DNA of 64,000 nt from Rhizobium sp. ZPR4 (GTDB taxonomy: Bacteria; Pseudomonadota; Alphaproteobacteria; Rhizobiales; Rhizobiaceae): contig NZ_CP157969.1 in NCBI RefSeq assembly GCF_040215725.1, positions 124,001-188,000 on the forward strand, in the 5' to 3' direction. A program made the translations under genes and the position numbers. Positions 1 to 64,000 of the stretch are shown piece after piece. Each line of letters opens with the position of its first letter. Positions within the stretch are counted from its first letter, which is position 1. Under the pieces are notes generated by a model, which had not been told where the DNA came from, searched no databases, and worked only from the letters and a program-made list of their open reading frames with translations.

Positions 1-196
1 CCTTGGCATCCACGGTAACCACCTGGATGCCGCGCTTCTTGGCTTCATCCTCGACGGACTGCTTGATCTGGTTGAAGAAGTTTGCCTGCAGGTTTGCAAC
101 AGCCAGACCGATCTTCTTGGTGTCTTTTGCCTGAACAGAACCCAATGACATCGCAAGCACGGCGGCCGAGGCCAGAAGAATGCGCGCAAATTTCAT
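1..196 (-). CDS. Sugar ABC transporter substrate-binding protein (N-terminal part, cut by window edge)
   Basis: Only the first 65 codons are inside the window; the gene continues beyond base 1. The start is ATG at 196 with a strong AAGGAGGAAA ribosome site just upstream. The protein begins with a short basic segment and a hydrophobic signal peptide ending near VQA, then KKIGLAVANLQANFFNQI, the opening strand typical of ribose/galactose-type (family 2B) periplasmic binding proteins. It lies downstream of, and on the same strand as, an RbsC-like permease, so it is the periplasmic receptor of the same sugar importer. The ligand cannot be read from this fragment; the neighbouring transketolase and sugar kinase suggest a pentose or branched sugar. 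Confidence 0.85.
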   Translation of the reverse strand, partial: MKFARILLASAAVLAMSLGSVQAKDTKKIGLAVANLQANFFNQIKQSVEDEAKKRGIQVVTVDAK

Positions 197-287
197 TTTA
201 TTTCCTCCTTTTTTCAGTGAACCCTTGGGTACGTCCTCCCCCTCGGGCATGTGATCCGCTCCAAACCTCTCGGAGAGGAACTGGTAA

Positions 288-308
288 AGGTCCGCCGAAC
301 GCGGACCT
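288..308. other. Intergenic hairpin between permease and binding-protein genes
   Basis: AGGTCCGC and GCGGACCT form a perfect 8-bp stem around a 5-base loop, just after the permease stop and before the binding-protein start. A smaller CCTCT/AGAGG hairpin follows at 266-278. There is no T-run, so full termination is unlikely. Hairpins at this place in ABC operons often protect or uncouple the binding-protein transcript; that role is inferred. Confidence 0.45.
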
Positions 309-313
309 GAATG

Positions 314-1294
314 TCAGGCCCGCCGCCTACGGATCGTTTCCGCGCCGACCGCAAGTACGATGACGATGCCGATGATGACCTGCTGCAGGAATGGCGAGAC
401 ATTGAGCAAGTTGAGACCGTTGCGCAGAACGCCGATGATCAGGACACCGATGAGCGTGCCGCCAATGCCGCCAGATCCCCCGGAAAGAGAGGTGCCACCA
501 ATGACGACGGCTGCAATCGTGTCGAGCTCGTAACCAAAGCCGCTCGACGGCTGAACAGAGTCGAGACGCGCCGCCAGCACGATACCGGCCAGACCGGCCA
601 GCACCGCGCTTGCGACATAGACGGCGATCGTCACGAGCTGGACATTGATGCCGGCGAGACGAGCAACTTCCGGATTGCCGCCCACGGCATAGAGCATGCG
701 CCCCTCGGAGCGGAAGTGCAGGAACACCCAGGCCACGGCGACAACCGCCAGCATCAGGAAAACCGTCGCGGTCAGCACGCCGAAATGCCGATCGATCGCT
801 AGCATCATGAACCAATCGGGAAATCCGACGATCTGCTGCCCATCCGTGATCATGTTCGCGACGCCGCGTGCGGCCGACATCATCGCCAGCGTCGCAATAA
901 AGGCCGGAACCCGGAATAAGGTCACGAGAAGTCCGACGATCAGTCCGCTGACCGCGGAAGCGACGAGCGCGACTGCAATCCCCGCGACAAGCGGCAGGCC
1001 GGCAATATTTGCCGTCCAGCCCATGACCATCATGGCCAGCGCAAGGACCGAACCAACCGAAAGATCGATGCCGCCGATCAGGATGACGAAGGTCATGCCG
1101 ACGGCCATGATCCCAAGCACGGTGATCTGATCGAGAATGTTGAGGCCGTTGCGAAGCGAGAGAAACGCATCGGTGCTGAGGCTCAGGAAAACGCAAAGAG
1201 CAAGCAAGCCAACAAGGGGTCCAGTAGCGCCGGTGAGCTTTTTCAGCCACGTCACGGACGGACGGCTCTGTTCATTGACGTCGATCGCCACCAT
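314..1294 (-). CDS. Sugar ABC transporter permease, RbsC type
   Basis: A 326-residue inner-membrane permease of the ribose/xylose branched family. It has about eight to ten hydrophobic segments and the conserved stretches GLNILDQITVLGIMAVGMTFV, GGIDLSVGSVLAL and a late GGTSLSGGSGGIGGTLIG block, all hallmarks of RbsC/XylH-type permeases. Two adjacent ATG codons occur; 1294 is chosen because GGGAGGA sits at the right distance, whereas further upstream codons lack a ribosome site. It is the first gene of a leftward unit that continues into the binding-protein gene; the ATPase is not in the window. The promoter region is shared with the divergent transketolase gene and carries two copies of a dyad. 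Confidence 0.9.
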   Translation of the reverse strand: MVAIDVNEQSRPSVTWLKKLTGATGPLVGLLALCVFLSLSTDAFLSLRNGLNILDQITVLGIMAVGMTFVILIGGIDLSVGSVLALAMMVMGWTANIAGLPLVAGIAVALVASAVSGLIVGLLVTLFRVPAFIATLAMMSAARGVANMITDGQQIVGFPDWFMMLAIDRHFGVLTATVFLMLAVVAVAWVFLHFRSEGRMLYAVGGNPEVARLAGINVQLVTIAVYVASAVLAGLAGIVLAARLDSVQPSSGFGYELDTIAAVVIGGTSLSGGSGGIGGTLIGVLIIGVLRNGLNLLNVSPFLQQVIIGIVIVLAVGAETIRRRRA

Positions 1295-1351
1295 CATTCC
1301 TCCCAGGGACCTGAGGCTAGCGGCCATGCCTGGCGGCTAGGTTTTCAAGCT

Positions 1352-1365
1352 AGAATATTTATTCA
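1352..1365. promoter_or_regulatory. Putative SorC-family operator, site 1
   Basis: The sequence AGAAT-ATTT-ATTCA is one base away from the perfect TGAAT-N4-ATTCA dyad seen at 1492 and 4922. It lies about 60 bases upstream of the RbsC-type permease gene. The 15 bases at 1353-1367 are identical to 1493-1507. The regulator encoded at 4950 is the likely binder (inference). Confidence 0.55.
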
Positions 1366-1491
1366 CATATGCTGGAAAATTCATTACCAACTCGCCTTGG
1401 CACTGTCAACCGAGTCTTTTCGGCCTGTTTTGACAACAACTCATCCGCGGGGGCTTGACTAACGATCCTCCTGTGCAAAAATATAAATAGA

Positions 1492-1505
1492 TGAATATTT
1501 ATTCA
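1492..1505. promoter_or_regulatory. Putative SorC-family operator, site 2
   Basis: TGAAT-ATTT-ATTCA is a perfect dyad directly upstream of the transketolase ribosome site (GAGGA at 1509). Binding here would block transcription of the catabolic operon. The site overlaps an in-frame ATG at 1491, which argues that the real gene start is the later ATG at 1518. Confidence 0.6.
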
Positions 1506-1517
1506 CACGAGGAAATG

Positions 1518-2327
1518 ATGGAGCCTTCCGAACTTGAACGTATTGCTCGTCAGATACGTCTGCGAGACCTCCAGGCAGTCTACGAGGCAGGTGCCGGACA
1601 TATTGGCGGCGAGATGTCCGTAATCGACCTTCTGGCCGCGCTGTACTTCCGCGTCCTGCGTATCTGGCCGGATCAGCCGAAACATCCTGATCGGGACAGG
1701 TTCGTACTTTCGAAGGGACATACCGCATGCGCGCTCTATGTCACGCTGGCAAAACGCGGCTTCATTCCGGAAGACGAAATCTCGACGTTCCTGAAGCCGC
1801 ATTCGAGGCTCAATGGCCACCCCAATTGCAACAAGGTACCGGGCGTCGAAACCAATACCGGTCCCTTGGGGCACGGCCTGCCGGTCGCGGTCGGCATGGC
1901 CAAGGCAGCCAAGCTGTCAGGCGCCGGCTACCATACCTATGTCATCACCGGCGACGGCGAGATGCAGGAGGGCTCAAATTGGGAAGCGATCATGGCCGCC
2001 GCACAGTTCCGGCTTGATAATCTGACCCTGATTGTTGACCATAATCGGTTCCAGCAGGGGGCGGCACTTTCGGATACGAACGACATCGCGCCGCTTCGCC
2101 CGAAGCTCGAAGCCTTTGGCTGGGACGTCAGCGAAATCGACGGCAACAATATGCATGAGGTTGTCCCCGCCCTCGAACACCGGAGCGATCGCCCCCATTG
2201 CATCGTGGCCCATACCAACAAGGGGCACGGAATCTCCTTCATGCAGGATCGTGTCGACTGGCATCACAAGGTTCCGAGCAAGGAACAATACGTAGTCGCA
2301 TTGGCAGAATTGTCGGAGGCACTCTAA
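1518..2327 (+). CDS. Transketolase, N-terminal (ThDP-binding) subunit
   Basis: A 269-residue split transketolase subunit that binds thiamine diphosphate. The GDG motif starts at residue 145 (GDGEMQEGSNWEA) and is followed about 30 residues later by DHN, the pattern that holds Mg-ThDP. The N-terminal GHIGGEMSVIDLLAALYF is also typical. The start at 1518 has GAGGA at good spacing; an upstream in-frame ATG at 1491 lies inside an operator dyad. The stop overlaps the start of the C-terminal subunit by one base, so the two are translationally coupled and form one enzyme. With an FGGY kinase and a sugar importer it should act on a phosphorylated ketose; apulose-4-phosphate is one known example of a split transketolase substrate. 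Confidence 0.9.
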   Translation: MEPSELERIARQIRLRDLQAVYEAGAGHIGGEMSVIDLLAALYFRVLRIWPDQPKHPDRDRFVLSKGHTACALYVTLAKRGFIPEDEISTFLKPHSRLNGHPNCNKVPGVETNTGPLGHGLPVAVGMAKAAKLSGAGYHTYVITGDGEMQEGSNWEAIMAAAQFRLDNLTLIVDHNRFQQGAALSDTNDIAPLRPKLEAFGWDVSEIDGNNMHEVVPALEHRSDRPHCIVAHTNKGHGISFMQDRVDWHHKVPSKEQYVVALAELSEAL

Positions 2328-3283
2328 TGAACGCGCCTGTGAATGCACCCAAGCTCCACGACTGCCGAGACGCTTTCGCATCGACGCTCGAACGCCTTGC
2401 CGCCGAGAATGAAACGATCGTGGCCGTCTGCAACGATTCGGTCGGATCTTCGAAGCTCGGCGGCTTCAAGTCGAAATTTCCCGACCGCCTGGTCAATGTC
2501 GGCATTGCCGAGCAGAACATGGTCGGCGTCGGCGCGGGCCTGGCCAATGGCGGACGCCTCCCCTATGTCTGCGGTGCTTCGCCGTTCCTCACAGGTAGAT
2601 CGCTCGAGCAGATCAAGGCCGACATCTCCTACTCGAATGCCAACGTCAAGCTCGTCGGCATTTCGTCCGGAATGGCCTACGGCGAGCTCGGTCCGACCCA
2701 TCATTCGATCGAGGATTTCGCCTGGACGCGCGTTCTGCCCAACCTTCCGGTGATCGCGCCCTGCGACCGTATCGAGACGGCGGCCGCGGTGGAATGGGCG
2801 GCAAGCTACAATGGCCCCTGCTTCCTGCGCCTGTCGCGCGTCGGCGTGCCCGACCTCCTGCCGGAAGGGCACAAGTTCGAGCTTGGAAAGGCCAATCTCC
2901 TGCGGCAAGGCTCCGATGTCACGCTCATCGCAAACGGAACTCTGACCCATCGCATGATGCAGGCCGCCGATATCCTCGCGCAGCGCGGCATCAAGGCCAG
3001 GGTGCTCAATCTCGCCACGGTTCGTCCGATCGACGAGGATGCCATCATTGCGGCTGCCAAGGAAACCGGCGCGATCGTGACGGCGGAGGAGCATTCGATC
3101 TTTGGCGGGCTGGGATCGGCCGTGGCCGAAGTTGTGGTCGACAATGCCCCGGTTCCGATGACCCGCCTCGGCGTTCCCGGCATCTACGCGCCGACCGGCT
3201 CGGCCGAGTTCCTGCTCGACGAATTCGGCATGGCCCCGTCGGCTATTGCGGACGCCGCGCAAGCACTTATCAAGCGCAAGTAG
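2327..3283 (+). CDS. Transketolase, C-terminal (pyrimidine/transketolase-C) subunit
   Basis: A 318-residue partner of the preceding subunit. It carries the transketolase pyrimidine-binding domain (VNVGIAEQNMVGVGAGLANGG, with the catalytic Glu of IAEQN) and then the transketolase C domain (ANGTLTHRMMQAADIL, VTAEEHSIFGGLGSAVAEVV). Its ATG shares a base with the TAA of the N-terminal subunit gene; the reading frame extends further upstream but would then overlap by 130 bases. Split transketolases of this kind are usually in catabolic operons rather than the housekeeping pentose phosphate pathway. Confidence 0.9.
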   Translation: MNAPVNAPKLHDCRDAFASTLERLAAENETIVAVCNDSVGSSKLGGFKSKFPDRLVNVGIAEQNMVGVGAGLANGGRLPYVCGASPFLTGRSLEQIKADISYSNANVKLVGISSGMAYGELGPTHHSIEDFAWTRVLPNLPVIAPCDRIETAAAVEWAASYNGPCFLRLSRVGVPDLLPEGHKFELGKANLLRQGSDVTLIANGTLTHRMMQAADILAQRGIKARVLNLATVRPIDEDAIIAAAKETGAIVTAEEHSIFGGLGSAVAEVVVDNAPVPMTRLGVPGIYAPTGSAEFLLDEFGMAPSAIADAAQALIKRK

Positions 3284-3334
3284 GCAAACAGCACGCATTC
3301 AAGCCTGGGCGGCTTGCCGCCCCGGCCTTGTCGT

Positions 3335-3385
3335 TAGAGCCGGATGATTTTAGGTCGAATCGGCCTAAAATCTGAATCCGCTCTA
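3335..3385. repeat. Imperfect palindromic intergenic repeat
   Basis: TAGAGC at the left end pairs with GCTCTA at the right, and an inner perfect 9-bp stem (GATTTTAGG with CCTAAAATC) surrounds a 9-base loop. This type of short palindrome is familiar from intergenic spaces of Rhizobium genomes. It sits inside the transketolase-kinase operon and could form a stable hairpin in the mRNA. Confidence 0.6.
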
Positions 3386-3398
3386 GAATCACAGAAGT

Positions 3399-3448
3399 AG
3401 AGCAAGATGTCGCTCGAGCACCGCTCACACGTTTCGGCGTCATGCTCT
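3399..3448. repeat. RIME-like intergenic repeat
   Basis: The element is bounded by AGAGCA and TGCTCT and contains CCGCTCACACGTTTCGGC, which closely resembles the reverse strand of the rhizobial intergenic mosaic element RIME1 (recognised from memory). It follows the first palindrome with only 13 bases between, and ends 13 bases before the kinase start. Confidence 0.5.
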
Positions 3449-3461
3449 GGTGGAGGATATA

Positions 3462-4928
3462 ATGCGGGCCATTCTGGCAATCGACCAGGGAACCACCAAT
3501 TCCAAGGCGGCGCTGGTCTCCGAGAGCGGAGACATCATTGCCAGAGGCTCGGCTCCGGTAGGCATCTCCTATCCACAGCCCGGCTGGGTCGAGCAGGATC
3601 CAGATCGGATTTACGCATCCGTCTGCGAAGCGATCGCACTTTGCCTGCAAGGCGCGCCTGGTGCGACAATCGAAGCGATAGCGATCTCCAACCAGCGGGA
3701 ATCCGTTACTATTTGGGATGCCGAAACGGGCAAGGCGCTTGGACCGGTACTGAGCTGGCAATGCAGACGCACGGCGCCGGATTGCGAGCGTCTCATCGCC
3801 GATGGACATTCCGAGCGCGTCGAGGCGCTGACCGGCCTTCCTCTTGATCCTATGTTTCCCGGCCCGAAGTTCCGGTGGCTTCTCGATCGGGTCGCACATG
3901 GGCGAAAGGTCCGCATCGGTACGATCGATAGCTGGCTCATCCACTGCCTTACCGGTGGTCGCAAGCACGTCTGCGATGCCTCGAATGCGGCCCGAAGCCA
4001 GTTGTTCGACCTCGCGGCTCAAGCCTGGAGCGAGGAACTGGGCGAGATTTTCGAGGTCGATATCCGGCTCCTTCCGGAAGTGCTCGACAGCTCCGCGGAC
4101 TTCGGAACCACGCAGGGTCTTGCCGGCGTTCCGGACGGCACACCGATCAGATCGGCCATCGGGGACAGCCATGCCGCCTTGTTCGGCCACGGAGCCTTCA
4201 ATCCCGGCGATGGCAAGGCGACCTTCGGAACAGGGTCTTCGGTCATGACCACTCTTCCGCACTTCATCGCACCACGCAATGGCATCACCACAACGGTCGC
4301 CTGGCGCATCGCCTGGCAGCCGACTTTCGCCTTCGAAGGCAATATCCTCGTGTGCGCTGCGAGCCTGCCATGGATGGCCGGCATTCTGGGCCTCCCGGAC
4401 GTTGCTGCCCTGGTTGACCTTGCAGCCACCGCCGAACCGGACGGCCCAGGCTTCGTGCCAGCCTTCGTCGGGCTGGGGGCGCCCTACTGGAATTCCGACG
4501 CCCGCGCTCTCTTTTCGCAGATCAATTTCAGCACCACCCGCGCACAGATGGCACGCTCAGTCACCGACTCGATCGCCTTGCAGGTTCATGACGTAATCAC
4601 GGCGATGCGGGCACAAAGCGGCGGCGAACTTGGCAAGCTTTACGTCGACGGCGGACCGAGCCAGAACCGTTTCCTCATGCGATGCGTATCGAACCTGGTA
4701 AAGCACGCTGTCATCCAGTGTGAGGCCCCGGAAGCGTCGGCGCTGGGAGCCGCTTATCTTGCCGGTCTTTCGATCGGCCTCTGGCCGGATCTCGACGCCA
4801 TCGCGGCGCTTCCGAGAAATACTGAAGTCATCGAGCCGGAAAACATCGACGGTACGGGCCTCGTGAACAGGTGGAATGATGCGCTGGCCCGCTCGACGTT
4901 GCGCACAACTCCGGTTAAAGGTGAATAA
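3462..4928 (+). CDS. FGGY-family carbohydrate kinase
   Basis: A 488-residue sugar kinase that transfers phosphate from ATP to a sugar or polyol. The first FGGY lobe opens with ILAIDQGTTNSKAAL (phosphate-1 loop), and the second contains GDSHAALFGHGAFNPGDGKATFGTGSS, YVDGGPSQNRFLMRCVSNLV and a closing EASALGAAYLAG, which fits the glycerol kinase/xylulokinase group. The ATG at 3462 has GGAGG five bases upstream; a GTG at 3450 is in frame but overlaps that ribosome site. It is separated from the transketolase genes by two palindromic repeats. The likely job is phosphorylation of the ketose that the transketolase then splits. D-apulose kinase is a plausible identity, but the sequence does not fix the substrate. 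Confidence 0.88.
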   Translation: MRAILAIDQGTTNSKAALVSESGDIIARGSAPVGISYPQPGWVEQDPDRIYASVCEAIALCLQGAPGATIEAIAISNQRESVTIWDAETGKALGPVLSWQCRRTAPDCERLIADGHSERVEALTGLPLDPMFPGPKFRWLLDRVAHGRKVRIGTIDSWLIHCLTGGRKHVCDASNAARSQLFDLAAQAWSEELGEIFEVDIRLLPEVLDSSADFGTTQGLAGVPDGTPIRSAIGDSHAALFGHGAFNPGDGKATFGTGSSVMTTLPHFIAPRNGITTTVAWRIAWQPTFAFEGNILVCAASLPWMAGILGLPDVAALVDLAATAEPDGPGFVPAFVGLGAPYWNSDARALFSQINFSTTRAQMARSVTDSIALQVHDVITAMRAQSGGELGKLYVDGGPSQNRFLMRCVSNLVKHAVIQCEAPEASALGAAYLAGLSIGLWPDLDAIAALPRNTEVIEPENIDGTGLVNRWNDALARSTLRTTPVKGE

Positions 4929-4937
4929 AAATTCACC
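4920..4937. promoter_or_regulatory. Putative SorC-family operator, site 3 (autoregulatory)
   Basis: GGTGAAT-AAAA-ATTCACC is a perfect dyad with 7-base arms. It overlaps the stop codon of the kinase gene and ends 12 bases before the regulator start. Its core TGAAT-N4-ATTCA at 4922-4935 matches the sites at 1492 and, with one change, at 1352. Location directly before the regulator suggests autoregulation. Confidence 0.6.
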
Positions 4938-4949
4938 CCGGGATCAACG

Positions 4950-5903
4950 ATGGCTCGCCTTAACGAACTCCGCCTCATTTCACGAGTTGCCCAGATGTAC
5001 CACATAGAGGGCAAGCGGCAGGCGGATATCGCGCAGCATCTTCGCCTGTCGCAGGCAACAGTCTCGCGAATGCTGAAGCGGGCCGAGGCGGAAGACATCG
5101 TGCGCACAAGTGTTATTCCGCCCGTCGGCACCTATAGCGAACTCGAAGGAGGGCTGCGCGAGAAGTACGGTCTCCCCGAGGCGATCGTCGTCGAATGCAC
5201 CGAGGACCGGGACGGAGCCGTCATGGCGCGGATCGGCGAAGCTGCCGCGCATCTTCTGGAGGTGACGCTTGCACCCGGCGAGATCATCGGTGTGTCGAGC
5301 TGGAGCCAGACGATCTTCAGGATGGTGGAAAACATTCATCCCCAGAAGAGCGCCCAAGCCAAGTACGTCGTCCAGACGCTTGGCGGCATGGGCGACCCGT
5401 CGGTCCAGACGCATGCCACCCAGCTTACCACCCGCCTTGCGCGACTGACCGGCGCGGAGCCGAAGCTGCTTCCGGTGCAGGGCGTCACGACCTCGCGCGA
5501 GGCCAAACTCTTGATGCAGGCGGATCCGTTCGTGCGGGAGACGATGGACCTCTTCGGCAGCATCACGCTCGCCATCGTCGGGATTGGCGCCGTCGAGCCA
5601 TCGGAATTGCTTGCAAGATCCGGTAATATCTTCTCGTCACGGGAGCTTGCCGATCTCGCCGAGGCAGGCGCTGTCGGCGATATATCGCTGCGTTTTTTCA
5701 ACAAGGACGGCAAGCCTGTTAAGACGCCGCTCGACGAGCGCGTCATCGGCTTCCCGCTCGAAGATCTCGAACGGGTTGATCGGGTCATCGCGCTTGCCGG
5801 CGGAGCAAAGAAGACCGCGGCAATTGCTGGCGCCCTGAGGATTGGAGTTATCGATACACTGATAACGGACAAGTTCAGCGCCGAGCGACTTATTGAATCA
5901 TAG
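4950..5903 (+). CDS. SorC/DeoR-type sugar-binding transcriptional regulator
   Basis: A 317-residue regulator. Residues 1-55 contain a helix-turn-helix (GKRQADIAQHLRLSQATVSRMLKRAEAEDIV), and the remainder is a SorC sugar-phosphate-binding domain, including GVSSWSQTIFRMVE, the VQTLGGMGDPSVQTHATQLTTRLARLTG stretch, LFGSITLAIVGIGAVEPS and a closing VIALAGGAKKTAAIAGALRIGVIDTLITD. SorC proteins usually bind a phosphorylated catabolic intermediate as inducer, here presumably the product of the neighbouring kinase. The gene follows the kinase by 21 bases, with an operator dyad in that gap. It is expected to control both the divergent transporter and the transketolase-kinase operon. Confidence 0.92.
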   Translation: MARLNELRLISRVAQMYHIEGKRQADIAQHLRLSQATVSRMLKRAEAEDIVRTSVIPPVGTYSELEGGLREKYGLPEAIVVECTEDRDGAVMARIGEAAAHLLEVTLAPGEIIGVSSWSQTIFRMVENIHPQKSAQAKYVVQTLGGMGDPSVQTHATQLTTRLARLTGAEPKLLPVQGVTTSREAKLLMQADPFVRETMDLFGSITLAIVGIGAVEPSELLARSGNIFSSRELADLAEAGAVGDISLRFFNKDGKPVKTPLDERVIGFPLEDLERVDRVIALAGGAKKTAAIAGALRIGVIDTLITDKFSAERLIES

Positions 5904-5984
5904 GCGGCCACAACAGCAACAATCTGTCGCTAACTGGAATCGCCGCCTACGGGATTGGCTGTGAAAGCAGCAGCCGTCGTCAGC

Positions 5985-6659
5985 TCAGATATCAACGATG
6001 AGGCCTTTGGCCTTCAATACAGCTTCAAGCTTGCTGACTTCGATGACCGATTTTCCTTGCTTATAGGCCTCGATGTATCCGGCCTCGGCCTCGTCGCGAG
6101 CCTGTGAGAGCCGGGCGACCTCCTGCGCCTCCTCCTGGCGAACGATGACCAGTCCGTCGGCATCGCCAATGACGATGTCGCCCGGATTGATGATCTCTCC
6201 GCCGACAATGACCGGATCGTTGACTGCCGCGATCGTTTCCTTGACCGTGCCCTTGATGCAGACGCTGAGCGAGAAGACCGGAAATCCGAGTTCCCTCAGC
6301 TGCAGCGTGTCACGCACGCCGGTATCGGTCACCAGGCCGCCAATGCCCTTGGCAAGGCAGGCATTGGCGAGCACATCGCCGAAGGAGCCGGCTTCCTCAT
6401 ATTCGCCCGCGGAGACGACGATGATGTCGCCCGGCTTGGCGAAGTTGATCGCAAGCTGCAGCATGATGTTGTCGCGCGGCGCGCATTTCACCGTGAACGC
6501 CGGGCCACATAGCTTCATGCGATAATCCACGGGCTTCAGCCGCGAGGACAGCGCACCACGGCGACCTTGAGCCTCATGGATCGTTGCAGGCGAAAATTTG
6601 GCGAGTGCGTCGATGTCGGCCTTGCTTGGGCGCTTGGCAATATCTTTGATGTGGGTCAC
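5985..6659 (-). CDS. RraA-family aldolase/decarboxylase (4-hydroxy-4-methyl-2-oxoglutarate aldolase-like)
   Basis: A 224-residue member of the RraA/HMG-aldolase fold. It has the ATIHEAQGRRGAL opening, GPAFTVKCAPRDN, GDIIVVSAGEYEEAGSFGDVLA, and GLVTDTGVRD; the last two hold the metal- and oxyanion-binding Arg-Asp of the family. The start is GTG at 6659 with GGGAGGTTTCC before it. Family members cleave 4-hydroxy-4-methyl-2-oxoglutarate to two pyruvates or decarboxylate oxaloacetate; others only regulate RNase E. Its position as the last gene of a transport and dehydrogenase operon favours a catabolic aldolase. Confidence 0.82.
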   Translation of the reverse strand: MTHIKDIAKRPSKADIDALAKFSPATIHEAQGRRGALSSRLKPVDYRMKLCGPAFTVKCAPRDNIMLQLAINFAKPGDIIVVSAGEYEEAGSFGDVLANACLAKGIGGLVTDTGVRDTLQLRELGFPVFSLSVCIKGTVKETIAAVNDPVIVGGEIINPGDIVIGDADGLVIVRQEEAQEVARLSQARDEAEAGYIEAYKQGKSVIEVSKLEAVLKAKGLIVDI

Positions 6660-6757
6660 GGAAACCTCCCATGGTTAAGCCGGCGGTGGGTGCGCCCACC
6701 GCCTGTAATCGATGACAATTTTCGGATGGATGACTGACCGAACTAGGCGGCCCTTCG

Positions 6758-7594
6758 TCAGGGAATCGGATCGAACTTCAATTCGGTGATCGGGACGACC
6801 TTCTCGGTACGGGTCATTTTGTACTCGGTATTCGGACCAAGCCATTTCTCCCAGATCTTGTTGATCTCGCCCGCGCTGTCGAGCTTATGGAGGATTTCGT
6901 TGATCTTTGCGGTCAGCGCCGGTTGATCCTTTTGCATGCCGATACCGACCGGCTCCAGCAGCATGGGGTCGTCGATCATGCGCATCTGCTTGCCCTTCGT
7001 CTTGGATTCGTTGACAAGCAGCGTCGTCGTCATGGTGTTGGCGACGAGACCCCGCGCCTTGCCCTGCTGAACGGCGAGATAGGCAGACCCGGTGTCCTGG
7101 AAGGTCAACGGGTCGGACTTGTTGAGCTTGATTGCCAGTTCCGAAGTCGAGCCCTTGGTCGAGGCAAGACGCTTGCCTTCGAAATCGGCCTTGGTCTTGC
7201 CGGCGTCATCGGCGGGGACGATGAGCATTTCCTTGGCGATGTAATAGGGATCGCTGAACTGGATCTGTTCGGCGCGGCTGAGCGTATAGGCAAGGTTGGC
7301 GACCGTGATATCGACGCGGCCGAGCTTCACTTCGGGAACACGTGCCTCGACTGAGATCGGCTTGATCTCGGCCTTCACGCCAAGTTCGTTTGCAATCGCC
7401 CGGCACAGATCGACGTCGAAGCCGACCATTTCGCGGGTTTTCGGGTCGGGCGAGGAAAACGGCGGCACGTCGGCATAGGTCGCGCAGCGAAGCGTCTTTG
7501 CTGACATGATGGTGTCGAGCTGATCCGCCTTGGCCGGCAGGGCAATGGCGACGCCGGAAAGCGCCAATGTCACGGTGAAGCATTTCCAGTTCAT
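6758..7594 (-). CDS. Polar amino acid-type ABC transporter substrate-binding protein
   Basis: A 278-residue periplasmic family-3 binding protein. A signal peptide (MNWKCFTVTLALSGVAIALPAKA) is followed by LRCATYADVPPFSSPD, GFDVDLCRAIANELGVK, VDITVANLAYTLSRAEQIQFSDPYY and the closing IWEKWLGPNTEYKM, all typical of this family. The start at 7594 has AAGGAGAA upstream; the open frame continues into the ATPase gene but without a ribosome site. It belongs to the leftward operon with two permeases and an ATPase. The ligand is unknown; the class takes amino acids and related small carboxylates. Confidence 0.9.
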   Translation of the reverse strand: MNWKCFTVTLALSGVAIALPAKADQLDTIMSAKTLRCATYADVPPFSSPDPKTREMVGFDVDLCRAIANELGVKAEIKPISVEARVPEVKLGRVDITVANLAYTLSRAEQIQFSDPYYIAKEMLIVPADDAGKTKADFEGKRLASTKGSTSELAIKLNKSDPLTFQDTGSAYLAVQQGKARGLVANTMTTTLLVNESKTKGKQMRMIDDPMLLEPVGIGMQKDQPALTAKINEILHKLDSAGEINKIWEKWLGPNTEYKMTRTEKVVPITELKFDPIP

Positions 7595-7625
7595 TGCTGT
7601 TCTCCTTGTTATCGATTTCAGGTGC

Positions 7626-8396
7626 TTAGTGGCGCAGATCCGAAAGGAAGCGCTGAGCTCTGGGATGACGGGGGCTCTTGAAGAATTCCTCGGGAGGCGC
7701 AGTCTCCAGGATCTCGCCGGCATCGATGAACCAGATCCGGTCGGCCACGTCGCGGGCAAAGCCCATTTCGTGGGTAACGCAGAGCATCGTCATCCCTTCA
7801 GCCGCCAGGCTTTTCATGACACTCAGGACTTCGCCGACCATCTCGGGATCAAGCGCACTCGTCGGCTCGTCGAAGAGCATGACCGGCGGCTCCATTGCGA
7901 GGGCGCGGGCGATGGCCACGCGTTGCTGCTGACCGCCTGAAAGCTGGCCTGGATAGGCATTCGCCTTGTCGGCGAGACCGACGCGATCAAGCAATGCGAG
8001 CGCCTTGTCGCGCGCCACTTTCGCCGGCACGCCCTTGACCCGGATTGGCGACATCGAAACATTGTCGACGACGGACAAATGGGGAAACAGGTTGAAATTC
8101 TGGAAGACGAAGCCGATCCGGCTGCGCAGCCGATTGAGCTCGGCAGCGCCCATCGCGGCATGAATATTCTTTCCCTCAAAATCTATCGAACCGCTATTGA
8201 TCTCTTCCAGCCGGTTGATCGTGCGGATCAGTGTCGACTTGCCGGAACCGGACGGTCCGCAAATGACGACAACTTCACCGCGGCTGACATCGGCATTGAT
8301 GTTGTTCAACACCTGATAATGGCCGTAGCTCTTGCAGACCGCGTGAAGACGGATCTCCCGAGCGCCGTCCTGCGGTGCGGGAACTGGGATGCTCAT
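7626..8396 (-). CDS. Polar amino acid-type ABC transporter ATPase
   Basis: A 256-residue GlnQ/HisP-like ATPase that powers import. Walker A is GPSGSGKST near residue 44, the Q-loop is [11 protein letters not shown], the signature is LSGGQQQR and Walker B plus D-loop is [14 protein letters not shown], with the H-loop in [10 protein letters not shown]. Its ATG overlaps the upstream permease stop by four bases (ATGA), showing translational coupling. It drives the two permeases encoded upstream. Confidence 0.95.
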
Positions 8397-9151
8397 AGCT
8401 GCTCCGTGAATGTTTTTAAGGGAACGACATCGCTGCGCAGCTGTATCTTCCGTGGTCCGGCTCGCCGCCGGGCAATCCGCCGTTCAACGCTGTTTGCGAC
8501 ATGGGTCAGGCTCCAGCAGAGCGCATAGTAGACAACGGCGAGGATGAAGAAGACCTGGAAGGGTTGCGACAGCAGCTGGTTGTTCACCTGGCTTGCCGCG
8601 AAAGTCAGGTCCGGCACGTTGATGATGTAGCCGAGCGTCGTGTCCTTGATCGTCGAAACGAACGTCGAGATCATGCTCGGGATCATGTTGTAGAGCGCCT
8701 GCGGCAGGATCACGAAACGCATCGCGCCGATGTAACTGTGGCCAAGTGCTCTCGCAGCATCCATCTGCCCCTGGCCGAGCGAGACGATACCGGCGCGAAC
8801 GACCTCGCTCAGGAACGCGCCCTCATAGATGATGAGCGTTACCAGCATGATCAGGAAACTTGGGACATCCGCCCCCGTCCATAGCGGAACGATGAAATAG
8901 CACCAGAGGATCAACATCAGCAGCGGAACGCCACGCGTGACGTAGACGAGGCCGGTTGCCGGCCATCTGAGAACCGCCCATTTGGAAAGACGGGCCATGG
9001 CAAGCAGAATACTGACGGGGAATGCGAGCGCGATGGCAAGCGCCGAAAGGATGAGCGTATTGGCAAGACCGCCCAGCGGGCCATTGGGATACTGGCCGAT
9101 CAGCAGCAGAAGCCAATAATCATGGATGATCTTGATGATATCCTGGATCAC
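8393..9151 (-). CDS. Polar amino acid-type ABC transporter permease (second)
   Basis: A 252-residue HisM/GlnP-like membrane protein with about five hydrophobic segments. The cytoplasmic coupling loop [38 protein letters not shown] matches the EAA motif of the family. Translation starts at GTG 9151, whose TGA overlap with the upstream permease stop (GTGA) shows coupling. It should form a heterodimeric channel with the permease at 9148-9855. Confidence 0.92.
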
Positions 9152-9855
9152 GCGCGCGCCCTCCGCACCGGATCGCTGCGCAGGGAGATATATGCGCCGA
9201 AGGCCATGATGATGAGGGAGAAGAAGAGATAGATGACCGTACCGATCAGATAGATCTCGAAAGTGCGGAAACTGACATTGTCGATTTCCTTGACAGCATG
9301 CGTAAGTTCTGACGCACCTACGACGATCGCGAGACTGCTGTTCTTGAACAGCGATACGCTGTGATTGATGAGCGGCGGCAGGGCATTGCGCACGCCCTGG
9401 GGCATGATGACGAAACGCATGGCCGAAATGTAGCCATGCCCGAGCGCCTTGGCCGCTTCCATCTGCCCTGGGCCGACCGACCGCAGCCCGGAGCGCAAAT
9501 CCTCACTGAAATAAGCGGCCTGGCACAGCCCCAGGCCTATGATGGCGAAGATCGCCTCGGCATTGTGGTCGGCAAGCCAGTCGGTGACGCCTTGCGGCAT
9601 CAGCGTATAGATCCCGAAATACCAGAACATCAGCTGCACCAGCGTCGGCACGTTGCGATGGTAGGAGACGTAGGCTTTCACGATCGGCTCGCCGATGCGA
9701 AGCGGCGAGACCCGGAGGGCAAAAAGCAGGATGGCCAGCGTCATCGCAAGGAGCCAGGAGCCGATATAGATGACGAAGGTCATCTCGATGCCCTGCAAGA
9801 GCATCGCGACGTAATCCGGATTCCTCAGGATGGCCGACAGATCGAACCCGCTCAC
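9148..9855 (-). CDS. Polar amino acid-type ABC transporter permease (first)
   Basis: A 235-residue HisM/GlnP-like permease. It has the family's N-terminal segment FVIYIGSWLLAMTLAILLFALRV and the coupling loop EDLRSGLRSVGPGQMEAAKALGHGYISAMRFVIMPQGV. The GTG start at 9855 overlaps the SDR stop codon by four bases. It pairs with the next permease and the ATPase to form one importer. Confidence 0.92.
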   Translation of the reverse strand: MSGFDLSAILRNPDYVAMLLQGIEMTFVIYIGSWLLAMTLAILLFALRVSPLRIGEPIVKAYVSYHRNVPTLVQLMFWYFGIYTLMPQGVTDWLADHNAEAIFAIIGLGLCQAAYFSEDLRSGLRSVGPGQMEAAKALGHGYISAMRFVIMPQGVRNALPPLINHSVSLFKNSSLAIVVGASELTHAVKEIDNVSFRTFEIYLIGTVIYLFFSLIIMAFGAYISLRSDPVRRARA

Positions 9856-10631
9856 CGCTTCGCACCTTCCGCATCATAGGTGGCGGCGGATGTCTCGGGC
9901 TTTGCCGTCTGCAGGCCGCCCATCACCTGCAATGTCGGGGTGATCTCCATATGACCGATATTGACCGCGACCGGCGCTGAAATCGCAAAGGCGATCGCAT
10001 CCGCGATATCGGCCGCCTGCGGCAGCTCGAACCCGTCAATGAAGCGTTCGCGCACGCTCGGGTCATCACCATGGACGTGGTTGAAGATATCGGTCGCAAC
10101 ACGACCAGGGCAGATCTCGGTGACGCGGACCCGCTTGCCGAATGCATCGATGCGCAGCTGGTTCGACAGCATGGCGACGCCAGCCTTGACGGCATGATAA
10201 GTTGAATTGCCGCCGAAATTGTAGTTTCCGGCAATCGAGGAGATGTTGATGACGTGCCCGCGGTCGCGAGTCACCATCCCCGGCACGACCAGACGGCAGA
10301 TATGCAGCACGGCGCGAAGATTGACATCGATGAGGAGATCGATGTCTTCCTCGTCCGCCTGAAGGAATTTCTTCGGCCGGTCGACGCCGGCATTGTTGAC
10401 CAGAATGTCGAACTGAACCCGGTTGGCAAGATCGGCGATTGCGGCGCGATCCGACACATCGATGACGTGGGCGATGCATCCCGTGCGCTCGGCCAGTTCC
10501 TTCAGGGCACCGGCACTGCGGGCAATCGCATGCACCTCTATGCCCTCGCGGCAAAACCGCTCCACCACGGCGGCGCCGATACCGGAGGAGGCGCCAGTGA
10601 CCAGCGCGGTCTTGTAATCGGAGAATGGCAT
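9852..10631 (-). CDS. Short-chain dehydrogenase/reductase (SDR)
   Basis: A 259-residue classical SDR. The nucleotide-binding TGASSGIG is at residues 12-19, NNAG at 79-82, and the catalytic Ser132, Tyr145 and Lys149 (YHAVK) are all present. The Ala-Arg at the end of the second beta strand (AIARS) suggests NADP(H) rather than NAD(H). It closely resembles YdfG-like serine/3-hydroxy acid dehydrogenases, so a beta-hydroxy acid substrate is plausible. It is the first gene of the transporter operon, starting at ATG 10631 after GGGGATC, and is divergent from a LysR regulator; its substrate is probably what the transporter imports. Confidence 0.88.
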   Translation of the reverse strand: MPFSDYKTALVTGASSGIGAAVVERFCREGIEVHAIARSAGALKELAERTGCIAHVIDVSDRAAIADLANRVQFDILVNNAGVDRPKKFLQADEEDIDLLIDVNLRAVLHICRLVVPGMVTRDRGHVINISSIAGNYNFGGNSTYHAVKAGVAMLSNQLRIDAFGKRVRVTEICPGRVATDIFNHVHGDDPSVRERFIDGFELPQAADIADAIAFAISAPVAVNIGHMEITPTLQVMGGLQTAKPETSAATYDAEGAKR

Positions 10632-10691
10632 TCTGATCCCCTTTTTGTTGGTTTGGACATTAGCGGAGCTTCAACTCCTTGCCTAAGACCG

Positions 10692-10708
10692 ATTACTTTT
10701 GGAGTAAT
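10692..10708. promoter_or_regulatory. Putative LysR-type regulator binding site
   Basis: ATTACT-TTTGG-AGTAAT is a perfect inverted repeat with 6-base arms in the divergent SDR/LysR promoter region, 61 bases upstream of the SDR start. Its symmetry and its T-N11-A spacing fit a LysR-type operator. Confidence 0.5.
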
Positions 10709-10873
10709 AAGCAACTTTTATGGAGATGTGCCGGCCGCAAGCGGACTGGCCATCGCTGCGGGCGATTGCACTTTTCTGCAAGAGCCGGCATGGCGTTCCG
10801 ACATCAGCCTGCGTTGCAAAACAGATGCGCGTCTGCAAACATGCCCCGCCAAAACAGAACAGTAATCGATGCC

Positions 10874-11779
10874 ATGGATATCAGACGCTTCAAATCCTTC
10901 ATTGCCATCGTCGATAGCGGCAGCATTACGCGGGCCGCCGATATCCTGCATCTCGCCCAGCCGGCTCTGAGCCAGCAATTGGCGGCGCTCGAGGAACATT
11001 TCGGCCAGAAACTCCTGATCCGGAGCCAGCAGGGCGTCAGCATGACCGATGCCGGGCACGCGGTTTATCGGCACGCGCAGATCATTCTGCGTCAGATGGA
11101 ACAGGCGCAAGCCGATGCCGCCGCTGCCGGCAATTCGCTTGCCGGACGCGTCTCGGTCGGCCTCGTGCCCTTCAGCAGCGCCGCCACGCTTTCCGTCGAC
11201 CTTCTGGCGGAGACACGCAAGAGGCACCCCGGAATTCTGCTTCATCTGACGGAGAGCGTCGGCCAGACCTATAGCCAGATGATCATGACCGGCCGGCTGG
11301 AAATGGCCCTGATCCACGGCACGGGGCCGATCAAAGGCGTGCGGTTCGAGCCGATCCTCCGGGAAGAATTCTACCTCGTTGCCCATCGCAATTTCGCGAT
11401 CGATTCAGACCAGAAACCCGTGCCCGTTAGCGCACTCGATGGGATGCCGATGCTGTTGCCGCCGGCTTACAATTTCGTACGCCGGGCCGTCGATGCCGCC
11501 TTCACGCGCAGCCGCATCAATCTCAAGGTCGTGGCCGAAGTCGAAATCGTGCGAACGCTGGCGCGCGCCGTCGGCAGCGGACTAGGCGCGACCATCATGC
11601 CGAAGGCGATCGCCGACCGCATCGTGTCGGAATCGAGCGAGCCTCTCGTCTGCCGGCTGATCTCGCCGCGGATCGAGGAAACGCTGTCGCTTTGCACCTC
11701 CGATCAGAATTCGCTGTCGGAGCCTGCATTTGCCGTCAAGGACATCCTCGTCGAGCTGACCGAGCAGTTGAAAGTCTAA
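10874..11779 (+). CDS. LysR-family transcriptional regulator, Nac-like
   Basis: A 301-residue regulator. The winged helix-turn-helix is in residues 1-60 (GSITRAADILHLAQPALSQQLAALEEHFGQKLLIRS), followed by the effector domain starting near residue 90 (GRVSVGLVPFSSAATLSVDLL). The N-terminus resembles Nac/Cbl-type regulators of nitrogen and sulfur genes. ATG 10874 is the first codon that gives the standard LysR N-terminus; there is no clear ribosome site, and the frame extends to 10679 without typical LysR sequence. It is divergent from the SDR-transporter operon, which it presumably controls through the dyad at 10692. Confidence 0.9.
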   Translation: MDIRRFKSFIAIVDSGSITRAADILHLAQPALSQQLAALEEHFGQKLLIRSQQGVSMTDAGHAVYRHAQIILRQMEQAQADAAAAGNSLAGRVSVGLVPFSSAATLSVDLLAETRKRHPGILLHLTESVGQTYSQMIMTGRLEMALIHGTGPIKGVRFEPILREEFYLVAHRNFAIDSDQKPVPVSALDGMPMLLPPAYNFVRRAVDAAFTRSRINLKVVAEVEIVRTLARAVGSGLGATIMPKAIADRIVSESSEPLVCRLISPRIEETLSLCTSDQNSLSEPAFAVKDILVELTEQLKV

Positions 11780-11781
11780 AG

Positions 11782-11808
11782 CTTCCGACCCGGAAATCGG
11801 GCCGGAAG
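11782..11808. terminator. Bidirectional terminator-like hairpin
   Basis: CTTCCGACCCG and CGGGCCGGAAG pair over 11 positions with one mismatch around a GAAAT loop, two bases after the LysR stop and 16 bases past the convergent aminotransferase stop. There is no strong T-run. The position between convergent genes supports a terminator. Confidence 0.6.
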
Positions 11809-11824
11809 CGTGTAACATCGCCGC

Positions 11825-13030
11825 TCAGCGCATATCGCGGCAGAACTCAGCGATACGGGCGCAGCCCTCGCCCAGCTTCTCCATGCTCGTCGCATAGGAG
11901 ATGCGGAAATAGGGGCTCATGCCGTAAGCGGAACCCTGCACCGTCGCGACATGGTGCTCATCGACCAGCGCCATGACGAAATCGACGTCCGTCTCGATCT
12001 TGCGTCCGCCCTTGGTGGTCTTGCCGATCAGGCCGGACATATTGGGATAGATGTAGAAGGCGCCTTCCGGCTTGTGGCAGCGCAGTCCATCGACCTTCGA
12101 CAGTTGATCGAGAACGAAGTCGCGCCTTTCCCTGTAGATTGCTGCCCGCTCCTTCAAAAGATCCTGGGGACCTTCCAGCGCCGCGATCGCCGCCGCCTGC
12201 GTGACGGTTGCAATGCCGCCGCTGTTCTGACCGTTGACGTTGCTGATCGCGGCAATCAATTCCTTCGATCCGCTGGCGCAATATCCAAGACGCCAGCCGG
12301 TCATGGCATAGGCCTTCGAGACGCCGTTCATCGTCAGGACCCGATCGTAGAGCCTGGGTTCGGCATCGGCGATCGTGCAGAATTCGAACCCGTCATAGAC
12401 GAGGTGCTCGTAGATATCGTCGGTGAGTATCCAGACATCCGGATGGCGCAGCATGACCTCGGCGATCGCGGCCATTTCCGCGCGCGAGCAGGCTGCACCA
12501 GTCGGATTGTTCGGAAAATTCAGGAGAAGCCATTTGGTGCGCGGCGTGATCGCCGCCTCGAGGTCCTCCGGACGCAGTTTGAACCCGGCCTGCTCGAAGC
12601 AGGGGACAACAACCGGGACGCCGCCGGCAAATTTGACGATGTCGGCGTAGCTGACCCACGACGGCGTGGGAATAATGACCTCGTCGCCCGGATTGCAGGT
12701 GGCCAGCATCGCATTAAAGATCACCTGCTTGCCGCCACCGGAAACGACGATCTGGCTTGCATCGTAATCGAGGTTGTTGTCGCGCTTGAATTTTCGGCTG
12801 ATCGCGGCCTTCAGCGCCGGCGTGCCGTCCATCGGCGGATATTTGGTATCGCCGCCGAGTGCAGCCGCGTGCGCTGCCTCGATCGCATGGGCGGGGGTCG
12901 GGAAATCCGGCTCCCCGGATGAAAGGCTGACAACCTTGATGCCCTTGGCGGCCAGTTCGCGGGCGCGCTGGGTCATGGCGGCGGAGGCGGAGATGGAAAC
13001 GTTCTTCAGGCGATCGGCTGTGGAGGGCAT
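11825..13030 (-). CDS. PLP-dependent class I/II aminotransferase, aspartate-type
   Basis: A 401-residue fold-type I aminotransferase. SSGEPDFPTPAHAI, NFPNNPTGAACS, the DDIYEHLVY loop and MNGVSKAYAMTGWRLGY with the PLP lysine at residue 239 place it in the subgroup of bacterial aspartate/prephenate aminotransferases. It follows the pxpA gene by 46 bases and ends the leftward operon. With 5-oxoproline-type ring-opening enzymes upstream, its job may be to deaminate the amino acid released (glutamate in the pyroglutamate case). Several other PLP substrates are possible. Confidence 0.9.
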   Translation of the reverse strand: MPSTADRLKNVSISASAAMTQRARELAAKGIKVVSLSSGEPDFPTPAHAIEAAHAAALGGDTKYPPMDGTPALKAAISRKFKRDNNLDYDASQIVVSGGGKQVIFNAMLATCNPGDEVIIPTPSWVSYADIVKFAGGVPVVVPCFEQAGFKLRPEDLEAAITPRTKWLLLNFPNNPTGAACSRAEMAAIAEVMLRHPDVWILTDDIYEHLVYDGFEFCTIADAEPRLYDRVLTMNGVSKAYAMTGWRLGYCASGSKELIAAISNVNGQNSGGIATVTQAAAIAALEGPQDLLKERAAIYRERRDFVLDQLSKVDGLRCHKPEGAFYIYPNMSGLIGKTTKGGRKIETDVDFVMALVDEHHVATVQGSAYGMSPYFRISYATSMEKLGEGCARIAEFCRDMR

Positions 13031-13076
13031 TGGCGTGCTCTTTCAGTGGAAATGAAAACTTGGTGGCCGGAGGCGA

Positions 13077-13844
13077 TCAGGATGCAAGTTCTGCCGCGGG
13101 CGCGAGGGTCGCACCAGAAGCCTCGATTTCGCTGCGGATGATACGGGCAAGGTCGAGCGAGCCGGGCGTATCGCTGTGGACGAGGATCGACCGGGCCGGC
13201 ATTTCAAGCGTGCTGCCGTCGATCGCCTCGACGGTCCCATCCGTCAGAAAGCGACGCACCCGTTTGCGAACCGCGGCCTCGTCCTTAACCAGCGCGCCCG
13301 GCAGACCGCGGGTGACGAGCCTGCCGTCGGCATCATAGGCGCGGTCGGCCAGAAACAGCGCCAGCGTCTTGAGTTTCGCGCGCCTTGCCGCCTTTTCGAT
13401 TTCACTGCCCGACGTCACGAAGACGACCAGACGCGGATCGACCGTGGAGATGGCATTCATCATCAGATCGGCGAGCGCCGCATCGCGGTTGACCATATTG
13501 CCCATGGCCGCATGAAAGCTGAAATGTCCGACGGTCATGCCCTCGCTCCTGGCGATCGCAATCAGCGCGCCGAGCTGGTAAAGCATCTGCTGCCGAAGCT
13601 CGTCCGGCTGGAACGGCATCTCGCGCCGGCCGAAACCGGATCGGTCCGGCAGGCCCGGATGCGCGCCGATGCCGACACCGTTCTCCTTCGCGAGACGCAC
13701 CATGCGCGCCATCGTTTCCGGGTCACCGCCATGAAAACCGCAGGCGATGTTGGCAGACGACACGATCTTCATCATCGCCTCGTCATCGCATAGCCGATAA
13801 GGACCGAAACCTTCGCCCATGTCGGAATTCAGATCGATTTTCAC
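13077..13844 (-). CDS. pxpA: 5-oxoprolinase subunit A (LamB/YcsF family)
   Basis: A 255-residue LamB/YcsF protein. It starts KIDLNSDMGEGFGPY and has SANIACGFHGGDPETM, GIGAHPGLPDRSGFGRREM and VGHFSFHAAMGNM, the conserved metal- and substrate-site blocks. In PxpABC this subunit takes part in ATP-dependent hydrolysis of 5-oxo-L-proline to glutamate. The GTG start at 13844 is preceded by GGAGGAG at five bases. In this operon it is linked to a biotin carboxylase set, so the activation step may use carboxylation; that point is inferred. Confidence 0.9.
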   Translation of the reverse strand: MKIDLNSDMGEGFGPYRLCDDEAMMKIVSSANIACGFHGGDPETMARMVRLAKENGVGIGAHPGLPDRSGFGRREMPFQPDELRQQMLYQLGALIAIARSEGMTVGHFSFHAAMGNMVNRDAALADLMMNAISTVDPRLVVFVTSGSEIEKAARRAKLKTLALFLADRAYDADGRLVTRGLPGALVKDEAAVRKRVRRFLTDGTVEAIDGSTLEMPARSILVHSDTPGSLDLARIIRSEIEASGATLAPAAELAS

Positions 13845-13875
13845 CTGCTCCTCCTCTTGGTCCCTGCCACTCTCA

Positions 13876-14871
13876 TCAGGCCATCGCCTTCAAGGCGCGC
13901 TTGACCATTTGCGACGTTCGCCTGACGTCCCCGACATAGCGGGCCACGGCCTGTTCAACCGCACGCGCCTCCGCATGCGTCGAGCGGACGAAGCGGAGTC
14001 GGGTGCCGATACGCGCCTGGCCGAGCCGCCACAGATCGCATTCGATGACGCCGGCGATCTTCGGATAGCCACCCGCGGTATTGGCATCGCTCATCTGGAT
14101 GATCGGCTCGCCGGCCGGGGGCACCTGGATCACGCCGGGCACCACGCCATGCGAGCGCATTTCGACCGTCGCCGTCGGCTTGATCGGTTCGCCGGACAGG
14201 CGATAGCCGGTGCGGTCGCTGCTCGACGATATCCTCCAGCTCTGGCTCCAGAAGGCCTCGCCATCCCCGGCGAACAACTCATGCTCGCCGGCCGGTATCG
14301 CACGGATCGGCAACGCGCCGTCGATCATGGCCGGGAAAAAGTCGCGCAAGGCGATCGCAGGCTCGACAACGGCAAGACCACTTGCCGGCAGGGGGAGCGC
14401 ATCGGCGGATGTGCCAAATTCAATCCGGTCGCCCTTGATGAGCGCGCGACCGGCATTGCCGCCAAAGCCGCCGCGCAGGGACGTGCTGCGCGAGCCCATG
14501 AGAACCGGCACATCCAGCCCTCCACGGAAGACGATGTAAGCACGTGCTAACCTAAGTGGCTGCCTTAGCTCGAGGATCTGGCCCGGCTCGGCGACGTGCG
14601 TGCACCAGGCAATCAGCTCCCGTCCGTCCAGTACGGGGCTGCCATCCGCACCCGTGACGGCAAAGACGCCGCCCGTCACGAACTGTAGTTTGAACGGAAA
14701 GGTCTGAACCTCTATCGCAGCCGCATCGTCGTCGTTGCCAACAAGGATATTGCCGATCTTCACCGCAAGAGGGTCCATCGCGCCGCTGGCTGTGACGCCG
14801 ATGTCGCGATAGCCGGGACGGCCGAGATCCTGGATCGTGTTGAATGGGCCGGTTTCAATGATCTCGATCAT
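13876..14871 (-). CDS. pxpC: 5-oxoprolinase subunit C / biotin-dependent carboxyltransferase family (KipA-like)
   Basis: A 331-residue PxpC/KipA protein, related to the second half of the urea amidolyase carboxyltransferase domain. It opens with IEIIETGPFNTIQDLGRPGYRDIGVTASGAMD and contains EVQTFPFKLQF and GYRLSGEPIK, followed by SHGVVPGVIQVPPAGEPIIQMSDANTAGGYPKIAGVI, all strong family markers. Its ATG overlaps the pxpB stop by four bases. It forms a complex with PxpB. The nearby biotin carboxylase makes a genuine carboxyl-transfer role more likely than in the biotin-free E. coli enzyme. Confidence 0.9.
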   Translation of the reverse strand: MIEIIETGPFNTIQDLGRPGYRDIGVTASGAMDPLAVKIGNILVGNDDDAAAIEVQTFPFKLQFVTGGVFAVTGADGSPVLDGRELIAWCTHVAEPGQILELRQPLRLARAYIVFRGGLDVPVLMGSRSTSLRGGFGGNAGRALIKGDRIEFGTSADALPLPASGLAVVEPAIALRDFFPAMIDGALPIRAIPAGEHELFAGDGEAFWSQSWRISSSSDRTGYRLSGEPIKPTATVEMRSHGVVPGVIQVPPAGEPIIQMSDANTAGGYPKIAGVIECDLWRLGQARIGTRLRFVRSTHAEARAVEQAVARYVGDVRRTSQMVKRALKAMA

Positions 14872-15575
14872 AGCTCGATCCTTGCCGGCAGAAAGCGGAC
14901 GATATCGCCGGGCATCATCAAAGCCGGCGTCGCTGAGGTCGGATCGAACATCTGCAGCTCGGCGTGGCCGAGGGAATTCCAGCCATTCGGGCCAGTTAGC
15001 ATCGCAACGCCCGTTTGCATTCCACCGATCGTGACGCTGCCCTTCTCCATCCTGAGCGATGGAACGGTCTTGCGTGGCATATAGATGCGCGGATCGAGCC
15101 CGTGCAGATAGCCGAAACCGGGAGCGCTCCCCAAGGCGAAGACGCGGTAGCTCGCCTCGTGATGCAGGCGCACGACCTCACGGTCGCTCAAGCCGCAAAA
15201 GTCGCAGATGGCGGGAAGATCGATTGCATAGGCGCCACCATAGTGAACCGGGATTTCGATGACTTTTCCCGCGAGGTCCAAGCTCTCGGCGTTGTTCCAT
15301 GCCTCAAGAAGCCGGAGCGTGACCAGATCGGGGTCCTCCGGCGTCTCCTTGAGGATCGCCAGGAGATTGGTCATTCCGGGGATTACTTCCGCTATATCGG
15401 TCCAGCCCCTCACCGTCCGCGCCAAAGCCCAGATCCATCGCTGCGCGGGCAAATCGAATTCGCCCGGCGCTTCCAGCAAGAAAGATCGCGTGCCGATGCA
15501 GGAAATCCGTGCCCGGCCCTTGGCGGCGGGAACGATTTCGCGCGACGAGGTGATGGTGTTCGACGTAGCAATCAT
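14868..15575 (-). CDS. pxpB: 5-oxoprolinase subunit B (KipI-like, allophanate hydrolase subunit 1 family)
   Basis: A 235-residue PxpB/KipI family protein. The C-terminal part carries the family signature (EIPVHYGGAYAIDLPAICDF, LHHEASYRVFALGSAPGFGYLHGLDPRIYMPRK, GSVTIGGMQTGVAMLTGPNGWNSLG). The N-terminal 70 residues are less typical in sequence but the fold marker FLLEAPGEFDLPAQRWIWALA is consistent. Start and stop both overlap neighbours by four bases (ATGA), so it is translated as part of the PxpB-PxpC unit. Confidence 0.9.
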   Translation of the reverse strand: MIATSNTITSSREIVPAAKGRARISCIGTRSFLLEAPGEFDLPAQRWIWALARTVRGWTDIAEVIPGMTNLLAILKETPEDPDLVTLRLLEAWNNAESLDLAGKVIEIPVHYGGAYAIDLPAICDFCGLSDREVVRLHHEASYRVFALGSAPGFGYLHGLDPRIYMPRKTVPSLRMEKGSVTIGGMQTGVAMLTGPNGWNSLGHAELQMFDPTSATPALMMPGDIVRFLPARIEL

Positions 15576-15997
15576 GGCAGCGGCTCGATTTCGAACAGGG
15601 GATCACCGAATCCGACCAGGGTTTCAGGCTCCACCAATTGCCTGGCCAGCGAACCGGATCTGCCGGCGGGAATGGGAAGCAGAACGGAACTAATGCGGAT
15701 AAAGCCGATCACATCCCGGTTTGAGACCCTGCGAGGCAGACGCTCGGCTGCATCGGAATCCGAAGGATGCAATGGATAGAAGTGACCAGCCATTGGCGCT
15801 TTGATGATCGCCATCGGTATCGCCGGCTCGGGCTGCGCATTTCCTGTCAGCTTGATTTGGGCGCCCGCAGCCTTCGAGACGATGATGCGTAGATTACCGC
15901 CCGGTCGCGAAATTTCTATGCCATCGACGCCCGCCGCCGTCAGCGCATCAGCCAGAGCCGCGATGGTCGAAGGATCGCTAAAGTCGATCGCACTCAT
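15572..15997 (-). CDS. Biotin-carrier-like protein lacking the biotinyl lysine
   Basis: A 141-residue protein built like a biotin carboxyl carrier protein. An N-terminal helical segment (residues 6-40) precedes a biotinyl-type barrel opening with KAPMAGHFYPL at 66-76 and closing with LVEPETLVGFGDPLFEIEPLP. At the tip of the hairpin, where carriers have E-A-M-K, this protein has R-I-S-S at 101-104: Ser104 replaces the modified lysine, and Met is also lost. It therefore cannot carry biotin. ATG 15997 overlaps the biotin carboxylase stop (ATGA) with GGAGGGC upstream; an upstream in-frame ATG at 16021 is less likely. It may be structural or bind a partner in the Pxp/carboxylase complex. Confidence 0.75.
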   Translation of the reverse strand: MSAIDFSDPSTIAALADALTAAGVDGIEISRPGGNLRIIVSKAAGAQIKLTGNAQPEPAIPMAIIKAPMAGHFYPLHPSDSDAAERLPRRVSNRDVIGFIRISSVLLPIPAGRSGSLARQLVEPETLVGFGDPLFEIEPLP

Positions 15998-17376
15998 GCC
16001 GCCCTCCTCTGCCGAAGCCATTGCTCCAGATAGTGAATATCTGTCTCGCCGCGGGCAAACCCTTCATCCTCGAACAACATGCGCAGTAACGGCAGGTTGG
16101 TGGAAATCCCTTCTATCCTTGTGGCAGCAAGCGCCTCGCGCATTTTGGCCATGGCTTCTGCCCGGGTAGACGCATGAACGATCAACTTGGCGATCAGTGA
16201 GTCATAATAGGGCGAAACCCGATAGCCGGCGTGAATATGGGTATCGACCCGGATACCCGACCCTTCCGGCAGTGCCAGATCGGAGATCGTGCCTGCCGAA
16301 GGCAGGAAACTTTCGGAATCCTCGGCATTGATGCGGCATTCGAAGGAATGGCCGGCACACGCCACATCGTCCTGGCGTATTTCAAGGGGAAGACCCTGGG
16401 CGACCATTATCTGTGCTTGGACGATATCGATCCCGCTGGTCGTCTCAGTAACGGGATGCTCGACCTGCAGACGCGTATTCATTTCGATGAAATAGAAAGC
16501 CCCATTTTCGTAAAGGAACTCGAAGGTTCCGACGCCGCGATAGCCGATCTGCCGACAGGCTTCCACACAGGCCAGACTGACAGGCTCGATCACTTCCGAA
16601 GAAATCCCGGGCGCCGGGGCCTCCTCCACGACCTTCTGATGCCGGCGCTGCATCGAGCAATCACGGTGCCCGAGCCAGACGGCATTGCCGTAGATATCGC
16701 AGAGCACCTGAATTTCGATGTGACGCGGATGCTGGAGGAACTTCTCCATGTAGAGCGCCGGCGAGCCGAAAGCCTGACGGGCTTCTTCCCGCGTCAAAGC
16801 AATGGCCTCATGCAGCTCGCCTGCGTCAGGAACTACCCGCATCCCTCTGCCGCCTCCGCCGCCGGCGGCCTTGATGATCACGGGATAACCAATCTCCTGG
16901 GCGGTCCGCTCGACGGAAGTCGGGTCGTCCGGAAGAGACGTATCAGGACCGGGCACGCAAGGGACACCTGCAGCAATCATTGCCCGCTTCGCCGCTATCT
17001 TGTCGCCCATGATCGCGATCGAGGAGGCTTCGGGGCCAATGAATGCGAGGCCGGCTTTCTCCACAGCTTCGGAAAAAGCAGCATTCTCGGACAGAAACCC
17101 GTAGCCGGGGTGGATCGCACCCGCCCCGGTCAGCTGTGCGGCAAGGAGGATCGCATCTTGATTGAGATAGCTGCCGGTCGCGTTCGCGGGACCGATGCAC
17201 AGAAAGGTGTCAGCGGTCTTGCCGTAAGGCGCCCGCCTATCGGCTTCGGAGCAGATCGCGACCGTCTTCAGGCCGAGTTCGCTACAGGCCCGCTGAATTC
17301 GCGCAGCAATTTCGCCGCGATTTGCGATCAGGACCGTATCGAAACGTCGACCCGCCTTGTCGAGAGCTTCCGCCAC
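15994..17376 (-). CDS. accC: Biotin carboxylase (acetyl-CoA carboxylase AccC-like)
   Basis: A 460-residue biotin carboxylase that carboxylates carrier-bound biotin using ATP and bicarbonate. It has LIANRGEIAARIQRACSELG at the N-terminus, the ATP-grasp loop AAGGGGGRGMRVV, HIEIQVLCD, GHRDCSMQRRHQKVVEEAPAP, FIEMNTRLQVEHPVTE and FECRINAED, all catalytic-site blocks. The start codon is GTG at 17376, sharing a base with the TAG of the carrier-protein gene. Its place in a Pxp operon suggests a dedicated paralogue rather than the housekeeping fatty-acid enzyme. Confidence 0.92.
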   Translation of the reverse strand: MAEALDKAGRRFDTVLIANRGEIAARIQRACSELGLKTVAICSEADRRAPYGKTADTFLCIGPANATGSYLNQDAILLAAQLTGAGAIHPGYGFLSENAAFSEAVEKAGLAFIGPEASSIAIMGDKIAAKRAMIAAGVPCVPGPDTSLPDDPTSVERTAQEIGYPVIIKAAGGGGGRGMRVVPDAGELHEAIALTREEARQAFGSPALYMEKFLQHPRHIEIQVLCDIYGNAVWLGHRDCSMQRRHQKVVEEAPAPGISSEVIEPVSLACVEACRQIGYRGVGTFEFLYENGAFYFIEMNTRLQVEHPVTETTSGIDIVQAQIMVAQGLPLEIRQDDVACAGHSFECRINAEDSESFLPSAGTISDLALPEGSGIRVDTHIHAGYRVSPYYDSLIAKLIVHASTRAEAMAKMREALAATRIEGISTNLPLLRMLFEDEGFARGETDIHYLEQWLRQRRAA

Positions 17377-17816
17377 TACGCGATCTCCGCCAGGACTTCG
17401 CCCGTCTCGACTTCACCGCCATCTATTTCGGTAAGGTGCCTGATGCGGCCAGCCTGCGGGGCCGCGATCTTGTTGAAGACCTTCATCGCTTCGATGATGA
17501 AGAGCGTCTGCCCCTCCTCCACCGCGTCGCCAACCTTGACGAAAGGCTCCTGCCCGGGTGCTGGTGCCCGGTGCAAGACACCGAAGATCGGCGCCTTCAC
17601 GGTCACAGCGGTGCCTTGCGACTTTTCTGAAATATCGCAGCCTTGTTCAGCGCGACCAGTTGCTACGCTGGCAGCCATCTGCGCTGAAGGAAACGAATCC
17701 GTCGGATTGAGCGTTCGGAAGATCCGAACCGTAACATCCTTTTCCGTTACCGTGAGCTCGGTAACGTTGGATCGTCCAACAAAATCGATCAGTGTTTTTA
17801 TCTTCGACAGATCCAT
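17376..17816 (-). CDS. accB: Biotin carboxyl carrier protein (AccB-like)
   Basis: A 146-residue carrier. The N-terminal helix region (DLSKIKTLIDFVGRSNVTELTV) is typical AccB, and the C-terminal barrel holds the canonical EAMKVFNKI with biotinyl Lys112 (residues 109-117). ATG 17816 gives the usual N-terminus. A TTG at 17855 is an alternative, and the only GGGAGG lies between the two, so the start is not certain. It is the first gene of the leftward biotin/Pxp operon and supplies the carboxyl carrier missing from the neighbouring degenerate carrier. Confidence 0.9.
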   Translation of the reverse strand: MDLSKIKTLIDFVGRSNVTELTVTEKDVTVRIFRTLNPTDSFPSAQMAASVATGRAEQGCDISEKSQGTAVTVKAPIFGVLHRAPAPGQEPFVKVGDAVEEGQTLFIIEAMKVFNKIAAPQAGRIRHLTEIDGGEVETGEVLAEIA

Positions 17817-18085
17817 GCGAGAACTCGGTATTTCGGAGCACCTCCCGCAATCCAATGGGTAATGACAGCGTTTGGCTGCCTTCCTCCCTACACGATGGCT
17901 TTCACGATGGGGTCAAAGGAACTTTTGATGACGCAGCCCCACGCTCGATGAGACAGCTGTAGCCAATCGATTTATCAAGGCCTCAAGGTGATTTTGTTCG
18001 CCAGGAACCAGAATCGCTCGCGAGGTTTGGCGTCAGGTACGGCAAATCGCCAGATCCGAACGTTGGGGCTGGCGGTTCCGGGAGG

Positions 18086-19114
18086 TCAGGCGGCGCTCGC
18101 CTCGCCTTGCGCAACCATCCGCGCAGCAAGCAAGACGGCCTCCTCGCTGGCGCCGACATTGGCGATGCCCTTGCCGGCAATATCATAGGCTGTACCATGC
18201 GCGGGTGTGCAGACAGGGAACGGCAATCCACCGAGCATTGTCACGCCGCGATCGAAACCCATCATCTTCATCGCGATCTGACCCTGATCGTGATACATGG
18301 TTAGAACTGCGTGGAAGCCGCCTTTCAACGCCGTCAGGAATACGGTATCGGCAGGAAACGGTCCTTCGACCTGCCAGCCCATCTCAACACTCCGGATGAC
18401 GGCGGGCTCGATGATGTCGATTTCCTCCATACCGAAGCTGCCGCCATCGCCGGCATGCGGATTGAGCCCGGCTACCGCGATCTTGGGCTCGGCGATCCCG
18501 GCCTTGACCAAGCATCTCCGCGTAAGATCGAGTTCCGCAAGAATGGCTTCCTGCGACATGTGGGAGGCAACGGCCGAAAGCGGAATATGCGACGTCACGC
18601 GCGCATTCCAGATCTTTTCCAGCACGTTGAATTCCCGCATCTTCTGCCGGAACTGCAGCACATCGGCGATGAAGCGAATTTCGTCGTCATAGCCCGGATA
18701 GGCAAGGCGCATGGCCTTCTTGTTGAAGGGCGTGAAGCATACCGCATCCACTTTGCCGTCACGGCCAAGTTCGAGGGCATTGCGGAAGTTTTCAATGGCA
18801 AAGCGCCCTCCGATGAGAGCCGCCTCCCCTCTGCGCACATCGGCAGGCGCCAGATTGCCGAGGTCCACGAAGGCATGCGCTGTCACTGCCTGCCGGCTGA
18901 TATCGCTCAAGGACACCGGCTGCAGCTCGGGGATTACACCCGCAACCACCGCTCCATCGTTCAGAATACGGCGGTCGCCGATAACCACCAGCCGCGCGGC
19001 TTGGTGCACCCGTTCGGAAACAAGCAGTCGGGCCGCCAATTCGGGGCTGACGCCTGCGGGGTCGCCCATGGCAAGTGCGATGAGGGGACGATAAGCCGCG
19101 CGCATGTCATTCAT
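18086..19114 (-). CDS. PdxA-family 4-phospho-(hydroxy)acid dehydrogenase
   Basis: A 342-residue protein of the PdxA fold, an NAD-dependent, metal-dependent decarboxylating dehydrogenase. It has PLIALAMGDPAGVSPELAARL at the start and VCFTPFNKKAMRLAYPG, RVTSHIPLSAV, GLNPHAGDGGSFGMEEIDII, GPFPADTVF and VLTMYHDQGQIAMKMMGFDRGVTMLGGLPFPVCTPAHGTAYDIAGKG, covering the His and Asp metal ligands. PdxA makes a vitamin B6 precursor, but PdxA2 paralogues in catabolic loci oxidise 4-phospho-threonate or -erythronate. The divergent GntR regulator and lack of other B6 genes favour the catabolic type. ATG 19114 is the best of several possible starts. Confidence 0.85.
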   Translation of the reverse strand: MNDMRAAYRPLIALAMGDPAGVSPELAARLLVSERVHQAARLVVIGDRRILNDGAVVAGVIPELQPVSLSDISRQAVTAHAFVDLGNLAPADVRRGEAALIGGRFAIENFRNALELGRDGKVDAVCFTPFNKKAMRLAYPGYDDEIRFIADVLQFRQKMREFNVLEKIWNARVTSHIPLSAVASHMSQEAILAELDLTRRCLVKAGIAEPKIAVAGLNPHAGDGGSFGMEEIDIIEPAVIRSVEMGWQVEGPFPADTVFLTALKGGFHAVLTMYHDQGQIAMKMMGFDRGVTMLGGLPFPVCTPAHGTAYDIAGKGIANVGASEEAVLLAARMVAQGEASAA

Positions 19115-19174
19115 TTTGGCTACCCGATCTGGCGTGAATGAAGCGACGCTATCGAAGCGACGGGACAGCGTCAA

Positions 19175-19194
19175 GTATTCTGTATACAGAATAC
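19175..19194. promoter_or_regulatory. Perfect 20-bp palindrome, GntR-type operator
   Basis: GTATTCTGTATACAGAATAC reads the same on both strands. It lies 61 bases upstream of the PdxA-family gene and 104 bases upstream of the divergent GntR gene. The TGTATACA core matches the short palindromes bound by FadR-subfamily GntR regulators. Confidence 0.7.
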
Positions 19195-19298
19195 AAAATG
19201 TAGAAAGGTTGCTCGTCGGCGATCCCGGGCTGGACAGTCATGGGTGGAAAAGATACGTCCAGAACAACGTCGTTACTTTTGAAGACCAGGGGATGGAC

Positions 19299-19997
19299 AT
19301 GGTTGCAGGCTCCGATCCGCTTTCGAGCGTGATGGATGCATCGGCGAGCGGGTCCGGGCCGATTGCCCGCATGTCGCTTCACGACGCAATCGTCAACCGG
19401 CTGCGCGACATGATCATCGAGGGCGAGCTGCCGCCCGGTTCCCGCATCCATGAAACCCAGATGGGCCAACGGCTCGGCGTGTCCCGCACACCCTTGCGCG
19501 AAGCGATAAAATTCCTCGCGAGCGAGGGACTTGTCGAGCTCGTACCGAGCCGGGGGGCTGTCGTGCGCCAGTTCAGCGCCAAGGATCTCAGGGACATGCT
19601 GCTTGTGCTCAAGACCCTCGAGGTTCTGGCGGGTGGCATCGCCTGCGAACGCGCCACCGACGAGCAGATCGCCCATATTCGATCCCTGCACGAAGAGATG
19701 CTTGGCCACTATCGCAAGCATCGGCGCATGGAATACTACAAGCTAAATCAGAGCATTCACTCGGCCATCGTGGCCCTCTCCGACAACGAGCCGCTGGCCT
19801 ATACCCACGGCATGCTGCAGGGGCGCCTGAAACGAATGCGCTTCGTCAGCCATGAGGGCGAAGAGAATTGGGCCAAGGCTGTCTCCGAGCATGAAGAGAT
19901 GATCGCGGCTTTGGAAGCCCGGGATGCGGCTCGCCTGTCCGAAATCATAGAGCGGCATCTGTCGGCTGCTTGGGAGCGGGTCGAGGCCTCGCTCTGA
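19299..19997 (+). CDS. GntR-family (FadR/FCD) transcriptional regulator
   Basis: A 232-residue regulator. The winged helix-turn-helix spans roughly residues 30-90 (LRDMIIEGELPPGSRIHETQMGQRLGVSRTPLREAIKFLASEGLVELVPSRGAVV), followed by an FCD ligand domain (LVLKTLEVLAGGIACERAT, NQSIHSAIVALSDNEPL, SEHEEMIAALEARDAARLSEIIERHL). The HSAIV and SEHEEM histidines are those that usually bind a metal in FCD domains. ATG 19299 has AGGGG six bases upstream; 19293 is an alternative. It should control the divergent PdxA-family gene through the palindrome at 19175. Confidence 0.92.
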   Translation: MVAGSDPLSSVMDASASGSGPIARMSLHDAIVNRLRDMIIEGELPPGSRIHETQMGQRLGVSRTPLREAIKFLASEGLVELVPSRGAVVRQFSAKDLRDMLLVLKTLEVLAGGIACERATDEQIAHIRSLHEEMLGHYRKHRRMEYYKLNQSIHSAIVALSDNEPLAYTHGMLQGRLKRMRFVSHEGEENWAKAVSEHEEMIAALEARDAARLSEIIERHLSAAWERVEASL

Positions 19998-20182
19998 CGG
20001 CGCCTGCGTGAGCACGGCAGCAGGGTGTCGAAGCCTAGCCCGCCTGACATGACAAAATCCATCGCATCGACACCACAGATGAGCCTGCACGCCGATCGCA
20101 ATCGCGGAACGGATCGTCGCAGACCCTTGACCGGCGGTGAATCGGATACACTTGACGTCACGAGTGAACGACTGGAGAAACC

Positions 20183-21916
20183 ATGTCCGTCCCAACTTCC
20201 TCCGCGCCTCCCGAAACGACACTTGCAACCGCGGCCTGGTGGAAACGCGCTGTCGTCTATCAGGTCTATCCAAGGAGCTTTGCCGACGCCAATGGCGACG
20301 GTATCGGTGATCTGCGCGGGCTGATCAACCACCTCGATTATCTTGCCTGGCTCGGCGTCGATGTCATTTGGCTTTCGCCCGTCTATCCCTCGCCGCAGGA
20401 TGATAATGGCTACGATATCAGCGACTATCGCGACATCGATCCGCTGTTCGGCTCACTCGCCGATTTCGACGAACTGATCGAGAAAATGCATGCACACGAC
20501 ATGCGGCTGCTGATGGATCTGGTCGTGAACCACACGTCGGACGAACATCCCTGGTTTGTCGAATCCCGCGCCTCGCGCGATAACCCCAAGCGCGACTGGT
20601 ATTACTGGCGGGACCGCAAGGCGGATGGCTCGGCCCCAAACAACTGGAAGTCACGCTTTTCAGGTTCGGCCTGGGAATATGATGAGGTGACCGACCAGTC
20701 CTACCTGCATCTCTTCTCGCGCAAGCAGCCGGATCTCAATTGGGAGAACCCCGAACTGCGTCAGGCCGTCTACGAGATGATGCGCTGGTGGCTGGATCGC
20801 GGCGTGGATGGTTTCCGCATGGATGTCATCAACTTCATCTCCAAGGTCGACGGCCTTCCCGACGCGATCGGCACAGATGCATCGAGCGACGGCAGGCAGC
20901 ACTATATCCACGGCCCGCGGCTGCTGGAGTTCCTGAGCGAAATGCGCCGCGAGGTGTTCGACGGTCGCGACAAAGTGCTGCTGACTGTCGGCGAAACGCC
21001 GCAGGCGATCGTCGATCATGCGAAGGCGCTGACTGACGAGCGAACCGGCGCGCTCAACATGGTCTTCCAGTTCGCGCATATGCAGGTGGATCAGATCGGC
21101 GCGACGCGCTGGGCACCGACGACGCTGGAGCTCGGTAAGCTCAAAGCCGTCATGGGACACTGGCAGGATGGCTTGGCCGACGCCGGCTGGAACAGCCTCT
21201 ACTTCAACAATCACGACCAACCGCGCGCGCTATCGCGCTGGGGCAATACCAGCCAATACAGGGTTCAATCGGCCAAGGCCATCGCCACGGTTCTGCATAT
21301 GCATCGAGGCACCCCCTACATTTATCAGGGCGAGGAGATCGGCATGACCAATCCCGAGCTGAAAACCATCGACGATCTTCTCGATGTCCAGTCGCGCAAC
21401 TATTACTTTTCGTGTATGGCAGCCGATCCCGCGCAGGATCAGGAGGCACTGATGCGCGTCATCAGGCCAATGGCGCGGGACAATGCCCGCAGCCCGGTTC
21501 AATGGGATGCAAGCATCAATGCCGGCTTTTCGACCGGCAAACCCTGGATGGCCATCAATCCCAATTACAAGACGATCAATATCGAGGCCGAAAGGGCCGA
21601 CCCGCATTCGGTGCTGCATCACTACCGGCAGTTGGTCGCACTCCGACACGAGCACGACGTGATCGCCTATGGCAGTTCAAAGCTCGAAGCGCTCGACGAC
21701 CCGCAGCTCTATATCATCATCCGTACGCTCGGCGACGAGCGTGCCGTCATGCTTGCCAATCTCTCCTCCGAACCGGCAGCCGTCGACGGTGGTGCCTATG
21801 CGTCGCCCGATCTCAAGCTCGTATCGAGCAATTACGATGACGACGCCGAGCCGATGGAAGCAATCAAAATCCTGCGGCCATGGGAAGCTTTGATTTTCCT
21901 GTCATCTGCGCAATAA
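20183..21916 (+). CDS. GH13 alpha-glucosidase (oligo-1,6-glucosidase type)
   Basis: A 577-residue cytoplasmic glycoside hydrolase that splits glucose from short alpha-glucosides. The TIM-barrel motifs are in order: DLVVNHTSDEHPWF (region I), GVDGFRMDVINF with nucleophile Asp214 (region II), VGETP with acid/base Glu271 (region III) and NNHDQPR with Asp345 (region IV). A calcium-site DANGDGIGDL occurs near the N-terminus. The ATG has GGAGA upstream. Rhizobial AglA-type enzymes often sit in alpha-glucoside transport operons; here no transporter is adjacent, and the flanking genes are regulators, so it may be a single-gene unit. Confidence 0.92.
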   Translation: MSVPTSSAPPETTLATAAWWKRAVVYQVYPRSFADANGDGIGDLRGLINHLDYLAWLGVDVIWLSPVYPSPQDDNGYDISDYRDIDPLFGSLADFDELIEKMHAHDMRLLMDLVVNHTSDEHPWFVESRASRDNPKRDWYYWRDRKADGSAPNNWKSRFSGSAWEYDEVTDQSYLHLFSRKQPDLNWENPELRQAVYEMMRWWLDRGVDGFRMDVINFISKVDGLPDAIGTDASSDGRQHYIHGPRLLEFLSEMRREVFDGRDKVLLTVGETPQAIVDHAKALTDERTGALNMVFQFAHMQVDQIGATRWAPTTLELGKLKAVMGHWQDGLADAGWNSLYFNNHDQPRALSRWGNTSQYRVQSAKAIATVLHMHRGTPYIYQGEEIGMTNPELKTIDDLLDVQSRNYYFSCMAADPAQDQEALMRVIRPMARDNARSPVQWDASINAGFSTGKPWMAINPNYKTINIEAERADPHSVLHHYRQLVALRHEHDVIAYGSSKLEALDDPQLYIIIRTLGDERAVMLANLSSEPAAVDGGAYASPDLKLVSSNYDDDAEPMEAIKILRPWEALIFLSSAQ

Positions 21917-22089
21917 GCAACGCGATCGATGGAACGCCTATGAAGGCGGTCATCATCTCGGCGCGTTATCTCGATCAGCCATCGCTCCGTATCAACTTAC
22001 GGAACTCAACTGCAAAACGCGCGATGGCAATCTGGATGAAGCGCTGTCGGCAAGTCTCTGATTTCGCCGCCGCTTCCTTCCTTTAAACG

Positions 22090-23019
22090 TCAGGTCCGAT
22101 CGCCCCCAAAGCCGTCGGCAGTTGCATTGCAAGCGTGCCCGAGCCAGTCGGAAAAGGCCCGCACCTTCTGGCGCGCTTCGGCTCTTGCCGGCCAAAGCGC
22201 ATAATAGCCGTAGCCGCTGTCGATGATCCGCTCGAAAGGAGCGACCAGCTCGCCGCTCTCCAGATCCTGTCGAGAAAACACGAGATCGCCCATCGTTACG
22301 CCATAGCCGCTCGCAGCCGCGGTCATCGCGAAATCCTGCGTGTCAAAGACCTGATGACGAGAGGCCTGGAACGAATAGGCGCCTTCGGCCTGCAGCCAGA
22401 GCGTCCAGTCGCTATGGCGCGGATTGGAGTGCAGCAGGACGCAGTTCTGCAGGTTCTTCACCTCGGGCGGATCGCCGAGCCTGGATAGAAATTGCGGCGA
22501 GCACATCGGCGTCAGCTGCTCCCGCAATAGCGGCAGCACATCCATGCCGGGCCAGTGGCCGTTGCCGTAGGTGATCAACATGTCGATATCGCCGACGGAA
22601 AAGGTCGGCCGCAGGAACCAGGCGGTATCGATATTGATGTTCAGGTCTTCATGATGGCTATGAAGATCCGGCAGGCGAGGCAGGAACCATTTGCGCGCGA
22701 AGGTCGGCGGCATGCGAATAGTCAGAGAGCGCACCGTCGTTCGCGTTGCCTCGAACGAGGTCTTCAACGAGGCGAGCAGGCCGTCGACGATCGGGATCAG
22801 CGCCATGCCGCGTTCCGTCAGCGCCACCTTGCGGGTGTGGCGCTCGAACAGGCTGCAGCCGAAATAATGCTCGAGCTGCTGCACCTGCCGGCTGATTGCA
22901 CTTTGGCTGAGATTGAGTTCTGCCGCCGCCGCCGTGAAACTGCCCGTTTCCGCGACAACGGAAAAGGTTTGCAGCGTCTGCAGCGGCGGCAATCTGTTGT
23001 GATCGAACCTCGGCTCCAT
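22090..23019 (-). CDS. LysR-family transcriptional regulator, GcvA-like
   Basis: A 309-residue regulator with helix-turn-helix in residues 12-70 (LPPLQTLQTFSVVAETGSFTAAAAELNLSQSAISRQVQQLE, FERHTRKVALTERG) and an effector-binding domain that includes LTIRMPPTFARKWFLPRLPDL and DIDMLITYGNGHWPGMDVLPLL, typical of the GcvA/AmpR group. It is the last gene of the eight-gene leftward operon and probably senses the imported substrate. A candidate binding dyad lies at 30403-30425, upstream of the first gene. Confidence 0.92.
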   Translation of the reverse strand: MEPRFDHNRLPPLQTLQTFSVVAETGSFTAAAAELNLSQSAISRQVQQLEHYFGCSLFERHTRKVALTERGMALIPIVDGLLASLKTSFEATRTTVRSLTIRMPPTFARKWFLPRLPDLHSHHEDLNINIDTAWFLRPTFSVGDIDMLITYGNGHWPGMDVLPLLREQLTPMCSPQFLSRLGDPPEVKNLQNCVLLHSNPRHSDWTLWLQAEGAYSFQASRHQVFDTQDFAMTAAASGYGVTMGDLVFSRQDLESGELVAPFERIIDSGYGYYALWPARAEARQKVRAFSDWLGHACNATADGFGGDRT

Positions 23020-23095
23020 TCCCTACCCGGCTTCTCCGCTGCTGTCTCGAACAGCAAGCATTAAAGCATGTGGATGGAATGGCAACCGACGGCCC

Positions 23096-24484
23096 TCAGG
23101 CGATCGCGCGGCGCACCGTCTCGATGGCTTCCCGGACCCTTCGCGGCGCTGTGCCGCCCTTGTGATCGCGGCTGGCGACAGAACCCTCGACAGTCAGCAC
23201 CTCGAAGACATCCTCGCGAATACCAGGCGAAAAGGCCTGCATGTCGGCGAGCGAAAGCTCCGAAAGCGTCGGCAGCGCCTTGTCGCGGGCAGCACCGACG
23301 ATCGCGGCCACGGCGTGGTGCGCATCGCGAAACGGCAGACCGGCGCGGACGAGGTAATCGGCAAGATCGGTTGCCGTGGAATAGCCCTGATTGGCAGCCG
23401 CGAGCATCTTTGCATGCTTGGCCGTGATGGTCGGGATCATCTGCGCCGTGACGCTGACCGCAGCGCGGACGGTCTCGAGCGTATCGGTGAGCGGCGGCTT
23501 CGATTCCTGCTGGTCCTTATTGAAAGCGAGCGGCTGGCTTTTCATCAGCGCAGCCGAAAAGGCGAGATTGCCCATAACACGGGCGGCCTTGCCGCGCACA
23601 AGCTCCGCAAGATCCGGATTGCGCTTCTGCGGCATGATCGAGGAGCCGGTGCAGAACTGGTCGCCCACTTCGATGAAATCGAACATCGGCGTGCACCAGA
23701 GGATGACTTCCTCGCTGAAACGCGACAGGTGTCCCATGATGATCGAGCCGGCACTGCAGACATCGACGACATAATCACGGTCGGAAACGGCGTCGAGCGA
23801 GTTGGCAAAGGACGTAGAGAAACCAAGCTCGGAGGCGCTGTATTCGGGATCGATCGGATAGCCGGTGCCTGCGAGCGCTGCGGCACCAAGCGGTGAAACG
23901 TTGAGGCGTTCGCGCGCCGCGCCGACACGATCGAGATCGCGCAGGAACATTTCGACATAGGCCATGAGATGGTGACCGAAGGTCACGGGCTGCGCCACCT
24001 GCAGATGGGTGAAGCCCGGCATGATCGCATCGGCGTGTTTCTCGGCAAGGTCGACGAAGGCGCCGATGAGCGTCTTTAGATCATCAGCAAGAAGATCCAG
24101 TTGCTCGCGCGCATAGAGACGAATGTCCGTCGCCACCTGATCGTTGCGCGATCTTGCGGTGTGCAGCTTCTTGCCGGCATCGCCGATCAGCGCGATCAGC
24201 CGATCCTCGACATTGGTATGAACGTCTTCAAGCTCCGTCTTCCACTCGAAGGCGCCGGAGCGCATTTCTTCCGCCACCTGGTCGAGGCCGGTCTGGATCT
24301 GCGCGTTGTCCCCGGCAGTCAGAATGCCAGCGCGGGCAAGCATTTCGGCATGAACCTTGGAACCAGCAACGTCGTGCAGGGCGATGCGCTTGTCCTGATC
24401 AAGACATTCGTGAAAGCTTTCGAAATCCCTGGAGACGGCCTCCTTGAACAGCGGGGACCATGTGGCTTCTTTCTGGTTTCTCAT
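23096..24484 (-). CDS. Argininosuccinate-lyase-like C-N lyase
   Basis: A 462-residue member of the fumarase/aspartase superfamily closest to argininosuccinate lyase. It has TNVEDRLIALIGDAGKKLHTARSRNDQV, GFTHLQVAQPVTFGHH with the catalytic His, LGAAALAGTGYPID, and the signature GSSIMPQKRNPD containing the catalytic Ser. The family adds or removes an amine across fumarate. It sits beside an MmgE/PrpD gene and an amino-acid transporter, not arginine genes, so it may release fumarate from an N-succinyl-type compound such as iminodisuccinate or EDDS. ATG 24484 gives an ArgH-like length. Confidence 0.85.
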   Translation of the reverse strand: MRNQKEATWSPLFKEAVSRDFESFHECLDQDKRIALHDVAGSKVHAEMLARAGILTAGDNAQIQTGLDQVAEEMRSGAFEWKTELEDVHTNVEDRLIALIGDAGKKLHTARSRNDQVATDIRLYAREQLDLLADDLKTLIGAFVDLAEKHADAIMPGFTHLQVAQPVTFGHHLMAYVEMFLRDLDRVGAARERLNVSPLGAAALAGTGYPIDPEYSASELGFSTSFANSLDAVSDRDYVVDVCSAGSIIMGHLSRFSEEVILWCTPMFDFIEVGDQFCTGSSIMPQKRNPDLAELVRGKAARVMGNLAFSAALMKSQPLAFNKDQQESKPPLTDTLETVRAAVSVTAQMIPTITAKHAKMLAAANQGYSTATDLADYLVRAGLPFRDAHHAVAAIVGAARDKALPTLSELSLADMQAFSPGIREDVFEVLTVEGSVASRDHKGGTAPRRVREAIETVRRAIA

Positions 24485-24532
24485 CGCGGTCTTCCCTTTT
24501 GAACGAATGCCACCCTCCTCCGGGCGCATCCT

Positions 24533-25909
24533 CTATTGAAGCAGCGCAAGCAGGCTGCGGGTGTCGGTCTGGTTTTCGAGATCGAGAACGTAGTCGCTGA
24601 GAGCGTCGACCCTTGATCCCGGCAGCACCATGCCGGCGAGCGCTGCATATTTGCCGATCAGCCTTTCATCGCTCAGCGGGTTCTGCGGTCCCCCGAGTGG
24701 AAATTCGACAACGAGCCGATGTCGCTCGCCCGCGGCAGTCACGATGGTGATCGCCGGTTCATCCTCGTCCTTCATGGCGGGATCGATACGCACTGTGATA
24801 CGATCCATCAATGGACCAATCTCGGCAGCCGACCACGCGGACTCCTCAAGTTCGGCCAGAAAAACCTTGCCGTAACGCAACCGCGCCGCCAGCGCATAGG
24901 GCAGGCTCATCTGCGCCTGGGCGCGGGATGAAATGATCTTGCCGCCGCACATGCCATACTGGAAACCGCTGATATCCACCTTGATGGCGGCGATATCGGC
25001 GGGACCAAGCCCATGACGCTGCAGCAGCAAATCCAGCGCATCGATCCCCGCATGCGTGCCCCGGCAGGTGGCGTGCGGCTTTATGGAGCACCGGTTCAGC
25101 CGCCAATAGTGTCCGAAATCGCGGACGAGCGCCTGCGGATCGCCCTTGCCGGCACCGAAGGTCGCGAAAAAGCTGCCCCAGCGCTCCGCCTCGAAAACGC
25201 TGTCGGGGCCTTCGAAACCCTGCCCTGCGAGGTAAGCGGCCATGAGCCCGCCTTCGGCGGCACGGCCAGCGTGGAGCTTTTTGGTCGAGCTGCCATTATG
25301 GATGAACGCCCAGGTGCCGCCAGCAAAGGAGCAGGCCGAACCCAAAGCGGAGGCCATGGCATTCACATCGAGGTTCACCAAACTGCCGACGGCGGCGGCA
25401 GCTCCGAACGCGCCGCACGTCCCCGTTGAATGCCAGCCGAGACCATTGTGCTCTTCATATCCGCCGACGGCTTCCAGCACGCGCCGCCCGACCTCGTAGC
25501 CGAGCAAGACGCTGCGCAACAGGTCGCGACCACCAACCGGCCCTTCGTGATCGCCAAGCGCGGCGAGCACGGCTGGAAGGACGACTGCACCGGAATGATC
25601 GCAGCCGCCGCTGTCGTCAAGCTCGTAGGCATGGGCAGAAACACCGTTGACGAAAGCCGACGTTCTCGCGTCCGACGCAATCGATCGGCCCCAGATCAGG
25701 GAAGATCCGGTTCCGGCCTGGATACCGAGCATTGCGACGACGGCGTCAGTTTCGCGGGATGCCGAACCGGCGATCGCAGCACCCAGCGTATCGAGAATAT
25801 GAAGCTTCGCCTTGTGGATGGTCTCGGGTGGAAAGGCTTCATAGTTGGTCGAGCAAACGAGATCCGCCAGTGCCTGGGTCAGATTATCGCTCACGGGACC
25901 GTTCCTCAT
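24533..25909 (-). CDS. MmgE/PrpD-family protein
   Basis: A 458-residue MmgE/PrpD protein: the helical domain has AKLHILDTLGAAIAGS and FVNGVSAHAYELDDSGGCDHSGAVVLPAVLA, then GYEVGRRVLEAVGGY, GWHSTGTCGAFGAAAAVG and KKLHAGRAAEGGLMAAYLA; the smaller domain includes IKPHATCRGTHAGIDA. Known members are 2-methylcitrate dehydratase, cis-aconitate decarboxylase and iminodisuccinate epimerase of Agrobacterium. The last function pairs naturally with the C-N lyase encoded next. The start is uncertain (25909, 25915 and 25924 are all possible), because the gene overlaps the end of the upstream deacetylase gene. Confidence 0.85.
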   Translation of the reverse strand: MRNGPVSDNLTQALADLVCSTNYEAFPPETIHKAKLHILDTLGAAIAGSASRETDAVVAMLGIQAGTGSSLIWGRSIASDARTSAFVNGVSAHAYELDDSGGCDHSGAVVLPAVLAALGDHEGPVGGRDLLRSVLLGYEVGRRVLEAVGGYEEHNGLGWHSTGTCGAFGAAAAVGSLVNLDVNAMASALGSACSFAGGTWAFIHNGSSTKKLHAGRAAEGGLMAAYLAGQGFEGPDSVFEAERWGSFFATFGAGKGDPQALVRDFGHYWRLNRCSIKPHATCRGTHAGIDALDLLLQRHGLGPADIAAIKVDISGFQYGMCGGKIISSRAQAQMSLPYALAARLRYGKVFLAELEESAWSAAEIGPLMDRITVRIDPAMKDEDEPAITIVTAAGERHRLVVEFPLGGPQNPLSDERLIGKYAALAGMVLPGSRVDALSDYVLDLENQTDTRSLLALLQ

Positions 25910-26783
25910 CGACATAGTCTTCATAGACATTGATCGGGTGGTCGCCCGGTGCAGCAAGGCCCTTGTCGGCGTGCCAGCGGGCTACGTCTGCGGCCGTCGC
26001 CAGCCACACGTCGTGGAAGCTCGTGATATGGGCAAGCAGGGCTTCAACAAGTGCGATCCGGCCCGGCGTGCCGGTCCATTCCGGGCGAAGCTGGATGACG
26101 CAACAGAGGCCGTATTTGCGGTAGGCATCAAACTCGGCGATCCAGTTGCCGAGCACTGCCTCATAAGACGGGATGCGGCTTTGCCCCTTCGGGAAGGCCG
26201 GCGTGAAATTGAACTGGAAGTAAGGCCGGTCCTCGAGCTCGTTGTGAACCGGGATCTCCACCAGCGACGAGGAATGAGTGTAGGGCACATCGTCCCCATT
26301 CAACGATGCCGACCAAGAATAGCCAGCCTCGACGAGCAGGCGGTCGAAGCGACGCGGCCAGTTGCCAGCCGGAAGCCGGAAGCCGGAGACGTCATTCGAT
26401 GCGATCGCATTCAGCCTCTCGCGACTGCGCTTCAGCAGATCGACGGCTTCGGGCGCGGAGATGGCTTCGTAGCGCTCGAAATCCCAGCCATGGCTTTCGA
26501 TCTCATGGCGCGGCGACACGACATCGCGCAGCAATTCTTCGTGTTTCTCCGCGACGACCCCGGGCACGAACCAGCTCGTGGATATACCGGCATCGGCAAA
26601 GGCGTTGCATAGGCGCTCGACGCCGCGTGTTGCGCCATATTGCCAGACGGAAAAGCTCTTGCTGCGCCCCTTCAAGTCCGGCGCCTGCGCGACGGCATCG
26701 AGGCCATCATCAAAGATCACGGAGACAATGGCCGCGCATCTCTTGCCCTGTGGCCAGAAGCCTTCAGAAGCCGTGCTGGTCAT
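25884..26783 (-). CDS. Polysaccharide-deacetylase-fold hydrolase (PuuE-like), first of two by position
   Basis: A 299-residue NodB-homology protein. The metal-site blocks are SVIFDDGLDA and EIESHGWDFERY, followed by GFRLPAGNWP and a late VIQLRPEWTGTPGRIALVEALLAHI. The SHGW form, rather than HSxxH, is the pattern of PuuE-type allantoinases and related amide hydrolases, not of chitin deacetylases. There is no signal peptide, so it acts in the cytoplasm. It overlaps the second deacetylase by four bases (ATGA). A small cyclic or N-acyl amide substrate is likely. Confidence 0.8.
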   Translation of the reverse strand: MTSTASEGFWPQGKRCAAIVSVIFDDGLDAVAQAPDLKGRSKSFSVWQYGATRGVERLCNAFADAGISTSWFVPGVVAEKHEELLRDVVSPRHEIESHGWDFERYEAISAPEAVDLLKRSRERLNAIASNDVSGFRLPAGNWPRRFDRLLVEAGYSWSASLNGDDVPYTHSSSLVEIPVHNELEDRPYFQFNFTPAFPKGQSRIPSYEAVLGNWIAEFDAYRKYGLCCVIQLRPEWTGTPGRIALVEALLAHITSFHDVWLATAADVARWHADKGLAAPGDHPINVYEDYVDEERSRER

Positions 26784-27652
26784 GCGGCAGTCTCCGAATG
26801 TTGTACGATCCACCATTTTGCGATTTCGGCGCAATGCGTTGCCCAGACGCGGTCGCCATGGGCGGTGATCGCTTTAAACAGGCCTTCAAGGATCGCGAGC
26901 CGGCCGGGCTTGGCGCAGACCTTCGGGTGCAGGATCGTCGTCCAGCAGAGCCCTTCGCGGTGATAGCCTTCGAATTCGGCGCACCAGTTCTTTTGAACAT
27001 CGGCGTAGCCCGAGATGCGGTCGAGACCGATGGGAAAATCAGGCTCTTCGGTATAGGCGAGCGCGGTATAATCATCGATATCCCAACGCCCCGGAATCTC
27101 GACCAATCCGCGCCCGCGCGGCGTGGTATGAAAGTAAGGCCTGTCATCACCGCGCATCGAGCTCGAATAGATCACGCCGAACTCGTGTAGCAATTGCGCC
27201 GTCTCGTCGCTCCAGTCGCCCGACGGTGTGCGGAAGCCGACGGGCGATACACCCATTCGGCTTCGGAAGATGTCACGGGATCGACCCATGATATCGAGCT
27301 GCTGCTGGTAGCCGCAGTCGATGAAGACCTCGTGATAATGGCCGTGATAGGCAATCTCGTGGGCATCGCGAAGAATACGCTCGCATTGCGAGGGCCAATG
27401 TTCGACCACCCAGGTCGGCACGAAGAAGGTAGCCTTGAGGCCGTAGGCCGCGAGAAGATCGAGAAGGCGCGGCAGCGCCCGCCACGGGCCATAGGCGCCC
27501 TGCGTGAAATAGCGCGGATTGGACAGCAGCGAGCCGTCGAGCATCGCATCGCCCGTCGGGCCATCGACATCGAAGGCGAGCGCCACAGCCGATTGCCGGC
27601 CTTCCGGCCACAGGCTTGGTTTCGCCGATTTGGTTGCATTCTTCGCAGTCAT
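26780..27652 (-). CDS. Polysaccharide-deacetylase-fold hydrolase, second of two by position
   Basis: A 290-residue NodB-homology protein, paralogous to its neighbour. It has AVALAFDVDGPTGD (metal Asp), AYGLKATFFVPTWVVEHWP, HEIAYHGHYHE (metal His pair), VGFRTPSGDWSD and HPKVCAKPGRLAILEGLFKAITAHGDRVWATHCAEIAKWW. The last stretch is typical of peptidoglycan/allantoinase-like deacetylases of proteobacterial catabolic operons. ATG 27652, 27664 and 27694 are all in frame; the first gives the usual short lead before the first motif. The two paralogues may form a hetero-oligomer or act in sequence. Confidence 0.8.
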   Translation of the reverse strand: MTAKNATKSAKPSLWPEGRQSAVALAFDVDGPTGDAMLDGSLLSNPRYFTQGAYGPWRALPRLLDLLAAYGLKATFFVPTWVVEHWPSQCERILRDAHEIAYHGHYHEVFIDCGYQQQLDIMGRSRDIFRSRMGVSPVGFRTPSGDWSDETAQLLHEFGVIYSSSMRGDDRPYFHTTPRGRGLVEIPGRWDIDDYTALAYTEEPDFPIGLDRISGYADVQKNWCAEFEGYHREGLCWTTILHPKVCAKPGRLAILEGLFKAITAHGDRVWATHCAEIAKWWIVQHSETAA

Positions 27653-27749
27653 GGGACTCTGCATGCGTCTTGAGGTGTTTTCGGGCGCAACCATCCATCC
27701 GTGGGCGCTGAGGCGCCCCGGCCGATGGCTGCATGCAATGGGATGAAGG

Positions 27750-27774
27750 AAGCGCCGCTATGATCGCGGCGCTT
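27750..27774. terminator. Hairpin downstream of the binding-protein gene
   Basis: AAGCGCCGC and GCGGCGCTT pair perfectly over 9 bp around a 7-base loop, 10 bases past the stop of the binding-protein gene. The following T-run is weak. As the downstream genes appear to belong to the same operon, it may act as a partial attenuator. Confidence 0.5.
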
Positions 27775-27784
27775 CTTCTAAGTG

Positions 27785-28615
27785 TTACTTGACGCCGTTG
27801 ATGACGGCCTTCGGAACGGCATTGTGGACAAGGCCCCACTTCTTGAGGATCTCATCGTAGCTGCCGTCCGTGATCAGCGCGTCGAGAGCGCCGGCAACCG
27901 CGTCGCGAAGCGCGGTATGGTCCTTCTTGAAGCCTATGCCGAAGGTGTCGTTGCTGAGCAGCGGCTCACCAACGAGCGTATAGGTGTTTGGCTCGACGCG
28001 CATCTGGTAAGCGATCGTTTCGATGCCCTGCACGACGGCGTCATAGCGGCCCTGCTTCATGCCAAGACGGGCCGCGTTCGAATCCGCGGTCCCCTCGAAC
28101 TTGATGGCGGGCTTGCCCTTGCCTTCGCAATTCTCGGCACTCCAGGCCTTGACGTTATCGCCGAAGGAGGTGCTGCGGCTTCCGGCAACCGTCTTGCCGC
28201 AAAGGTCTGTCGCCTGCTTGTAGGTCCCGGCATTGGCGTTGACGGTGAAGAGGATCGGGCCGCTGGTGATGTAGTCGACGAAGTCCATGGCGGCCTGGCG
28301 CTTCACGTTGTCGCTCATGCCGGAGATGATCATGTCGGCGCGGCCGGTCTGCAGGCCGCTCTGCAATTCCTGGAAAGCCGAGGTCACGAAGACGGTCGTC
28401 AGGTTGAGCTTCTTGGCGATCGCGTTTGCCAGATCAACGTCGAAACCATCGATCGTACCGGTGTCCGGATTGACGAACTCCATCGGCGGATAGATCGGGT
28501 TGGTCATTATGCGGAGCTCGCCATCCTTGATCAGGTTCAGGCTTGAATCCGCGGAGGCGGCGGTGGCCGCAAGCGACAGCAGGGCTACTGAGGCGGCGAG
28601 ACGAATGAGTTTCAT
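27785..28615 (-). CDS. Amino-acid-type ABC transporter substrate-binding protein
   Basis: A 276-residue family-3 periplasmic binding protein. A signal peptide ends near ATAASA; then GELRIMTNPIYPPMEFVNPDTG, GFDVDLANAIAKKLNL, LQTGRADMIISGMSDNVKRQ and the closing DEILKKWGLVHNAVPKAVING follow. ATG 28615 has GAGGAG at six bases. It is encoded after its ATPase and permease genes and before the deacetylases, and defines the substrate of this catabolic operon; acidic or aminopolycarboxylate ligands are plausible given the enzymes. Confidence 0.9.
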   Translation of the reverse strand: MKLIRLAASVALLSLAATAASADSSLNLIKDGELRIMTNPIYPPMEFVNPDTGTIDGFDVDLANAIAKKLNLTTVFVTSAFQELQSGLQTGRADMIISGMSDNVKRQAAMDFVDYITSGPILFTVNANAGTYKQATDLCGKTVAGSRSTSFGDNVKAWSAENCEGKGKPAIKFEGTADSNAARLGMKQGRYDAVVQGIETIAYQMRVEPNTYTLVGEPLLSNDTFGIGFKKDHTALRDAVAGALDALITDGSYDEILKKWGLVHNAVPKAVINGVK

Positions 28616-28656
28616 GCAATTCTCCTCTGATGATCTTTCTTCAGGTTCTTTTGTTG

Positions 28657-29418
28657 TTAAAGCACCGCAGAGATGAAGTTCTTCACTCTGGGATTCCTGG
28701 GGTTTTCCAATATGTCGCTCGGCGTCCCGGTCTCGACGATCATGCCGGCATCCATGAAGACGACGCGGTCGGCGACCTCGCGGCAAAAGCCGATTTCATG
28801 CGTAACGACGATCATCGTCGTGCCTGACGCGGCAAGTTCCTTCATGACGCCGAGCACCTCGCCGACGAGCTCGGGATCAAGCGCCGAGGTCGGTTCGTCG
28901 AAGAGCATCGCCTTCGGTTTCATGGCGAGCGCGCGGGCAATGGCGATGCGCTGCTGCTGGCCGCCGGACAGCTCGCCCGGATAGGCGCCCGCCTTGTCGG
29001 CGAGGCCGACACGCTGCAGGAGAATGCGCGCCTCGGCGATGCATTCCTGCTTGGGCCGCCTCTGCACACCGACCGGACCTTCGATGATGTTCTGCAGGAC
29101 GGTGCGATGCGGGAAAAGATGGAATTTCTGGAAGACCATGCCGACGGACTGACGCTGGCGGGCGATCTCGCGATCCGGCAGGTGAAACAGCCTGTTGCCC
29201 TCGCGGCGATAGCCGGCGATCTCATCCTCGACCGTGACATAGCCGCCGTCGATCTGTTCCAGCTGGTTGATGCAGCGCAGGAAGGTGCTCTTGCCCGAGC
29301 CGGAAGGCCCGATGATGCAGACCACTTCGCCCTTCCGGATCTCGAAATCGATGTCCTTCAGGACGTGAAACGTGCCGAAATACTTCTGCAGGCCGTGTGC
29401 CTTGATGATCGCGTCCAT
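28657..29418 (-). CDS. Amino-acid-type ABC transporter ATPase
   Basis: A 253-residue GlnQ-like ATPase with Walker [11 protein letters not shown]-loop [11 protein letters not shown], signature LSGGQQQR, Walker [14 protein letters not shown] and H-loop VTHEIGF. A short insert around the Q-loop ([24 protein letters not shown]) is longer than in E. coli GlnQ. The ATG shares a base with the permease stop codon. Confidence 0.95.
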
Positions 29419-30305
29419 CAGGAAGCCTCCCCGACCAGAGCCTGGTTGGCTGCCTGCTGGGCGCTCGCATCACGCCGGCCCCAGCCCTTGGAGAAATGCC
29501 GCTCGATGTAGATTTGCGCAATGCTGAGCACGGTGACGACGACCATGTACCAGATCGCGGCAACGATCAGCAGTTCGATGACGCGCGAATTGACGTAGTA
29601 GATATCCTCGACGTTTTTCAGCACCTCGGAATATTGGATGACGCTGGCAAGCGACGTCAGCTTCACCATGCCGATGGTTTCGTTGCCGATCGGAGGAACG
29701 ATAACGCGCATGGCCTGCGGCAGCACGATCTTCAACGTTGCCCTAAGCTTCGTCATGCCGATCGATTGCGCCGCTTCCATCTGGCCCTTGTCGATTGACA
29801 GAAGGCCGGCCCGCACGACTTCGGCTGTGTAAGCGCCCTGCTGAATGCCAAGGCCGAGAAGGGCGGCCACGAAGGGCGTCATGACATCGACGGTGCGGAT
29901 CGACCACAATCCCGAAATGCCGATCGTCGGAAAGATCAGGGCGAGATTGAACCACAAGAGAAGCTGCAGCAGCGCCGGCGTGCCGCGAAACAGCCAGACA
30001 TAGCCGACGGAAATACTGCGCAGAACCGGATTGTCGGACATGCGCATGATCGCTGCGATGACGCCGAGGACGATGCCGACGATCATGGCGCAGAAGGTCA
30101 TGATGATCGTGTTGCCAACCCCTGCCAGGACGGCCCTGGTGAACAGGTTCTGTCCGACATATTCCCAGGCGATGTCGCCCTTCCAGAAGGCTCTCGCCAA
30201 CAGAAGAAGCAGGATTATGCAGATTGCCGCCATGATCTTCGTGCCGATCTTTCGCTGCGGCACGATCACAAGCGCATTCACGTCCAGTGGCGCTGAGTTG
30301 GTCAA
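29418..30305 (-). CDS. Amino-acid-type ABC transporter permease
   Basis: A 295-residue HisM-like permease. About 40 extra residues and an N-terminal membrane segment precede the family domain ([30 protein letters not shown]). The coupling loop is [39 protein letters not shown]. The start appears to be TTG at 30305, after GGGGATC; no ATG is in a better place. It is the only permease gene of the set, so the channel is presumably a homodimer. It is the first gene of the operon. Confidence 0.9.
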
Positions 30306-30402
30306 ATTTCGATCCCCTGAGCTCGTTGGTGAGCTTCCATTTTCTAGTGGGGAAAAGTTACGTTGCTTTTGAATTCATCCGCAAACGAGATTTAGACATG
30401 TA

Positions 30403-30425
30403 ATTTATGCGCTTTACGCATAAAT
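30403..30425. promoter_or_regulatory. Perfect dyad upstream of the eight-gene operon
   Basis: ATTTATGCG-CTTTA-CGCATAAAT has 9-base arms with no mismatch and lies 98 bases upstream of the permease start. Size and symmetry fit a LysR-type operator, and a LysR gene closes the same operon. The rest of the gap 30306-30498 is AT-rich promoter-like sequence. Confidence 0.55.
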
Positions 30426-30498
30426 CAGGGACACCCATGAGGATGTTGCACCGTCTGGTCGCGGCGAATTGGGATGGAGGAAGCCGGGGCTTCTTGTT

Positions 30499-30987
30499 TC
30501 ACCGATCCGGCGTGAGGGCGGTCTCGACCCTGCGCAGAAGGCTTTTTAGCTCCGGTTCCCGAACGCGGGCGGCCGCCTCGTTGGGCGAGAACCATTGCCG
30601 CTGGCGCTGACCGCGCTCGGGAAAGCGCTCGTCCAGTCCCGTCACCTCAAGCAGATGAACCTGAACTACGGAGGGAACCGTATCGCCGGTATCGAGAGAC
30701 TTCAGATAGGTATAATAGCCAAAATTCTTCTTCCTGGCCTTTCCCTTGACGCCGGCCTCTTCCCAGGCCTCGCGTTCGGCGACCTGATGCGGCAGCCTGC
30801 CTTCCATCGGCCATCCCTTGGGAATGACCCACCGGCCGCTGTCGCGCGACGTGATCAGCAGGATTTGCACATCCTTTCGCGCGGGCAAGCGCCTGTAACA
30901 GATCGCGGCATATTGCTCGATCAACCGGCCGGCAAAGAGCTTTCCAGCTTCGTCCGCCAAACGACCGAGATAGGTCTTTTTAGTCAT
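30499..30987 (-). CDS. Nudix hydrolase
   Basis: A 162-residue Nudix protein, similar in layout to diphosphoinositol polyphosphate-type or general (d)NTP-cleaning hydrolases. The Nudix box is at about residues 58-80 (GWPMEGRL, then REAWEEAGV), with the metal-binding glutamates 73, 76 and 77 present; the first Glu of the classic box is Arg64. The ATG at 30987 overlaps the end of the Na/Pi transporter gene by eight bases, so the two are probably co-transcribed. A link to phosphate metabolism is plausible. Confidence 0.85.
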   Translation of the reverse strand: MTKKTYLGRLADEAGKLFAGRLIEQYAAICYRRLPARKDVQILLITSRDSGRWVIPKGWPMEGRLPHQVAEREAWEEAGVKGKARKKNFGYYTYLKSLDTGDTVPSVVQVHLLEVTGLDERFPERGQRQRQWFSPNEAAARVREPELKSLLRRVETALTPDR

Positions 30988-32665
30988 GTGCCGTCACTGC
31001 CGCCTGCCGGACCGGGCTCGGCGTCCGGCTTTGCAGCAGTTCGCCGCGCTCTTCCAGAACGGGATAGGCGGCGGCGGCAACGAGGTGGGAATTGATCTGC
31101 TTGAGGTCGCGCAGAAGGTCGAGGTGAAGCGAGCTGGTCTCGGCCGTCTCGATCCCGCCCTGACGTAAGCGCTGGAAATGGGCTTCCGTTCCCTCACGCT
31201 CCGCCTTGCGGAAAATCACCTTCTCGTCCGCCAGCATGCGCGCGGCACTCTCGTTCTGTGTCATGAACAGAGCGGCCGTCGTTTGCAGGTTCGACTGCAA
31301 TCGGTCGAACAATGTCGCCAGTTCGAGCTGCCCTTCCTTCGAGAAACTCAAACCTCGGCGCAGGCGTTTTGCCAGGTGCGGCAGGAGGTTCTGGTCGAGC
31401 ACATCGCCGGCATGTTCCATGTTCATCGAGAACAGCAGGATCTCGTTCAGACGTCTCCTGTCGGCTTCGCCGAGCTCATCGGGATCGATCGAGGTCAGGT
31501 AGGTCTTCACCGCCGTATTCAGGCTGTCGAGGATATTGTCCAGCGAGCGCAATCGTGTCAGCGCCTTTCGATCCGTGTCCGACAAGGCGGATTTGGCGCC
31601 TGCAAGCATTTCCGAGAGCACATCGACCAGTCTCAACGCCTCGCGTGCTGCCGCGCCGAGAGCGACCACAGGCGTTTCCTTGGCGGCCGGATCGAGATAT
31701 CTCGGGCGTGTCGGATCGGCCTCGTCGATCTTCTGCGGCAGCAATTTGGTCAAGAGATCGGCATAAGGCCGCAACAACGGCATGAACACCACGGCCAGAA
31801 CGACGTTGAAAGCGCTGTGAAAATTGGCGACGGCACGGGCGCTGTCGCTATCGACCAGCGCCGACAGGCGGGTGATCCGCTCCAAGAGGCCAATCACCGC
31901 AACAACGCCGATAATACGCGTCAGCATGTTGCCGATGGGCAGCCGCTTGACGGAGAGATCGGCGCCCGACTGCCCTTCGATGAGTGGATTAATCGCAGTG
32001 CCCAGATTGGCGCCGAGAACGAGCGCAAAGGCCTGATCGACGCTGACCAGCCCCTTGCTTGCCAGAGACATGATGAGCAGCACGACGGCCACGCTGGAAT
32101 GGGCAGCCCACGTCAGAACGGCTGCGAGAAGCATGCTCAGCACCGGTGTCGCAGCGATCGCATCGAGGACGTAGGCGAGCGCTTTCGACCCCTCATACTG
32201 CGTCATCAGGTCGAGGAGCTGATGCAGCGCCAGAAGCATGAAGCCAAGCCCGATCATGACGCGCCCGAGATCGTGCACACGCGAATTCGCGGTCCGGCGA
32301 AACATCAGCACGCCGATAAGGATGAGGGCCGGCGAAGCGGCGGCAACATCGAAAGACAGCACCTGGACAATCAGCGTCGTGCCGACATTGGCCCCCAGCA
32401 TGACGGCAAGCGCCGGCACGAGGTCCACCAGACCGCCGGCTGCAAAGCCGGAGGCCATCAGGCCGGTAGCCGTGCTGCTCTGCAGGATGGCGGTGACGCC
32501 GATCCCGGCAAAAAACGCCTTCGTCCGATTGCTGAGCGCGCGACCGAGAAAGGAGCGCAGATCAGGGCCGAAGGCGCGCTGGATGCCGGTCTGGACCATG
32601 CGCGTGCCCCAGAGCAAGAGGGCGATGTGACCGGCCAGAGCAACGAGGCCGAAAATAAGCGCCAT
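30980..32665 (-). CDS. Na/Pi cotransporter family protein with PhoU-like C-terminus
   Basis: A 561-residue membrane protein. The N-terminal half has the two inverted QSS repeats of Na/Pi symporters (TAILQSSTATGLMASGFAAGG and a second block with WAAHSSVAVVLLIMSLASKG), and the C-terminal half, from about residue 340, is a helical PhoU-like domain (ALRLVDVLSEMLAGA, LNEILLFSMNMEHAGDVLDQNLLPHLAK). ATG 32665 follows GGAGG at six bases. It imports phosphate using the sodium gradient or regulates phosphate balance. PHO-box-like repeats lie upstream. Confidence 0.92.
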   Translation of the reverse strand: MALIFGLVALAGHIALLLWGTRMVQTGIQRAFGPDLRSFLGRALSNRTKAFFAGIGVTAILQSSTATGLMASGFAAGGLVDLVPALAVMLGANVGTTLIVQVLSFDVAAASPALILIGVLMFRRTANSRVHDLGRVMIGLGFMLLALHQLLDLMTQYEGSKALAYVLDAIAATPVLSMLLAAVLTWAAHSSVAVVLLIMSLASKGLVSVDQAFALVLGANLGTAINPLIEGQSGADLSVKRLPIGNMLTRIIGVVAVIGLLERITRLSALVDSDSARAVANFHSAFNVVLAVVFMPLLRPYADLLTKLLPQKIDEADPTRPRYLDPAAKETPVVALGAAAREALRLVDVLSEMLAGAKSALSDTDRKALTRLRSLDNILDSLNTAVKTYLTSIDPDELGEADRRRLNEILLFSMNMEHAGDVLDQNLLPHLAKRLRRGLSFSKEGQLELATLFDRLQSNLQTTAALFMTQNESAARMLADEKVIFRKAEREGTEAHFQRLRQGGIETAETSSLHLDLLRDLKQINSHLVAAAAYPVLEERGELLQSRTPSPVRQAAVTAHD

Positions 32666-33060
32666 GGTGGTCCTCCATATGCCTGCGATGCCCGGATAAA
32701 TGCCGGACATCAATATCGCGATTACCTAAACTTTCATTAGCCGACTATGTTTCTTTGTCTTTGCACCTTTTGCAAGACCAGATTGTCACAAAACTGATAG
32801 GATAATAATTTCTACATTAAAAATCATACTGATAGATTGTCATAAATTCTGTCACTATCACTACGAATATCCATACTTCCGGGAAAGGTCGGCCTGAAAA
32901 CGACGATTTTCTGTCTGCAACGAGATTGTTTGAGGATCGCTGCTTCGCCTTTTCGCTTTGATCCGTCCAATGTCTGGCCAATATAGCACAAAAGCCTTCA
33001 TTTGCCGTGCGGCGGGCCTACGGCCACAGGCTAGAAGACAGACTGGCGAGGAATTCGAGA
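32666..33060. promoter_or_regulatory. AT-rich intergenic region with PHO-box-like repeats
   Basis: No gene is seen in these 395 bases between divergent genes. TTGTCAC-AAAA-CTGATAG at 32783-32800 has the 7-4-7 spacing of a PHO box, and TTGTCAT with CTGTCAC at 32837-32855 resembles a second box with one extra base of spacing. Both precede the Na/Pi cotransporter gene. PhoB control is inferred from motif and gene function. Confidence 0.5.
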
Positions 33061-33865
33061 TGACGCATTTTATCTGCATCACATGTGGCGCACAGTTCGG
33101 CGAAGGCGACAGACCGCCGCCGACCTGCCCGATCTGCGAGGACGAGCGCCAGTTCGTACCTCAATCGGGGCAGGAATGGACCGACATGGCGGATATCGGC
33201 CGGAGGCATGCGGTAATCTGGAATGAAGAGGCCAAAGGCGTTCACAGTCTGCAGATCGCGCCCCATTTCGGCATTGGCCAGCGCGCCTTTCTGATCGAAG
33301 GACCTGATGGCAATATCCTCTGGGATTGCCTCAGCCTTATCGACGAGGCCAGCAAGGCGCGGATTGCCGCCATGGGCGGCTTAAGCGCGATCGCGATCTC
33401 CCACCCTCATTTCTATTCGTCGATGACCGAATGGAGTGCCGCCTGCGGCGGAGTGCCGATCCATATCCACGCCGACGATGGCGACTGGGTGCAAAGGCAG
33501 AGTGCTGTGCTACGTCTATGGAAAGGCGAGACGCTGCCGATTGGCGGAGCGACCATGATCCGGTGGGCGGCCACTTCAACGGCAGTTCCGTGCTCCATTG
33601 CCCCTGGCTCGAAGGCGGGCGCGGTGCTCTCTTCGTCGGCGACACAATGCAGGTGACCATGGACCGCAAATTCGTCAGCTTCATGCGCAGCTACCCAAAT
33701 CTCATCCCGCTCGCGCCCAGGGCCGTGACGGCGATATCGGAAGCTGTCCGACCCTATCGTTTCGAGGCGATCTATGGCGCATTCCCCGGCAGAACGGTCG
33801 AAAGCGACGGCAGCCGCGTGGTGGAGCGCTCCGCGGAAAGATACCTGAAGGCGATCGCAAGTTGA
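33061..33865 (+). pseudogene. Metallo-beta-lactamase-fold hydrolase, interrupted by a one-base deletion
   Basis: The N-terminal part (MTHFICITCGAQFGEGDRPP, then zinc-ribbon-like CPICEDE and the metal-site variant SHPHFYSSMTEW) is in one frame up to about 33565. The rest (GGHFNGSSVLHCPWLEG, LFVGDTMQVTMDRKFVSFMRSYPN, to stop at 33865) continues one frame over. One missing base after CGGTG at 33561-33565 would restore an RCGGHF junction and an intact protein of about 267 residues. It is either a recent pseudogene or a sequencing error. GAGGA precedes the ATG at good spacing. Confidence 0.75.
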
Positions 33866-33911
33866 GAATTTTGCAACCGATGTTCCGCTTCAGACATGGG
33901 CCTACTCATAC

Positions 33912-34871
33912 ATGAAACAGAAAATACCGACGCGGCGAACGCCGGATGCTGGGCTTGCCGCTGCAATCGTATCAGAGGTCATTGGTTGCACTCCGGTTAC
34001 TGTTAGACGCTTCACTACCGGCGCGCAGCACTATGTCTTCGATCTTCAGTTCGCTGACCGGCCTTCGGCCGTTATGCGCATTGCCGATCCATCCGCTCGG
34101 GCCGAAATGGCCGGTGCGGTTTATCTTTCGCGATTATTGCGGCCCGGTGGTGTGCCGCTTCCAGCCATTCTGGCCGAAGATATTGACGCGGAGTTTCCCT
34201 GGCTTCTGCTAGAGCGTTTTCCCGGCACGGATCTGGGTTCGGTCATCTTCAACCTTGCGGAAGAGAAGCTGGATAGGATTGCTTCACGCGTGGCGCATGC
34301 TCAGGCCATCACAGCAAGAACCATATCCGCAGGACGCTACGGATATGCCGCACGAGCGGAACAAGCGCCACACGGCGTGTGGTCGCAAGTGTTGCTTACC
34401 AATCTTGCTCGTTCGCGAGGGCGGATCGGATCTGCCGGATTGTTTGATGTCGGGCTGGTTGACGCAGTCGAACACGAGGTAACAATCCGACGCGAAGAGC
34501 TCGACAAGATTGAAGCGATACCTTTCCTGCATGACACCACGACAAAGAATGTAATTGTCACACCTGAGGGCGCGTTCAGCGGCATTGTTGACGTCGATGA
34601 TCTTTGCTTTGGCGATCCGCGTTATCCTGCCGCTTTAACATTGGCTGCGCTGATGGCCTATGGCGGCCCCGTGAGCTACGTCGATGCGTGGCTCCGGCAC
34701 GCTGGGCGAGCCGATGACCGGCTTTTTCGTCTTTACACGAGTGTCCTTCTACTGGACTTGATGGCCGAGCACGGCCACGTTTTCAACGGCAACGAGACTC
34801 CGTTAGCACCGGCAGTTCAGGCCGCGATGCAGAGCGCACTTGAGTTCAATCTCAACTTAGTACGGTCATGA
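33912..34871 (+). CDS. Aminoglycoside phosphotransferase-family kinase
   Basis: A 319-residue APH/choline-kinase-fold protein. The catalytic loop is FLHDTTTKNVIV (Brenner-type HD...N), and the metal-binding GIVDVDDLCFGDP follows about 20 residues later. The substrate could be an antibiotic, a sugar or another small alcohol; the sequence does not tell. There is no clear ribosome site. Base use here looks less GC-biased than in the flanking genes, and the gene lacks an operon partner, so it may be a recent arrival. Confidence 0.85.
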   Translation: MKQKIPTRRTPDAGLAAAIVSEVIGCTPVTVRRFTTGAQHYVFDLQFADRPSAVMRIADPSARAEMAGAVYLSRLLRPGGVPLPAILAEDIDAEFPWLLLERFPGTDLGSVIFNLAEEKLDRIASRVAHAQAITARTISAGRYGYAARAEQAPHGVWSQVLLTNLARSRGRIGSAGLFDVGLVDAVEHEVTIRREELDKIEAIPFLHDTTTKNVIVTPEGAFSGIVDVDDLCFGDPRYPAALTLAALMAYGGPVSYVDAWLRHAGRADDRLFRLYTSVLLLDLMAEHGHVFNGNETPLAPAVQAAMQSALEFNLNLVRS

Positions 34872-34957
34872 ATGCCGCGTAGTTCAAGACTTCACTACGC
34901 TCCGGCGGCCACCGGCGATATCCGTCCTTGTTTCCAGTCCAATCCGACCGCGCCGAA

Positions 34958-36343
34958 CTAGTTTTCCAGCGCCGCCTGCTTGTCCTTGACCAGCCGCGCC
35001 GGCAAATTGACGGTGACGGACAGTCCCCCAAGACTGGAACGGGCGAGCGTCAGCTTGCCGTCATAGGCTTCAACCAGATCCTTGGCGATCGCCAGGCCGA
35101 AGCCGGTTCCGGCGATGCTTTCGTCCAATCGTCTGCCGCGGCGGATGAAAGCCATTTCCGCATCCTCGGGCAGACCCGGGCCATCGTCTTCGATGCACAG
35201 CTCCACCCCCTCGGGCAACTGCGACAGGCGAACCTTGACCTTCCCGGCTGTCCATTTCCTGGCATTGTCGATCAGATTGCCTGTGATGTCGGCAAAATCC
35301 GCCTCGTCGATCGCCAGCCACATCTCGGTCGGCGCCATAAGTTCGAAATCGATCTTCCGCTCGGTCGACAGGCGCCGCATGACCGAGATGATCTTCTGGA
35401 GATCGGCGCTGGCATCCATGACGCCGACGGTATGGGCAGCCGCAAGGCTCGCGCGGGTTTGCGCCAGCGTTCGCTTGATCTGCGCCTCCATCCGGCTGAC
35501 TTCCGTCTGGATGGCCGCGGCCCGCTCCGACATGCCCTCTTCCGAAAGAATGCGGGCGGTCGCCTCAAGTGCTGCGAGCGGGGTCTTCAGACCATGCGCC
35601 AGATCGCCGGCGCGAGCTCGCGCCTGCGTCAACTGCGTCTCACGCGATGCGAGCAGGCCGTTGAGATCGTCGACGAGAGGCTGGACCTCGCGCGGAAACT
35701 GGCCGGTGATCTTGCGCGCGGATCGCTCCTGCACCGCCATCAATGCCGCGCGCAGATCGTTGAGCGGCCGCAATCCGTATCTCAGAAAGGCAATGACGGC
35801 CACGATGAGAGCGGCTGACAACACGCCCAGGGATGGCGCCATGGCGTAGAAGAAACGCCAGCGCGCGGGCGCGAGCTCGCGATTGTCCAGCCCCATCAAG
35901 ATATCGACCATCTGATCGCCCGTCGCCGAAGGGATGGAGATGGAGCGCTCGACGGCAAGAAGATGGCTGCCGTTCGGTCCTTTCATATCCGTTGCCCGGC
36001 CAGCATCGCGAGGGCGCGAACGAAGCCAGGGCAGATTCTGCTCCCAGAGGGATTGCGAGCGCAGCTCCACGTTGCCGTTGCGGCCGACCTGCCAATAGAA
36101 ACCGCCATTCGGGATGCCGAAACGGGAATCCGTCGGCGTATCGTCGAGAAAGAGCTGGTTGGACGAATTGATATCGACCGCGGCCAAAAGAACGCGCAAT
36201 TCCTCGTCTATCTCGGAGAGGGCAAGCGCCCTGACAGCCAGCCCGGAAATGGCATTGATGCCGACGCCTGCCAGAAAGGTTGCGACAATGATTGCCACCG
36301 CAGAACCCAGCAGCAACCGCCCTCGCAGCGAAAACGGCGTCAT
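34958..36343 (-). CDS. Sensor histidine kinase
   Basis: A 461-residue inner-membrane kinase. Membrane segments at about 10-38 and 168-188 enclose a periplasmic sensor domain of about 130 residues. A HAMP-like linker then leads to the dimerisation helix with His250 (GDLAHGLKTPLAAL) and the ATPase domain with DNARKW, DDGPGLP, GTGFGLAIAKDLVEA. The layout is PhoQ/FeuQ-like. Its ATG overlaps the response-regulator stop (ATGA). The trio with the PepSY gene is divergent from the NRPS-like gene, which it may control. Confidence 0.93.
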   Translation of the reverse strand: MTPFSLRGRLLLGSAVAIIVATFLAGVGINAISGLAVRALALSEIDEELRVLLAAVDINSSNQLFLDDTPTDSRFGIPNGGFYWQVGRNGNVELRSQSLWEQNLPWLRSRPRDAGRATDMKGPNGSHLLAVERSISIPSATGDQMVDILMGLDNRELAPARWRFFYAMAPSLGVLSAALIVAVIAFLRYGLRPLNDLRAALMAVQERSARKITGQFPREVQPLVDDLNGLLASRETQLTQARARAGDLAHGLKTPLAALEATARILSEEGMSERAAAIQTEVSRMEAQIKRTLAQTRASLAAAHTVGVMDASADLQKIISVMRRLSTERKIDFELMAPTEMWLAIDEADFADITGNLIDNARKWTAGKVKVRLSQLPEGVELCIEDDGPGLPEDAEMAFIRRGRRLDESIAGTGFGLAIAKDLVEAYDGKLTLARSSLGGLSVTVNLPARLVKDKQAALEN

Positions 36344-37011
36344 GACGGCGGCGCCTCGCGCGGAATGATATAGCCCTGGCCACGCCGCGTCTCGATGACA
36401 GTGCCGTCGAACTTGCGGCGCAGGCGGGCGACGACCACTTCAAGCGCGTTCGACAGAAGCTCCGTCTCTTCGTCATAGATGCTGTCGGCGATCTGCGTTC
36501 GGGAAAGCACAGTGCCGGCATTGTGCATCAGATAGGCAAGGAGCCGATATTCGAGCGCCGTCACCTGGACCGGCTGCCCACGAAACGAAACCGTACGCTG
36601 GCGCGTGTCAAGTTCCAGCACGCCGTTGGAAAGGATCGGAGAGGATTGTCCGGCGGCGCGGCGCATTAGTGCGCGCACGCGGGCCAGAAGTTCTTCCATG
36701 CGGAAAGGCTTGGTCAGATAGTCGTCGGCGCCCGCATCCATGCCGTCGACCTTGTCGCGCCAACCGTCTCGCGCCGTCAATATGATGACGGGCATACCGC
36801 GGCGTTCTGCACGCCAGCGTCGCAGCACCGTCAGGCCATCGAGCTTGGGAAGTCCGAGATCAAGGATGACAAGATCGAAATGCTCGATATCGCCGCGATA
36901 CCAAGCCTCCTCGCCGTTGCTCACGGTCGAGACGACATAATGCTGGTCCTCCAGGCAGCGGCGCATGTCCGCCACAATACTGGGCTCATCCTCAGCAATC
37001 AGAATGCGCAT
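36340..37011 (-). CDS. OmpR/PhoP-family response regulator
   Basis: A 223-residue two-component regulator. The receiver domain has acidic residues EDEP at 7-10, phospho-acceptor Asp51 (LVILDLGLP), TARD and the KPF lysine; a winged-helix DNA-binding domain follows (TALEYRLLAYLMHNAGTVLSRTQIADSIYD, NALEVVVARLRRKF). It is encoded two bases after the PepSY-domain gene and overlaps the kinase gene. The group responds to envelope or cation signals in related bacteria. Confidence 0.95.
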   Translation of the reverse strand: MRILIAEDEPSIVADMRRCLEDQHYVVSTVSNGEEAWYRGDIEHFDLVILDLGLPKLDGLTVLRRWRAERRGMPVIILTARDGWRDKVDGMDAGADDYLTKPFRMEELLARVRALMRRAAGQSSPILSNGVLELDTRQRTVSFRGQPVQVTALEYRLLAYLMHNAGTVLSRTQIADSIYDEETELLSNALEVVVARLRRKFDGTVIETRRGQGYIIPREAPPS

Positions 37012-37013
37012 TT

Positions 37014-37340
37014 TCAGCGTCTCTCGATCACGGCGAGTGTTGCACCGTCGAGCACTATGTCACCACGTTTGCCATCCGGCTTCAATACGCGCACGGCATA
37101 AGCCTGACGCCCAGCCCGGCGAACCCGCTTGATTCGCAGCACCTTTCCCGGCATTTCACGCGCGACGACCGCGTAAATCTCGCGCAGCGGCCGCAAGGTA
37201 CCGGCATCTTCGACCAGAACACTGCTATGCGAACGAGCTAATGCCTCCATGCCTGGCGAGCTCAGCAATGCCGTCACCAAGAGAACGGACAGCCAGCGGT
37301 GCCAGCCGGCTCTTCGCCCGAATATGCGCAACGATATCAA
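37014..37340 (-). CDS. Small exported PepSY-like protein
   Basis: A protein of about 108 residues. A signal peptide (WHRWLSVLLVTALLSSPGMEALA) is followed by one PepSY-like unit: LREIYAVVAREMPGKVLRIKRVRRAGRQAYAVRVLKPDGKRGDIVLDGATLAVIE. No ATG fits; TTG 37340 follows GGAAGAAGGA, and a GTG at 37376 is the alternative. PepSY proteins near PhoPQ-like systems are thought to inhibit proteases or sense periplasmic state. As first gene of the unit, it may serve as signal input for the kinase. Confidence 0.75.
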   Translation of the reverse strand: MISLRIFGRRAGWHRWLSVLLVTALLSSPGMEALARSHSSVLVEDAGTLRPLREIYAVVAREMPGKVLRIKRVRRAGRQAYAVRVLKPDGKRGDIVLDGATLAVIERR

Positions 37341-37509
37341 TCCTTCTTCCGAGATAGCACACGGGGCTCGCCCCACGCCGATCCAAACATAGCTTTCCCA
37401 ACATTACAATTCCCTGACAGCGCCCGTAAGAGAGCTGCAAATTGAAGGGTGTATAAGCATTGATAGATGGCACGCTGATTGTGTCGAGTTTCGTTTCGCA
37501 GAAGTTACC

Positions 37510-40500
37510 ATGACTATCCAGATCTCGTCGATTACCCCAAATGCCAGCCTCTCGGTTTCCTCAGGCGGCATTCGGCCTGAGTTCGTCCGCAATGAAACCC
37601 TGGTGGACATATTCAAGGCAACGGTTGCCCGCAGCCCCGACAAGACGGCACTGACCCTGATCGGAACCGACCAGGCGATGACCTATGCCGAACTTGACCG
37701 GCTCTCCGATGAGGCGGCGCGTGCGCTCGGCCGTCGTGGTATCGGCCCCGGCGATTTCGTTGGCCTGTGGTTCCAACGCTCCCTTGAGCTACATGTCGCG
37801 CTTCTGGCGATTCTCAAGGCCGGAGCTGCCTATATCCCGTTCGATGCGTCCGCTCCTGCCGATCGCGTAGCTGTCAGCCTGGCCGATTGCGGCGCGAAAT
37901 GGCTGCTGACGCATGACGAAAAGGCGGCGCTCGCACCCGAATTCGATGGTCAGACACTGCTCCTCAAGACGCTGTTCGCCGAAGATGACGATGGCATTGC
38001 ACCGCGGGTCGCCACTCACGGCGATCCCGCTTATGCCATCTATACGTCCGGCTCCACGGGCAAGCCGAAGGGCATCGTCATCACACACCGGAATATCTGC
38101 CACTATCTGCGGGCGGGTAACGATGTCCTCGGCATGGTCGAATCGGATGTCGTTCTTCAGCAGGCCTCAGTTGCTTTCGACCTTTCGCTCGAAGAAATAT
38201 TCGTTCCCTATCTGGTCGGCGCGACGCTGAAGGTTGCCACATCTGCCGTCATGGCCGAGCTGGACAGGCTCGCCGATGTGCTGGAAGCGGAAAAGATCAC
38301 GGTCATCGATACCGTGCCGACCCTGCTCACCATGCTGGAACGCGATGTCGAAAGCTTGCGCATCATCATCGTCGGCGGCGAAGCCTGCCCTCCGGCAATC
38401 GTCAGCCGCTTCTCCAAAGCCGGCCGGCGCCTGATCAATACTTACGGCCCGACCGAGACGACGGTGGTTGCAACCTACGTCGAACTCGATCCTTCCCGAC
38501 CCATCACGATCGGCTGCCCGATCGCCAACACGACCGCCTATGTCGTTGATGAAAACCTGCAGCTTGTAGCGCGCGGCGATACCGGTGAATTGCTGATCGG
38601 CGGACCGGGTGTTGCTGCCGGATACAGAAACCTGCTGCAGCTGACCGCTGCCAAGTTCATCGCCAACCCCTTCGCGCCCCATAACGATCCGGTACTTTAC
38701 CGCAGCGGCGACGCCGTGTTGATGGACGAAGAAGGCCAGCTCCATTTCCTCGGCCGCATCGACGATCAGGTCAAGATACGCGGCTATCGCATCGAGCTCG
38801 GCGAGATCGAGATCGTTGTCGGTGAGCTCGCCGATGTGAAAGCTGCTTCCGTGGTCGTACATCGGCCGCCGGATGGCGAGGAGATGCTGGTCGCCCATGT
38901 CGTCACGACAGGCAGCAACTTCGATCGCGACAAGGCGCGCACAGTGCTCGCCGCGAAACTGCCGCCCTATATGGTGCCTGCCGCCTGGCACAGCCATGTG
39001 TCGCTGCCGCGGCTTTCCTCCGGCAAGATCGACCGCAAGACGCTTGCCGCAATCCCTCTGGTCGCCGACCAGTCGACGCAGGCACAAGAGCCGCCCCGCA
39101 CATGGACCGAAGCCCAGCTGCTGAAAGCGGCCACGGAGGCGCTTCGCCTGCGCTCCATCAGCTTCGAAGCCGATTTCTTCACCGAGCTCGGCGGTCACTC
39201 CATGCTCGCGGCCCGTTTCGTTTCCGAAGTCCGCAAGATCCCGCTGCTGGCAGGCATCGCCCTGCGCGACGTCTATGCCGGCCGCACCCTGCGTGGCATC
39301 GCGGCGATCCTGGAGCAGCGCACGGAGCGTACTTCCGGACAGGAGCGCAAGAATTTCGACCCGGTTCCGTGGCGCCGGCGCTTCCTCTGCGGTCTGGCGC
39401 AAGCGGTGGTGCTGCCCTTCATCGTCGCGATCGCAACGCTGCAATGGATCGGCCTGCTGCTCGCCTCGATCCTGCTGATCGATGACGGCGCCTCGGTCTG
39501 GAATGAAATTCTCATTCTGGGCGGCGTCTATCTCGCTCTCAATCTCGGCGAGAAGCTGGTTGTCGTTGCCCTCAAATGGCTCGTCATCGGCCGCACACGC
39601 CCTGGCGTCTATCCGCTGTGGGGCGCCTATTATTTCCGCATCTGGCTGATGCAACGCATCGTCCAGCTCACCGCTCCGAAATTCCTCAAGGGCTCGCCGC
39701 TCATCCGCGTCTATATGCGCGCACTCGGCGCCAGGGTCGGCAAGGATGCGATGATCGACGAATTCGAGGAAGGCGCGATCGACCTTGTGAGCGTCGGCGC
39801 AAGATCCAGCCTCGGCGTCAAGATCAAGCTCGCCAATGTCGAAGTCATCGGCAATGAGATCCATGTCGGCACGATCGATATCGGCGATGGCGTACAGATC
39901 GGCAACGGCTCCGTCATCGGCCATAACGTCAAAATCGGCGACGGCGCCGTCATCGGCGATCTGACGGCAATTGCCGCCGGCACCCATGTCGAGGCCCATA
40001 CTCGCTGGGACGGTTCGCCCGCTCGCCAGACCGGCCATGCGGAACATGAGGAAATGCCGGCGCATCCGGAACTCGGCGTCGCTGGACGCGTGTTCCAGTT
40101 CGCCGCCTATTTCGTTGCCTACAATCTCAGCCTCGTCGTCGGCCTGCTGCCGATCTTCCCGGCCTTCTACCTGTTCTCTGCCGTACAGCAGATCTATGCA
40201 CCTGGCTCCGACGAAGCCCTGTCCTGGGGAATGATCGCCGCACTCTCATGGCCGGCTTCCCTGCTGCTGATCGTCGTGTCCATGGCTGTCGTCGTGGTCT
40301 TGCGCTGGGTGCTGCTGCCCCGCGTCGTACCCGGCCGCTACTCGATCTTCGGCAATCTCTATTTCCGCAAATGGGTTGTCGGCCTGACCACCGAGGCCAT
40401 GCTGGAAACGCTGAACTCGCTCTACGCCACCGTCTTCATGCGCAACTGGTATCGCCTGATGGGTGCCAAGATCGGCAAGGGTACGGAAATCTCGGCAAAC

Positions 40501-41553
40501 TTCGCCGGTCGCTACGACCTCATCGAAATGGGCCGCGACAACTTCATCGGTGACGAGACCATCTTCGGCGACGAGGAAATCCAGAATGGCTGGATGATAC
40601 TCAAGCGCCTGAAGACGGGCGATCGCTGCTTCTTCGGCAACTCCTCCGTCATCTCGCAAGGTGCCGTGATCGAGAGCGATTCACTCGTCGGCATCAAGAC
40701 GCGCCTGCCCGACTCCATGCACGTCAAGGCAGGTGAAACCTGGTGCGGCAGCCCTGCCTTCCAGTTCCCGACGCGCGAGAGGCTGCAGGCGGCTGCGTCC
40801 GCCACCTATGCACCGCCGCTGCGTATGCGCCTTGTGCGCATCGTGTTCGAAGCCATGCATACCTCGTTGCCAACCGCCATTCTCATCGTCATGGCGCTCG
40901 CAATGTCCGACATGATGGCAAGCGCGATCGATGATGGCGCTTGGGGAAGACTGTTCTGGACGCTGATGGCTTCCGGCCTCGCAACTTCGGGCATCCTGTA
41001 TCTGGTCGCCGTCGCCTTTAAATGGACGCTCATCGGTACCTACAAGCCGATGAACCGGCCGATGTGGTCCTGGTGGGCAATGCGTACCGAGGCCGTCGCG
41101 GTCTTCTACGGCGGGCTCGCCAGCAAGATGCTGCTTGACTATCTGCGCGGCACGCCCTTCCTGCCATGGCTGCTCCGTCCCTTCGGCACCAAGATCGGCC
41201 AGGGGGCATGGATCAACAGCACCGATATCTGCGAGTTCGATTGCACCCATATCGGCGACCATGCCGTACTCAACATGGGATCCTGCCCGCAGACCCATCT
41301 CTATGAAGACCGCATCATGAAGGTCGGCCGCATCATGATCGGCAAAGGCGTCTCCATCGGTACGGGAAGCACCGTCCTGTACGAGGCCAATGTCGGCGAT
41401 TTCGCTGAGATCGGACCGCTGACCCTGGTCATGAAGGGTGAAGCCATCCCGCAAGGAACGTCATGGGTCGGCACCCCCGCCCAGGCGGTTCAAGCCGAGC
41501 AGGAGCAGGCCCCGGTTGCTCGGAAAGAGACCCTGCCCTCCGCCGCCGCGTGA
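37510..41553 (+). CDS. NRPS-like adenylation-carrier protein fused to a membrane/left-handed beta-helix domain (poly-amino-acid synthase-like)
   Basis: A 1347-residue single-module protein. Residues 30-520 are an adenylation domain (YTSGSTGKPKG, NTYGPTETT, YRSGD, GRIDDQVKIRGYRIELGE, LSSGKIDRK). A carrier domain follows with phosphopantetheine site Ser564 (LGGHS). There is no condensation domain. From about 620 on, hydrophobic segments alternate with three hexapeptide-repeat blocks at roughly 728-840, 977-1085 and 1213-1330. This layout matches the C-terminal half of epsilon-poly-lysine synthetase (Pls)-type enzymes, where the tandem domains join monomers by isopeptide bonds. Residues read by eye as the specificity code are D-L-E-D-I-G-T-V-V-K, which suits a basic amino acid. 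The PPTase gene is directly downstream. Confidence 0.88.
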   Translation: MTIQISSITPNASLSVSSGGIRPEFVRNETLVDIFKATVARSPDKTALTLIGTDQAMTYAELDRLSDEAARALGRRGIGPGDFVGLWFQRSLELHVALLAILKAGAAYIPFDASAPADRVAVSLADCGAKWLLTHDEKAALAPEFDGQTLLLKTLFAEDDDGIAPRVATHGDPAYAIYTSGSTGKPKGIVITHRNICHYLRAGNDVLGMVESDVVLQQASVAFDLSLEEIFVPYLVGATLKVATSAVMAELDRLADVLEAEKITVIDTVPTLLTMLERDVESLRIIIVGGEACPPAIVSRFSKAGRRLINTYGPTETTVVATYVELDPSRPITIGCPIANTTAYVVDENLQLVARGDTGELLIGGPGVAAGYRNLLQLTAAKFIANPFAPHNDPVLYRSGDAVLMDEEGQLHFLGRIDDQVKIRGYRIELGEIEIVVGELADVKAASVVVHRPPDGEEMLVAHVVTTGSNFDRDKARTVLAAKLPPYMVPAAWHSHVSLPRLSSGKIDRKTLAAIPLVADQSTQAQEPPRTWTEAQLLKAATEALRLRSISFEADFFTELGGHSMLAARFVSEVRKIPLLAGIALRDVYAGRTLRGIAAILEQRTERTSGQERKNFDPVPWRRRFLCGLAQAVVLPFIVAIATLQWIGLLLASILLIDDGASVWNEILILGGVYLALNLGEKLVVVALKWLVIGRTRPGVYPLWGAYYFRIWLMQRIVQLTAPKFLKGSPLIRVYMRALGARVGKDAMIDEFEEGAIDLVSVGARSSLGVKIKLANVEVIGNEIHVGTIDIGDGVQIGNGSVIGHNVKIGDGAVIGDLTAIAAGTHVEAHTRWDGSPARQTGHAEHEEMPAHPELGVAGRVFQFAAYFVAYNLSLVVGLLPIFPAFYLFSAVQQIYAPGSDEALSWGMIAALSWPASLLLIVVSMAVVVVLRWVLLPRVVPGRYSIFGNLYFRKWVVGLTTEAMLETLNSLYATVFMRNWYRLMGAKIGKGTEISANFAGRYDLIEMGRDNFIGDETIFGDEEIQNGWMILKRLKTGDRCFFGNSSVISQGAVIESDSLVGIKTRLPDSMHVKAGETWCGSPAFQFPTRERLQAAASATYAPPLRMRLVRIVFEAMHTSLPTAILIVMALAMSDMMASAIDDGAWGRLFWTLMASGLATSGILYLVAVAFKWTLIGTYKPMNRPMWSWWAMRTEAVAVFYGGLASKMLLDYLRGTPFLPWLLRPFGTKIGQGAWINSTDICEFDCTHIGDHAVLNMGSCPQTHLYEDRIMKVGRIMIGKGVSIGTGSTVLYEANVGDFAEIGPLTLVMKGEAIPQGTSWVGTPAQAVQAEQEQAPVARKETLPSAAA

Positions 41554-41561
41554 GCAGCGGC

Positions 41562-42179
41562 ATGACGGCCCCTCGATTTGAGGTCGTCCTGACGGTCGCA
41601 AATGCGATCGCCATCCTTGTCCGCCCGATGCCGGGCGGACGAGCAGAGCGTGATAAGGTCGCGCAAGTAGCCTTGAGAACAGCAACACAGCGGGACGATC
41701 TTTCCATCTATCGCCGGCCAAGTGAACGGCCGGCGCTCAGGCATCCCTATCACGAACTGGGTATTTCGCTTTCGCATCGCGCCGATCTGCTGCTGGCGGG
41801 CTTTGCGCCTGATGGCGCTGTCGGTGTGGATATAGAGATCGAAGATATCAACGGATTCGAACCGGTGGCCTTTGCCGCCGATCACTTCTCACCGCAGGAA
41901 GCGGCCGCGGTAGCCGCCCTCGATAGCGCGGCGGCACTGGAGATTTGCTACCGGCTGTGGGTCGCCAAGGAGGCTGCATTGAAGATCAGCGGCCGCGGCA
42001 TTTTCGACGGGCTGGACGAACCCGATCTGGCGGCGCAACTGCACCTCCTCCGCACCGATGGCGCAATCATCCAGCTTGACGCCGGATCGCGGCTGCCGCC
42101 GATTGCACTCACCGTGACCCGGTTTGGCGGGGCCGCGGCTCAATCCGTCTATTGCGCCCTTGCCAGGGATATGAGCTGA
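41562..42179 (+). CDS. 4'-phosphopantetheinyl transferase (Sfp-like)
   Basis: A 205-residue transferase that moves phosphopantetheine from CoA to the carrier-domain serine. The key motifs are GVDIEIED at about 93-100 (Mg-binding Asp and Glu) and LWVAKEAALKISGRG (W-x-x-KEA). GISLSHRADLLLAGF is the usual CoA-binding His motif. The start is ATG 41562, or GTG 41550, which overlaps the NRPS-like stop by four bases. Direct coupling to the NRPS-like gene strongly suggests that it activates Ser564 of that protein. Confidence 0.88.
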   Translation: MTAPRFEVVLTVANAIAILVRPMPGGRAERDKVAQVALRTATQRDDLSIYRRPSERPALRHPYHELGISLSHRADLLLAGFAPDGAVGVDIEIEDINGFEPVAFAADHFSPQEAAAVAALDSAAALEICYRLWVAKEAALKISGRGIFDGLDEPDLAAQLHLLRTDGAIIQLDAGSRLPPIALTVTRFGGAAAQSVYCALARDMS

Positions 42180-42214
42180 ACGGCCGTCGCTTGATGGCAA
42201 GCATTGCGGGCGAG

Positions 42215-42231
42215 CGCGGCTTGAAGCCGCG
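42215..42231. terminator. Hairpin between convergent PPTase and BASS genes
   Basis: CGCGGC and GCCGCG pair around a TTGAA loop, in the 73-base gap between two convergent stops. No T-run is present, so the call rests on symmetry and location. Confidence 0.4.
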
Positions 42232-42252
42232 GCTTGTCATACCGTGTCGATA

Positions 42253-43200
42253 TCAGGGCCGCGGGGGCGCATCTGCGTCTTCGCGCGAGGCAAACCAGTT
42301 TGCCAAGGTCGCGCCGGAAATATTATGCCAAACGGAGAAGATCGCGCTCGGAACAGCAGCGATCGGCGAGAAATAGGCGGTTGCGAGCGCAGCGCCCAGA
42401 CCTGAATTCTGCATTCCGACTTCGATCGCCAGCGCCTTGCGCTTGTAGAAGTTAAGCCCAAGCACCTTCGACGCATAATAGCCGAAGAGGTAGCCGAGAC
42501 CGTTGTGCAGCACGACGACGACGAAAATCAGCAGGCCGGACTGCACGATGGCCGCCTTCGAGGCACCGACGACGGCGGCAACGATCAGAACGATGCCGAT
42601 GACGCTGACGAGAGGCAGAACAGGGATCGCCCTGCGAACCAGGCCAGGCACGGCCTTTTGCGCGATGAAGCCAAGCAGCAGCGGCACGATGATGACCTGC
42701 ACGATGCTGATGAACATCGACCAGGCATTGACAGGCAGATATTGGCTCGCGAACATCCAGACAAGGAATGGCGTGACAATCGGCGCGGCAAGTGTCGTCA
42801 CACTCGTGCAGGCGACCGACAGCGCTACGTCGCCACGCGCGAGATAGGTCATGACATTGCTCGAGGTTCCGCCTGGGCAGCAGCCGACCAGAATGACACC
42901 GGCAGCGACTTCCGGCGGCATCGGAATGATCCGCGTCAAAAGCAGTGCCAGTGCCGGCATGATGCCGAAATGGGCGATGACGCCGATCGCGACCTCATGC
43001 GGACGACGCGCCAGCTCGCGAAAGTCGTCTCCGGATATGGTCAGTCCCATGCCAAACATGATGATGCCGAGGAGCACGACGATCCAGGGTGCAAACTGCT
43101 TGAAGACATCGGGCAGGAAAAAACCGAGAACCGCAAACAGGATGACCCATATGGAAAAGGTCTTGCCGACGAAGGCGGAAAAGGATGCCAGGAATTTCAT
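42253..43200 (-). CDS. Bile acid:sodium symporter (BASS) family transporter
   Basis: A 315-residue membrane protein with nine to ten hydrophobic segments. GIIMFGMGLTISGDDFRELARRP, ILVGCCPGGTSSNVMTYLARGDVALSVACTSVTTLAAPIVTP and ALAIEVGMQNSGLGAALA are the core Na+-site motifs of the family. ATG 43200 has GGAGA four bases upstream; longer frames upstream lack family sequence. Bacterial BASS proteins carry organic anions such as pantoate, keto acids or pyruvate; the substrate is open. Confidence 0.92.
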   Translation of the reverse strand: MKFLASFSAFVGKTFSIWVILFAVLGFFLPDVFKQFAPWIVVLLGIIMFGMGLTISGDDFRELARRPHEVAIGVIAHFGIMPALALLLTRIIPMPPEVAAGVILVGCCPGGTSSNVMTYLARGDVALSVACTSVTTLAAPIVTPFLVWMFASQYLPVNAWSMFISIVQVIIVPLLLGFIAQKAVPGLVRRAIPVLPLVSVIGIVLIVAAVVGASKAAIVQSGLLIFVVVVLHNGLGYLFGYYASKVLGLNFYKRKALAIEVGMQNSGLGAALATAYFSPIAAVPSAIFSVWHNISGATLANWFASREDADAPPRP

Positions 43201-43359
43201 GGGATCTCCGGGGGGAAGGAGCATAATGATATATGGCCGGTCTAAACCCGGCGCTCCGCGTGTCAAGGCGTCGAATTGCCCGATCCGTCTGCTTCCATCA
43301 TCTATGCGGCATAAATCCATCGAAGGGCGCAGCAGGTTTGCCCTGCAAGGAGCCAATAC

Positions 43360-44058
43360 ATGACTGTCACCGAACCGGAACCCATGTCCCGCACGAAGGC
43401 CATATCCTATGCCATTGGCCTGCCGCTGGCGCTGCTCGTGCTTGTCTTTCTGCCTGCCGGCCGCCTCGATTGGGTGCCCGGATGGGTCTTTATCGCGTTC
43501 CTTGTGGTAAGCTATGGGATAGCGACGCTGATCATGCGTCGCGTGAACCCCGTGATCTTCAGGGCGCGCAGCCGCTTCCAGGCCGGGACCAAACGCTGGG
43601 ACCTCATCCTGGTTTCGCTCATGTGCCTTGGCATGATCGCCGAAATACCGCTTGGAACTCTGGATGTCGGAAGGATGGCGTGGTCGGCAATGCCAATCTC
43701 CATCGTGATCCTGGGTTATATCCTGCTTGCCGCCGGCATTGCGCTCGGCACATGGGCACAAGCCGTCAATCGCTTTTTCGAGCCCGGTGTCCGCCTCCAG
43801 CGCGAACGTGGCCAGCATGTCATCAGCAATGGTCCCTACGCATTCGTGCGTCATCCCGGCTATGTCAGCGCGATCATGATCTTTGCCGGGTTGGCACTGG
43901 CGATCGGTTCTTGGTGGGCTCTAACCCCAGCCGCGTGGGCAAGCGGTCTGCTGATCCTGCGCACAAGCTGGGAAGACGCGCTGCTGCAAGCCGAGCTGGA
44001 GGGCTATGCCGACTATGCCAGGCGCGTACGGTTCCGATTGCTGCCCGGTCTCTGGTAG
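43360..44058 (+). CDS. Isoprenylcysteine methyltransferase-like membrane protein
   Basis: A 232-residue membrane protein of the ICMT/PEMT fold with five to six hydrophobic segments. The C-terminal NGPYAFVRHPGYVSAIMIFAGLALAIGSWW and LLQAELEGYADYARRVRFRLLPGLW hold the S-adenosylmethionine-binding RHPxY and the E-Y motif. ATG 43360 follows AAGGAG. Its bacterial substrate is unknown; some relatives methylate lipids or small thiols. It stands alone, divergent from the BASS gene. Confidence 0.8.
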   Translation: MTVTEPEPMSRTKAISYAIGLPLALLVLVFLPAGRLDWVPGWVFIAFLVVSYGIATLIMRRVNPVIFRARSRFQAGTKRWDLILVSLMCLGMIAEIPLGTLDVGRMAWSAMPISIVILGYILLAAGIALGTWAQAVNRFFEPGVRLQRERGQHVISNGPYAFVRHPGYVSAIMIFAGLALAIGSWWALTPAAWASGLLILRTSWEDALLQAELEGYADYARRVRFRLLPGLW

Positions 44059-44201
44059 AGCCTTGCCGCCTTCCGCTGCGGCATAACGAACTGCGCGCCC
44101 GATCGCATATTGACTGGCACGACCTGCTTTGATCTGTTGTTCGGAAATGGCAATGCCAGACGTTCGGCAAATCGGCGGATGTCCGGGAGGAACAGCAAGG
44201 C

Positions 44202-45020
44202 ATGACGATGGAGGCTGTACGGGCGGTCAGCCTGAAACAGGTGGCGATTTCCTTTGAAATGGCCGGCAAGGCACGGTTCGACGCCGTAGCGGCGACCAAT
44301 CTGGATGTAGAGGCGCATGAGTTCGTGGCCATTGTCGGCCCGACGGGTTGCGGTAAATCCACGCTTCTGAACGCGGCGGCTGGCCTTTTGACGCCGGCCT
44401 CCGGCACGGTCGAAGTCTTCGGCCAACCGCTGAAGGCAATCAATCGGCAGGCAGGCTATCTCTTCCAGCAGGATTCGCTGATGCCGTGGAAAACGGTTCT
44501 CGAGAATGTTGCGATCGGACTCGAGATCGCGGGAACGGATACGACCGAGGCAAGAAGGATCGCCCGCGATTGGCTGGGGCGTGTCGGCCTTGCGACATTT
44601 GCCGATCGTTTCCCACGAATGCTCTCCGGCGGCCAGCGCAAGCGCGTCGGTCTCGCCCAGGTGCTCATCCGCAATCCGAAACTGCTCCTGATGGACGAGC
44701 CTTTCGGACCGCTCGACGCGCAGACACGCCTCATCATGGGCGACCTCCTGCTCAAGCTCTGGTCCGAGGACCGCAAGGCCGTGCTATTCGTTACGCACGA
44801 TCTCGATGAGGCTATTGGCCTTGCCGACCGCGTTGTCATCATGTCAGCCGGTCCGAAATCCCGCATCATCGGCGATTTCAAGGTGCCTTTGGAGCGACCG
44901 CGCGATATCGGCGAGATACGCCACGATCCCGTCTTCAACCGGCTTCATCGCGATATCTGGCAGGCGCTGCGCGATGAAGTGATGACGGCCTATCGCCAGA
45001 GCAGTGGGGAGGTCGCATGA
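44202..45020 (+). CDS. ABC transporter ATPase, SsuB/TauB/NrtD type
   Basis: A 272-residue ATPase with Walker A GPTGCGKST, Q-loop LFQQDSLMPWK, signature MLSGGQRKR, Walker B LLLMDEPFGPLDAQT and H-loop FVTHDLDEAIGLADRV. The MPWKTV and DEA-A-L patterns mark the nitrate/sulfonate/taurine/pyrimidine family. ATG 44202 follows GGGAGGA at a longer-than-usual distance, with AAGG closer. It overlaps the permease gene by four bases (ATGA). Confidence 0.93.
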   Translation: MTMEAVRAVSLKQVAISFEMAGKARFDAVAATNLDVEAHEFVAIVGPTGCGKSTLLNAAAGLLTPASGTVEVFGQPLKAINRQAGYLFQQDSLMPWKTVLENVAIGLEIAGTDTTEARRIARDWLGRVGLATFADRFPRMLSGGQRKRVGLAQVLIRNPKLLLMDEPFGPLDAQTRLIMGDLLLKLWSEDRKAVLFVTHDLDEAIGLADRVVIMSAGPKSRIIGDFKVPLERPRDIGEIRHDPVFNRLHRDIWQALRDEVMTAYRQSSGEVA

Positions 45021-45787
45021 ACCGCTCCCTCCTTCTCCTGCTGCAGATCCTGGTGGCGCTTGTCATTCTGGTCCTTTGGCATCTTGCAACAAATACCAGC
45101 CTCTTTGGCAACCCGAAGACCATATCCTTTTTCTTTGCCGATCCGCTCAAGGTCGCGCAGCGTGTCATCCAATGGTTCGCCAGCGGATCGATCTGGTATC
45201 ATCTCTGGATTACCTTATCGGAATCGATCCTCGCTTTCCTGCTCGGCGCCTTCGGCGGCATCGTCTTCGGCTTCTGGTTCGCGCGCCGGCCGCTGATCGC
45301 CGCGGTGTTCGATCCTTACGTGAAAGCGGCAAACGCGCTGCCTCGCGTCGTTCTCGCCCCGATCTTCGCGCTCTGGTTCGGCCTCGGCATCTGGTCCAAG
45401 GTCGCGCTTGGCATCACGCTGGTTTTCTTCATCGTCTTCTTCAACGTCTATCAAGGCGTCAAGGAAGTCAGCCAGCCGGTCCTGTCCAATGCCCGCATGC
45501 TTGGCATGAACGAGCGCCAGCTGCTGCGCCATGTCTATTTGCCCTCCGCACTTTCCTGGGTGTTTTCCAGCCTGCATACCTCGGTAGGTTTTGCCGTCGT
45601 CGGCGCGGTCGTCGGTGAATATTTGGGCTCTGCCGCGGGTCTCGGCTATCTCATCCAGCAGGCCGAGGGTGTTTTTGACGTGACGGGCGTCTTTGCGGGC
45701 ATGGTAGTTCTGACCGCCTTTGTCCTGCTCGTGGACTGGGCGATGACGATGGTCGAACGGCGCCTGCTGGCCTGGCGCGGCCAGTAG
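45017..45787 (+). CDS. ABC transporter permease, SsuC/TauC type
   Basis: A 256-residue inner-membrane permease with six hydrophobic segments. The coupling loop contains NARMLGMNERQLLRHVYLPSALSWVFSSLHTSVGFAVVGAVVGEYLGSAAGLGYLIQQA, diagnostic for the family. It is coupled to the ATPase gene and followed 35 bases later by the binding-protein gene. Confidence 0.93.
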   Translation: MNRSLLLLLQILVALVILVLWHLATNTSLFGNPKTISFFFADPLKVAQRVIQWFASGSIWYHLWITLSESILAFLLGAFGGIVFGFWFARRPLIAAVFDPYVKAANALPRVVLAPIFALWFGLGIWSKVALGITLVFFIVFFNVYQGVKEVSQPVLSNARMLGMNERQLLRHVYLPSALSWVFSSLHTSVGFAVVGAVVGEYLGSAAGLGYLIQQAEGVFDVTGVFAGMVVLTAFVLLVDWAMTMVERRLLAWRGQ

Positions 45788-45822
45788 CACATGGAAAATA
45801 GTGAAGTGGAGGAAAAAGGAAC

Positions 45823-46854
45823 ATGGAACGCAGGACATTTCTGATCGGGACGGCAAGCTTCGGTATCGGCGCGTCGCTTACCGGCATCCTCCCCGCCGCG
45901 GCACAGGATGCGAAACCGGAAAAGCCGGATCTGTTGATCGGTGTCGGCGGCAAGCCGCTGCTCTATTACCTGCCGCTGACCATCGCCGAGCGGAAAGGCT
46001 TCTTCAAGGAAGAGGGTCTCAACGTCACCATCAATGATTTCGCCGGCGGTTCGAAGTCGCTCGAAGGCTTGATCGGCGGCTCGCTCGATGTCGTCGCCGG
46101 CGCCTATGAACACACGATCCGTATGCAGAACAAGGGGCAGGATATCGTCGCGATCTGCAATCTCGGCCGCTTCCCGGGCATCGTTATCGCCGTGCGCAAG
46201 GATCTCGCCGGCGAGATCAAGTCGATGGCCGATATGAAGGGTCGCAAGATCGGCGTGACCGCGCCAGGCTCCTCGACGGCGCTGATGTTCCAATATGCCA
46301 TGCTGAAGAACGGATTGAAGACCGACGATGCGTCGCTGATCGGCGTCGGCGGCGGAGCCGGCGCGGTTGCCGCGGTCAAGAGCGGTCAGATCGACGGTCT
46401 TTCCCACCTCGATCCGGTTATCGCGCAGCTGCAATATGACGGCGACATCACCGTCCTTCTGGATACCCGCACCGAAGCCGGCACCCGCGCGCTTTTCGGC
46501 GGCCCGAACCCGGCCGCGACCGTCTACATCAAGCGCGAATTTGCTAAAGAGAATCCGATCACCACGCAGCGGACGGTCAATGCCTTCATGAAGGCATTGA
46601 AATGGATCGCGACGGCAAGCCCCGAAGATGTCGCCGGCGTCGTGCCGGAAGAGTACCTGCTCGGCAATCGTGACCTCTATATGCAGGCCTTCAAGAATTC
46701 CAAGGAAATGTATTCCCCGGACGGCATGGTCACGATGGAAGGCTATAATTCCATGATGGGCGTCTTGAAGACGCTCGATCCCGAACTCGCCAATGCCGAC
46801 GTGCCCTTCGACAAGACATTCGATCCGACCTTCGCAAAGGCCGCAAAGACCTGA
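45823..46854 (+). CDS. NMT1/SsuA-like ABC transporter substrate-binding protein
   Basis: A 343-residue periplasmic protein. The signal peptide starts MERRTFLIGTASFGIG and looks like a Tat signal (R-R-x-F-L). The mature part has YLPLTIAERKGFFKEEGLNVTINDFAGGSKSLEGLIGGSLDVVAG and GRKIGVTAPGSSTALMFQYAM, typical of NMT1/SsuA/TauA proteins. GGAGG lies before the start. The substrate is unknown; the family covers sulfonates, thiamine pyrimidines, aromatic acids and others. Confidence 0.9.
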   Translation: MERRTFLIGTASFGIGASLTGILPAAAQDAKPEKPDLLIGVGGKPLLYYLPLTIAERKGFFKEEGLNVTINDFAGGSKSLEGLIGGSLDVVAGAYEHTIRMQNKGQDIVAICNLGRFPGIVIAVRKDLAGEIKSMADMKGRKIGVTAPGSSTALMFQYAMLKNGLKTDDASLIGVGGGAGAVAAVKSGQIDGLSHLDPVIAQLQYDGDITVLLDTRTEAGTRALFGGPNPAATVYIKREFAKENPITTQRTVNAFMKALKWIATASPEDVAGVVPEEYLLGNRDLYMQAFKNSKEMYSPDGMVTMEGYNSMMGVLKTLDPELANADVPFDKTFDPTFAKAAKT

Positions 46855-46864
46855 TGGAAGCAAC

Positions 46865-46896
46865 AGGCGTGGCCGGCATTTTGGCCGGGCACGCCT
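46865..46896 (+). terminator. Terminator-like hairpin after the ABC transporter operon
   Basis: AGGCGTGGCCGGC and GCCGGGCACGCCT form a 13-position stem with one mismatch around a 6-base loop, ten bases after the binding-protein stop. No T-run follows, so it may be Rho-assisted. Confidence 0.55.
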
Positions 46897-47203
46897 GACC
46901 CCCGACAGCTCGGGGTGATCGAACCGAAATCTCTGTCAGATTGAGCAAGCGTCGACGGGCCAGCGTGATGCTTACGGGGGAAGCTTTCGCCTATCGATCT
47001 AGCCGCCTGTTGCATTTGCACACCGAGCGATGAGGACGGCAACTAAAAGCTCGCATCCCTCTCGAAAAAATCAACCGGAGGCCTAGATCAGGCGTTGTAG
47101 TGTGATCGGAAGTGTTGCGAGGCTATGTCGCCCGTGCCTTTTGGCGGCTTTGTTCGTCGTCAAATGCCGGAGTTCAAGCGGAAACTTATGGAGTACCAAT
47201 GGC
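46897..47203. other. Gene-free stretch before the exported-protein island
   Basis: No convincing gene on either strand. The stretch ends with a GGAG about ten bases before the start of the next gene. It presumably holds the promoter of the 47204 gene; no clear -35/-10 or operator is visible. Confidence 0.4.
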
Positions 47204-47857
47204 ATGGCTTCACTTGCCAAAGTGTTTCGGGCGCCCGTCCTAATTGCCTTGTTTATCCTCTCCTTCGCGCTTTCCCCTACATGGGCCGATGATGCCGGCC
47301 AATCATCAAGCGGGACTCAGCTCCCGCGGCCGACGAGCAGCTACACGGCGACCTCGGCGGATGGCGTACCGGTAAAATTGAACTACTTCTCTCCGCAAGA
47401 CGGTATCGCGGTCGTCTTCGTCATCGGCGAAACGGGCCAACCTTTGAAGACGCTTCCATCCATCGAAGAACAGGGCAAGCTCCTGGATGGCTTGCTAAGC
47501 CAGTTGGTCAGCGAACATAAAGACTTGCCGGCGACCTTTCCCCTCTTCCTGACGGGAACCAAGGATAGCTTGACGACGGAGCTGGTGGCGAAGCTGCACG
47601 ACAAGGACGCCAACTGGAATCCGAAGACCGGTCAACCGAAGCGCGGCCATTTCAATGATGTTGTAACGGCCGAGCTCAACACGATCCTTCAGTCGTCACC
47701 CGTCGCCCAGGCTTTCCAGTCCCATGGCTACAAGCTGGAGCTGACGGATATCGAAAAGATCGAAATGCAAGTTCCCGCCAAGAAAGGCGATGGAAAATAT
47801 CCGCAATACATCAACTCAATGGATATAGACGCGACCAAAATATCAACCGGAGGATGA
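47204..47857 (+). CDS. Exported protein of unknown function, paired with the amidase-like gene
   Basis: A 217-residue protein I do not recognise. A clear signal peptide (VFRAPVLIALFILSFALSPTWA) is followed by a short Ser/Thr-rich linker and a globular domain with VPVKLNYFSPQDGIAVVFVIGETGQPL and a charged C-terminal part rich in Lys and Asp. It has no Cys lipobox after the signal. Its stop is six bases before the amidase-like gene, so the two are almost surely co-transcribed. A periplasmic immunity or partner protein for that amidase is one possibility; this is inferred from position only. ATG 47204 gives the best signal peptide; longer frames start without one. Confidence 0.6.
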   Translation: MASLAKVFRAPVLIALFILSFALSPTWADDAGQSSSGTQLPRPTSSYTATSADGVPVKLNYFSPQDGIAVVFVIGETGQPLKTLPSIEEQGKLLDGLLSQLVSEHKDLPATFPLFLTGTKDSLTTELVAKLHDKDANWNPKTGQPKRGHFNDVVTAELNTILQSSPVAQAFQSHGYKLELTDIEKIEMQVPAKKGDGKYPQYINSMDIDATKISTGG

Positions 47858-47863
47858 CGTAAG

Positions 47864-48427
47864 ATGAATCAACAGGTACGTTCTCATTTGAGACCCTCTT
47901 TCGATGATCTGGTAAAGAATTATCCCGACCCGAGACGGGTCAAGTTGAAGCCCCTGAAGGAAATTATCGGCGGCGGTCTTACGACGGACTGGGCGATGAA
48001 CAGTATCAGCGATAGCTGCACCCTTCGCATGAGCCGCGCATTTAATTATGGTTCCAGCTATCAGATTCCGGCCCATTTTCCGGGCTTGAGAACCTTGGCG
48101 GGCAAAGATGGATTGCGCTATGCCTATGCGGTTCAGGAATTTCACAAGTGGCTGAAGCAGCGTCTCGGCGCTCCTGACCTCATCGTGAAAGGCAAGCCCG
48201 TCAGCCGCGACAGTTTTGCCGGCAAGAAGGGGATTATCATTTTCGATATCGTCTTCGGACCGAATCCGGATGGCACGCGCGCCCTTGGCCATGCCGATCT
48301 ATGGGACGGCCAGACCTTCTATGACGAGCTCGACGGTACCAGCAGACCGGACCGTGACTTCTTCACCATAGCCGATGGCGTCTCGCTCTGGATTTGCCCC
48401 GGAACGACGAATTTGGCCAGTCGCTGA
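47864..48427 (+). CDS. Tae4-like peptidoglycan amidase (type VI effector family)
   Basis: A 187-residue protein with no signal peptide. SDSCTLRMSRAFNYGSSYQIP at 49-69, with candidate nucleophile Cys52, and KKGIIIFDIVF plus LGHADLWDG at 141-149, with His143, match the order and surroundings of the Tae4 NlpC/P60-type amidases that cut the gamma-D-Glu-mDAP bond of peptidoglycan. The length and lack of export signal are as in Tae4 effectors. No type VI secretion genes, VgrG or PAAR gene are in the window. It follows the unknown exported gene by six bases. Substrate and delivery route are inferred from the family. Confidence 0.72.
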   Translation: MNQQVRSHLRPSFDDLVKNYPDPRRVKLKPLKEIIGGGLTTDWAMNSISDSCTLRMSRAFNYGSSYQIPAHFPGLRTLAGKDGLRYAYAVQEFHKWLKQRLGAPDLIVKGKPVSRDSFAGKKGIIIFDIVFGPNPDGTRALGHADLWDGQTFYDELDGTSRPDRDFFTIADGVSLWICPGTTNLASR

Positions 48428-48920
48428 CAAAACTGTTCGCTCGAAGAATAGTCCCGCCAATCCAAGAAAACCGCCACCGGGGAGAAGCAAGATCCCGGGG
48501 CCGTTATTGGGCGGCCTTACAAGAAGAGCGGCTTCCGTCGCCCATGGAAGCTGCCAAGCGAATAAATTCACCCACGGGCTGGCGAGGCTAGCCAAACCAT
48601 CTTTCCGGGTCCAGCTAGAGGCAATCCTCACCGACCTGGAAATGAAACGCCTGCCTCAAGAGATTTTCCGACAGCCGCCGGCAACTGTAATGAGCAGCTG
48701 CCCTGCCACCACGACTAGCCAGCAGTTCGTGGCTCCGGTTGCTGTTTCCGGATGCGAACCACAAGTCACCTCATTGGCTCCTGGCAGCGAAGAATTTTTT
48801 CAAATTGACCGACGGGTTTCGATCGCATGCACGTTCAAGCAGCGCAAGATCTGACGAGAACCTGAATGACAAGGTTTGTTGAGGTCCAGGCAGGCTGCGG
48901 TCCGATACTGGAGAATGAGG
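48428..48920. other. Gene-poor stretch, possibly with eroded sequence
   Basis: In these 493 bases no frame on either strand shows a ribosome site plus family-like protein. A minus-strand frame near 48430-48520 has a hydrophobic stretch resembling a sorting tail, but it has no proper gene around it. The sequence may contain remnants of a lost gene, such as an immunity gene for the amidase. Confidence 0.35.
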
Positions 48921-49913
48921 ATGGTTGCATCATTCAAAACGCCAGTGGGCCAGAAGCGGATATATCCGACAATGCTCCTCGGCATGTTGTTCGTCTTCGC
49001 CTTTCCCATCGCGGTACGCGCGGAAACCTGCACGGTCCCACCGCCAATTTCTGCCATCGATCCACCCGGTTTCTACGATGATCCCGATGGCTATGGCCGA
49101 GCGATAAAACCGCTGCACGTCTTCATCGAAAAGGTGAATAAGGCAGCCGATAGCGGCGACAAAGCGTGCCTGGTCGAGCTTCTGGGTATTTGGGCGCGTG
49201 CGAATGCCTTGATGGCACCGATCAAGGGCTATCAGGGATATTGTGAGCGCTCATGGGCAGGAACTGACTTTGCCTTGGCTCTCCTCAGATTCTTTCCCCA
49301 GTCAAAGAACGATGCGCCCGCTGTTCCGCCGGCTATCTCGAAATGGCTTATCGAGATAGCCGGCGGAACGCGGGATGCGAATGCCATCAACCGCCTGCAC
49401 AACAATCTGGTTTACTGGGCAGGCCTGAATCTCACGGCAATAGGAACGCTGACGAAACGGCCCGACCTCATCGACGCCGGCATTGCTCGTGCGCGCGAGG
49501 GTATCAAGGATATCCAGCCGAACGGCACATTGGAACGCGAGTTGAAACGTGGAGACCGAGCACTTCATTATCATAATTTTGCGCTCATCCCGCTGGTTTT
49601 CACCGCGGAGTTGGCGCAAGCGCGGCATGTTGACCTCTATTCGGAAAACAACGGGGCTATTCGACATCTGGCAAATGTGATGATCGATGCAGTGCTCAGC
49701 CAAAGCAGCTTCTCAGCCTATACTTCCACTCCACAACATCTTTTCCCTTGGACTTTTGCCGGCGATCTCGCCTGGATGGAGCCATATCAGGCTCGCTTCC
49801 GCGATCCACGATTGGTGGCCCTGATTGCTCAGCGGCGGCCTTTTATCAACCCACGGCTCGGTGGCAACGTGACGGCCACCTGGAGCGGACGCCCGACAAC
49901 GGAGCATCCCTAG
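48921..49913 (+). CDS. Alginate lyase (PL5)-like exported protein with altered catalytic motif
   Basis: A 330-residue protein. A signal peptide (MLLGMLFVFAFPIAVRA) leads to an alpha/alpha-toroid of the alginate-lyase family. Residues 158-230 (RLHNNLVYWAGLNLTAIG, then LERELKRGDRALHYHNFALIPLVF) align with the AlgL core NNHSYW and ELKRxxRALxYHN. The catalytic His of NNH is Leu163 here, while the Tyr of the RALxYHN block is kept as Tyr217. The protein may thus be inactive on alginate or act on another polymer. ATG 48921 has GGAG at seven bases. The first cysteines (TC, at about 37) could form a disulfide in the periplasm. Confidence 0.7.
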   Translation: MVASFKTPVGQKRIYPTMLLGMLFVFAFPIAVRAETCTVPPPISAIDPPGFYDDPDGYGRAIKPLHVFIEKVNKAADSGDKACLVELLGIWARANALMAPIKGYQGYCERSWAGTDFALALLRFFPQSKNDAPAVPPAISKWLIEIAGGTRDANAINRLHNNLVYWAGLNLTAIGTLTKRPDLIDAGIARAREGIKDIQPNGTLERELKRGDRALHYHNFALIPLVFTAELAQARHVDLYSENNGAIRHLANVMIDAVLSQSSFSAYTSTPQHLFPWTFAGDLAWMEPYQARFRDPRLVALIAQRRPFINPRLGGNVTATWSGRPTTEHP

Positions 49914-49983
49914 TGGTGATATCCGGAACAACCCGATCAACCGGCGCTTCAGCCCCATCTGAGATGGTCAATGGAGAATCAGC

Positions 49984-50844
49984 ATGCATTTAACACGTCG
50001 GCAGTTTGCCATTCTGGCCTGCGCTTTGACGGTTCCGGCAGGCCGAGGCGCTGCGGCAAGTGAAGATAACGCAGTATTCTGGCAAGCGAATCTGGCAGAT
50101 CGATCAATCGCCATCTTCGGCTATGAACGCATCAGTGCCGCACTGGTATCCGACATCGTTCGCGATGGAGAGCGGATATCCGATCAGGCAAGTTCAGTCT
50201 ATACCGACATCGGCCCGAACGCCCCGCACTTGAAGTACTCAACGAATATAAAACAAGTGCCACCGGTTCTTCCCGATTTGACACCAGCGGATGCAGACGA
50301 TCTACGCCGCATTATACCGGCCGCAGCAGGTTCCCCGGTTGAACGTCTTCCAGGATACGTAGTGGCCTTGCTGCTGATGGGCGAAGGACAACACTCATGG
50401 GCGCCAAGCGTCGAGGGTGTGATCATGGATCATGTCCGCTCCGGTGGAAAGCAAATCTCCCCGCTGATAAGCGATACCGACCTGATGTCGATATGGTCGC
50501 CACCCGATACTTTCACACTGAAAGCAGTTGGTGCACATCAAATCGGCTATCTTCTCGAAAAACGCCGCCAGCTGGGGCCTATCGGTGGCTATATGGAAAC
50601 ACTTTACAGGCAACGGCGTGTATCTGAGATCACGCAGTTGCGAGAGGAAATAGCCAAAGAAGGAGTGGTCAGTCCGCTTGGTTCTCTGGCAGGTCCGCAA
50701 TTCAAGGCGCTACTTCTGAAGCAGGTCTTGAAAATTGACTCGACGAAGAATTTTCTCCTTCTTCCCCTGGCCGTCTTACTAGGTAATGACGGCATCCTGG
50801 AACTCATGAAATCAAACGGCTTTCAGATAACTGCATTGGCATAG
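49984..50844 (+). CDS. Exported protein, possibly TraB/GumN-like
   Basis: A 286-residue protein. It begins MHLTRRQFAILACALTVPAGRGAAA, a Tat-like signal (RRQFA). The mature part (FWQANLADRSIAIFGYERISAALVSDIVRDGERISDQASSVYTDIG) has a weak likeness to the start of TraB/PrgY/GumN proteins, which carry G-x-x-H and GxxxE motifs; those motifs are not clearly conserved. The rest is helical. GGAGA precedes the ATG. I do not recognise a function; it is part of a run of exported proteins on this strand. Confidence 0.6.
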   Translation: MHLTRRQFAILACALTVPAGRGAAASEDNAVFWQANLADRSIAIFGYERISAALVSDIVRDGERISDQASSVYTDIGPNAPHLKYSTNIKQVPPVLPDLTPADADDLRRIIPAAAGSPVERLPGYVVALLLMGEGQHSWAPSVEGVIMDHVRSGGKQISPLISDTDLMSIWSPPDTFTLKAVGAHQIGYLLEKRRQLGPIGGYMETLYRQRRVSEITQLREEIAKEGVVSPLGSLAGPQFKALLLKQVLKIDSTKNFLLLPLAVLLGNDGILELMKSNGFQITALA

Positions 50845-50909
50845 TGCTGCCGGTGCCTGTGAGAGCCGCGTGCTCCATCGAAGTATTTATCCCATTGGAG
50901 GACTATCTG

Positions 50910-51575
50910 ATGTCAGCAATCATGAACCGCCGCGATCTCTGCCTGTATCTATCTGCATTGGCTACGGGTATGCTTGAACCCAAATTCGCCTCTGCTCAAG
51001 ACAAGGCAAATAGCACATCGACAGCTTACTTGTATTTCTCACAACCGATCGACGACAAATCGACACTTAGCCTGACAAACGGATTGATCGACCTGAGAGC
51101 TAAGGGATATAAAATAATATACCTTATGCTGAATTCCAATGGCGGGAACATATCATCTGGAATTGCCTTATATCACATGCTGTCTGCCATGGATATAACG
51201 ATCAATACATATGCTATTTCCAATGTTGATTCGGCAGCAATTCTCTTGTTTTTAGCCGGAAAGGAAAGAGTTGCAAATAAAGAGTCTCTGTTTGCATTTC
51301 ACTCCGCCAGAGAAGACTTCAGCAATGAAAAGCTTACTCCGGACGAGATCACCGAGAGATCAAATGTACTTGAGATCGACAATGATCGAATGAAGGAAAT
51401 ATTCAAGGAGCGACTTACACTCGGCGACAAGCAATACGGCGATTTCTTCGGCCCGCAGCTCCGGTTCGTAAGACCGCAGGAGGCATTAAGCATCGGCCTG
51501 GCAACGCGGATCGGTGAGATAAGCATGCAACCACATGACGGCCTCTATTATGTTCAGTCCTCTGCCGGCAAGTAA
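50910..51575 (+). CDS. Exported ClpP-like serine protease
   Basis: A 221-residue protein. A Tat-like signal (MNRRDLCLYLSALATG) is followed by a ClpP/crotonase-fold domain: YFSQPIDDKSTLSLTNGLIDL, LMLNSNGGNISSGIALYHMLSAM with the oxyanion GG, VDSAA with candidate nucleophile Ser108, and LFAFHSA with His131; FVRPQEALSIGLATRIGEI is the usual C-terminal ClpP strand. ClpP is normally cytosolic and pairs with an ATPase; an exported version has no obvious partner. Base composition is clearly more AT-rich than in neighbours, which suggests transfer. GGAGG lies eight bases before ATG 50910. Confidence 0.75.
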   Translation: MSAIMNRRDLCLYLSALATGMLEPKFASAQDKANSTSTAYLYFSQPIDDKSTLSLTNGLIDLRAKGYKIIYLMLNSNGGNISSGIALYHMLSAMDITINTYAISNVDSAAILLFLAGKERVANKESLFAFHSAREDFSNEKLTPDEITERSNVLEIDNDRMKEIFKERLTLGDKQYGDFFGPQLRFVRPQEALSIGLATRIGEISMQPHDGLYYVQSSAGK

Positions 51576-51690
51576 CTTTGATGAAACATGGCCCCGTTCG
51601 CGGCAATCAAAAGCGCCGCCGCTTTATCGCGGAATGACAATCCGAACGCGATGCCGACCGGCTGGCGCATTTTACCGAGGTTGACCGACA

Positions 51691-52719
51691 ATGAGTGGAA
51701 AGACGCGTTCAATCCTGTCGATTTTCCTCCTTTGGTGGCAAACCGCCGCTGTACTCGTCATGCTCTTTTCGGGTGCAGCTCGTGCTGAAGATCATGCGTT
51801 CGTCGGCTTTCAGGAGATAACCGTTCCGAACGGCAGCGAACCTCCGTTGCACGCTGGCATCTGGTATCCGACGCTTGCCCCACCCCGGGAGACACGTTTG
51901 GAGACCTTCACCCAATTGGTGGCGCCGGATGGCGCGATTGCCGGACGCGCCTTGCCACTGGTCGTCATTTCTCATGGCGGGGCGGGATCGTTCGCCGGCC
52001 ATTACGACACCGCCCTTGCGCTTGCCCAAGCAGGCTTCGTCGTTGCCGCGGTCGACCATGCGGGGGACACTTTCGACGATCAGCGACAGGTGCTGAAACT
52101 GTGGCGGCGGCCACAACAGCTGAATCGCCTGATCACCTTCATCCTCGACGATTGGCGGGATCATGCTCACGTTGACTCCGGGCGGATAGGCGCCTTCGGT
52201 TTCTCGAATGGCGGTTTCACCGTACTCGTGGCTGCTGGAGGGAAACCCGATCTGAGCCTGATCGATCCCTATTGCCGCGATCATCCCACGCATGATCTGT
52301 GCTCCACGCTTATGAACGCCGGCATAAGCTCTGTGGCCGCTTTACCGATTCCTCCCGATGCCTGGCTGCGAGACCAGCGCATCAAGGCGATAGCTGTCGC
52401 CGCTCCGGCATTTGGGTTCACTTTCTCGAACGGCGGTTTGAACGATGTAACGGTTCCGATCCAGCTCTGGCGCGCCGCCGATGACCGCCGTCAACCCAAT
52501 CCCTGGTACGACGAGGCGGTGCGCGCCGCATTGCCTCATCCACCCGAGATGCATGTCGTGGCGGGCGCAGGGCATTATGACTTTCTGCCGCCGTGCAGTG
52601 CGGTACTCGCCAAGCATGCGCCTGCCATATGCGCCGATCCGAATGGCTTCGATCGAGCAGCGTTTCACCGCAGCATGAATGCTCAGCTGATCAACTTCTT
52701 CCGGGCCAAACTCCAATAG
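51691..52719 (+). CDS. Exported alpha/beta hydrolase (dienelactone/PAF-acetylhydrolase-like)
   Basis: A 342-residue protein with a signal peptide (SIFLLWWQTAAVLVMLFSGAARA). The hydrolase core shows LPLVVISHGGAGSFAGHYD (oxyanion His-Gly), RIGAFGFSNGGFTVLVAAGG with nucleophile Ser in G-F-S-N-G, a late Asp region (LWRAADDRRQPNP) and the catalytic His in VVAGAGHYDFLPP. This is the layout of predicted dienelactone-hydrolase/PAF-AH-like esterases common in rhizobia. Two cysteine pairs (DPYCRDHPTHDLC and PPCSAVLAKHAPAIC) suit a disulfide-bonded periplasmic enzyme. Confidence 0.85.
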   Translation: MSGKTRSILSIFLLWWQTAAVLVMLFSGAARAEDHAFVGFQEITVPNGSEPPLHAGIWYPTLAPPRETRLETFTQLVAPDGAIAGRALPLVVISHGGAGSFAGHYDTALALAQAGFVVAAVDHAGDTFDDQRQVLKLWRRPQQLNRLITFILDDWRDHAHVDSGRIGAFGFSNGGFTVLVAAGGKPDLSLIDPYCRDHPTHDLCSTLMNAGISSVAALPIPPDAWLRDQRIKAIAVAAPAFGFTFSNGGLNDVTVPIQLWRAADDRRQPNPWYDEAVRAALPHPPEMHVVAGAGHYDFLPPCSAVLAKHAPAICADPNGFDRAAFHRSMNAQLINFFRAKLQ

Positions 52720-53092
52720 CCGCGGCTACGCCAGACTTGTGAACCAATACGCCGCTCCGGCTTGCCAGCCTCCACCAGCACGCAGCGCATCGCTCCGGCT
52801 CCGGTCGGCGCACGGTCCATTCCATCGATGAGCCACCTCCAGGCCCTGTGAAAATGGGCTTCGGCATTTCCGCCCGCGCTGAATTCCGCGCCGCCAATCA
52901 TCGCCGCGGCCATCGGCAGCGCGATCATTTGGATGCACCTAACGGTGGAATATCTCTACGTCAGGTATGATTAGTAATCTTATTGTCATATGACGATAGC
53001 GAAAAACTGATACGGCGTTGACAGGCGCTCCAGCCAACTATCCTATTCCGCTAAGCAACCCTATTCCGTTAAGTAACACACGGGGGAAATTG
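52720..53092. other. Intergenic region with a palindrome upstream of the LysM gene
   Basis: No supported gene. A minus-strand frame at 52683-52928 reads protein-like but overlaps the hydrolase end and has no ribosome site. GTCATATGAC at 52985-52994 is a perfect 10-bp palindrome in an AT-rich stretch, a possible operator for the next gene. Confidence 0.4.
53042..53077 (+). repeat. Tandem pair of 18-base units in the LysM gene leader
   Basis: CCTATTCCGCTAAGCAAC is followed at once by CCTATTCCGTTAAGTAAC, two changes in 18 bases. The pair ends 15 bases before the ATG of the LysM gene and probably arose by local duplication. Confidence 0.75.
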
Positions 53093-54220
53093 ATGATCGG
53101 CACACGATATCAGGTCAAGGCGGGCGATACGCTCTGGTCTATTGCCCACGAACATCTCGGCCACGGCGCACAATGGCCGCGTATCTGGCGCTATAACAAC
53201 CGCCGCGATGTCATTCGCGCCACCGGCCATGGAATTCCCGATCCGGATTTGATCCATGCCGGCAGCACAATTCTGATTCCCGTTCTGCCGGGTCAGCGCG
53301 AGCATGGCAGCAACGGCCGTCACCATACGCATCATACTTCGCAGCATCATAATCCCCCGACGTCCGCCACCACGCAGGCGTCGCATTCTCCCTCGCCGCA
53401 GCCGCTACGTACCGGCAACCCGGCTACGGAGCTGAAAAAGGAATTGCCGCACATCTATTCGCCGATCTCGATCAAGTACCGCTTGAACGATCTGACGATG
53501 CCCGTCATCGAGACCCCAACGGCGACGATCGAGTTCCGCATGACCGGCGATGTCGTCCTGATGACGGACAAGCGATACCCGGCAACCTATGTGAGCAACG
53601 GCGGACGGCTGGAGACACAGATCTCGCAGCAGGCCAACGTTGCCTTCGGCCAGCTCATCGGCGACACGCGCTTCATCTATGATTCGAAGAAAAAAGAAGT
53701 GACCGTGCGCTCCATGCTGGTCAGCCAGAGCACAACGCCGAACGCGGCAGCCACAGCAGTTGGCGTCGAGTTCAGCTCCAGCAGCCCGATCCCGAAGCTG
53801 CGCGCCGAGGTCCGCTTCCCCAAGCTGCAAGGCAGGATCGGCCCGTTCCACTATGTCGCCATGAGCGTAGCCTTCGTCATTCTGATCACGCCAAAGGCTC
53901 ACATTCCTCCGTCGGCACCCTCGCCCCAGGCCGTGCGTGACGCGGTGCGTATCCGCGAGCCCGAGGAAGGGACCAACTGGAGCCGTGTCATCGGTACTGG
54001 CCTGGTTATTGGCGCTGGCGTCATTGTCGTCGGGACCCTGGTCGAGGATTTCTTCTCCGGTGGCGTCGGCGTTGCCGATGATCCGGCCTCCTTTGCTGCC
54101 GCCGGCGCCTCGCTGACGCGCGGCCTGGCGATGCTTCGCGGTGCGGCCACCACAGCCCTGCCACGCGCAATGGTTCCGGCCGCCGTGCACGTCGGTGCCC
54201 GGGTCGGGTTGGCACATTGA
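53093..54220 (+). CDS. LysM-domain protein with predicted C-terminal membrane segments
   Basis: A 375-residue protein. An N-terminal LysM domain (residues 5-65: YQVKAGDTLWSIAHEHLGHGAQWPRIWRYNN, then IHAGSTILIPV) is followed by a His/Ser/Pro-rich linker at about 70-115. A beta-rich middle domain then follows (IEFRMTGDVVLMTDKRYPATYVS, FGQLIGDTRFIYDSKKKEVTVRSMLV). Hydrophobic segments FHYVAMSVAFVILI and VIGTGLVIGAGVIVVGTLV mark the C-terminal third. There is no signal peptide, so the LysM may act inside a delivery particle or in an unusual export route. The gene overlaps the next by four bases. Function is unknown; secreted toxin carriers have this type of architecture. Confidence 0.7.
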   Translation: MIGTRYQVKAGDTLWSIAHEHLGHGAQWPRIWRYNNRRDVIRATGHGIPDPDLIHAGSTILIPVLPGQREHGSNGRHHTHHTSQHHNPPTSATTQASHSPSPQPLRTGNPATELKKELPHIYSPISIKYRLNDLTMPVIETPTATIEFRMTGDVVLMTDKRYPATYVSNGGRLETQISQQANVAFGQLIGDTRFIYDSKKKEVTVRSMLVSQSTTPNAAATAVGVEFSSSSPIPKLRAEVRFPKLQGRIGPFHYVAMSVAFVILITPKAHIPPSAPSPQAVRDAVRIREPEEGTNWSRVIGTGLVIGAGVIVVGTLVEDFFSGGVGVADDPASFAAAGASLTRGLAMLRGAATTALPRAMVPAAVHVGARVGLAH

Positions 54221-55041
54221 TCGTCTCACGGCGCCTTCTACTTGGCGCAGCGGTGGTTCTGGCCGGGAGCGGTTCCTACCTTCTCGGCCGGTCGACACCG
54301 AAAGAGGATACCATTGCCGACCCTGATGCATATGCAGCCAAGCTTGGTCGGCAACAGGGTCTGACGATCGGCTTTGGCGATCCCTCGACCTTCTACGTGC
54401 CGCCCTATCTACCCGCCGATGCGCCAGTAGAGGGCGTCACGTTGAGCCCGGCCGACCGCACTGCCGTAAAGGACTCGCTGCACGGTATTGCCAAGGCTTT
54501 CGAAGCCTATCCGGAACAATGTCTCGGCCGGATCATCAAGGCGATCTTCATCGCTGGCAAGATCTTGATCGACGGCGCCGAGGCTGGCGGTACTTATGGG
54601 CTAGACTGGATATTCCTCGCCGCACCCTCCAACGTCTCGGCCGAGACGCGTCGGCTGACTGCAGAGCTTGGCGTGCACCACGAAACGAGTTCTTTCATCT
54701 GGCTGCGCAACGATGCCCTGCAGCGAGCTTTCACCGCGCTTGAGCCGGCTGACTGGCAATTTCAAAACAGTGCGACCGATCAGATCGCTCGTAATGGCCA
54801 GACCGCACCGCCGGTGGAAACCGGCTTTCTCTCCGCCTATGGCGCAACGACCTCAGAAAATGATTTCAACACCTATGCCGAAATCGCCTTTTCCGACCCG
54901 GGACACCTGACAAAGCTGGCCGAAAGTGTACCGGTCATTGCGAAAAAGCTCGCGCTGACACTCGATTCCTACATCGCCGTCGACGAACGATTGCGCGAGA
55001 CTTTCGCTCGAAACGGCCTGCTGAAAGCAGCCGGGCGATAG
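54217..55041 (+). CDS. Exported protein with possible zinc-peptidase motif
   Basis: A 274-residue protein, started by TTG at 54217 overlapping the LysM gene stop. The N-terminus (IVSRRLLLGAAVVLAGSGSYLLG) is a signal or anchor with a twin-arginine look. Motif-like stretches are AELGVHHETSSFIWLRN and, 60-70 residues later, DFNTYAEIAFSDP. A HHE...E pattern of this kind occurs in zincin-like peptidases, but the classic HExxH is absent, so the call is tentative. Overlap with the LysM gene shows that the two proteins function together. Confidence 0.6.
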   Translation: MIVSRRLLLGAAVVLAGSGSYLLGRSTPKEDTIADPDAYAAKLGRQQGLTIGFGDPSTFYVPPYLPADAPVEGVTLSPADRTAVKDSLHGIAKAFEAYPEQCLGRIIKAIFIAGKILIDGAEAGGTYGLDWIFLAAPSNVSAETRRLTAELGVHHETSSFIWLRNDALQRAFTALEPADWQFQNSATDQIARNGQTAPPVETGFLSAYGATTSENDFNTYAEIAFSDPGHLTKLAESVPVIAKKLALTLDSYIAVDERLRETFARNGLLKAAGR

Positions 55042-55157
55042 ACCGGCCGATCGCCTCACTGCTATCTCGACGAAGAGCCGGTCGAAGCTGCACCAGGATT
55101 GCAGCACTTGGCGCGGCATCGACCTGTTATCACTCCACCTGGAAATCGTGCCGTCGT

Positions 55158-55583
55158 TTACTGCTGTGCAGGTGCGGTTTTCTGAATCTTGTCCTGGACT
55201 TTCTTGACGAGTGCAGGGTCTTTCTTTGCCGCTGTTAGAATTGCGTTGTATTCGTCTACCGACATCCCCGGAGAGGTCTGAACAGCCTGCACCATCTGCT
55301 TGCTTGCCTCGGTCTGCAGCTGTTGCTTCGCCGTCGGATCCTGTGTTGCGCCGATCTTGGCCGAATATTCCTGCCTGATCTTGTCCACCTGGAGATAAGC
55401 GACCGCAAAAGCCTCTATTTTCTGATCGCTGACTGTAGCAGCGGTAGCAGTGCTATCGGGCTGCTGCGCTTGGGCAGGTTGCTGCTCTTGTGTTGCTTGC
55501 TGTGCGAACGCTTGATTGCTGAGAACCATCAAGCTCAAGACTGCAGCGGTCAACGATGCAGCGGGGATATGACGAATAATCAT
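55158..55583 (-). CDS. Exported DUF4168-type protein
   Basis: A 141-residue protein. A signal peptide (SLTAAVLSLMVLSNQAFAQ) leads to a Gln-rich linker (about residues 30-45) and a helical DUF4168-like domain (IEAFAVAYLQVDKIRQEYSAKI, MVQAVQTSPGMSVDEYNAILTAAKKDPALVKKV). Function is not known. It is convergent with the exported-protein island and divergent from the epimerase gene. AGAGGAATTGAG before the ATG gives a good start. Confidence 0.8.
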   Translation of the reverse strand: MIIRHIPAASLTAAVLSLMVLSNQAFAQQATQEQQPAQAQQPDSTATAATVSDQKIEAFAVAYLQVDKIRQEYSAKIGATQDPTAKQQLQTEASKQMVQAVQTSPGMSVDEYNAILTAAKKDPALVKKVQDKIQKTAPAQQ

Positions 55584-56014
55584 CTCAATTCCTCTTTAGT
55601 CGTGCGGGGGGAACACCTCTTTGACGGCGTAGAGCGAAGGATGGCATATCGTATAGATTTAGCCGGCGGTTAGGGTTGAGGAACGATCCGGCGGCAATGT
55701 GGCCGTCAAACGTTTTCTGTGAGGCAATTGCGCGGCGATCCCCTGGCCATAGAGCGGCAGCTTTATGGCGATCACTGTCGGGATTCAATCCTACGCCGAA
55801 GTTTGGAAAGAACTCCGGATTGACCTCGTGGCCCGAACCGCTATTCCGCTGGTTTCCCGCAGGCCATGACCCGGGATAAGTGGAATCTGCTCCGGCGGCT
55901 TAAATAATGTGCGGATTTATAAAACAGTATTGATACAACCTATACGACGATGTTATTGCCGTCCGCACCTTCCCTATAGCGAACGATAACTTGTCCAGCA
56001 CCAATCAAACGGCG
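55584..56014. other. Divergent intergenic region, no gene seen
   Basis: These 431 bases separate the DUF4168 gene (-) and the epimerase gene (+). No frame has both a ribosome site and recognisable protein. The right third (from about 55905) is AT-rich and probably carries the epimerase promoter. Confidence 0.4.
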
Positions 56015-57163
56015 ATGAAGAACTACGCATCTCTCCTTCACTTCAAAAGCTACTTCATCGAGATTGTCTTACCGACCTGGATCTCATCCGCTTTCGACGA
56101 TGCCACCGGCCAATTCATGGAAGGCTTGCAGATCGATGGCTCCGCAGATCCGAGCGGCATCGTCCGCACGAGAACGGCGGCGCGCGTGATCTACGTCTTC
56201 GCACACGCCAGTGCGCTTGGCGTTGCCCCGCAAGGATCGCTACAGAAAGCCGAGCGCGCCTTTGCCAATCTCTCCGCAACTTCGCGCATTGGCTCGCAAA
56301 AACAAGGGTTTCCAAGGAGCATTAGCTACACGACCGGTGCCGTTGTTGATTCCGAGCGCGACCTCTATGATCATGCATGCGTCCTTCTAGCGCTAACCTG
56401 GCTCGCTCAGGCGACCGGCAAGGCAACGTACCGCAATCAGATCGACGATACGATCACGGCGATGGACGCTATGTTGACGGCCCCGCACGGCGGCTGGGCG
56501 GAAGACAGCCTCGGCAGCATCCCCCGTCGGCAGAACCCCCATATGCACTGTTTCGAATCATTTCTCGCCTTGGCGGAAGCTTACGCCGCTCCCGCACATA
56601 TCGCCCGCGCCAGCGAACTTTATGGGCTATTCCGATCCCGCTTTTTCGACGAGGCCACAAACACACTTCGCGAGTATTTCGGGCCTGCGTGGGAGATCGG
56701 CGATATATATGGATCAGAACGAATAGAGCCGGGCCATATGGCCGAATGGGTTTGGCTGATTGGCCGCTATGTGAAGTGGTCAGGAAGGGACCTCAGCTCG
56801 TTGACAGCCAAGATACTGGACAACACCCTCTCGGTTGGCAGGCATGCAGGTACGCCCTTCCTGATCGACGAAACCAGTGTTGACGGCATTCCAACAAAGC
56901 AAAGTCGCCGTCTATGGCCGCAAGCTGAGCTGATAAAGGCATACATAACGCAAGCACGGCTGACCGGGAATTCGGACTACCTTGAACGTGCAGAGCAACT
57001 GACAGCAGCCCTATTGGAAACCTATCTTGCACACACCCCCAGAGGAACTTGGCGCGACTGCTTTGACCTTAGCGGGCGCTCGATCGCAACCTCTATACCT
57101 GCAAGTTCTCTTTATCACTTGTGGACGGTCGTCTCCGAACTGATCCACTTGGACGGACGATAA
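56015..57163 (+). CDS. AGE-family sugar epimerase/isomerase
   Basis: A 382-residue (alpha/alpha)6-barrel protein of the N-acylglucosamine 2-epimerase family, which interconverts sugars such as mannose/fructose or glucose/mannose. TRTAARVIYVFAHASALG, DLYDHACVLLALTWLAQATG, RRQNPHMHCFESFLALAEAY (with the conserved HMH...E) and RLWPQAELIKAYI carry the catalytic His and Glu/Arg residues. ATG 56015 gives the best fit; TTG 55991 is an alternative, and neither has a strong ribosome site. Its substrate may be linked to the uronate genes to its right, but it is a separate transcription unit. Confidence 0.88.
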   Translation: MKNYASLLHFKSYFIEIVLPTWISSAFDDATGQFMEGLQIDGSADPSGIVRTRTAARVIYVFAHASALGVAPQGSLQKAERAFANLSATSRIGSQKQGFPRSISYTTGAVVDSERDLYDHACVLLALTWLAQATGKATYRNQIDDTITAMDAMLTAPHGGWAEDSLGSIPRRQNPHMHCFESFLALAEAYAAPAHIARASELYGLFRSRFFDEATNTLREYFGPAWEIGDIYGSERIEPGHMAEWVWLIGRYVKWSGRDLSSLTAKILDNTLSVGRHAGTPFLIDETSVDGIPTKQSRRLWPQAELIKAYITQARLTGNSDYLERAEQLTAALLETYLAHTPRGTWRDCFDLSGRSIATSIPASSLYHLWTVVSELIHLDGR

Positions 57164-57417
57164 ACATCGAGATCCGTTTCAGCGCGAACTTCTTCCGAAG
57201 TCGGCAACGACCGCCGATGCGATAGAGTAACAATCGATTCCGACAGCCGGGAATGTCAAAAACGGCTTTTCGCCATGACTGCGACTGACCGAGGTTGGCG
57301 CAAATCCGCCCGGAAGTGGTCTGCCGAACGAAACAGGAGCACATGAGACATGGCGAGAAGACAATCATCTGGGAGTCGGGCGGGTTAGCTTTACCGGACG
57401 ACCCGAATTTATAGCGA

Positions 57418-57449
57418 CAGCCATCCCGCATACAAAGGCGGAATGGCTG
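57418..57449. terminator. Hairpin between convergent epimerase and lactonase genes
   Basis: CAGCCATCCCGC and GCGGAATGGCTG pair with one mismatch around an 8-base loop, 16 bases past the lactonase stop. On the + side a T-rich stretch (TTGTTTCTTTT) follows, so it may end both transcripts. The rest of the 302-base gap 57164-57465 shows no gene. Confidence 0.55.
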
Positions 57450-57465
57450 TGATCCTTGTTTCTTT

Positions 57466-58638
57466 TCAAGGAAGAGTGACGATCTCGATCCAGTTCGCGC
57501 CGGCGTCGACAGGATAACGATCGATCGGCGTGAGCGCGCCGTTCGCCTGGTCGATAGCATAGACGGTGATCTTGTCGGATTTCTCCCCGGTCGCGATCAG
57601 GAAGCGGCCCGACGGATCGATGCGGATACCGCGCGGCTGTTTCTCGGTCGGATAATTGGTGACATAGGTGAGGTTTCCGCTTCCGTCCCCGACATGGAAG
57701 AGCGCGATCTTGCTGGTGGTTCGCTCCGTCGTATAGAGGAATTTGCCGTTCGGGGCGATGCCGATGTCGGCGGCCCAGACCTTCGGCTTGCCGTCATCGA
57801 CAGGTACGGCTGCCGGCGTCGTGGCGTTGAACGGCGGCGGAGGCGGCGGGGCAATGCCCGGAGACAGCCCGGCATCGTCCGGAACGGATGCGACGCTTTC
57901 GATTTCGGTGAGTACCCCCTTCGCCGGATCGAGGCTGTAGTGAATGACGTGGCCGGTCAGTTCGGTGACGACATAGACCGATTTGCCGTCCGGAGAGAAA
58001 ATGATATGGCGCGGCCCGAAGCCGGGTTTGGTGGCAATCTCAGGCGGATTGTTCGGCTCCAGCATGCCGGTCTGCGGATTGAGCACGAACTGCAGCACGA
58101 CGTCGGAGCCGAGATTGGTCGCAAAGACATATTTGCCTGTGGGGTCGCTGACGACCGAATGAGCATTGCGGCCGGTCAGGATCATCTGGCGAGTGCCGTC
58201 CGTCACGCGGCCATCCGGATCGATCGGCAGGACCGCGATCTTGTTTCCGCCATAGGAGGAGGTAAAAAGCAGGCGTCCGGAGGGATCCGTCGATACATAG
58301 GGCATGCTGTCGGGCAAGGCCGCGACCGCACCCTGTGTCAGATTTCCTGTTGCAGGATCGATCGATAGCGTTAGCACCCGGTAAGGCTGCGAGCGCACGA
58401 CGACATAAAGATGCTTCTTGTCGGGGCCGACGGTCATCGGCATGACCATCTTGCCCGCATCGAAGGTCGCCGCTGGCGTCAGGGTGCCGGCCTTCTCGTC
58501 CATGCTGTAGCTGTCGATCTTTCCGTCCGTCGCCGCGGAGACATAGACGAATGTCCTGGCAAACGCGACGTCCGCCGCGGCAAGCATTGCCGAGACGGCG
58601 ATGACCGAGCCAAAAATTCCAGATGGTAATCTAACCAC
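57466..58638 (-). CDS. Exported beta-propeller lactonase (6-phosphogluconolactonase/YbhE-like)
   Basis: A 390-residue protein. A signal peptide (SVIAVSAMLAAADVAFA) is followed by a seven-bladed propeller with repeated DPxGKxVFxxN-type units (VSDPTGKYVFATNLGSD, FSPDGKSVYVVTELTG, IAPNGKFLYTTERTTS, IDPSGRFLIATGEKSD). A proline run (PPPPPPF) marks an insert loop. Relatives open sugar lactones. The export signal fits a periplasmic lactonase, which would convert an aldonolactone or aldarolactone to the acid taken up by the cell. GTG 58638 follows GGGAGGAGG. It is last in the uronate-type operon. Confidence 0.85.
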   Translation of the reverse strand: MVRLPSGIFGSVIAVSAMLAAADVAFARTFVYVSAATDGKIDSYSMDEKAGTLTPAATFDAGKMVMPMTVGPDKKHLYVVVRSQPYRVLTLSIDPATGNLTQGAVAALPDSMPYVSTDPSGRLLFTSSYGGNKIAVLPIDPDGRVTDGTRQMILTGRNAHSVVSDPTGKYVFATNLGSDVVLQFVLNPQTGMLEPNNPPEIATKPGFGPRHIIFSPDGKSVYVVTELTGHVIHYSLDPAKGVLTEIESVASVPDDAGLSPGIAPPPPPPFNATTPAAVPVDDGKPKVWAADIGIAPNGKFLYTTERTTSKIALFHVGDGSGNLTYVTNYPTEKQPRGIRIDPSGRFLIATGEKSDKITVYAIDQANGALTPIDRYPVDAGANWIEIVTLP

Positions 58639-58710
58639 GAGTGTCCTCCTCCCACAAAAGAGCGATCGTCGGCATTGCCGACGATCATTTGCATCCGTTT
58701 GGCTACCGCT

Positions 58711-59628
<918 letters not shown>

Positions 59629-59657
59629 CTATTATCGATTGGTATGGGCAATGGGTC

Positions 59658-60632
59658 TCAGGCGCCTTCGAGCGACTGAACGAGGGCCGCGATGTAGCCA
59701 TAGCAGAAGGCGAAGGCGACGCCGGTCGGGTCCCGGCCGCTGATGGTCGGCACATGATCGGGCATCAGCATGTATTGATAGCCGACTTCCTTGTAGACCT
59801 TCACGGAACGGACCATATCCATGTCGCCCTCGTCCGGGAAAGTCTCCATGAAGGAGAGCTTGCCGCCGCGAATGTTGCGGAAATGGACGTTGAAAAGCTT
59901 ACCGCGCGTGCCGAACCAACGGATGATGTCGTCGATTTCCTCACGCGGATTGTCTAGCATCTCGCCGACCGATCCCTGGCAGAAGTTTAGCCCGTGATAG
60001 GGGCTTTCGCGCATCAGCACGAATTTCTTCAGGCCTTCGACGGAGCCGAGCACGCGCGTGACACCGCGATAACCCGGCGGCGTATAGGGATCGTGCGGAT
60101 GGCAGGCGAGACGGACGCGATTGCTCTCCGCCACGGGCACGACGCGCTCCAGGAAATAGTCGATCCGCTCCCAGTTCTCATCTTCCGACAAGACGCCGGC
60201 GAGGCCAGGGGCCGCCTGGTGGTCCGCCTTATCCCAGCGGAAGCTCGCATTCATCGAACCGCCGCGTCCTCGTTCTTCCGGCGTGCGCGGAATGCCGATG
60301 AGGTTGAGATTGTATTTTGCTGCGGGAATGCCGACAGCCGCCACATCTTCGATGAGCTTGCAAACCGCATCGATCTGGCGATCACGATCCGGTCCGGCAA
60401 GCAGAATATCAGGATAGGATGCCTTTTCGATCGGCTGAGACGGCAAGGGAAGCTGGATCATATCCAGAATCAGCCCGAAACTCTCGACCTTGTCGCGGAG
60501 GCGCTCAAGATCGGACAGCGTCCAGCTCTCCGGTTTTCCCGGCGGGTCCGCACATATATGCTTCAGCCCCAATTGCGCGAAAACGCGATAATCGTCGTCG
60601 TCGCGCGCCTCGACCTGCGTTCCTACATACAC
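59658..60632 (-). CDS. Mannonate-dehydratase-like protein (UxuA family)
   Basis: A 324-residue TIM-barrel protein of the UxuA family. Key blocks are RLACHPHDPYTPPGYRG, GLNFCQGSVGEML, FNVHFRNIRGGKLSFMETFPDEGDMDM and YMLMPDHVPTISG, which hold the conserved Cys, His and Asp metal and catalytic residues. UxuA dehydrates D-mannonate to 2-keto-3-deoxy-gluconate; with KdgD next to it, a related uronic or aldaric acid is also possible. GTG 60632 follows GGGAGAG. It is the first gene of the leftward operon, preceded by CATAATATGA. Confidence 0.82.
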   Translation of the reverse strand: MYVGTQVEARDDDDYRVFAQLGLKHICADPPGKPESWTLSDLERLRDKVESFGLILDMIQLPLPSQPIEKASYPDILLAGPDRDRQIDAVCKLIEDVAAVGIPAAKYNLNLIGIPRTPEERGRGGSMNASFRWDKADHQAAPGLAGVLSEDENWERIDYFLERVVPVAESNRVRLACHPHDPYTPPGYRGVTRVLGSVEGLKKFVLMRESPYHGLNFCQGSVGEMLDNPREEIDDIIRWFGTRGKLFNVHFRNIRGGKLSFMETFPDEGDMDMVRSVKVYKEVGYQYMLMPDHVPTISGRDPTGVAFAFCYGYIAALVQSLEGA

Positions 60633-60662
60633 CGAGCGTCTCTCCCATGAGATTGATCTATA

Positions 60663-60680
60663 TCATATGACATAATATGA
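60663..60680. promoter_or_regulatory. Putative GntR operator, site 1
   Basis: TCATATGA at 60663-60670 directly precedes CATAATATGA at 60671-60680. The second is identical to 10 bases of the TCATAATATGA dyad at 61481-61491. It lies 31 bases upstream of the UxuA-like gene. Confidence 0.5.
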
Positions 60681-60700
60681 ATTTTATGAAGTGTCGAGAA

Positions 60701-61411
60701 CTATTGCTGCTCCGCGAGCATGCGATAACGGCGCTGGCTCGCCAGCATATGTGCCCGCATCGCCTGGCGCGCTCGCTCCGGGTCCTGGTCCGCGATCGCA
60801 GCCAGAATTTCCGCATGCTCGGCATGCACCTTCTCCAGATAGGCGCGATCATTCGCTTCAGGCAATGTCGGAAACTGTCCGCGCGGGATGGTTCGGGCGC
60901 CGAAATGCCGGAGTACATCGACATAGAAGCGGTTGTTCGTGGCCGCCGCGATCGCCATGTGGAATTCATAATCCGCTTCGACGGTCGATAGTCCCTGCTC
61001 GATCAGCAATGCCATCTTGCGGTTGGCGGCAGCAATTGCCGCCTCCTGTTCGGCCGTCCGGCGATAGGCGGCGATTGCAGCCGCCTCGCCTTCCGCAGCC
61101 ATGCGGAATTCGAGCAATTCCAGTGTCTCGGGGATGCTTTTGACCTCGATGGGCGTCAATAGCAGACCGGATCGTGCCGACGTTTGGGAAACGAATACGC
61201 CCTTGCCTTGAACGGGCTGGACAAGGCCTGCAGCACGAAGGTCCGCGATCGCCTCGCGCACCACAGTCCGGCTGACATCGAAGGCCGCTTCGAGCTGCGG
61301 CTCCGTCGGAAGCTGGTCGCCCGCCTGAAGCTTGCCAGTTTCGATCTGCATACGCAGTTCATCGATGACCCTTTGTGCCAGCCTTTGCCTCGCCCGGGCA
61401 TTTGTCGCCAT
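60701..61411 (-). CDS. GntR-family (FadR/FCD) transcriptional regulator
   Basis: A 236-residue regulator with winged helix-turn-helix at about 10-75 (IETGKLQAGDQLPTEPQLEAAFDVSRTVVREAIADLRAAGLVQPVQGKGVFV) and an FCD domain (LELLEFRMAAEGEAAAIAAYRR, DYEFHMAIAAATNNRFYV, HAEHAEILAAIADQDPERARQAMRAHM). Such regulators sense uronates or their breakdown products in many proteobacteria. ATG 61411 has a GGGGG about seven bases upstream. It sits between the UxuA-like operon and the divergent transporter, both of which carry a matching dyad in their promoters. Confidence 0.92.
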   Translation of the reverse strand: MATNARARQRLAQRVIDELRMQIETGKLQAGDQLPTEPQLEAAFDVSRTVVREAIADLRAAGLVQPVQGKGVFVSQTSARSGLLLTPIEVKSIPETLELLEFRMAAEGEAAAIAAYRRTAEQEAAIAAANRKMALLIEQGLSTVEADYEFHMAIAAATNNRFYVDVLRHFGARTIPRGQFPTLPEANDRAYLEKVHAEHAEILAAIADQDPERARQAMRAHMLASQRRYRMLAEQQ

Positions 61412-61480
61412 TCTTGGTCCCCCGTTCATTTTCATCAAGCCATCGGCATGGCCTTGCAAACCATGCCGATCTTCGGTAAA

Positions 61481-61491
61481 TCATAATATGA
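61481..61491. promoter_or_regulatory. Putative GntR operator, site 2
   Basis: TCATA-A-TATGA is a perfect dyad about 50 bases upstream of the family-5 binding-protein gene and about 70 bases upstream of the divergent GntR gene. It matches the site before the UxuA-like gene. Confidence 0.5.
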
Positions 61492-61541
61492 CATGCGGAT
61501 AACATCATACGTATTATATACTATTCGAGGGAGGAAGCATA

Positions 61542-63137
61542 ATGAAGCACTTTTCGAAGGCCATGTTTGTGGGCGCTACAATCGGCATGCTGACACTGGC
61601 TGCGCCGCAGCTTCAGGCGGCTACGCCCAAAGATCAATTGGTAATCGGCACCTCGCTCGCGCAGGTGCTGTCCCTCGACCCGCAGCAGGCCACTGAACCC
61701 AAGGCGCTCGAAATCCTTGCCAATCTCTACGATCGACTTGTCGCAACGACCGCGGATGGCAAGATCGTACCGCAGCTGGCAGAAAGCTGGACGGATGACG
61801 GCAAGTCGCTGACGCTGAAATTGCGGGAAGCCACTTTCGCCTCCGGCAACCCGGTCACCGCCAACGATGTCGTCTTCTCACTGACCCGGCTGATGAAGCT
61901 CAACCAGTCTGGTTCCTCCTATTTCAAGCGCATCGGCTATTCCACGGAAACCGTCGCCAATCAGATCCATGCGGTCGACGCCAAGACGGTGCGCATCGAT
62001 CTGACGGACAAGGTGACGGCCGAAGGGCTGCTTTATCGGCTGGCGCTCGGCGTTTCGAGCGTTGTCGATAGTGTCGAGGTGCAGAAGCATATTGCAAACG
62101 ACGATTCCGGAAACGCCTGGCTGCGTACCCATTCGGCAGGCTCCGGGCCGTTCACGCTGAACAAATGGACCCCAAACGAGATCGTCATTCTGGATGCCAA
62201 CAAGGCCTATGTCGGCGGCGCACCGAAAATGCGGCGCGTCATCATCCGCCATGTACCGGAAAGCCAGGTCGAGCGGCTGATGCTTGACCGCGGCGATATC
62301 GATATCGGCAATGCATTGTCCAAGTCCGATCTCGAAACCTTCGAGACCAAGGGCAATTTCGTCATCCAGCGCGTGCCGACGGGTGGCTTCTATGTGCTGG
62401 CGATGAATGCGGGCAATCAATATCTCGCCAACCCGAAGGTTCGTGAAGCCATCGCCTACGGCATTGACTACAAGGGTATTGAGAAGACCATCATGGGTCC
62501 TTACGGCCGGGCACGAAACGTCCCCGTTCCGGAAAACTTCGAATACGCACTGCCGAATCCGGACTGGCATCTCGATGTTGCCAAGGCAAAGCAATTGCTC
62601 ACGGACGCAGGCTTCAAGGACGGCTTCTCGCTGACGCTGAAGACGATCTCGCAGACGCCGCGCATCGATCTGGCAACCGCCATTCAGGCCTCCCTCGGCC
62701 AGATCGGCATCAAGGTCGAGATACAGCAGGGCAATGGTTCAGAGATCATTGCCGCCCACCGCGCGCGCAACTTCGACCTGCTGCTGCCGCAGACGAGCGC
62801 GCTGATGCCGAACGTTCTTGGCTCCATGGATGATTTTGCCAACAATCCCGACAACCGGCTCGAGGCCAACAATGCCGGCAACTTCGCCTGGCGTTCGGCC
62901 TGGGATATCCCCGGATTGACGGCACTTGCGGAAAAGACCTCGGTAGAGCCCGATGCCAAGAAGCGGGCCGAACTCTATACCCAGATGCAGCAGATGTTCG
63001 TTGATCTGAAACCGGCGCTCCTGCCGCTTTTCGAACGGTTCGAACCCCTTGTTCTCTCCGCCAGGGTCAAAGGCTATCTCGGGCATCCCAACCAGATGAC
63101 CCGCCTTGAAAACGTGACCAAGGCCGACGCCGAATAA
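61542..63137 (+). CDS. Family-5 ABC transporter substrate-binding protein (peptide/oligosaccharide type)
   Basis: A 531-residue periplasmic protein. The signal peptide (MKHFSKAMFVGATIGMLTLAAPQLQA) is followed by the SBP_bac_5 sequence LVIGTSLAQVLSLDPQQATEPKALEILANLYDRLV, LAESWTDDGKSLTLKLREATFASGNPVTANDVVFSLTRL, YVLAMNAGNQYLANPKVREAIAYGIDYKGI and FRQ-like C-terminus QMTRLENVTKAD. Although the family is named for peptides, it also brings in sugars and oligosaccharides. Gene context points to a uronate or aldarate-type ligand. GAGGGAGG lies before the ATG. Confidence 0.9.
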   Translation: MKHFSKAMFVGATIGMLTLAAPQLQAATPKDQLVIGTSLAQVLSLDPQQATEPKALEILANLYDRLVATTADGKIVPQLAESWTDDGKSLTLKLREATFASGNPVTANDVVFSLTRLMKLNQSGSSYFKRIGYSTETVANQIHAVDAKTVRIDLTDKVTAEGLLYRLALGVSSVVDSVEVQKHIANDDSGNAWLRTHSAGSGPFTLNKWTPNEIVILDANKAYVGGAPKMRRVIIRHVPESQVERLMLDRGDIDIGNALSKSDLETFETKGNFVIQRVPTGGFYVLAMNAGNQYLANPKVREAIAYGIDYKGIEKTIMGPYGRARNVPVPENFEYALPNPDWHLDVAKAKQLLTDAGFKDGFSLTLKTISQTPRIDLATAIQASLGQIGIKVEIQQGNGSEIIAAHRARNFDLLLPQTSALMPNVLGSMDDFANNPDNRLEANNAGNFAWRSAWDIPGLTALAEKTSVEPDAKKRAELYTQMQQMFVDLKPALLPLFERFEPLVLSARVKGYLGHPNQMTRLENVTKADAE

Positions 63138-63157
63138 GCAATCGAAGGCAGCCGATC

Positions 63158-64000
63158 ATGAAGGAACTATCCGTAGCCGAATTCGGCCGACGCATCGCGC
63201 ATCTGATCGTCAGCCTGTTCATCCTCCTGTTGGTCACCTTCGTGATCGGCCGCGTCCTGCCGGCCGATCCGGTGGGTGCGATCGTCGGCGAGCTGGCCGA
63301 TCCCGCCGCCTATGCGGCAATGCGCCAGCGGCTCGGACTGGATCTTCCCGTTTACGAACAGTTCTTCATCTATCTGAAGGGTCTTGCCCATGGCGATTTC
63401 GGCACGGCGATCCTGACGGGAAATCCCGTCTCCGCCGATCTTGCCCAGGCCTTTCCGGCGACGTTCGAGCTTGCGACGCTTGCCGTCATCATCTCGACCT
63501 TCGTCGGCGTGCCGCTCGGTCTGGTGGCAGCACTGTTCCGTGACCGGCTGATCGACAAGATCGCGCGCGTCGTCTCTCTCGTCGGCCATTCCATTCCGGT
63601 CTTCTGGTTCGGGATCGTCGGGCTTGTCGTCTTCTATGCGAGCCTGAACTGGGTCGGCGGCCCAGGCCGGGTCGATGTCTATTATGAGGGTATCGTCACG
63701 CCGCAAACCGGTCTTCTGCTGGTGGACAGTCTCCTGCAGGGCGAGACGGACATTTTCTGGAATGCGCTGAGCCACATCATCCTGCCGGCCTTCATTCTCG
63801 CCTATGCGGCCGTTGCCTATATCACCCGCATGACCCGCAGTTTCACCCTGGAGCAGCTCAGCCAGGACTATGTGATTGCCGCCCGCGCCAAGGGCGTCGG
63901 TCCAGCGCGAACCATCATCGGCCATGTTCTTCCGAACATCGCCGTGCAGCTCATCACCATTCTCGCCATCTCCTATGGGGGGCTGCTTGAGGGCGCGGTG
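63158..64000 (+). CDS. DppB-type ABC transporter permease (cut by window edge)
   Basis: The first 281 codons are present; the stop is beyond the window. ATG 63158 comes 20 bases after the binding-protein stop. The N-terminal membrane segment (IAHLIVSLFILLLVTFVIGRVLPADPV), LPVYEQFFIYLKGLAHGDFGTAI, the central VIISTFVGVPLGLVAALF and the coupling loop TLEQLSQDYVIAARAKGVGPARTIIGHVLPNIAVQLITILA are typical of DppB/OppB. It forms the channel with a DppC-like partner presumably encoded to the right. Confidence 0.92.
   Translation, partial: MKELSVAEFGRRIAHLIVSLFILLLVTFVIGRVLPADPVGAIVGELADPAAYAAMRQRLGLDLPVYEQFFIYLKGLAHGDFGTAILTGNPVSADLAQAFPATFELATLAVIISTFVGVPLGLVAALFRDRLIDKIARVVSLVGHSIPVFWFGIVGLVVFYASLNWVGGPGRVDVYYEGIVTPQTGLLLVDSLLQGETDIFWNALSHIILPAFILAYAAVAYITRMTRSFTLEQLSQDYVIAARAKGVGPARTIIGHVLPNIAVQLITILAISYGGLLEGAV

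Follow-up and report, generated by a model that had tools for sequence, protein, structure and literature searches.

The window (the whole stretch of 64,000 nucleotides analysed here) lies on contig C3 (1.24 Mb), separate from contig C1 (4.06 Mb), in the genome of a soil bacterium that belongs to the Rhizobium tropici group. It contains a gene encoding a large synthetase, followed by a gene encoding a 4'-phosphopantetheinyl transferase (PPTase), and, in the divergent direction, genes encoding a small protein, a response regulator and a sensor histidine kinase, referred to below as the trio. A putative regulator box was found between the divergent genes. The features are listed in Table 1.

Table 1. 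Features of the synthetase locus and of the related chromosomal system
Feature	Position	Strand	Basis or details
PhoQ-like sensor histidine kinase	34958..36343	-	PF00512, PF02518
OmpR/PhoP-type response regulator	36340..37011	-	PF00072, PF00486
Small protein, 120 aa from GTG (start uncertain), in FeuN's place	37014..37376	-	ORF; signal-like N-terminus
Putative response-regulator box	37404..37440	+	half-sites TTACA, TGACA, GTAAG, GCAA, 11 bp apart
Candidate -10 element TATAAG	37452..37457	+	by eye, 11 bases after the box
Pls/PosA-family synthetase, 1347 aa	37510..41553	+	TIGR02353, Pfam, pocket alignment, AlphaFold2 of C-terminal part
Synthetase, adenylation part	residues ~30-515
Synthetase, pocket code DLEDIGTVVK	D224 L225 E228 D267 I287 G289 T311 V319 V320 K506
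Synthetase, carrier part	residues 537-599
Synthetase, membrane/beta-helix terminal domain	residues ~612-1347
Sfp-type 4'-phosphopantetheinyl transferase	41562..42179	+	PF01648, 48 bits
FeuNPQ-like chromosomal system (L082)	C1:682681-686331		84-aa protein, regulator, kinase

Family, domains and terminal fold of the synthetase

The TIGR02353 model (Pls/PosA family) matched residues 630-1324 of the synthetase with 556.2 bits, against a curated cut-off of 423.1. Since the six other stretches of the genome that match this model reach only about 21-27 bits, the synthetase is present as a single copy above the TIGR02353 cut-off. In the Pfam scan, AMP-binding (PF00501) covered residues 35-372, AMP-binding_C covered residues 432-506 (22.3 bits, slightly below the cut-off of 24.5), PP-binding covered residues 537-599 (21.7 bits, cut-off 20.8) and Hexapep (PF00132) was also matched, while no condensation or thioesterase domain was among the Pfam matches, confirming the one-adenylation, one-carrier plan of the original prediction. 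That prediction had also likened the protein to poly-lysine synthases, and the likeness is more than analogy because the TIGR02353 cut-off is passed and the substrate pocket is closest to those of PosA and the poly-lysine synthase. Judged from its sequence, the synthetase is an ordinary further member of the known Pls/PosA kind (cationic homo-poly-amino-acid synthetases; antiSMASH class NAPAA). The NCBI name "Pls/PosA family non-ribosomal peptide synthetase" is already carried by Rhizobium and Labrys relatives, and the closest named record among the best 80 of 261 stretches, "Rhizobium rhizogenes strain 17-2069-2c", has a synthetase 99% identical to that of the window.

Hydropathy analysis gave eight peaks, two pairs of which overlap, resulting in six membrane regions arranged in three pairs (residues 633-685, 861-936 and 1111-1170). 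An AlphaFold2 model of residues 612-1347, built from a 32-sequence alignment (mean pLDDT 85.5, pTM 0.86), contained three times a unit of a long helix hairpin, a short strand, an amphipathic helix and a beta-helix, in line with the three membrane-linked beta-helix domains predicted earlier. The terminal domain of PosA has been modelled with the same three-unit picture (PMC10522769). No solved structure of the entire terminal domain was present among 60 of the 76 sequence matches or among the best 50 fold matches. Invariant or nearly invariant polar residues were most frequent in the third unit, where Q1261 is invariant and H1263 and E1266 are nearly so in the 46-sequence alignment, and this peak of conservation hints that the domain may have one asymmetric active site rather than three.

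Among the 50 best Foldseek matches listed for the terminal-domain model were maltose and serine acetyltransferases and LpxD, the latter an acyltransferase solved with an acyl-carrier protein; these matches cover the model only in part (E 6e-5 to 6.5e-4, TM-score by model length at most 0.17). The resemblance to such single-step beta-helix acyltransferases could mean that no polymer is made, and that one basic amino acid is loaded and then passed by the beta-helix domain to a lipid, glycan or protein acceptor of the envelope in a manner similar to D-alanylation. The NCBIfam DltA models, which match the adenylation domain far below their cut-off, and the envelope-stress type of the trio are in line with this. 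However, the characterised members of the family described in PMC10522769 make isopeptide polymers, and the scan of 20 representatives of the neighbouring genes revealed no partner that would modify an acceptor, so the transfer of single residues is considered quite unlikely, and polymerisation is retained as the preferred reading.

Substrate pocket and distribution of the DLED code

Within the pocket region (residues 215-327), the best matches among solved structures were PosA (8g95/8g97) and the poly-lysine synthase (7wew). With the entire adenylation domain, linear gramicidin synthase topped the list because two of its domains were summed, and PosA was the best single-domain match. D224 and E228, at code positions 1 and 3, align with the Asp/Glu pair kept in 8g95/8g97 and 7wew; in PosA, the Asp binds the alpha-amine and the Glu the side-chain amine of the substrate (PMC10522769). 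These acidic pocket residues fit a cationic amino acid, and a cationic diamino acid is the likely unit. Position 2 has been proposed to set the chain length, with Ala for lysine, Met for ornithine and Phe for two shorter acids (PMC10522769). Since the Leu found at this position in the window protein is about the size of Met, a unit of ornithine length or shorter is favoured as the most likely one, with lysine possible.

The code was constant in all 80 relatives (the best 80 of 261 stretches) except for I/L/V and T/S swaps. Position 4 was Asp in 80/80 of these best-scoring relatives, and in the 46-row alignment in 32/32 DLED-type rows and 0/14 other rows; the poly-lysine synthase has Ser here and PosA has His. 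With D267, the pocket gains a second negative charge, so that the polymer might be built from a unit outside the known set, for example a beta- or hydroxylated diamino acid or one resembling arginine; arginine is preferred by a Bdellovibrionales member whose different code is also unusual (PMC10522769). This proposal is somewhat unlikely, since position 4 does not contact the substrate in PosA (PMC10522769) and seven of nine aligned pocket positions equal those of the poly-lysine synthase, and an ordinary diamino acid of ornithine length or shorter is kept as the favoured unit.

The code "D L E D I G T V T/V/I K" was printed in 2023 for Rhizobia, Methylobacterium and Archaea without a substrate (PMC10522769), and a NAPAA cluster of Bosea has the code DLedLgTVvK, its substrate likewise not given in the accessible text (PMC10508160). 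The DLED chemotype is thus already in print, and the window synthetase belongs to it by its code. No product for a DLED-type code is given in the consulted literature, including the accessible parts of PMC10522769 and PMC10508160.

Among 60 Rhizobium genomes, 10, including that of the window, had a TIGR02353 match above the cut-off, and eight fell in the score class of the window synthetase (552-564 bits), the other seven being recognised by score and adjacent regulator, with the code read for the window protein only. The remaining two (G004 and G044; loci L111 and L112) encode a different Pls/PosA synthetase of about 850 bits with the code DFEALGTVTK. This code, which was also found in six genomes of a sister genus of the same family, is of the Phe-at-position-2 type linked to diaminopropionate and diaminobutyrate (PMC10522769). 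Among 299 genomes drawn from the phylum, 25 matched TIGR02353 at E 1e-60 or better, 24 of them above the cut-off.

A quick tree of 46 sequences placed the DLED code on one side of a branch with full SH-aLRT support and did the same for DFEALGTVTK; the tool warned of long branches meeting there. The window synthetase grouped with that of R. rhizogenes, then with Labrys, and then with the Hyphomicrobiaceae-type and Devosia sequences. The PosA code DMEHNGTVSK was found in the synthetases of L089, L090 and L092. A synthetase on a long branch (L094, genome G204) has the code DVEANGTGSK, which was not met in the accessible parts of the consulted literature.

Gene neighbourhood, regulatory trio and putative regulator box

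The original prediction of an adjacent Sfp-like PPTase was upheld by the Pfam match, with the gene start moved: the listed ORF start at 41463 lies inside the synthetase, and the likely start is the ATG at 41562, 8 bases past the synthetase stop. The protein is one of five ACPS-family matches in the genome. A PPTase gene adjoined the synthetase gene in 14/16 Rhizobium-group loci and 5/5 Devosia/Hyphomicrobiaceae-type loci of the best 80 of 261 stretches; it was not found in the two Labrys loci of that set or in L126. L125, from a more distant genome of the Labrys genus, has the PPTase, so all five genes are present there. Together with the tree, this fits an ancestral synthetase-PPTase pair to which the trio may have been added before the split between the Labrys and Rhizobium copies, the PPTase being lost later in some of them.

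In the same best 80 of 261 stretches, the trio was observed in 16/16 Rhizobium-group loci and 2/2 Labrys loci, with the small protein present in all 18. No trio was seen in the available DNA of the other 62 loci, of which 46 include at least 1.5 kb upstream and 39 at least 4 kb; weak regulator-like matches in L050 and L051 (31% over 104 aa, far from the synthetase) were not scored as a trio. The view of a self-contained locus is right in part: in Rhizobium and Labrys the synthetase is accompanied by the trio, and most close relatives have the PPTase next to it, but neither of the two was found in the available DNA of 57 of the 80 relatives (best of 261 stretches). The PPTase and the trio are outside the family core.

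For the other neighbours, our own gene calls in the 80 loci were clustered, and 20 of the 26 listed representatives of recurrent clusters, one for each cluster, were scanned with Pfam. As the gene caller missed the PPTase, the APH gene and the small protein in L012, the cluster counts are lower bounds. Several candidate partners were rejected because their presence varies from one close Rhizobium locus to the next. They include an APH-like gene (33912-34871; 3/16 loci: L001, L002 and L012), the phosphate-symporter-like and metallo-hydrolase-like genes of one flank, and the SBF, methyltransferase and ABC-transporter genes of the opposite flank. A downstream nitrate/sulfonate-type ABC transporter of the window (44202-46854; ATPase, permease-like ORF and SsuA-like binding protein) is found near the synthetase in many, not all, Rhizobium loci. 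No diamino-acid biosynthesis gene was recognised by Pfam among the 20 representatives, and none of them offered an explanation of the synthetase substrate. Elsewhere the synthetase sits mostly amid housekeeping genes, with neighbours of the FabI-type reductase, histidine phosphatase, chorismate synthase, DHBP synthase, fumarase, pterin-binding enzyme and DnaJ types. Hydrolase clusters that could conceivably act on a polymer were of the amidase (at least 7 loci), histone-deacetylase (at least 12), amidohydrolase (at least 3) and prolyl oligopeptidase (at least 3) types. In L018, L019 and L020, a prolyl-oligopeptidase-family gene, for which one representative was scanned, follows the synthetase and PPTase genes and possibly encodes a product-degrading enzyme.

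The divergent small protein, regulator and kinase were found as the original prediction had stated, except that no PepSY domain was called. The small protein had no Pfam or NCBIfam match, so that "PepSY" describes a resemblance only. The best NCBIfam relative of the kinase was PhoQ (150 bits, below the cut-off of 497). Regulators of the window type (97-100% identical) occurred in 8/60 Rhizobium genomes, exactly the eight of the synthetase score class, at 2.4 kb from the matched synthetase domain. Among 397 genomes of the order, six had the close regulator type (at least 79% identity), two of Rhizobium and four of the Labrys genus, in each case beside a synthetase. Two of these four (L127 and L128) duplicate L022 and L015, respectively (100% over 10501 bases), and add no evidence. 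As the trio and the box rest on two genera, the co-occurrence represents few independent events.

Regulators at 56-61% identity were found in seven further genomes of the 397, and no synthetase was found near the three that were looked at (L129-L131) within the 9-13 kb fetched, L129 beginning 1.5 kb before the regulator. L131 (genome G328, C21:21000-34000) holds a small-protein/regulator/kinase set 32%, 58% and 38% identical to that of the window with no synthetase nearby, indicating that such trios have other uses; a DLED-type synthetase of G328 lies on a different contig.

In the spacer alignment, the box was a stretch common to Rhizobium and Labrys in otherwise diverged DNA. A half-site spacing of 11 bp is typical of OmpR/PhoB-type regulators. 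With the candidate TATAAG 11 bases past the box, the -35 region would overlap the box. The plain identity of the box between Rhizobium and Labrys is modest (24/38), with 8/2000 simulated sequences as good and the length chosen after the match was seen. A pattern of 19 fixed positions was present in 18/18 trio loci and 0/62 others, whose best count was 14 (best 80 of 261 stretches). Because the Rhizobium and Labrys sequences themselves supplied the pattern, the 18/18 follows by construction, and the controls are the 0/62 and the diverged Labrys locus L125, which is outside the pattern set and has 17/19 box positions, with 0/5000 simulated upstream sequences as good. The core of three half-sites occurs twice in the genome (reversed control 0), the only other match being C2:1222694-1222720, a possible second target of the regulator.

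It could be argued from this second core site, from the comparable trio of L131 and from the many relatives that show no trio (best 80 of 261 stretches) that the trio is a bystander with another regulatory target that just happens to accompany the synthetase. Such a role is unlikely, since the box lies between the divergent genes, beside the candidate -10 element, and was kept in Labrys while other spacer DNA diverged, and since the regulator and the synthetase class co-occur strictly in the 60 Rhizobium genomes. The trio seems to be dedicated to the synthetase, and the regulatory set is apparently the new part of this locus.

The closest paralogue of the regulator in the genome (C1:684181) is 52% identical, is followed by a kinase 30% identical to that of the window, and comes after an 84-aa protein whose start is signal-like. 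The small protein of the window is in the corresponding place and has a signal-like N-terminus, with no BLAST match to the 84-aa protein. Just upstream of the C1 set there is one TTCA-N7-TTCA site (0.09 expected by chance; 16/200 shuffles have one), which is the motif that has been proposed for FeuP (PMC3616915), and the set appears to be the native FeuNPQ of this genome. All 60 Rhizobium genomes have a separate regulator with 48-53% identity to that of the window, and with the window type in 8/60, the window regulator is a paralogue and not an orthologue of this core, FeuP-like gene.

Proposed mechanism and comparison with known systems

On the basis of the observed architecture, family membership, pocket residues, gene linkage and conserved box, the locus probably makes a cationic homopolymer under its own envelope-sensing control. 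In the scheme that we infer, the PPTase would arm the carrier domain, the adenylation domain would activate a basic diamino acid and load it onto the carrier, and the membrane-embedded three-beta-helix domain would join the units via their side-chain amines and release a short chain. The FeuNPQ-like trio would monitor the envelope for some condition, which may be the presence of cationic peptides or of the polymer made, and the regulator would bind the four-half-site box and turn the synthetase on.

In Sinorhizobium, FeuP and FeuQ respond to the host NCR peptide NCR247 in the periplasm and are restrained by the periplasmic FeuN (PMC12486126, preprint), which makes the sensing of cationic peptides or of the cell's own product a natural idea. 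Taken further, a private sensor of the FeuQ/PhoQ type could have the cationic polymer as its ligand. The cell would thereby sense its own envelope signal, one that mimics the NCR peptides of a host, and the polymer would then be a regulated surface or signalling molecule and not only an antibiotic; this extension is speculative and unlikely. If the main scheme is true, the locus would provide a testable case of the regulation of a cationic homopolymer synthetase with the regulator, kinase and DNA box named, and would bear on the substrate of the DLED pocket type, which is found in many alphaproteobacteria (80/80 among the best 80 of 261 stretches). It is the dedicated regulatory set that merits further attention.

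Compared with PosA, the delta-poly-L-ornithine synthetase of Acinetobacter baumannii (PMC10522769; 8g95-8g98), the window synthetase has the same domain plan, the TIGR02353 domain (by the model's name), the Asp/Glu pair of the pocket and Thr at position 7, and differs in its code, which is DMEHNGTVSK in PosA (from the residues named in PMC10522769 and the alignment) and DLEDIGTVVK in the window. The domain plan is also common to Pls, the epsilon-poly-L-lysine synthetase of Streptomyces albulus (7wew), which has DAESIGTVV in the aligned part, so that the window protein has Leu for Ala at position 2 and Asp for Ser at position 4. An operon with a peptidase gene and a Streptomyces peptidase that degrades poly-lysine have been described (PMC8117764); such a peptidase has no counterpart at the window locus. 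The DLED group (PMC10522769) and the Bosea cluster (PMC10508160) share the code of the window protein, and neither trio nor box is described in the accessible parts of these papers or in the open-licence literature searched. With FeuN-FeuP-FeuQ of Sinorhizobium meliloti, the window trio shares the order of small protein, regulator and kinase; it differs in being a second, accessory copy, whose box has the same 11-bp spacing with other letters.
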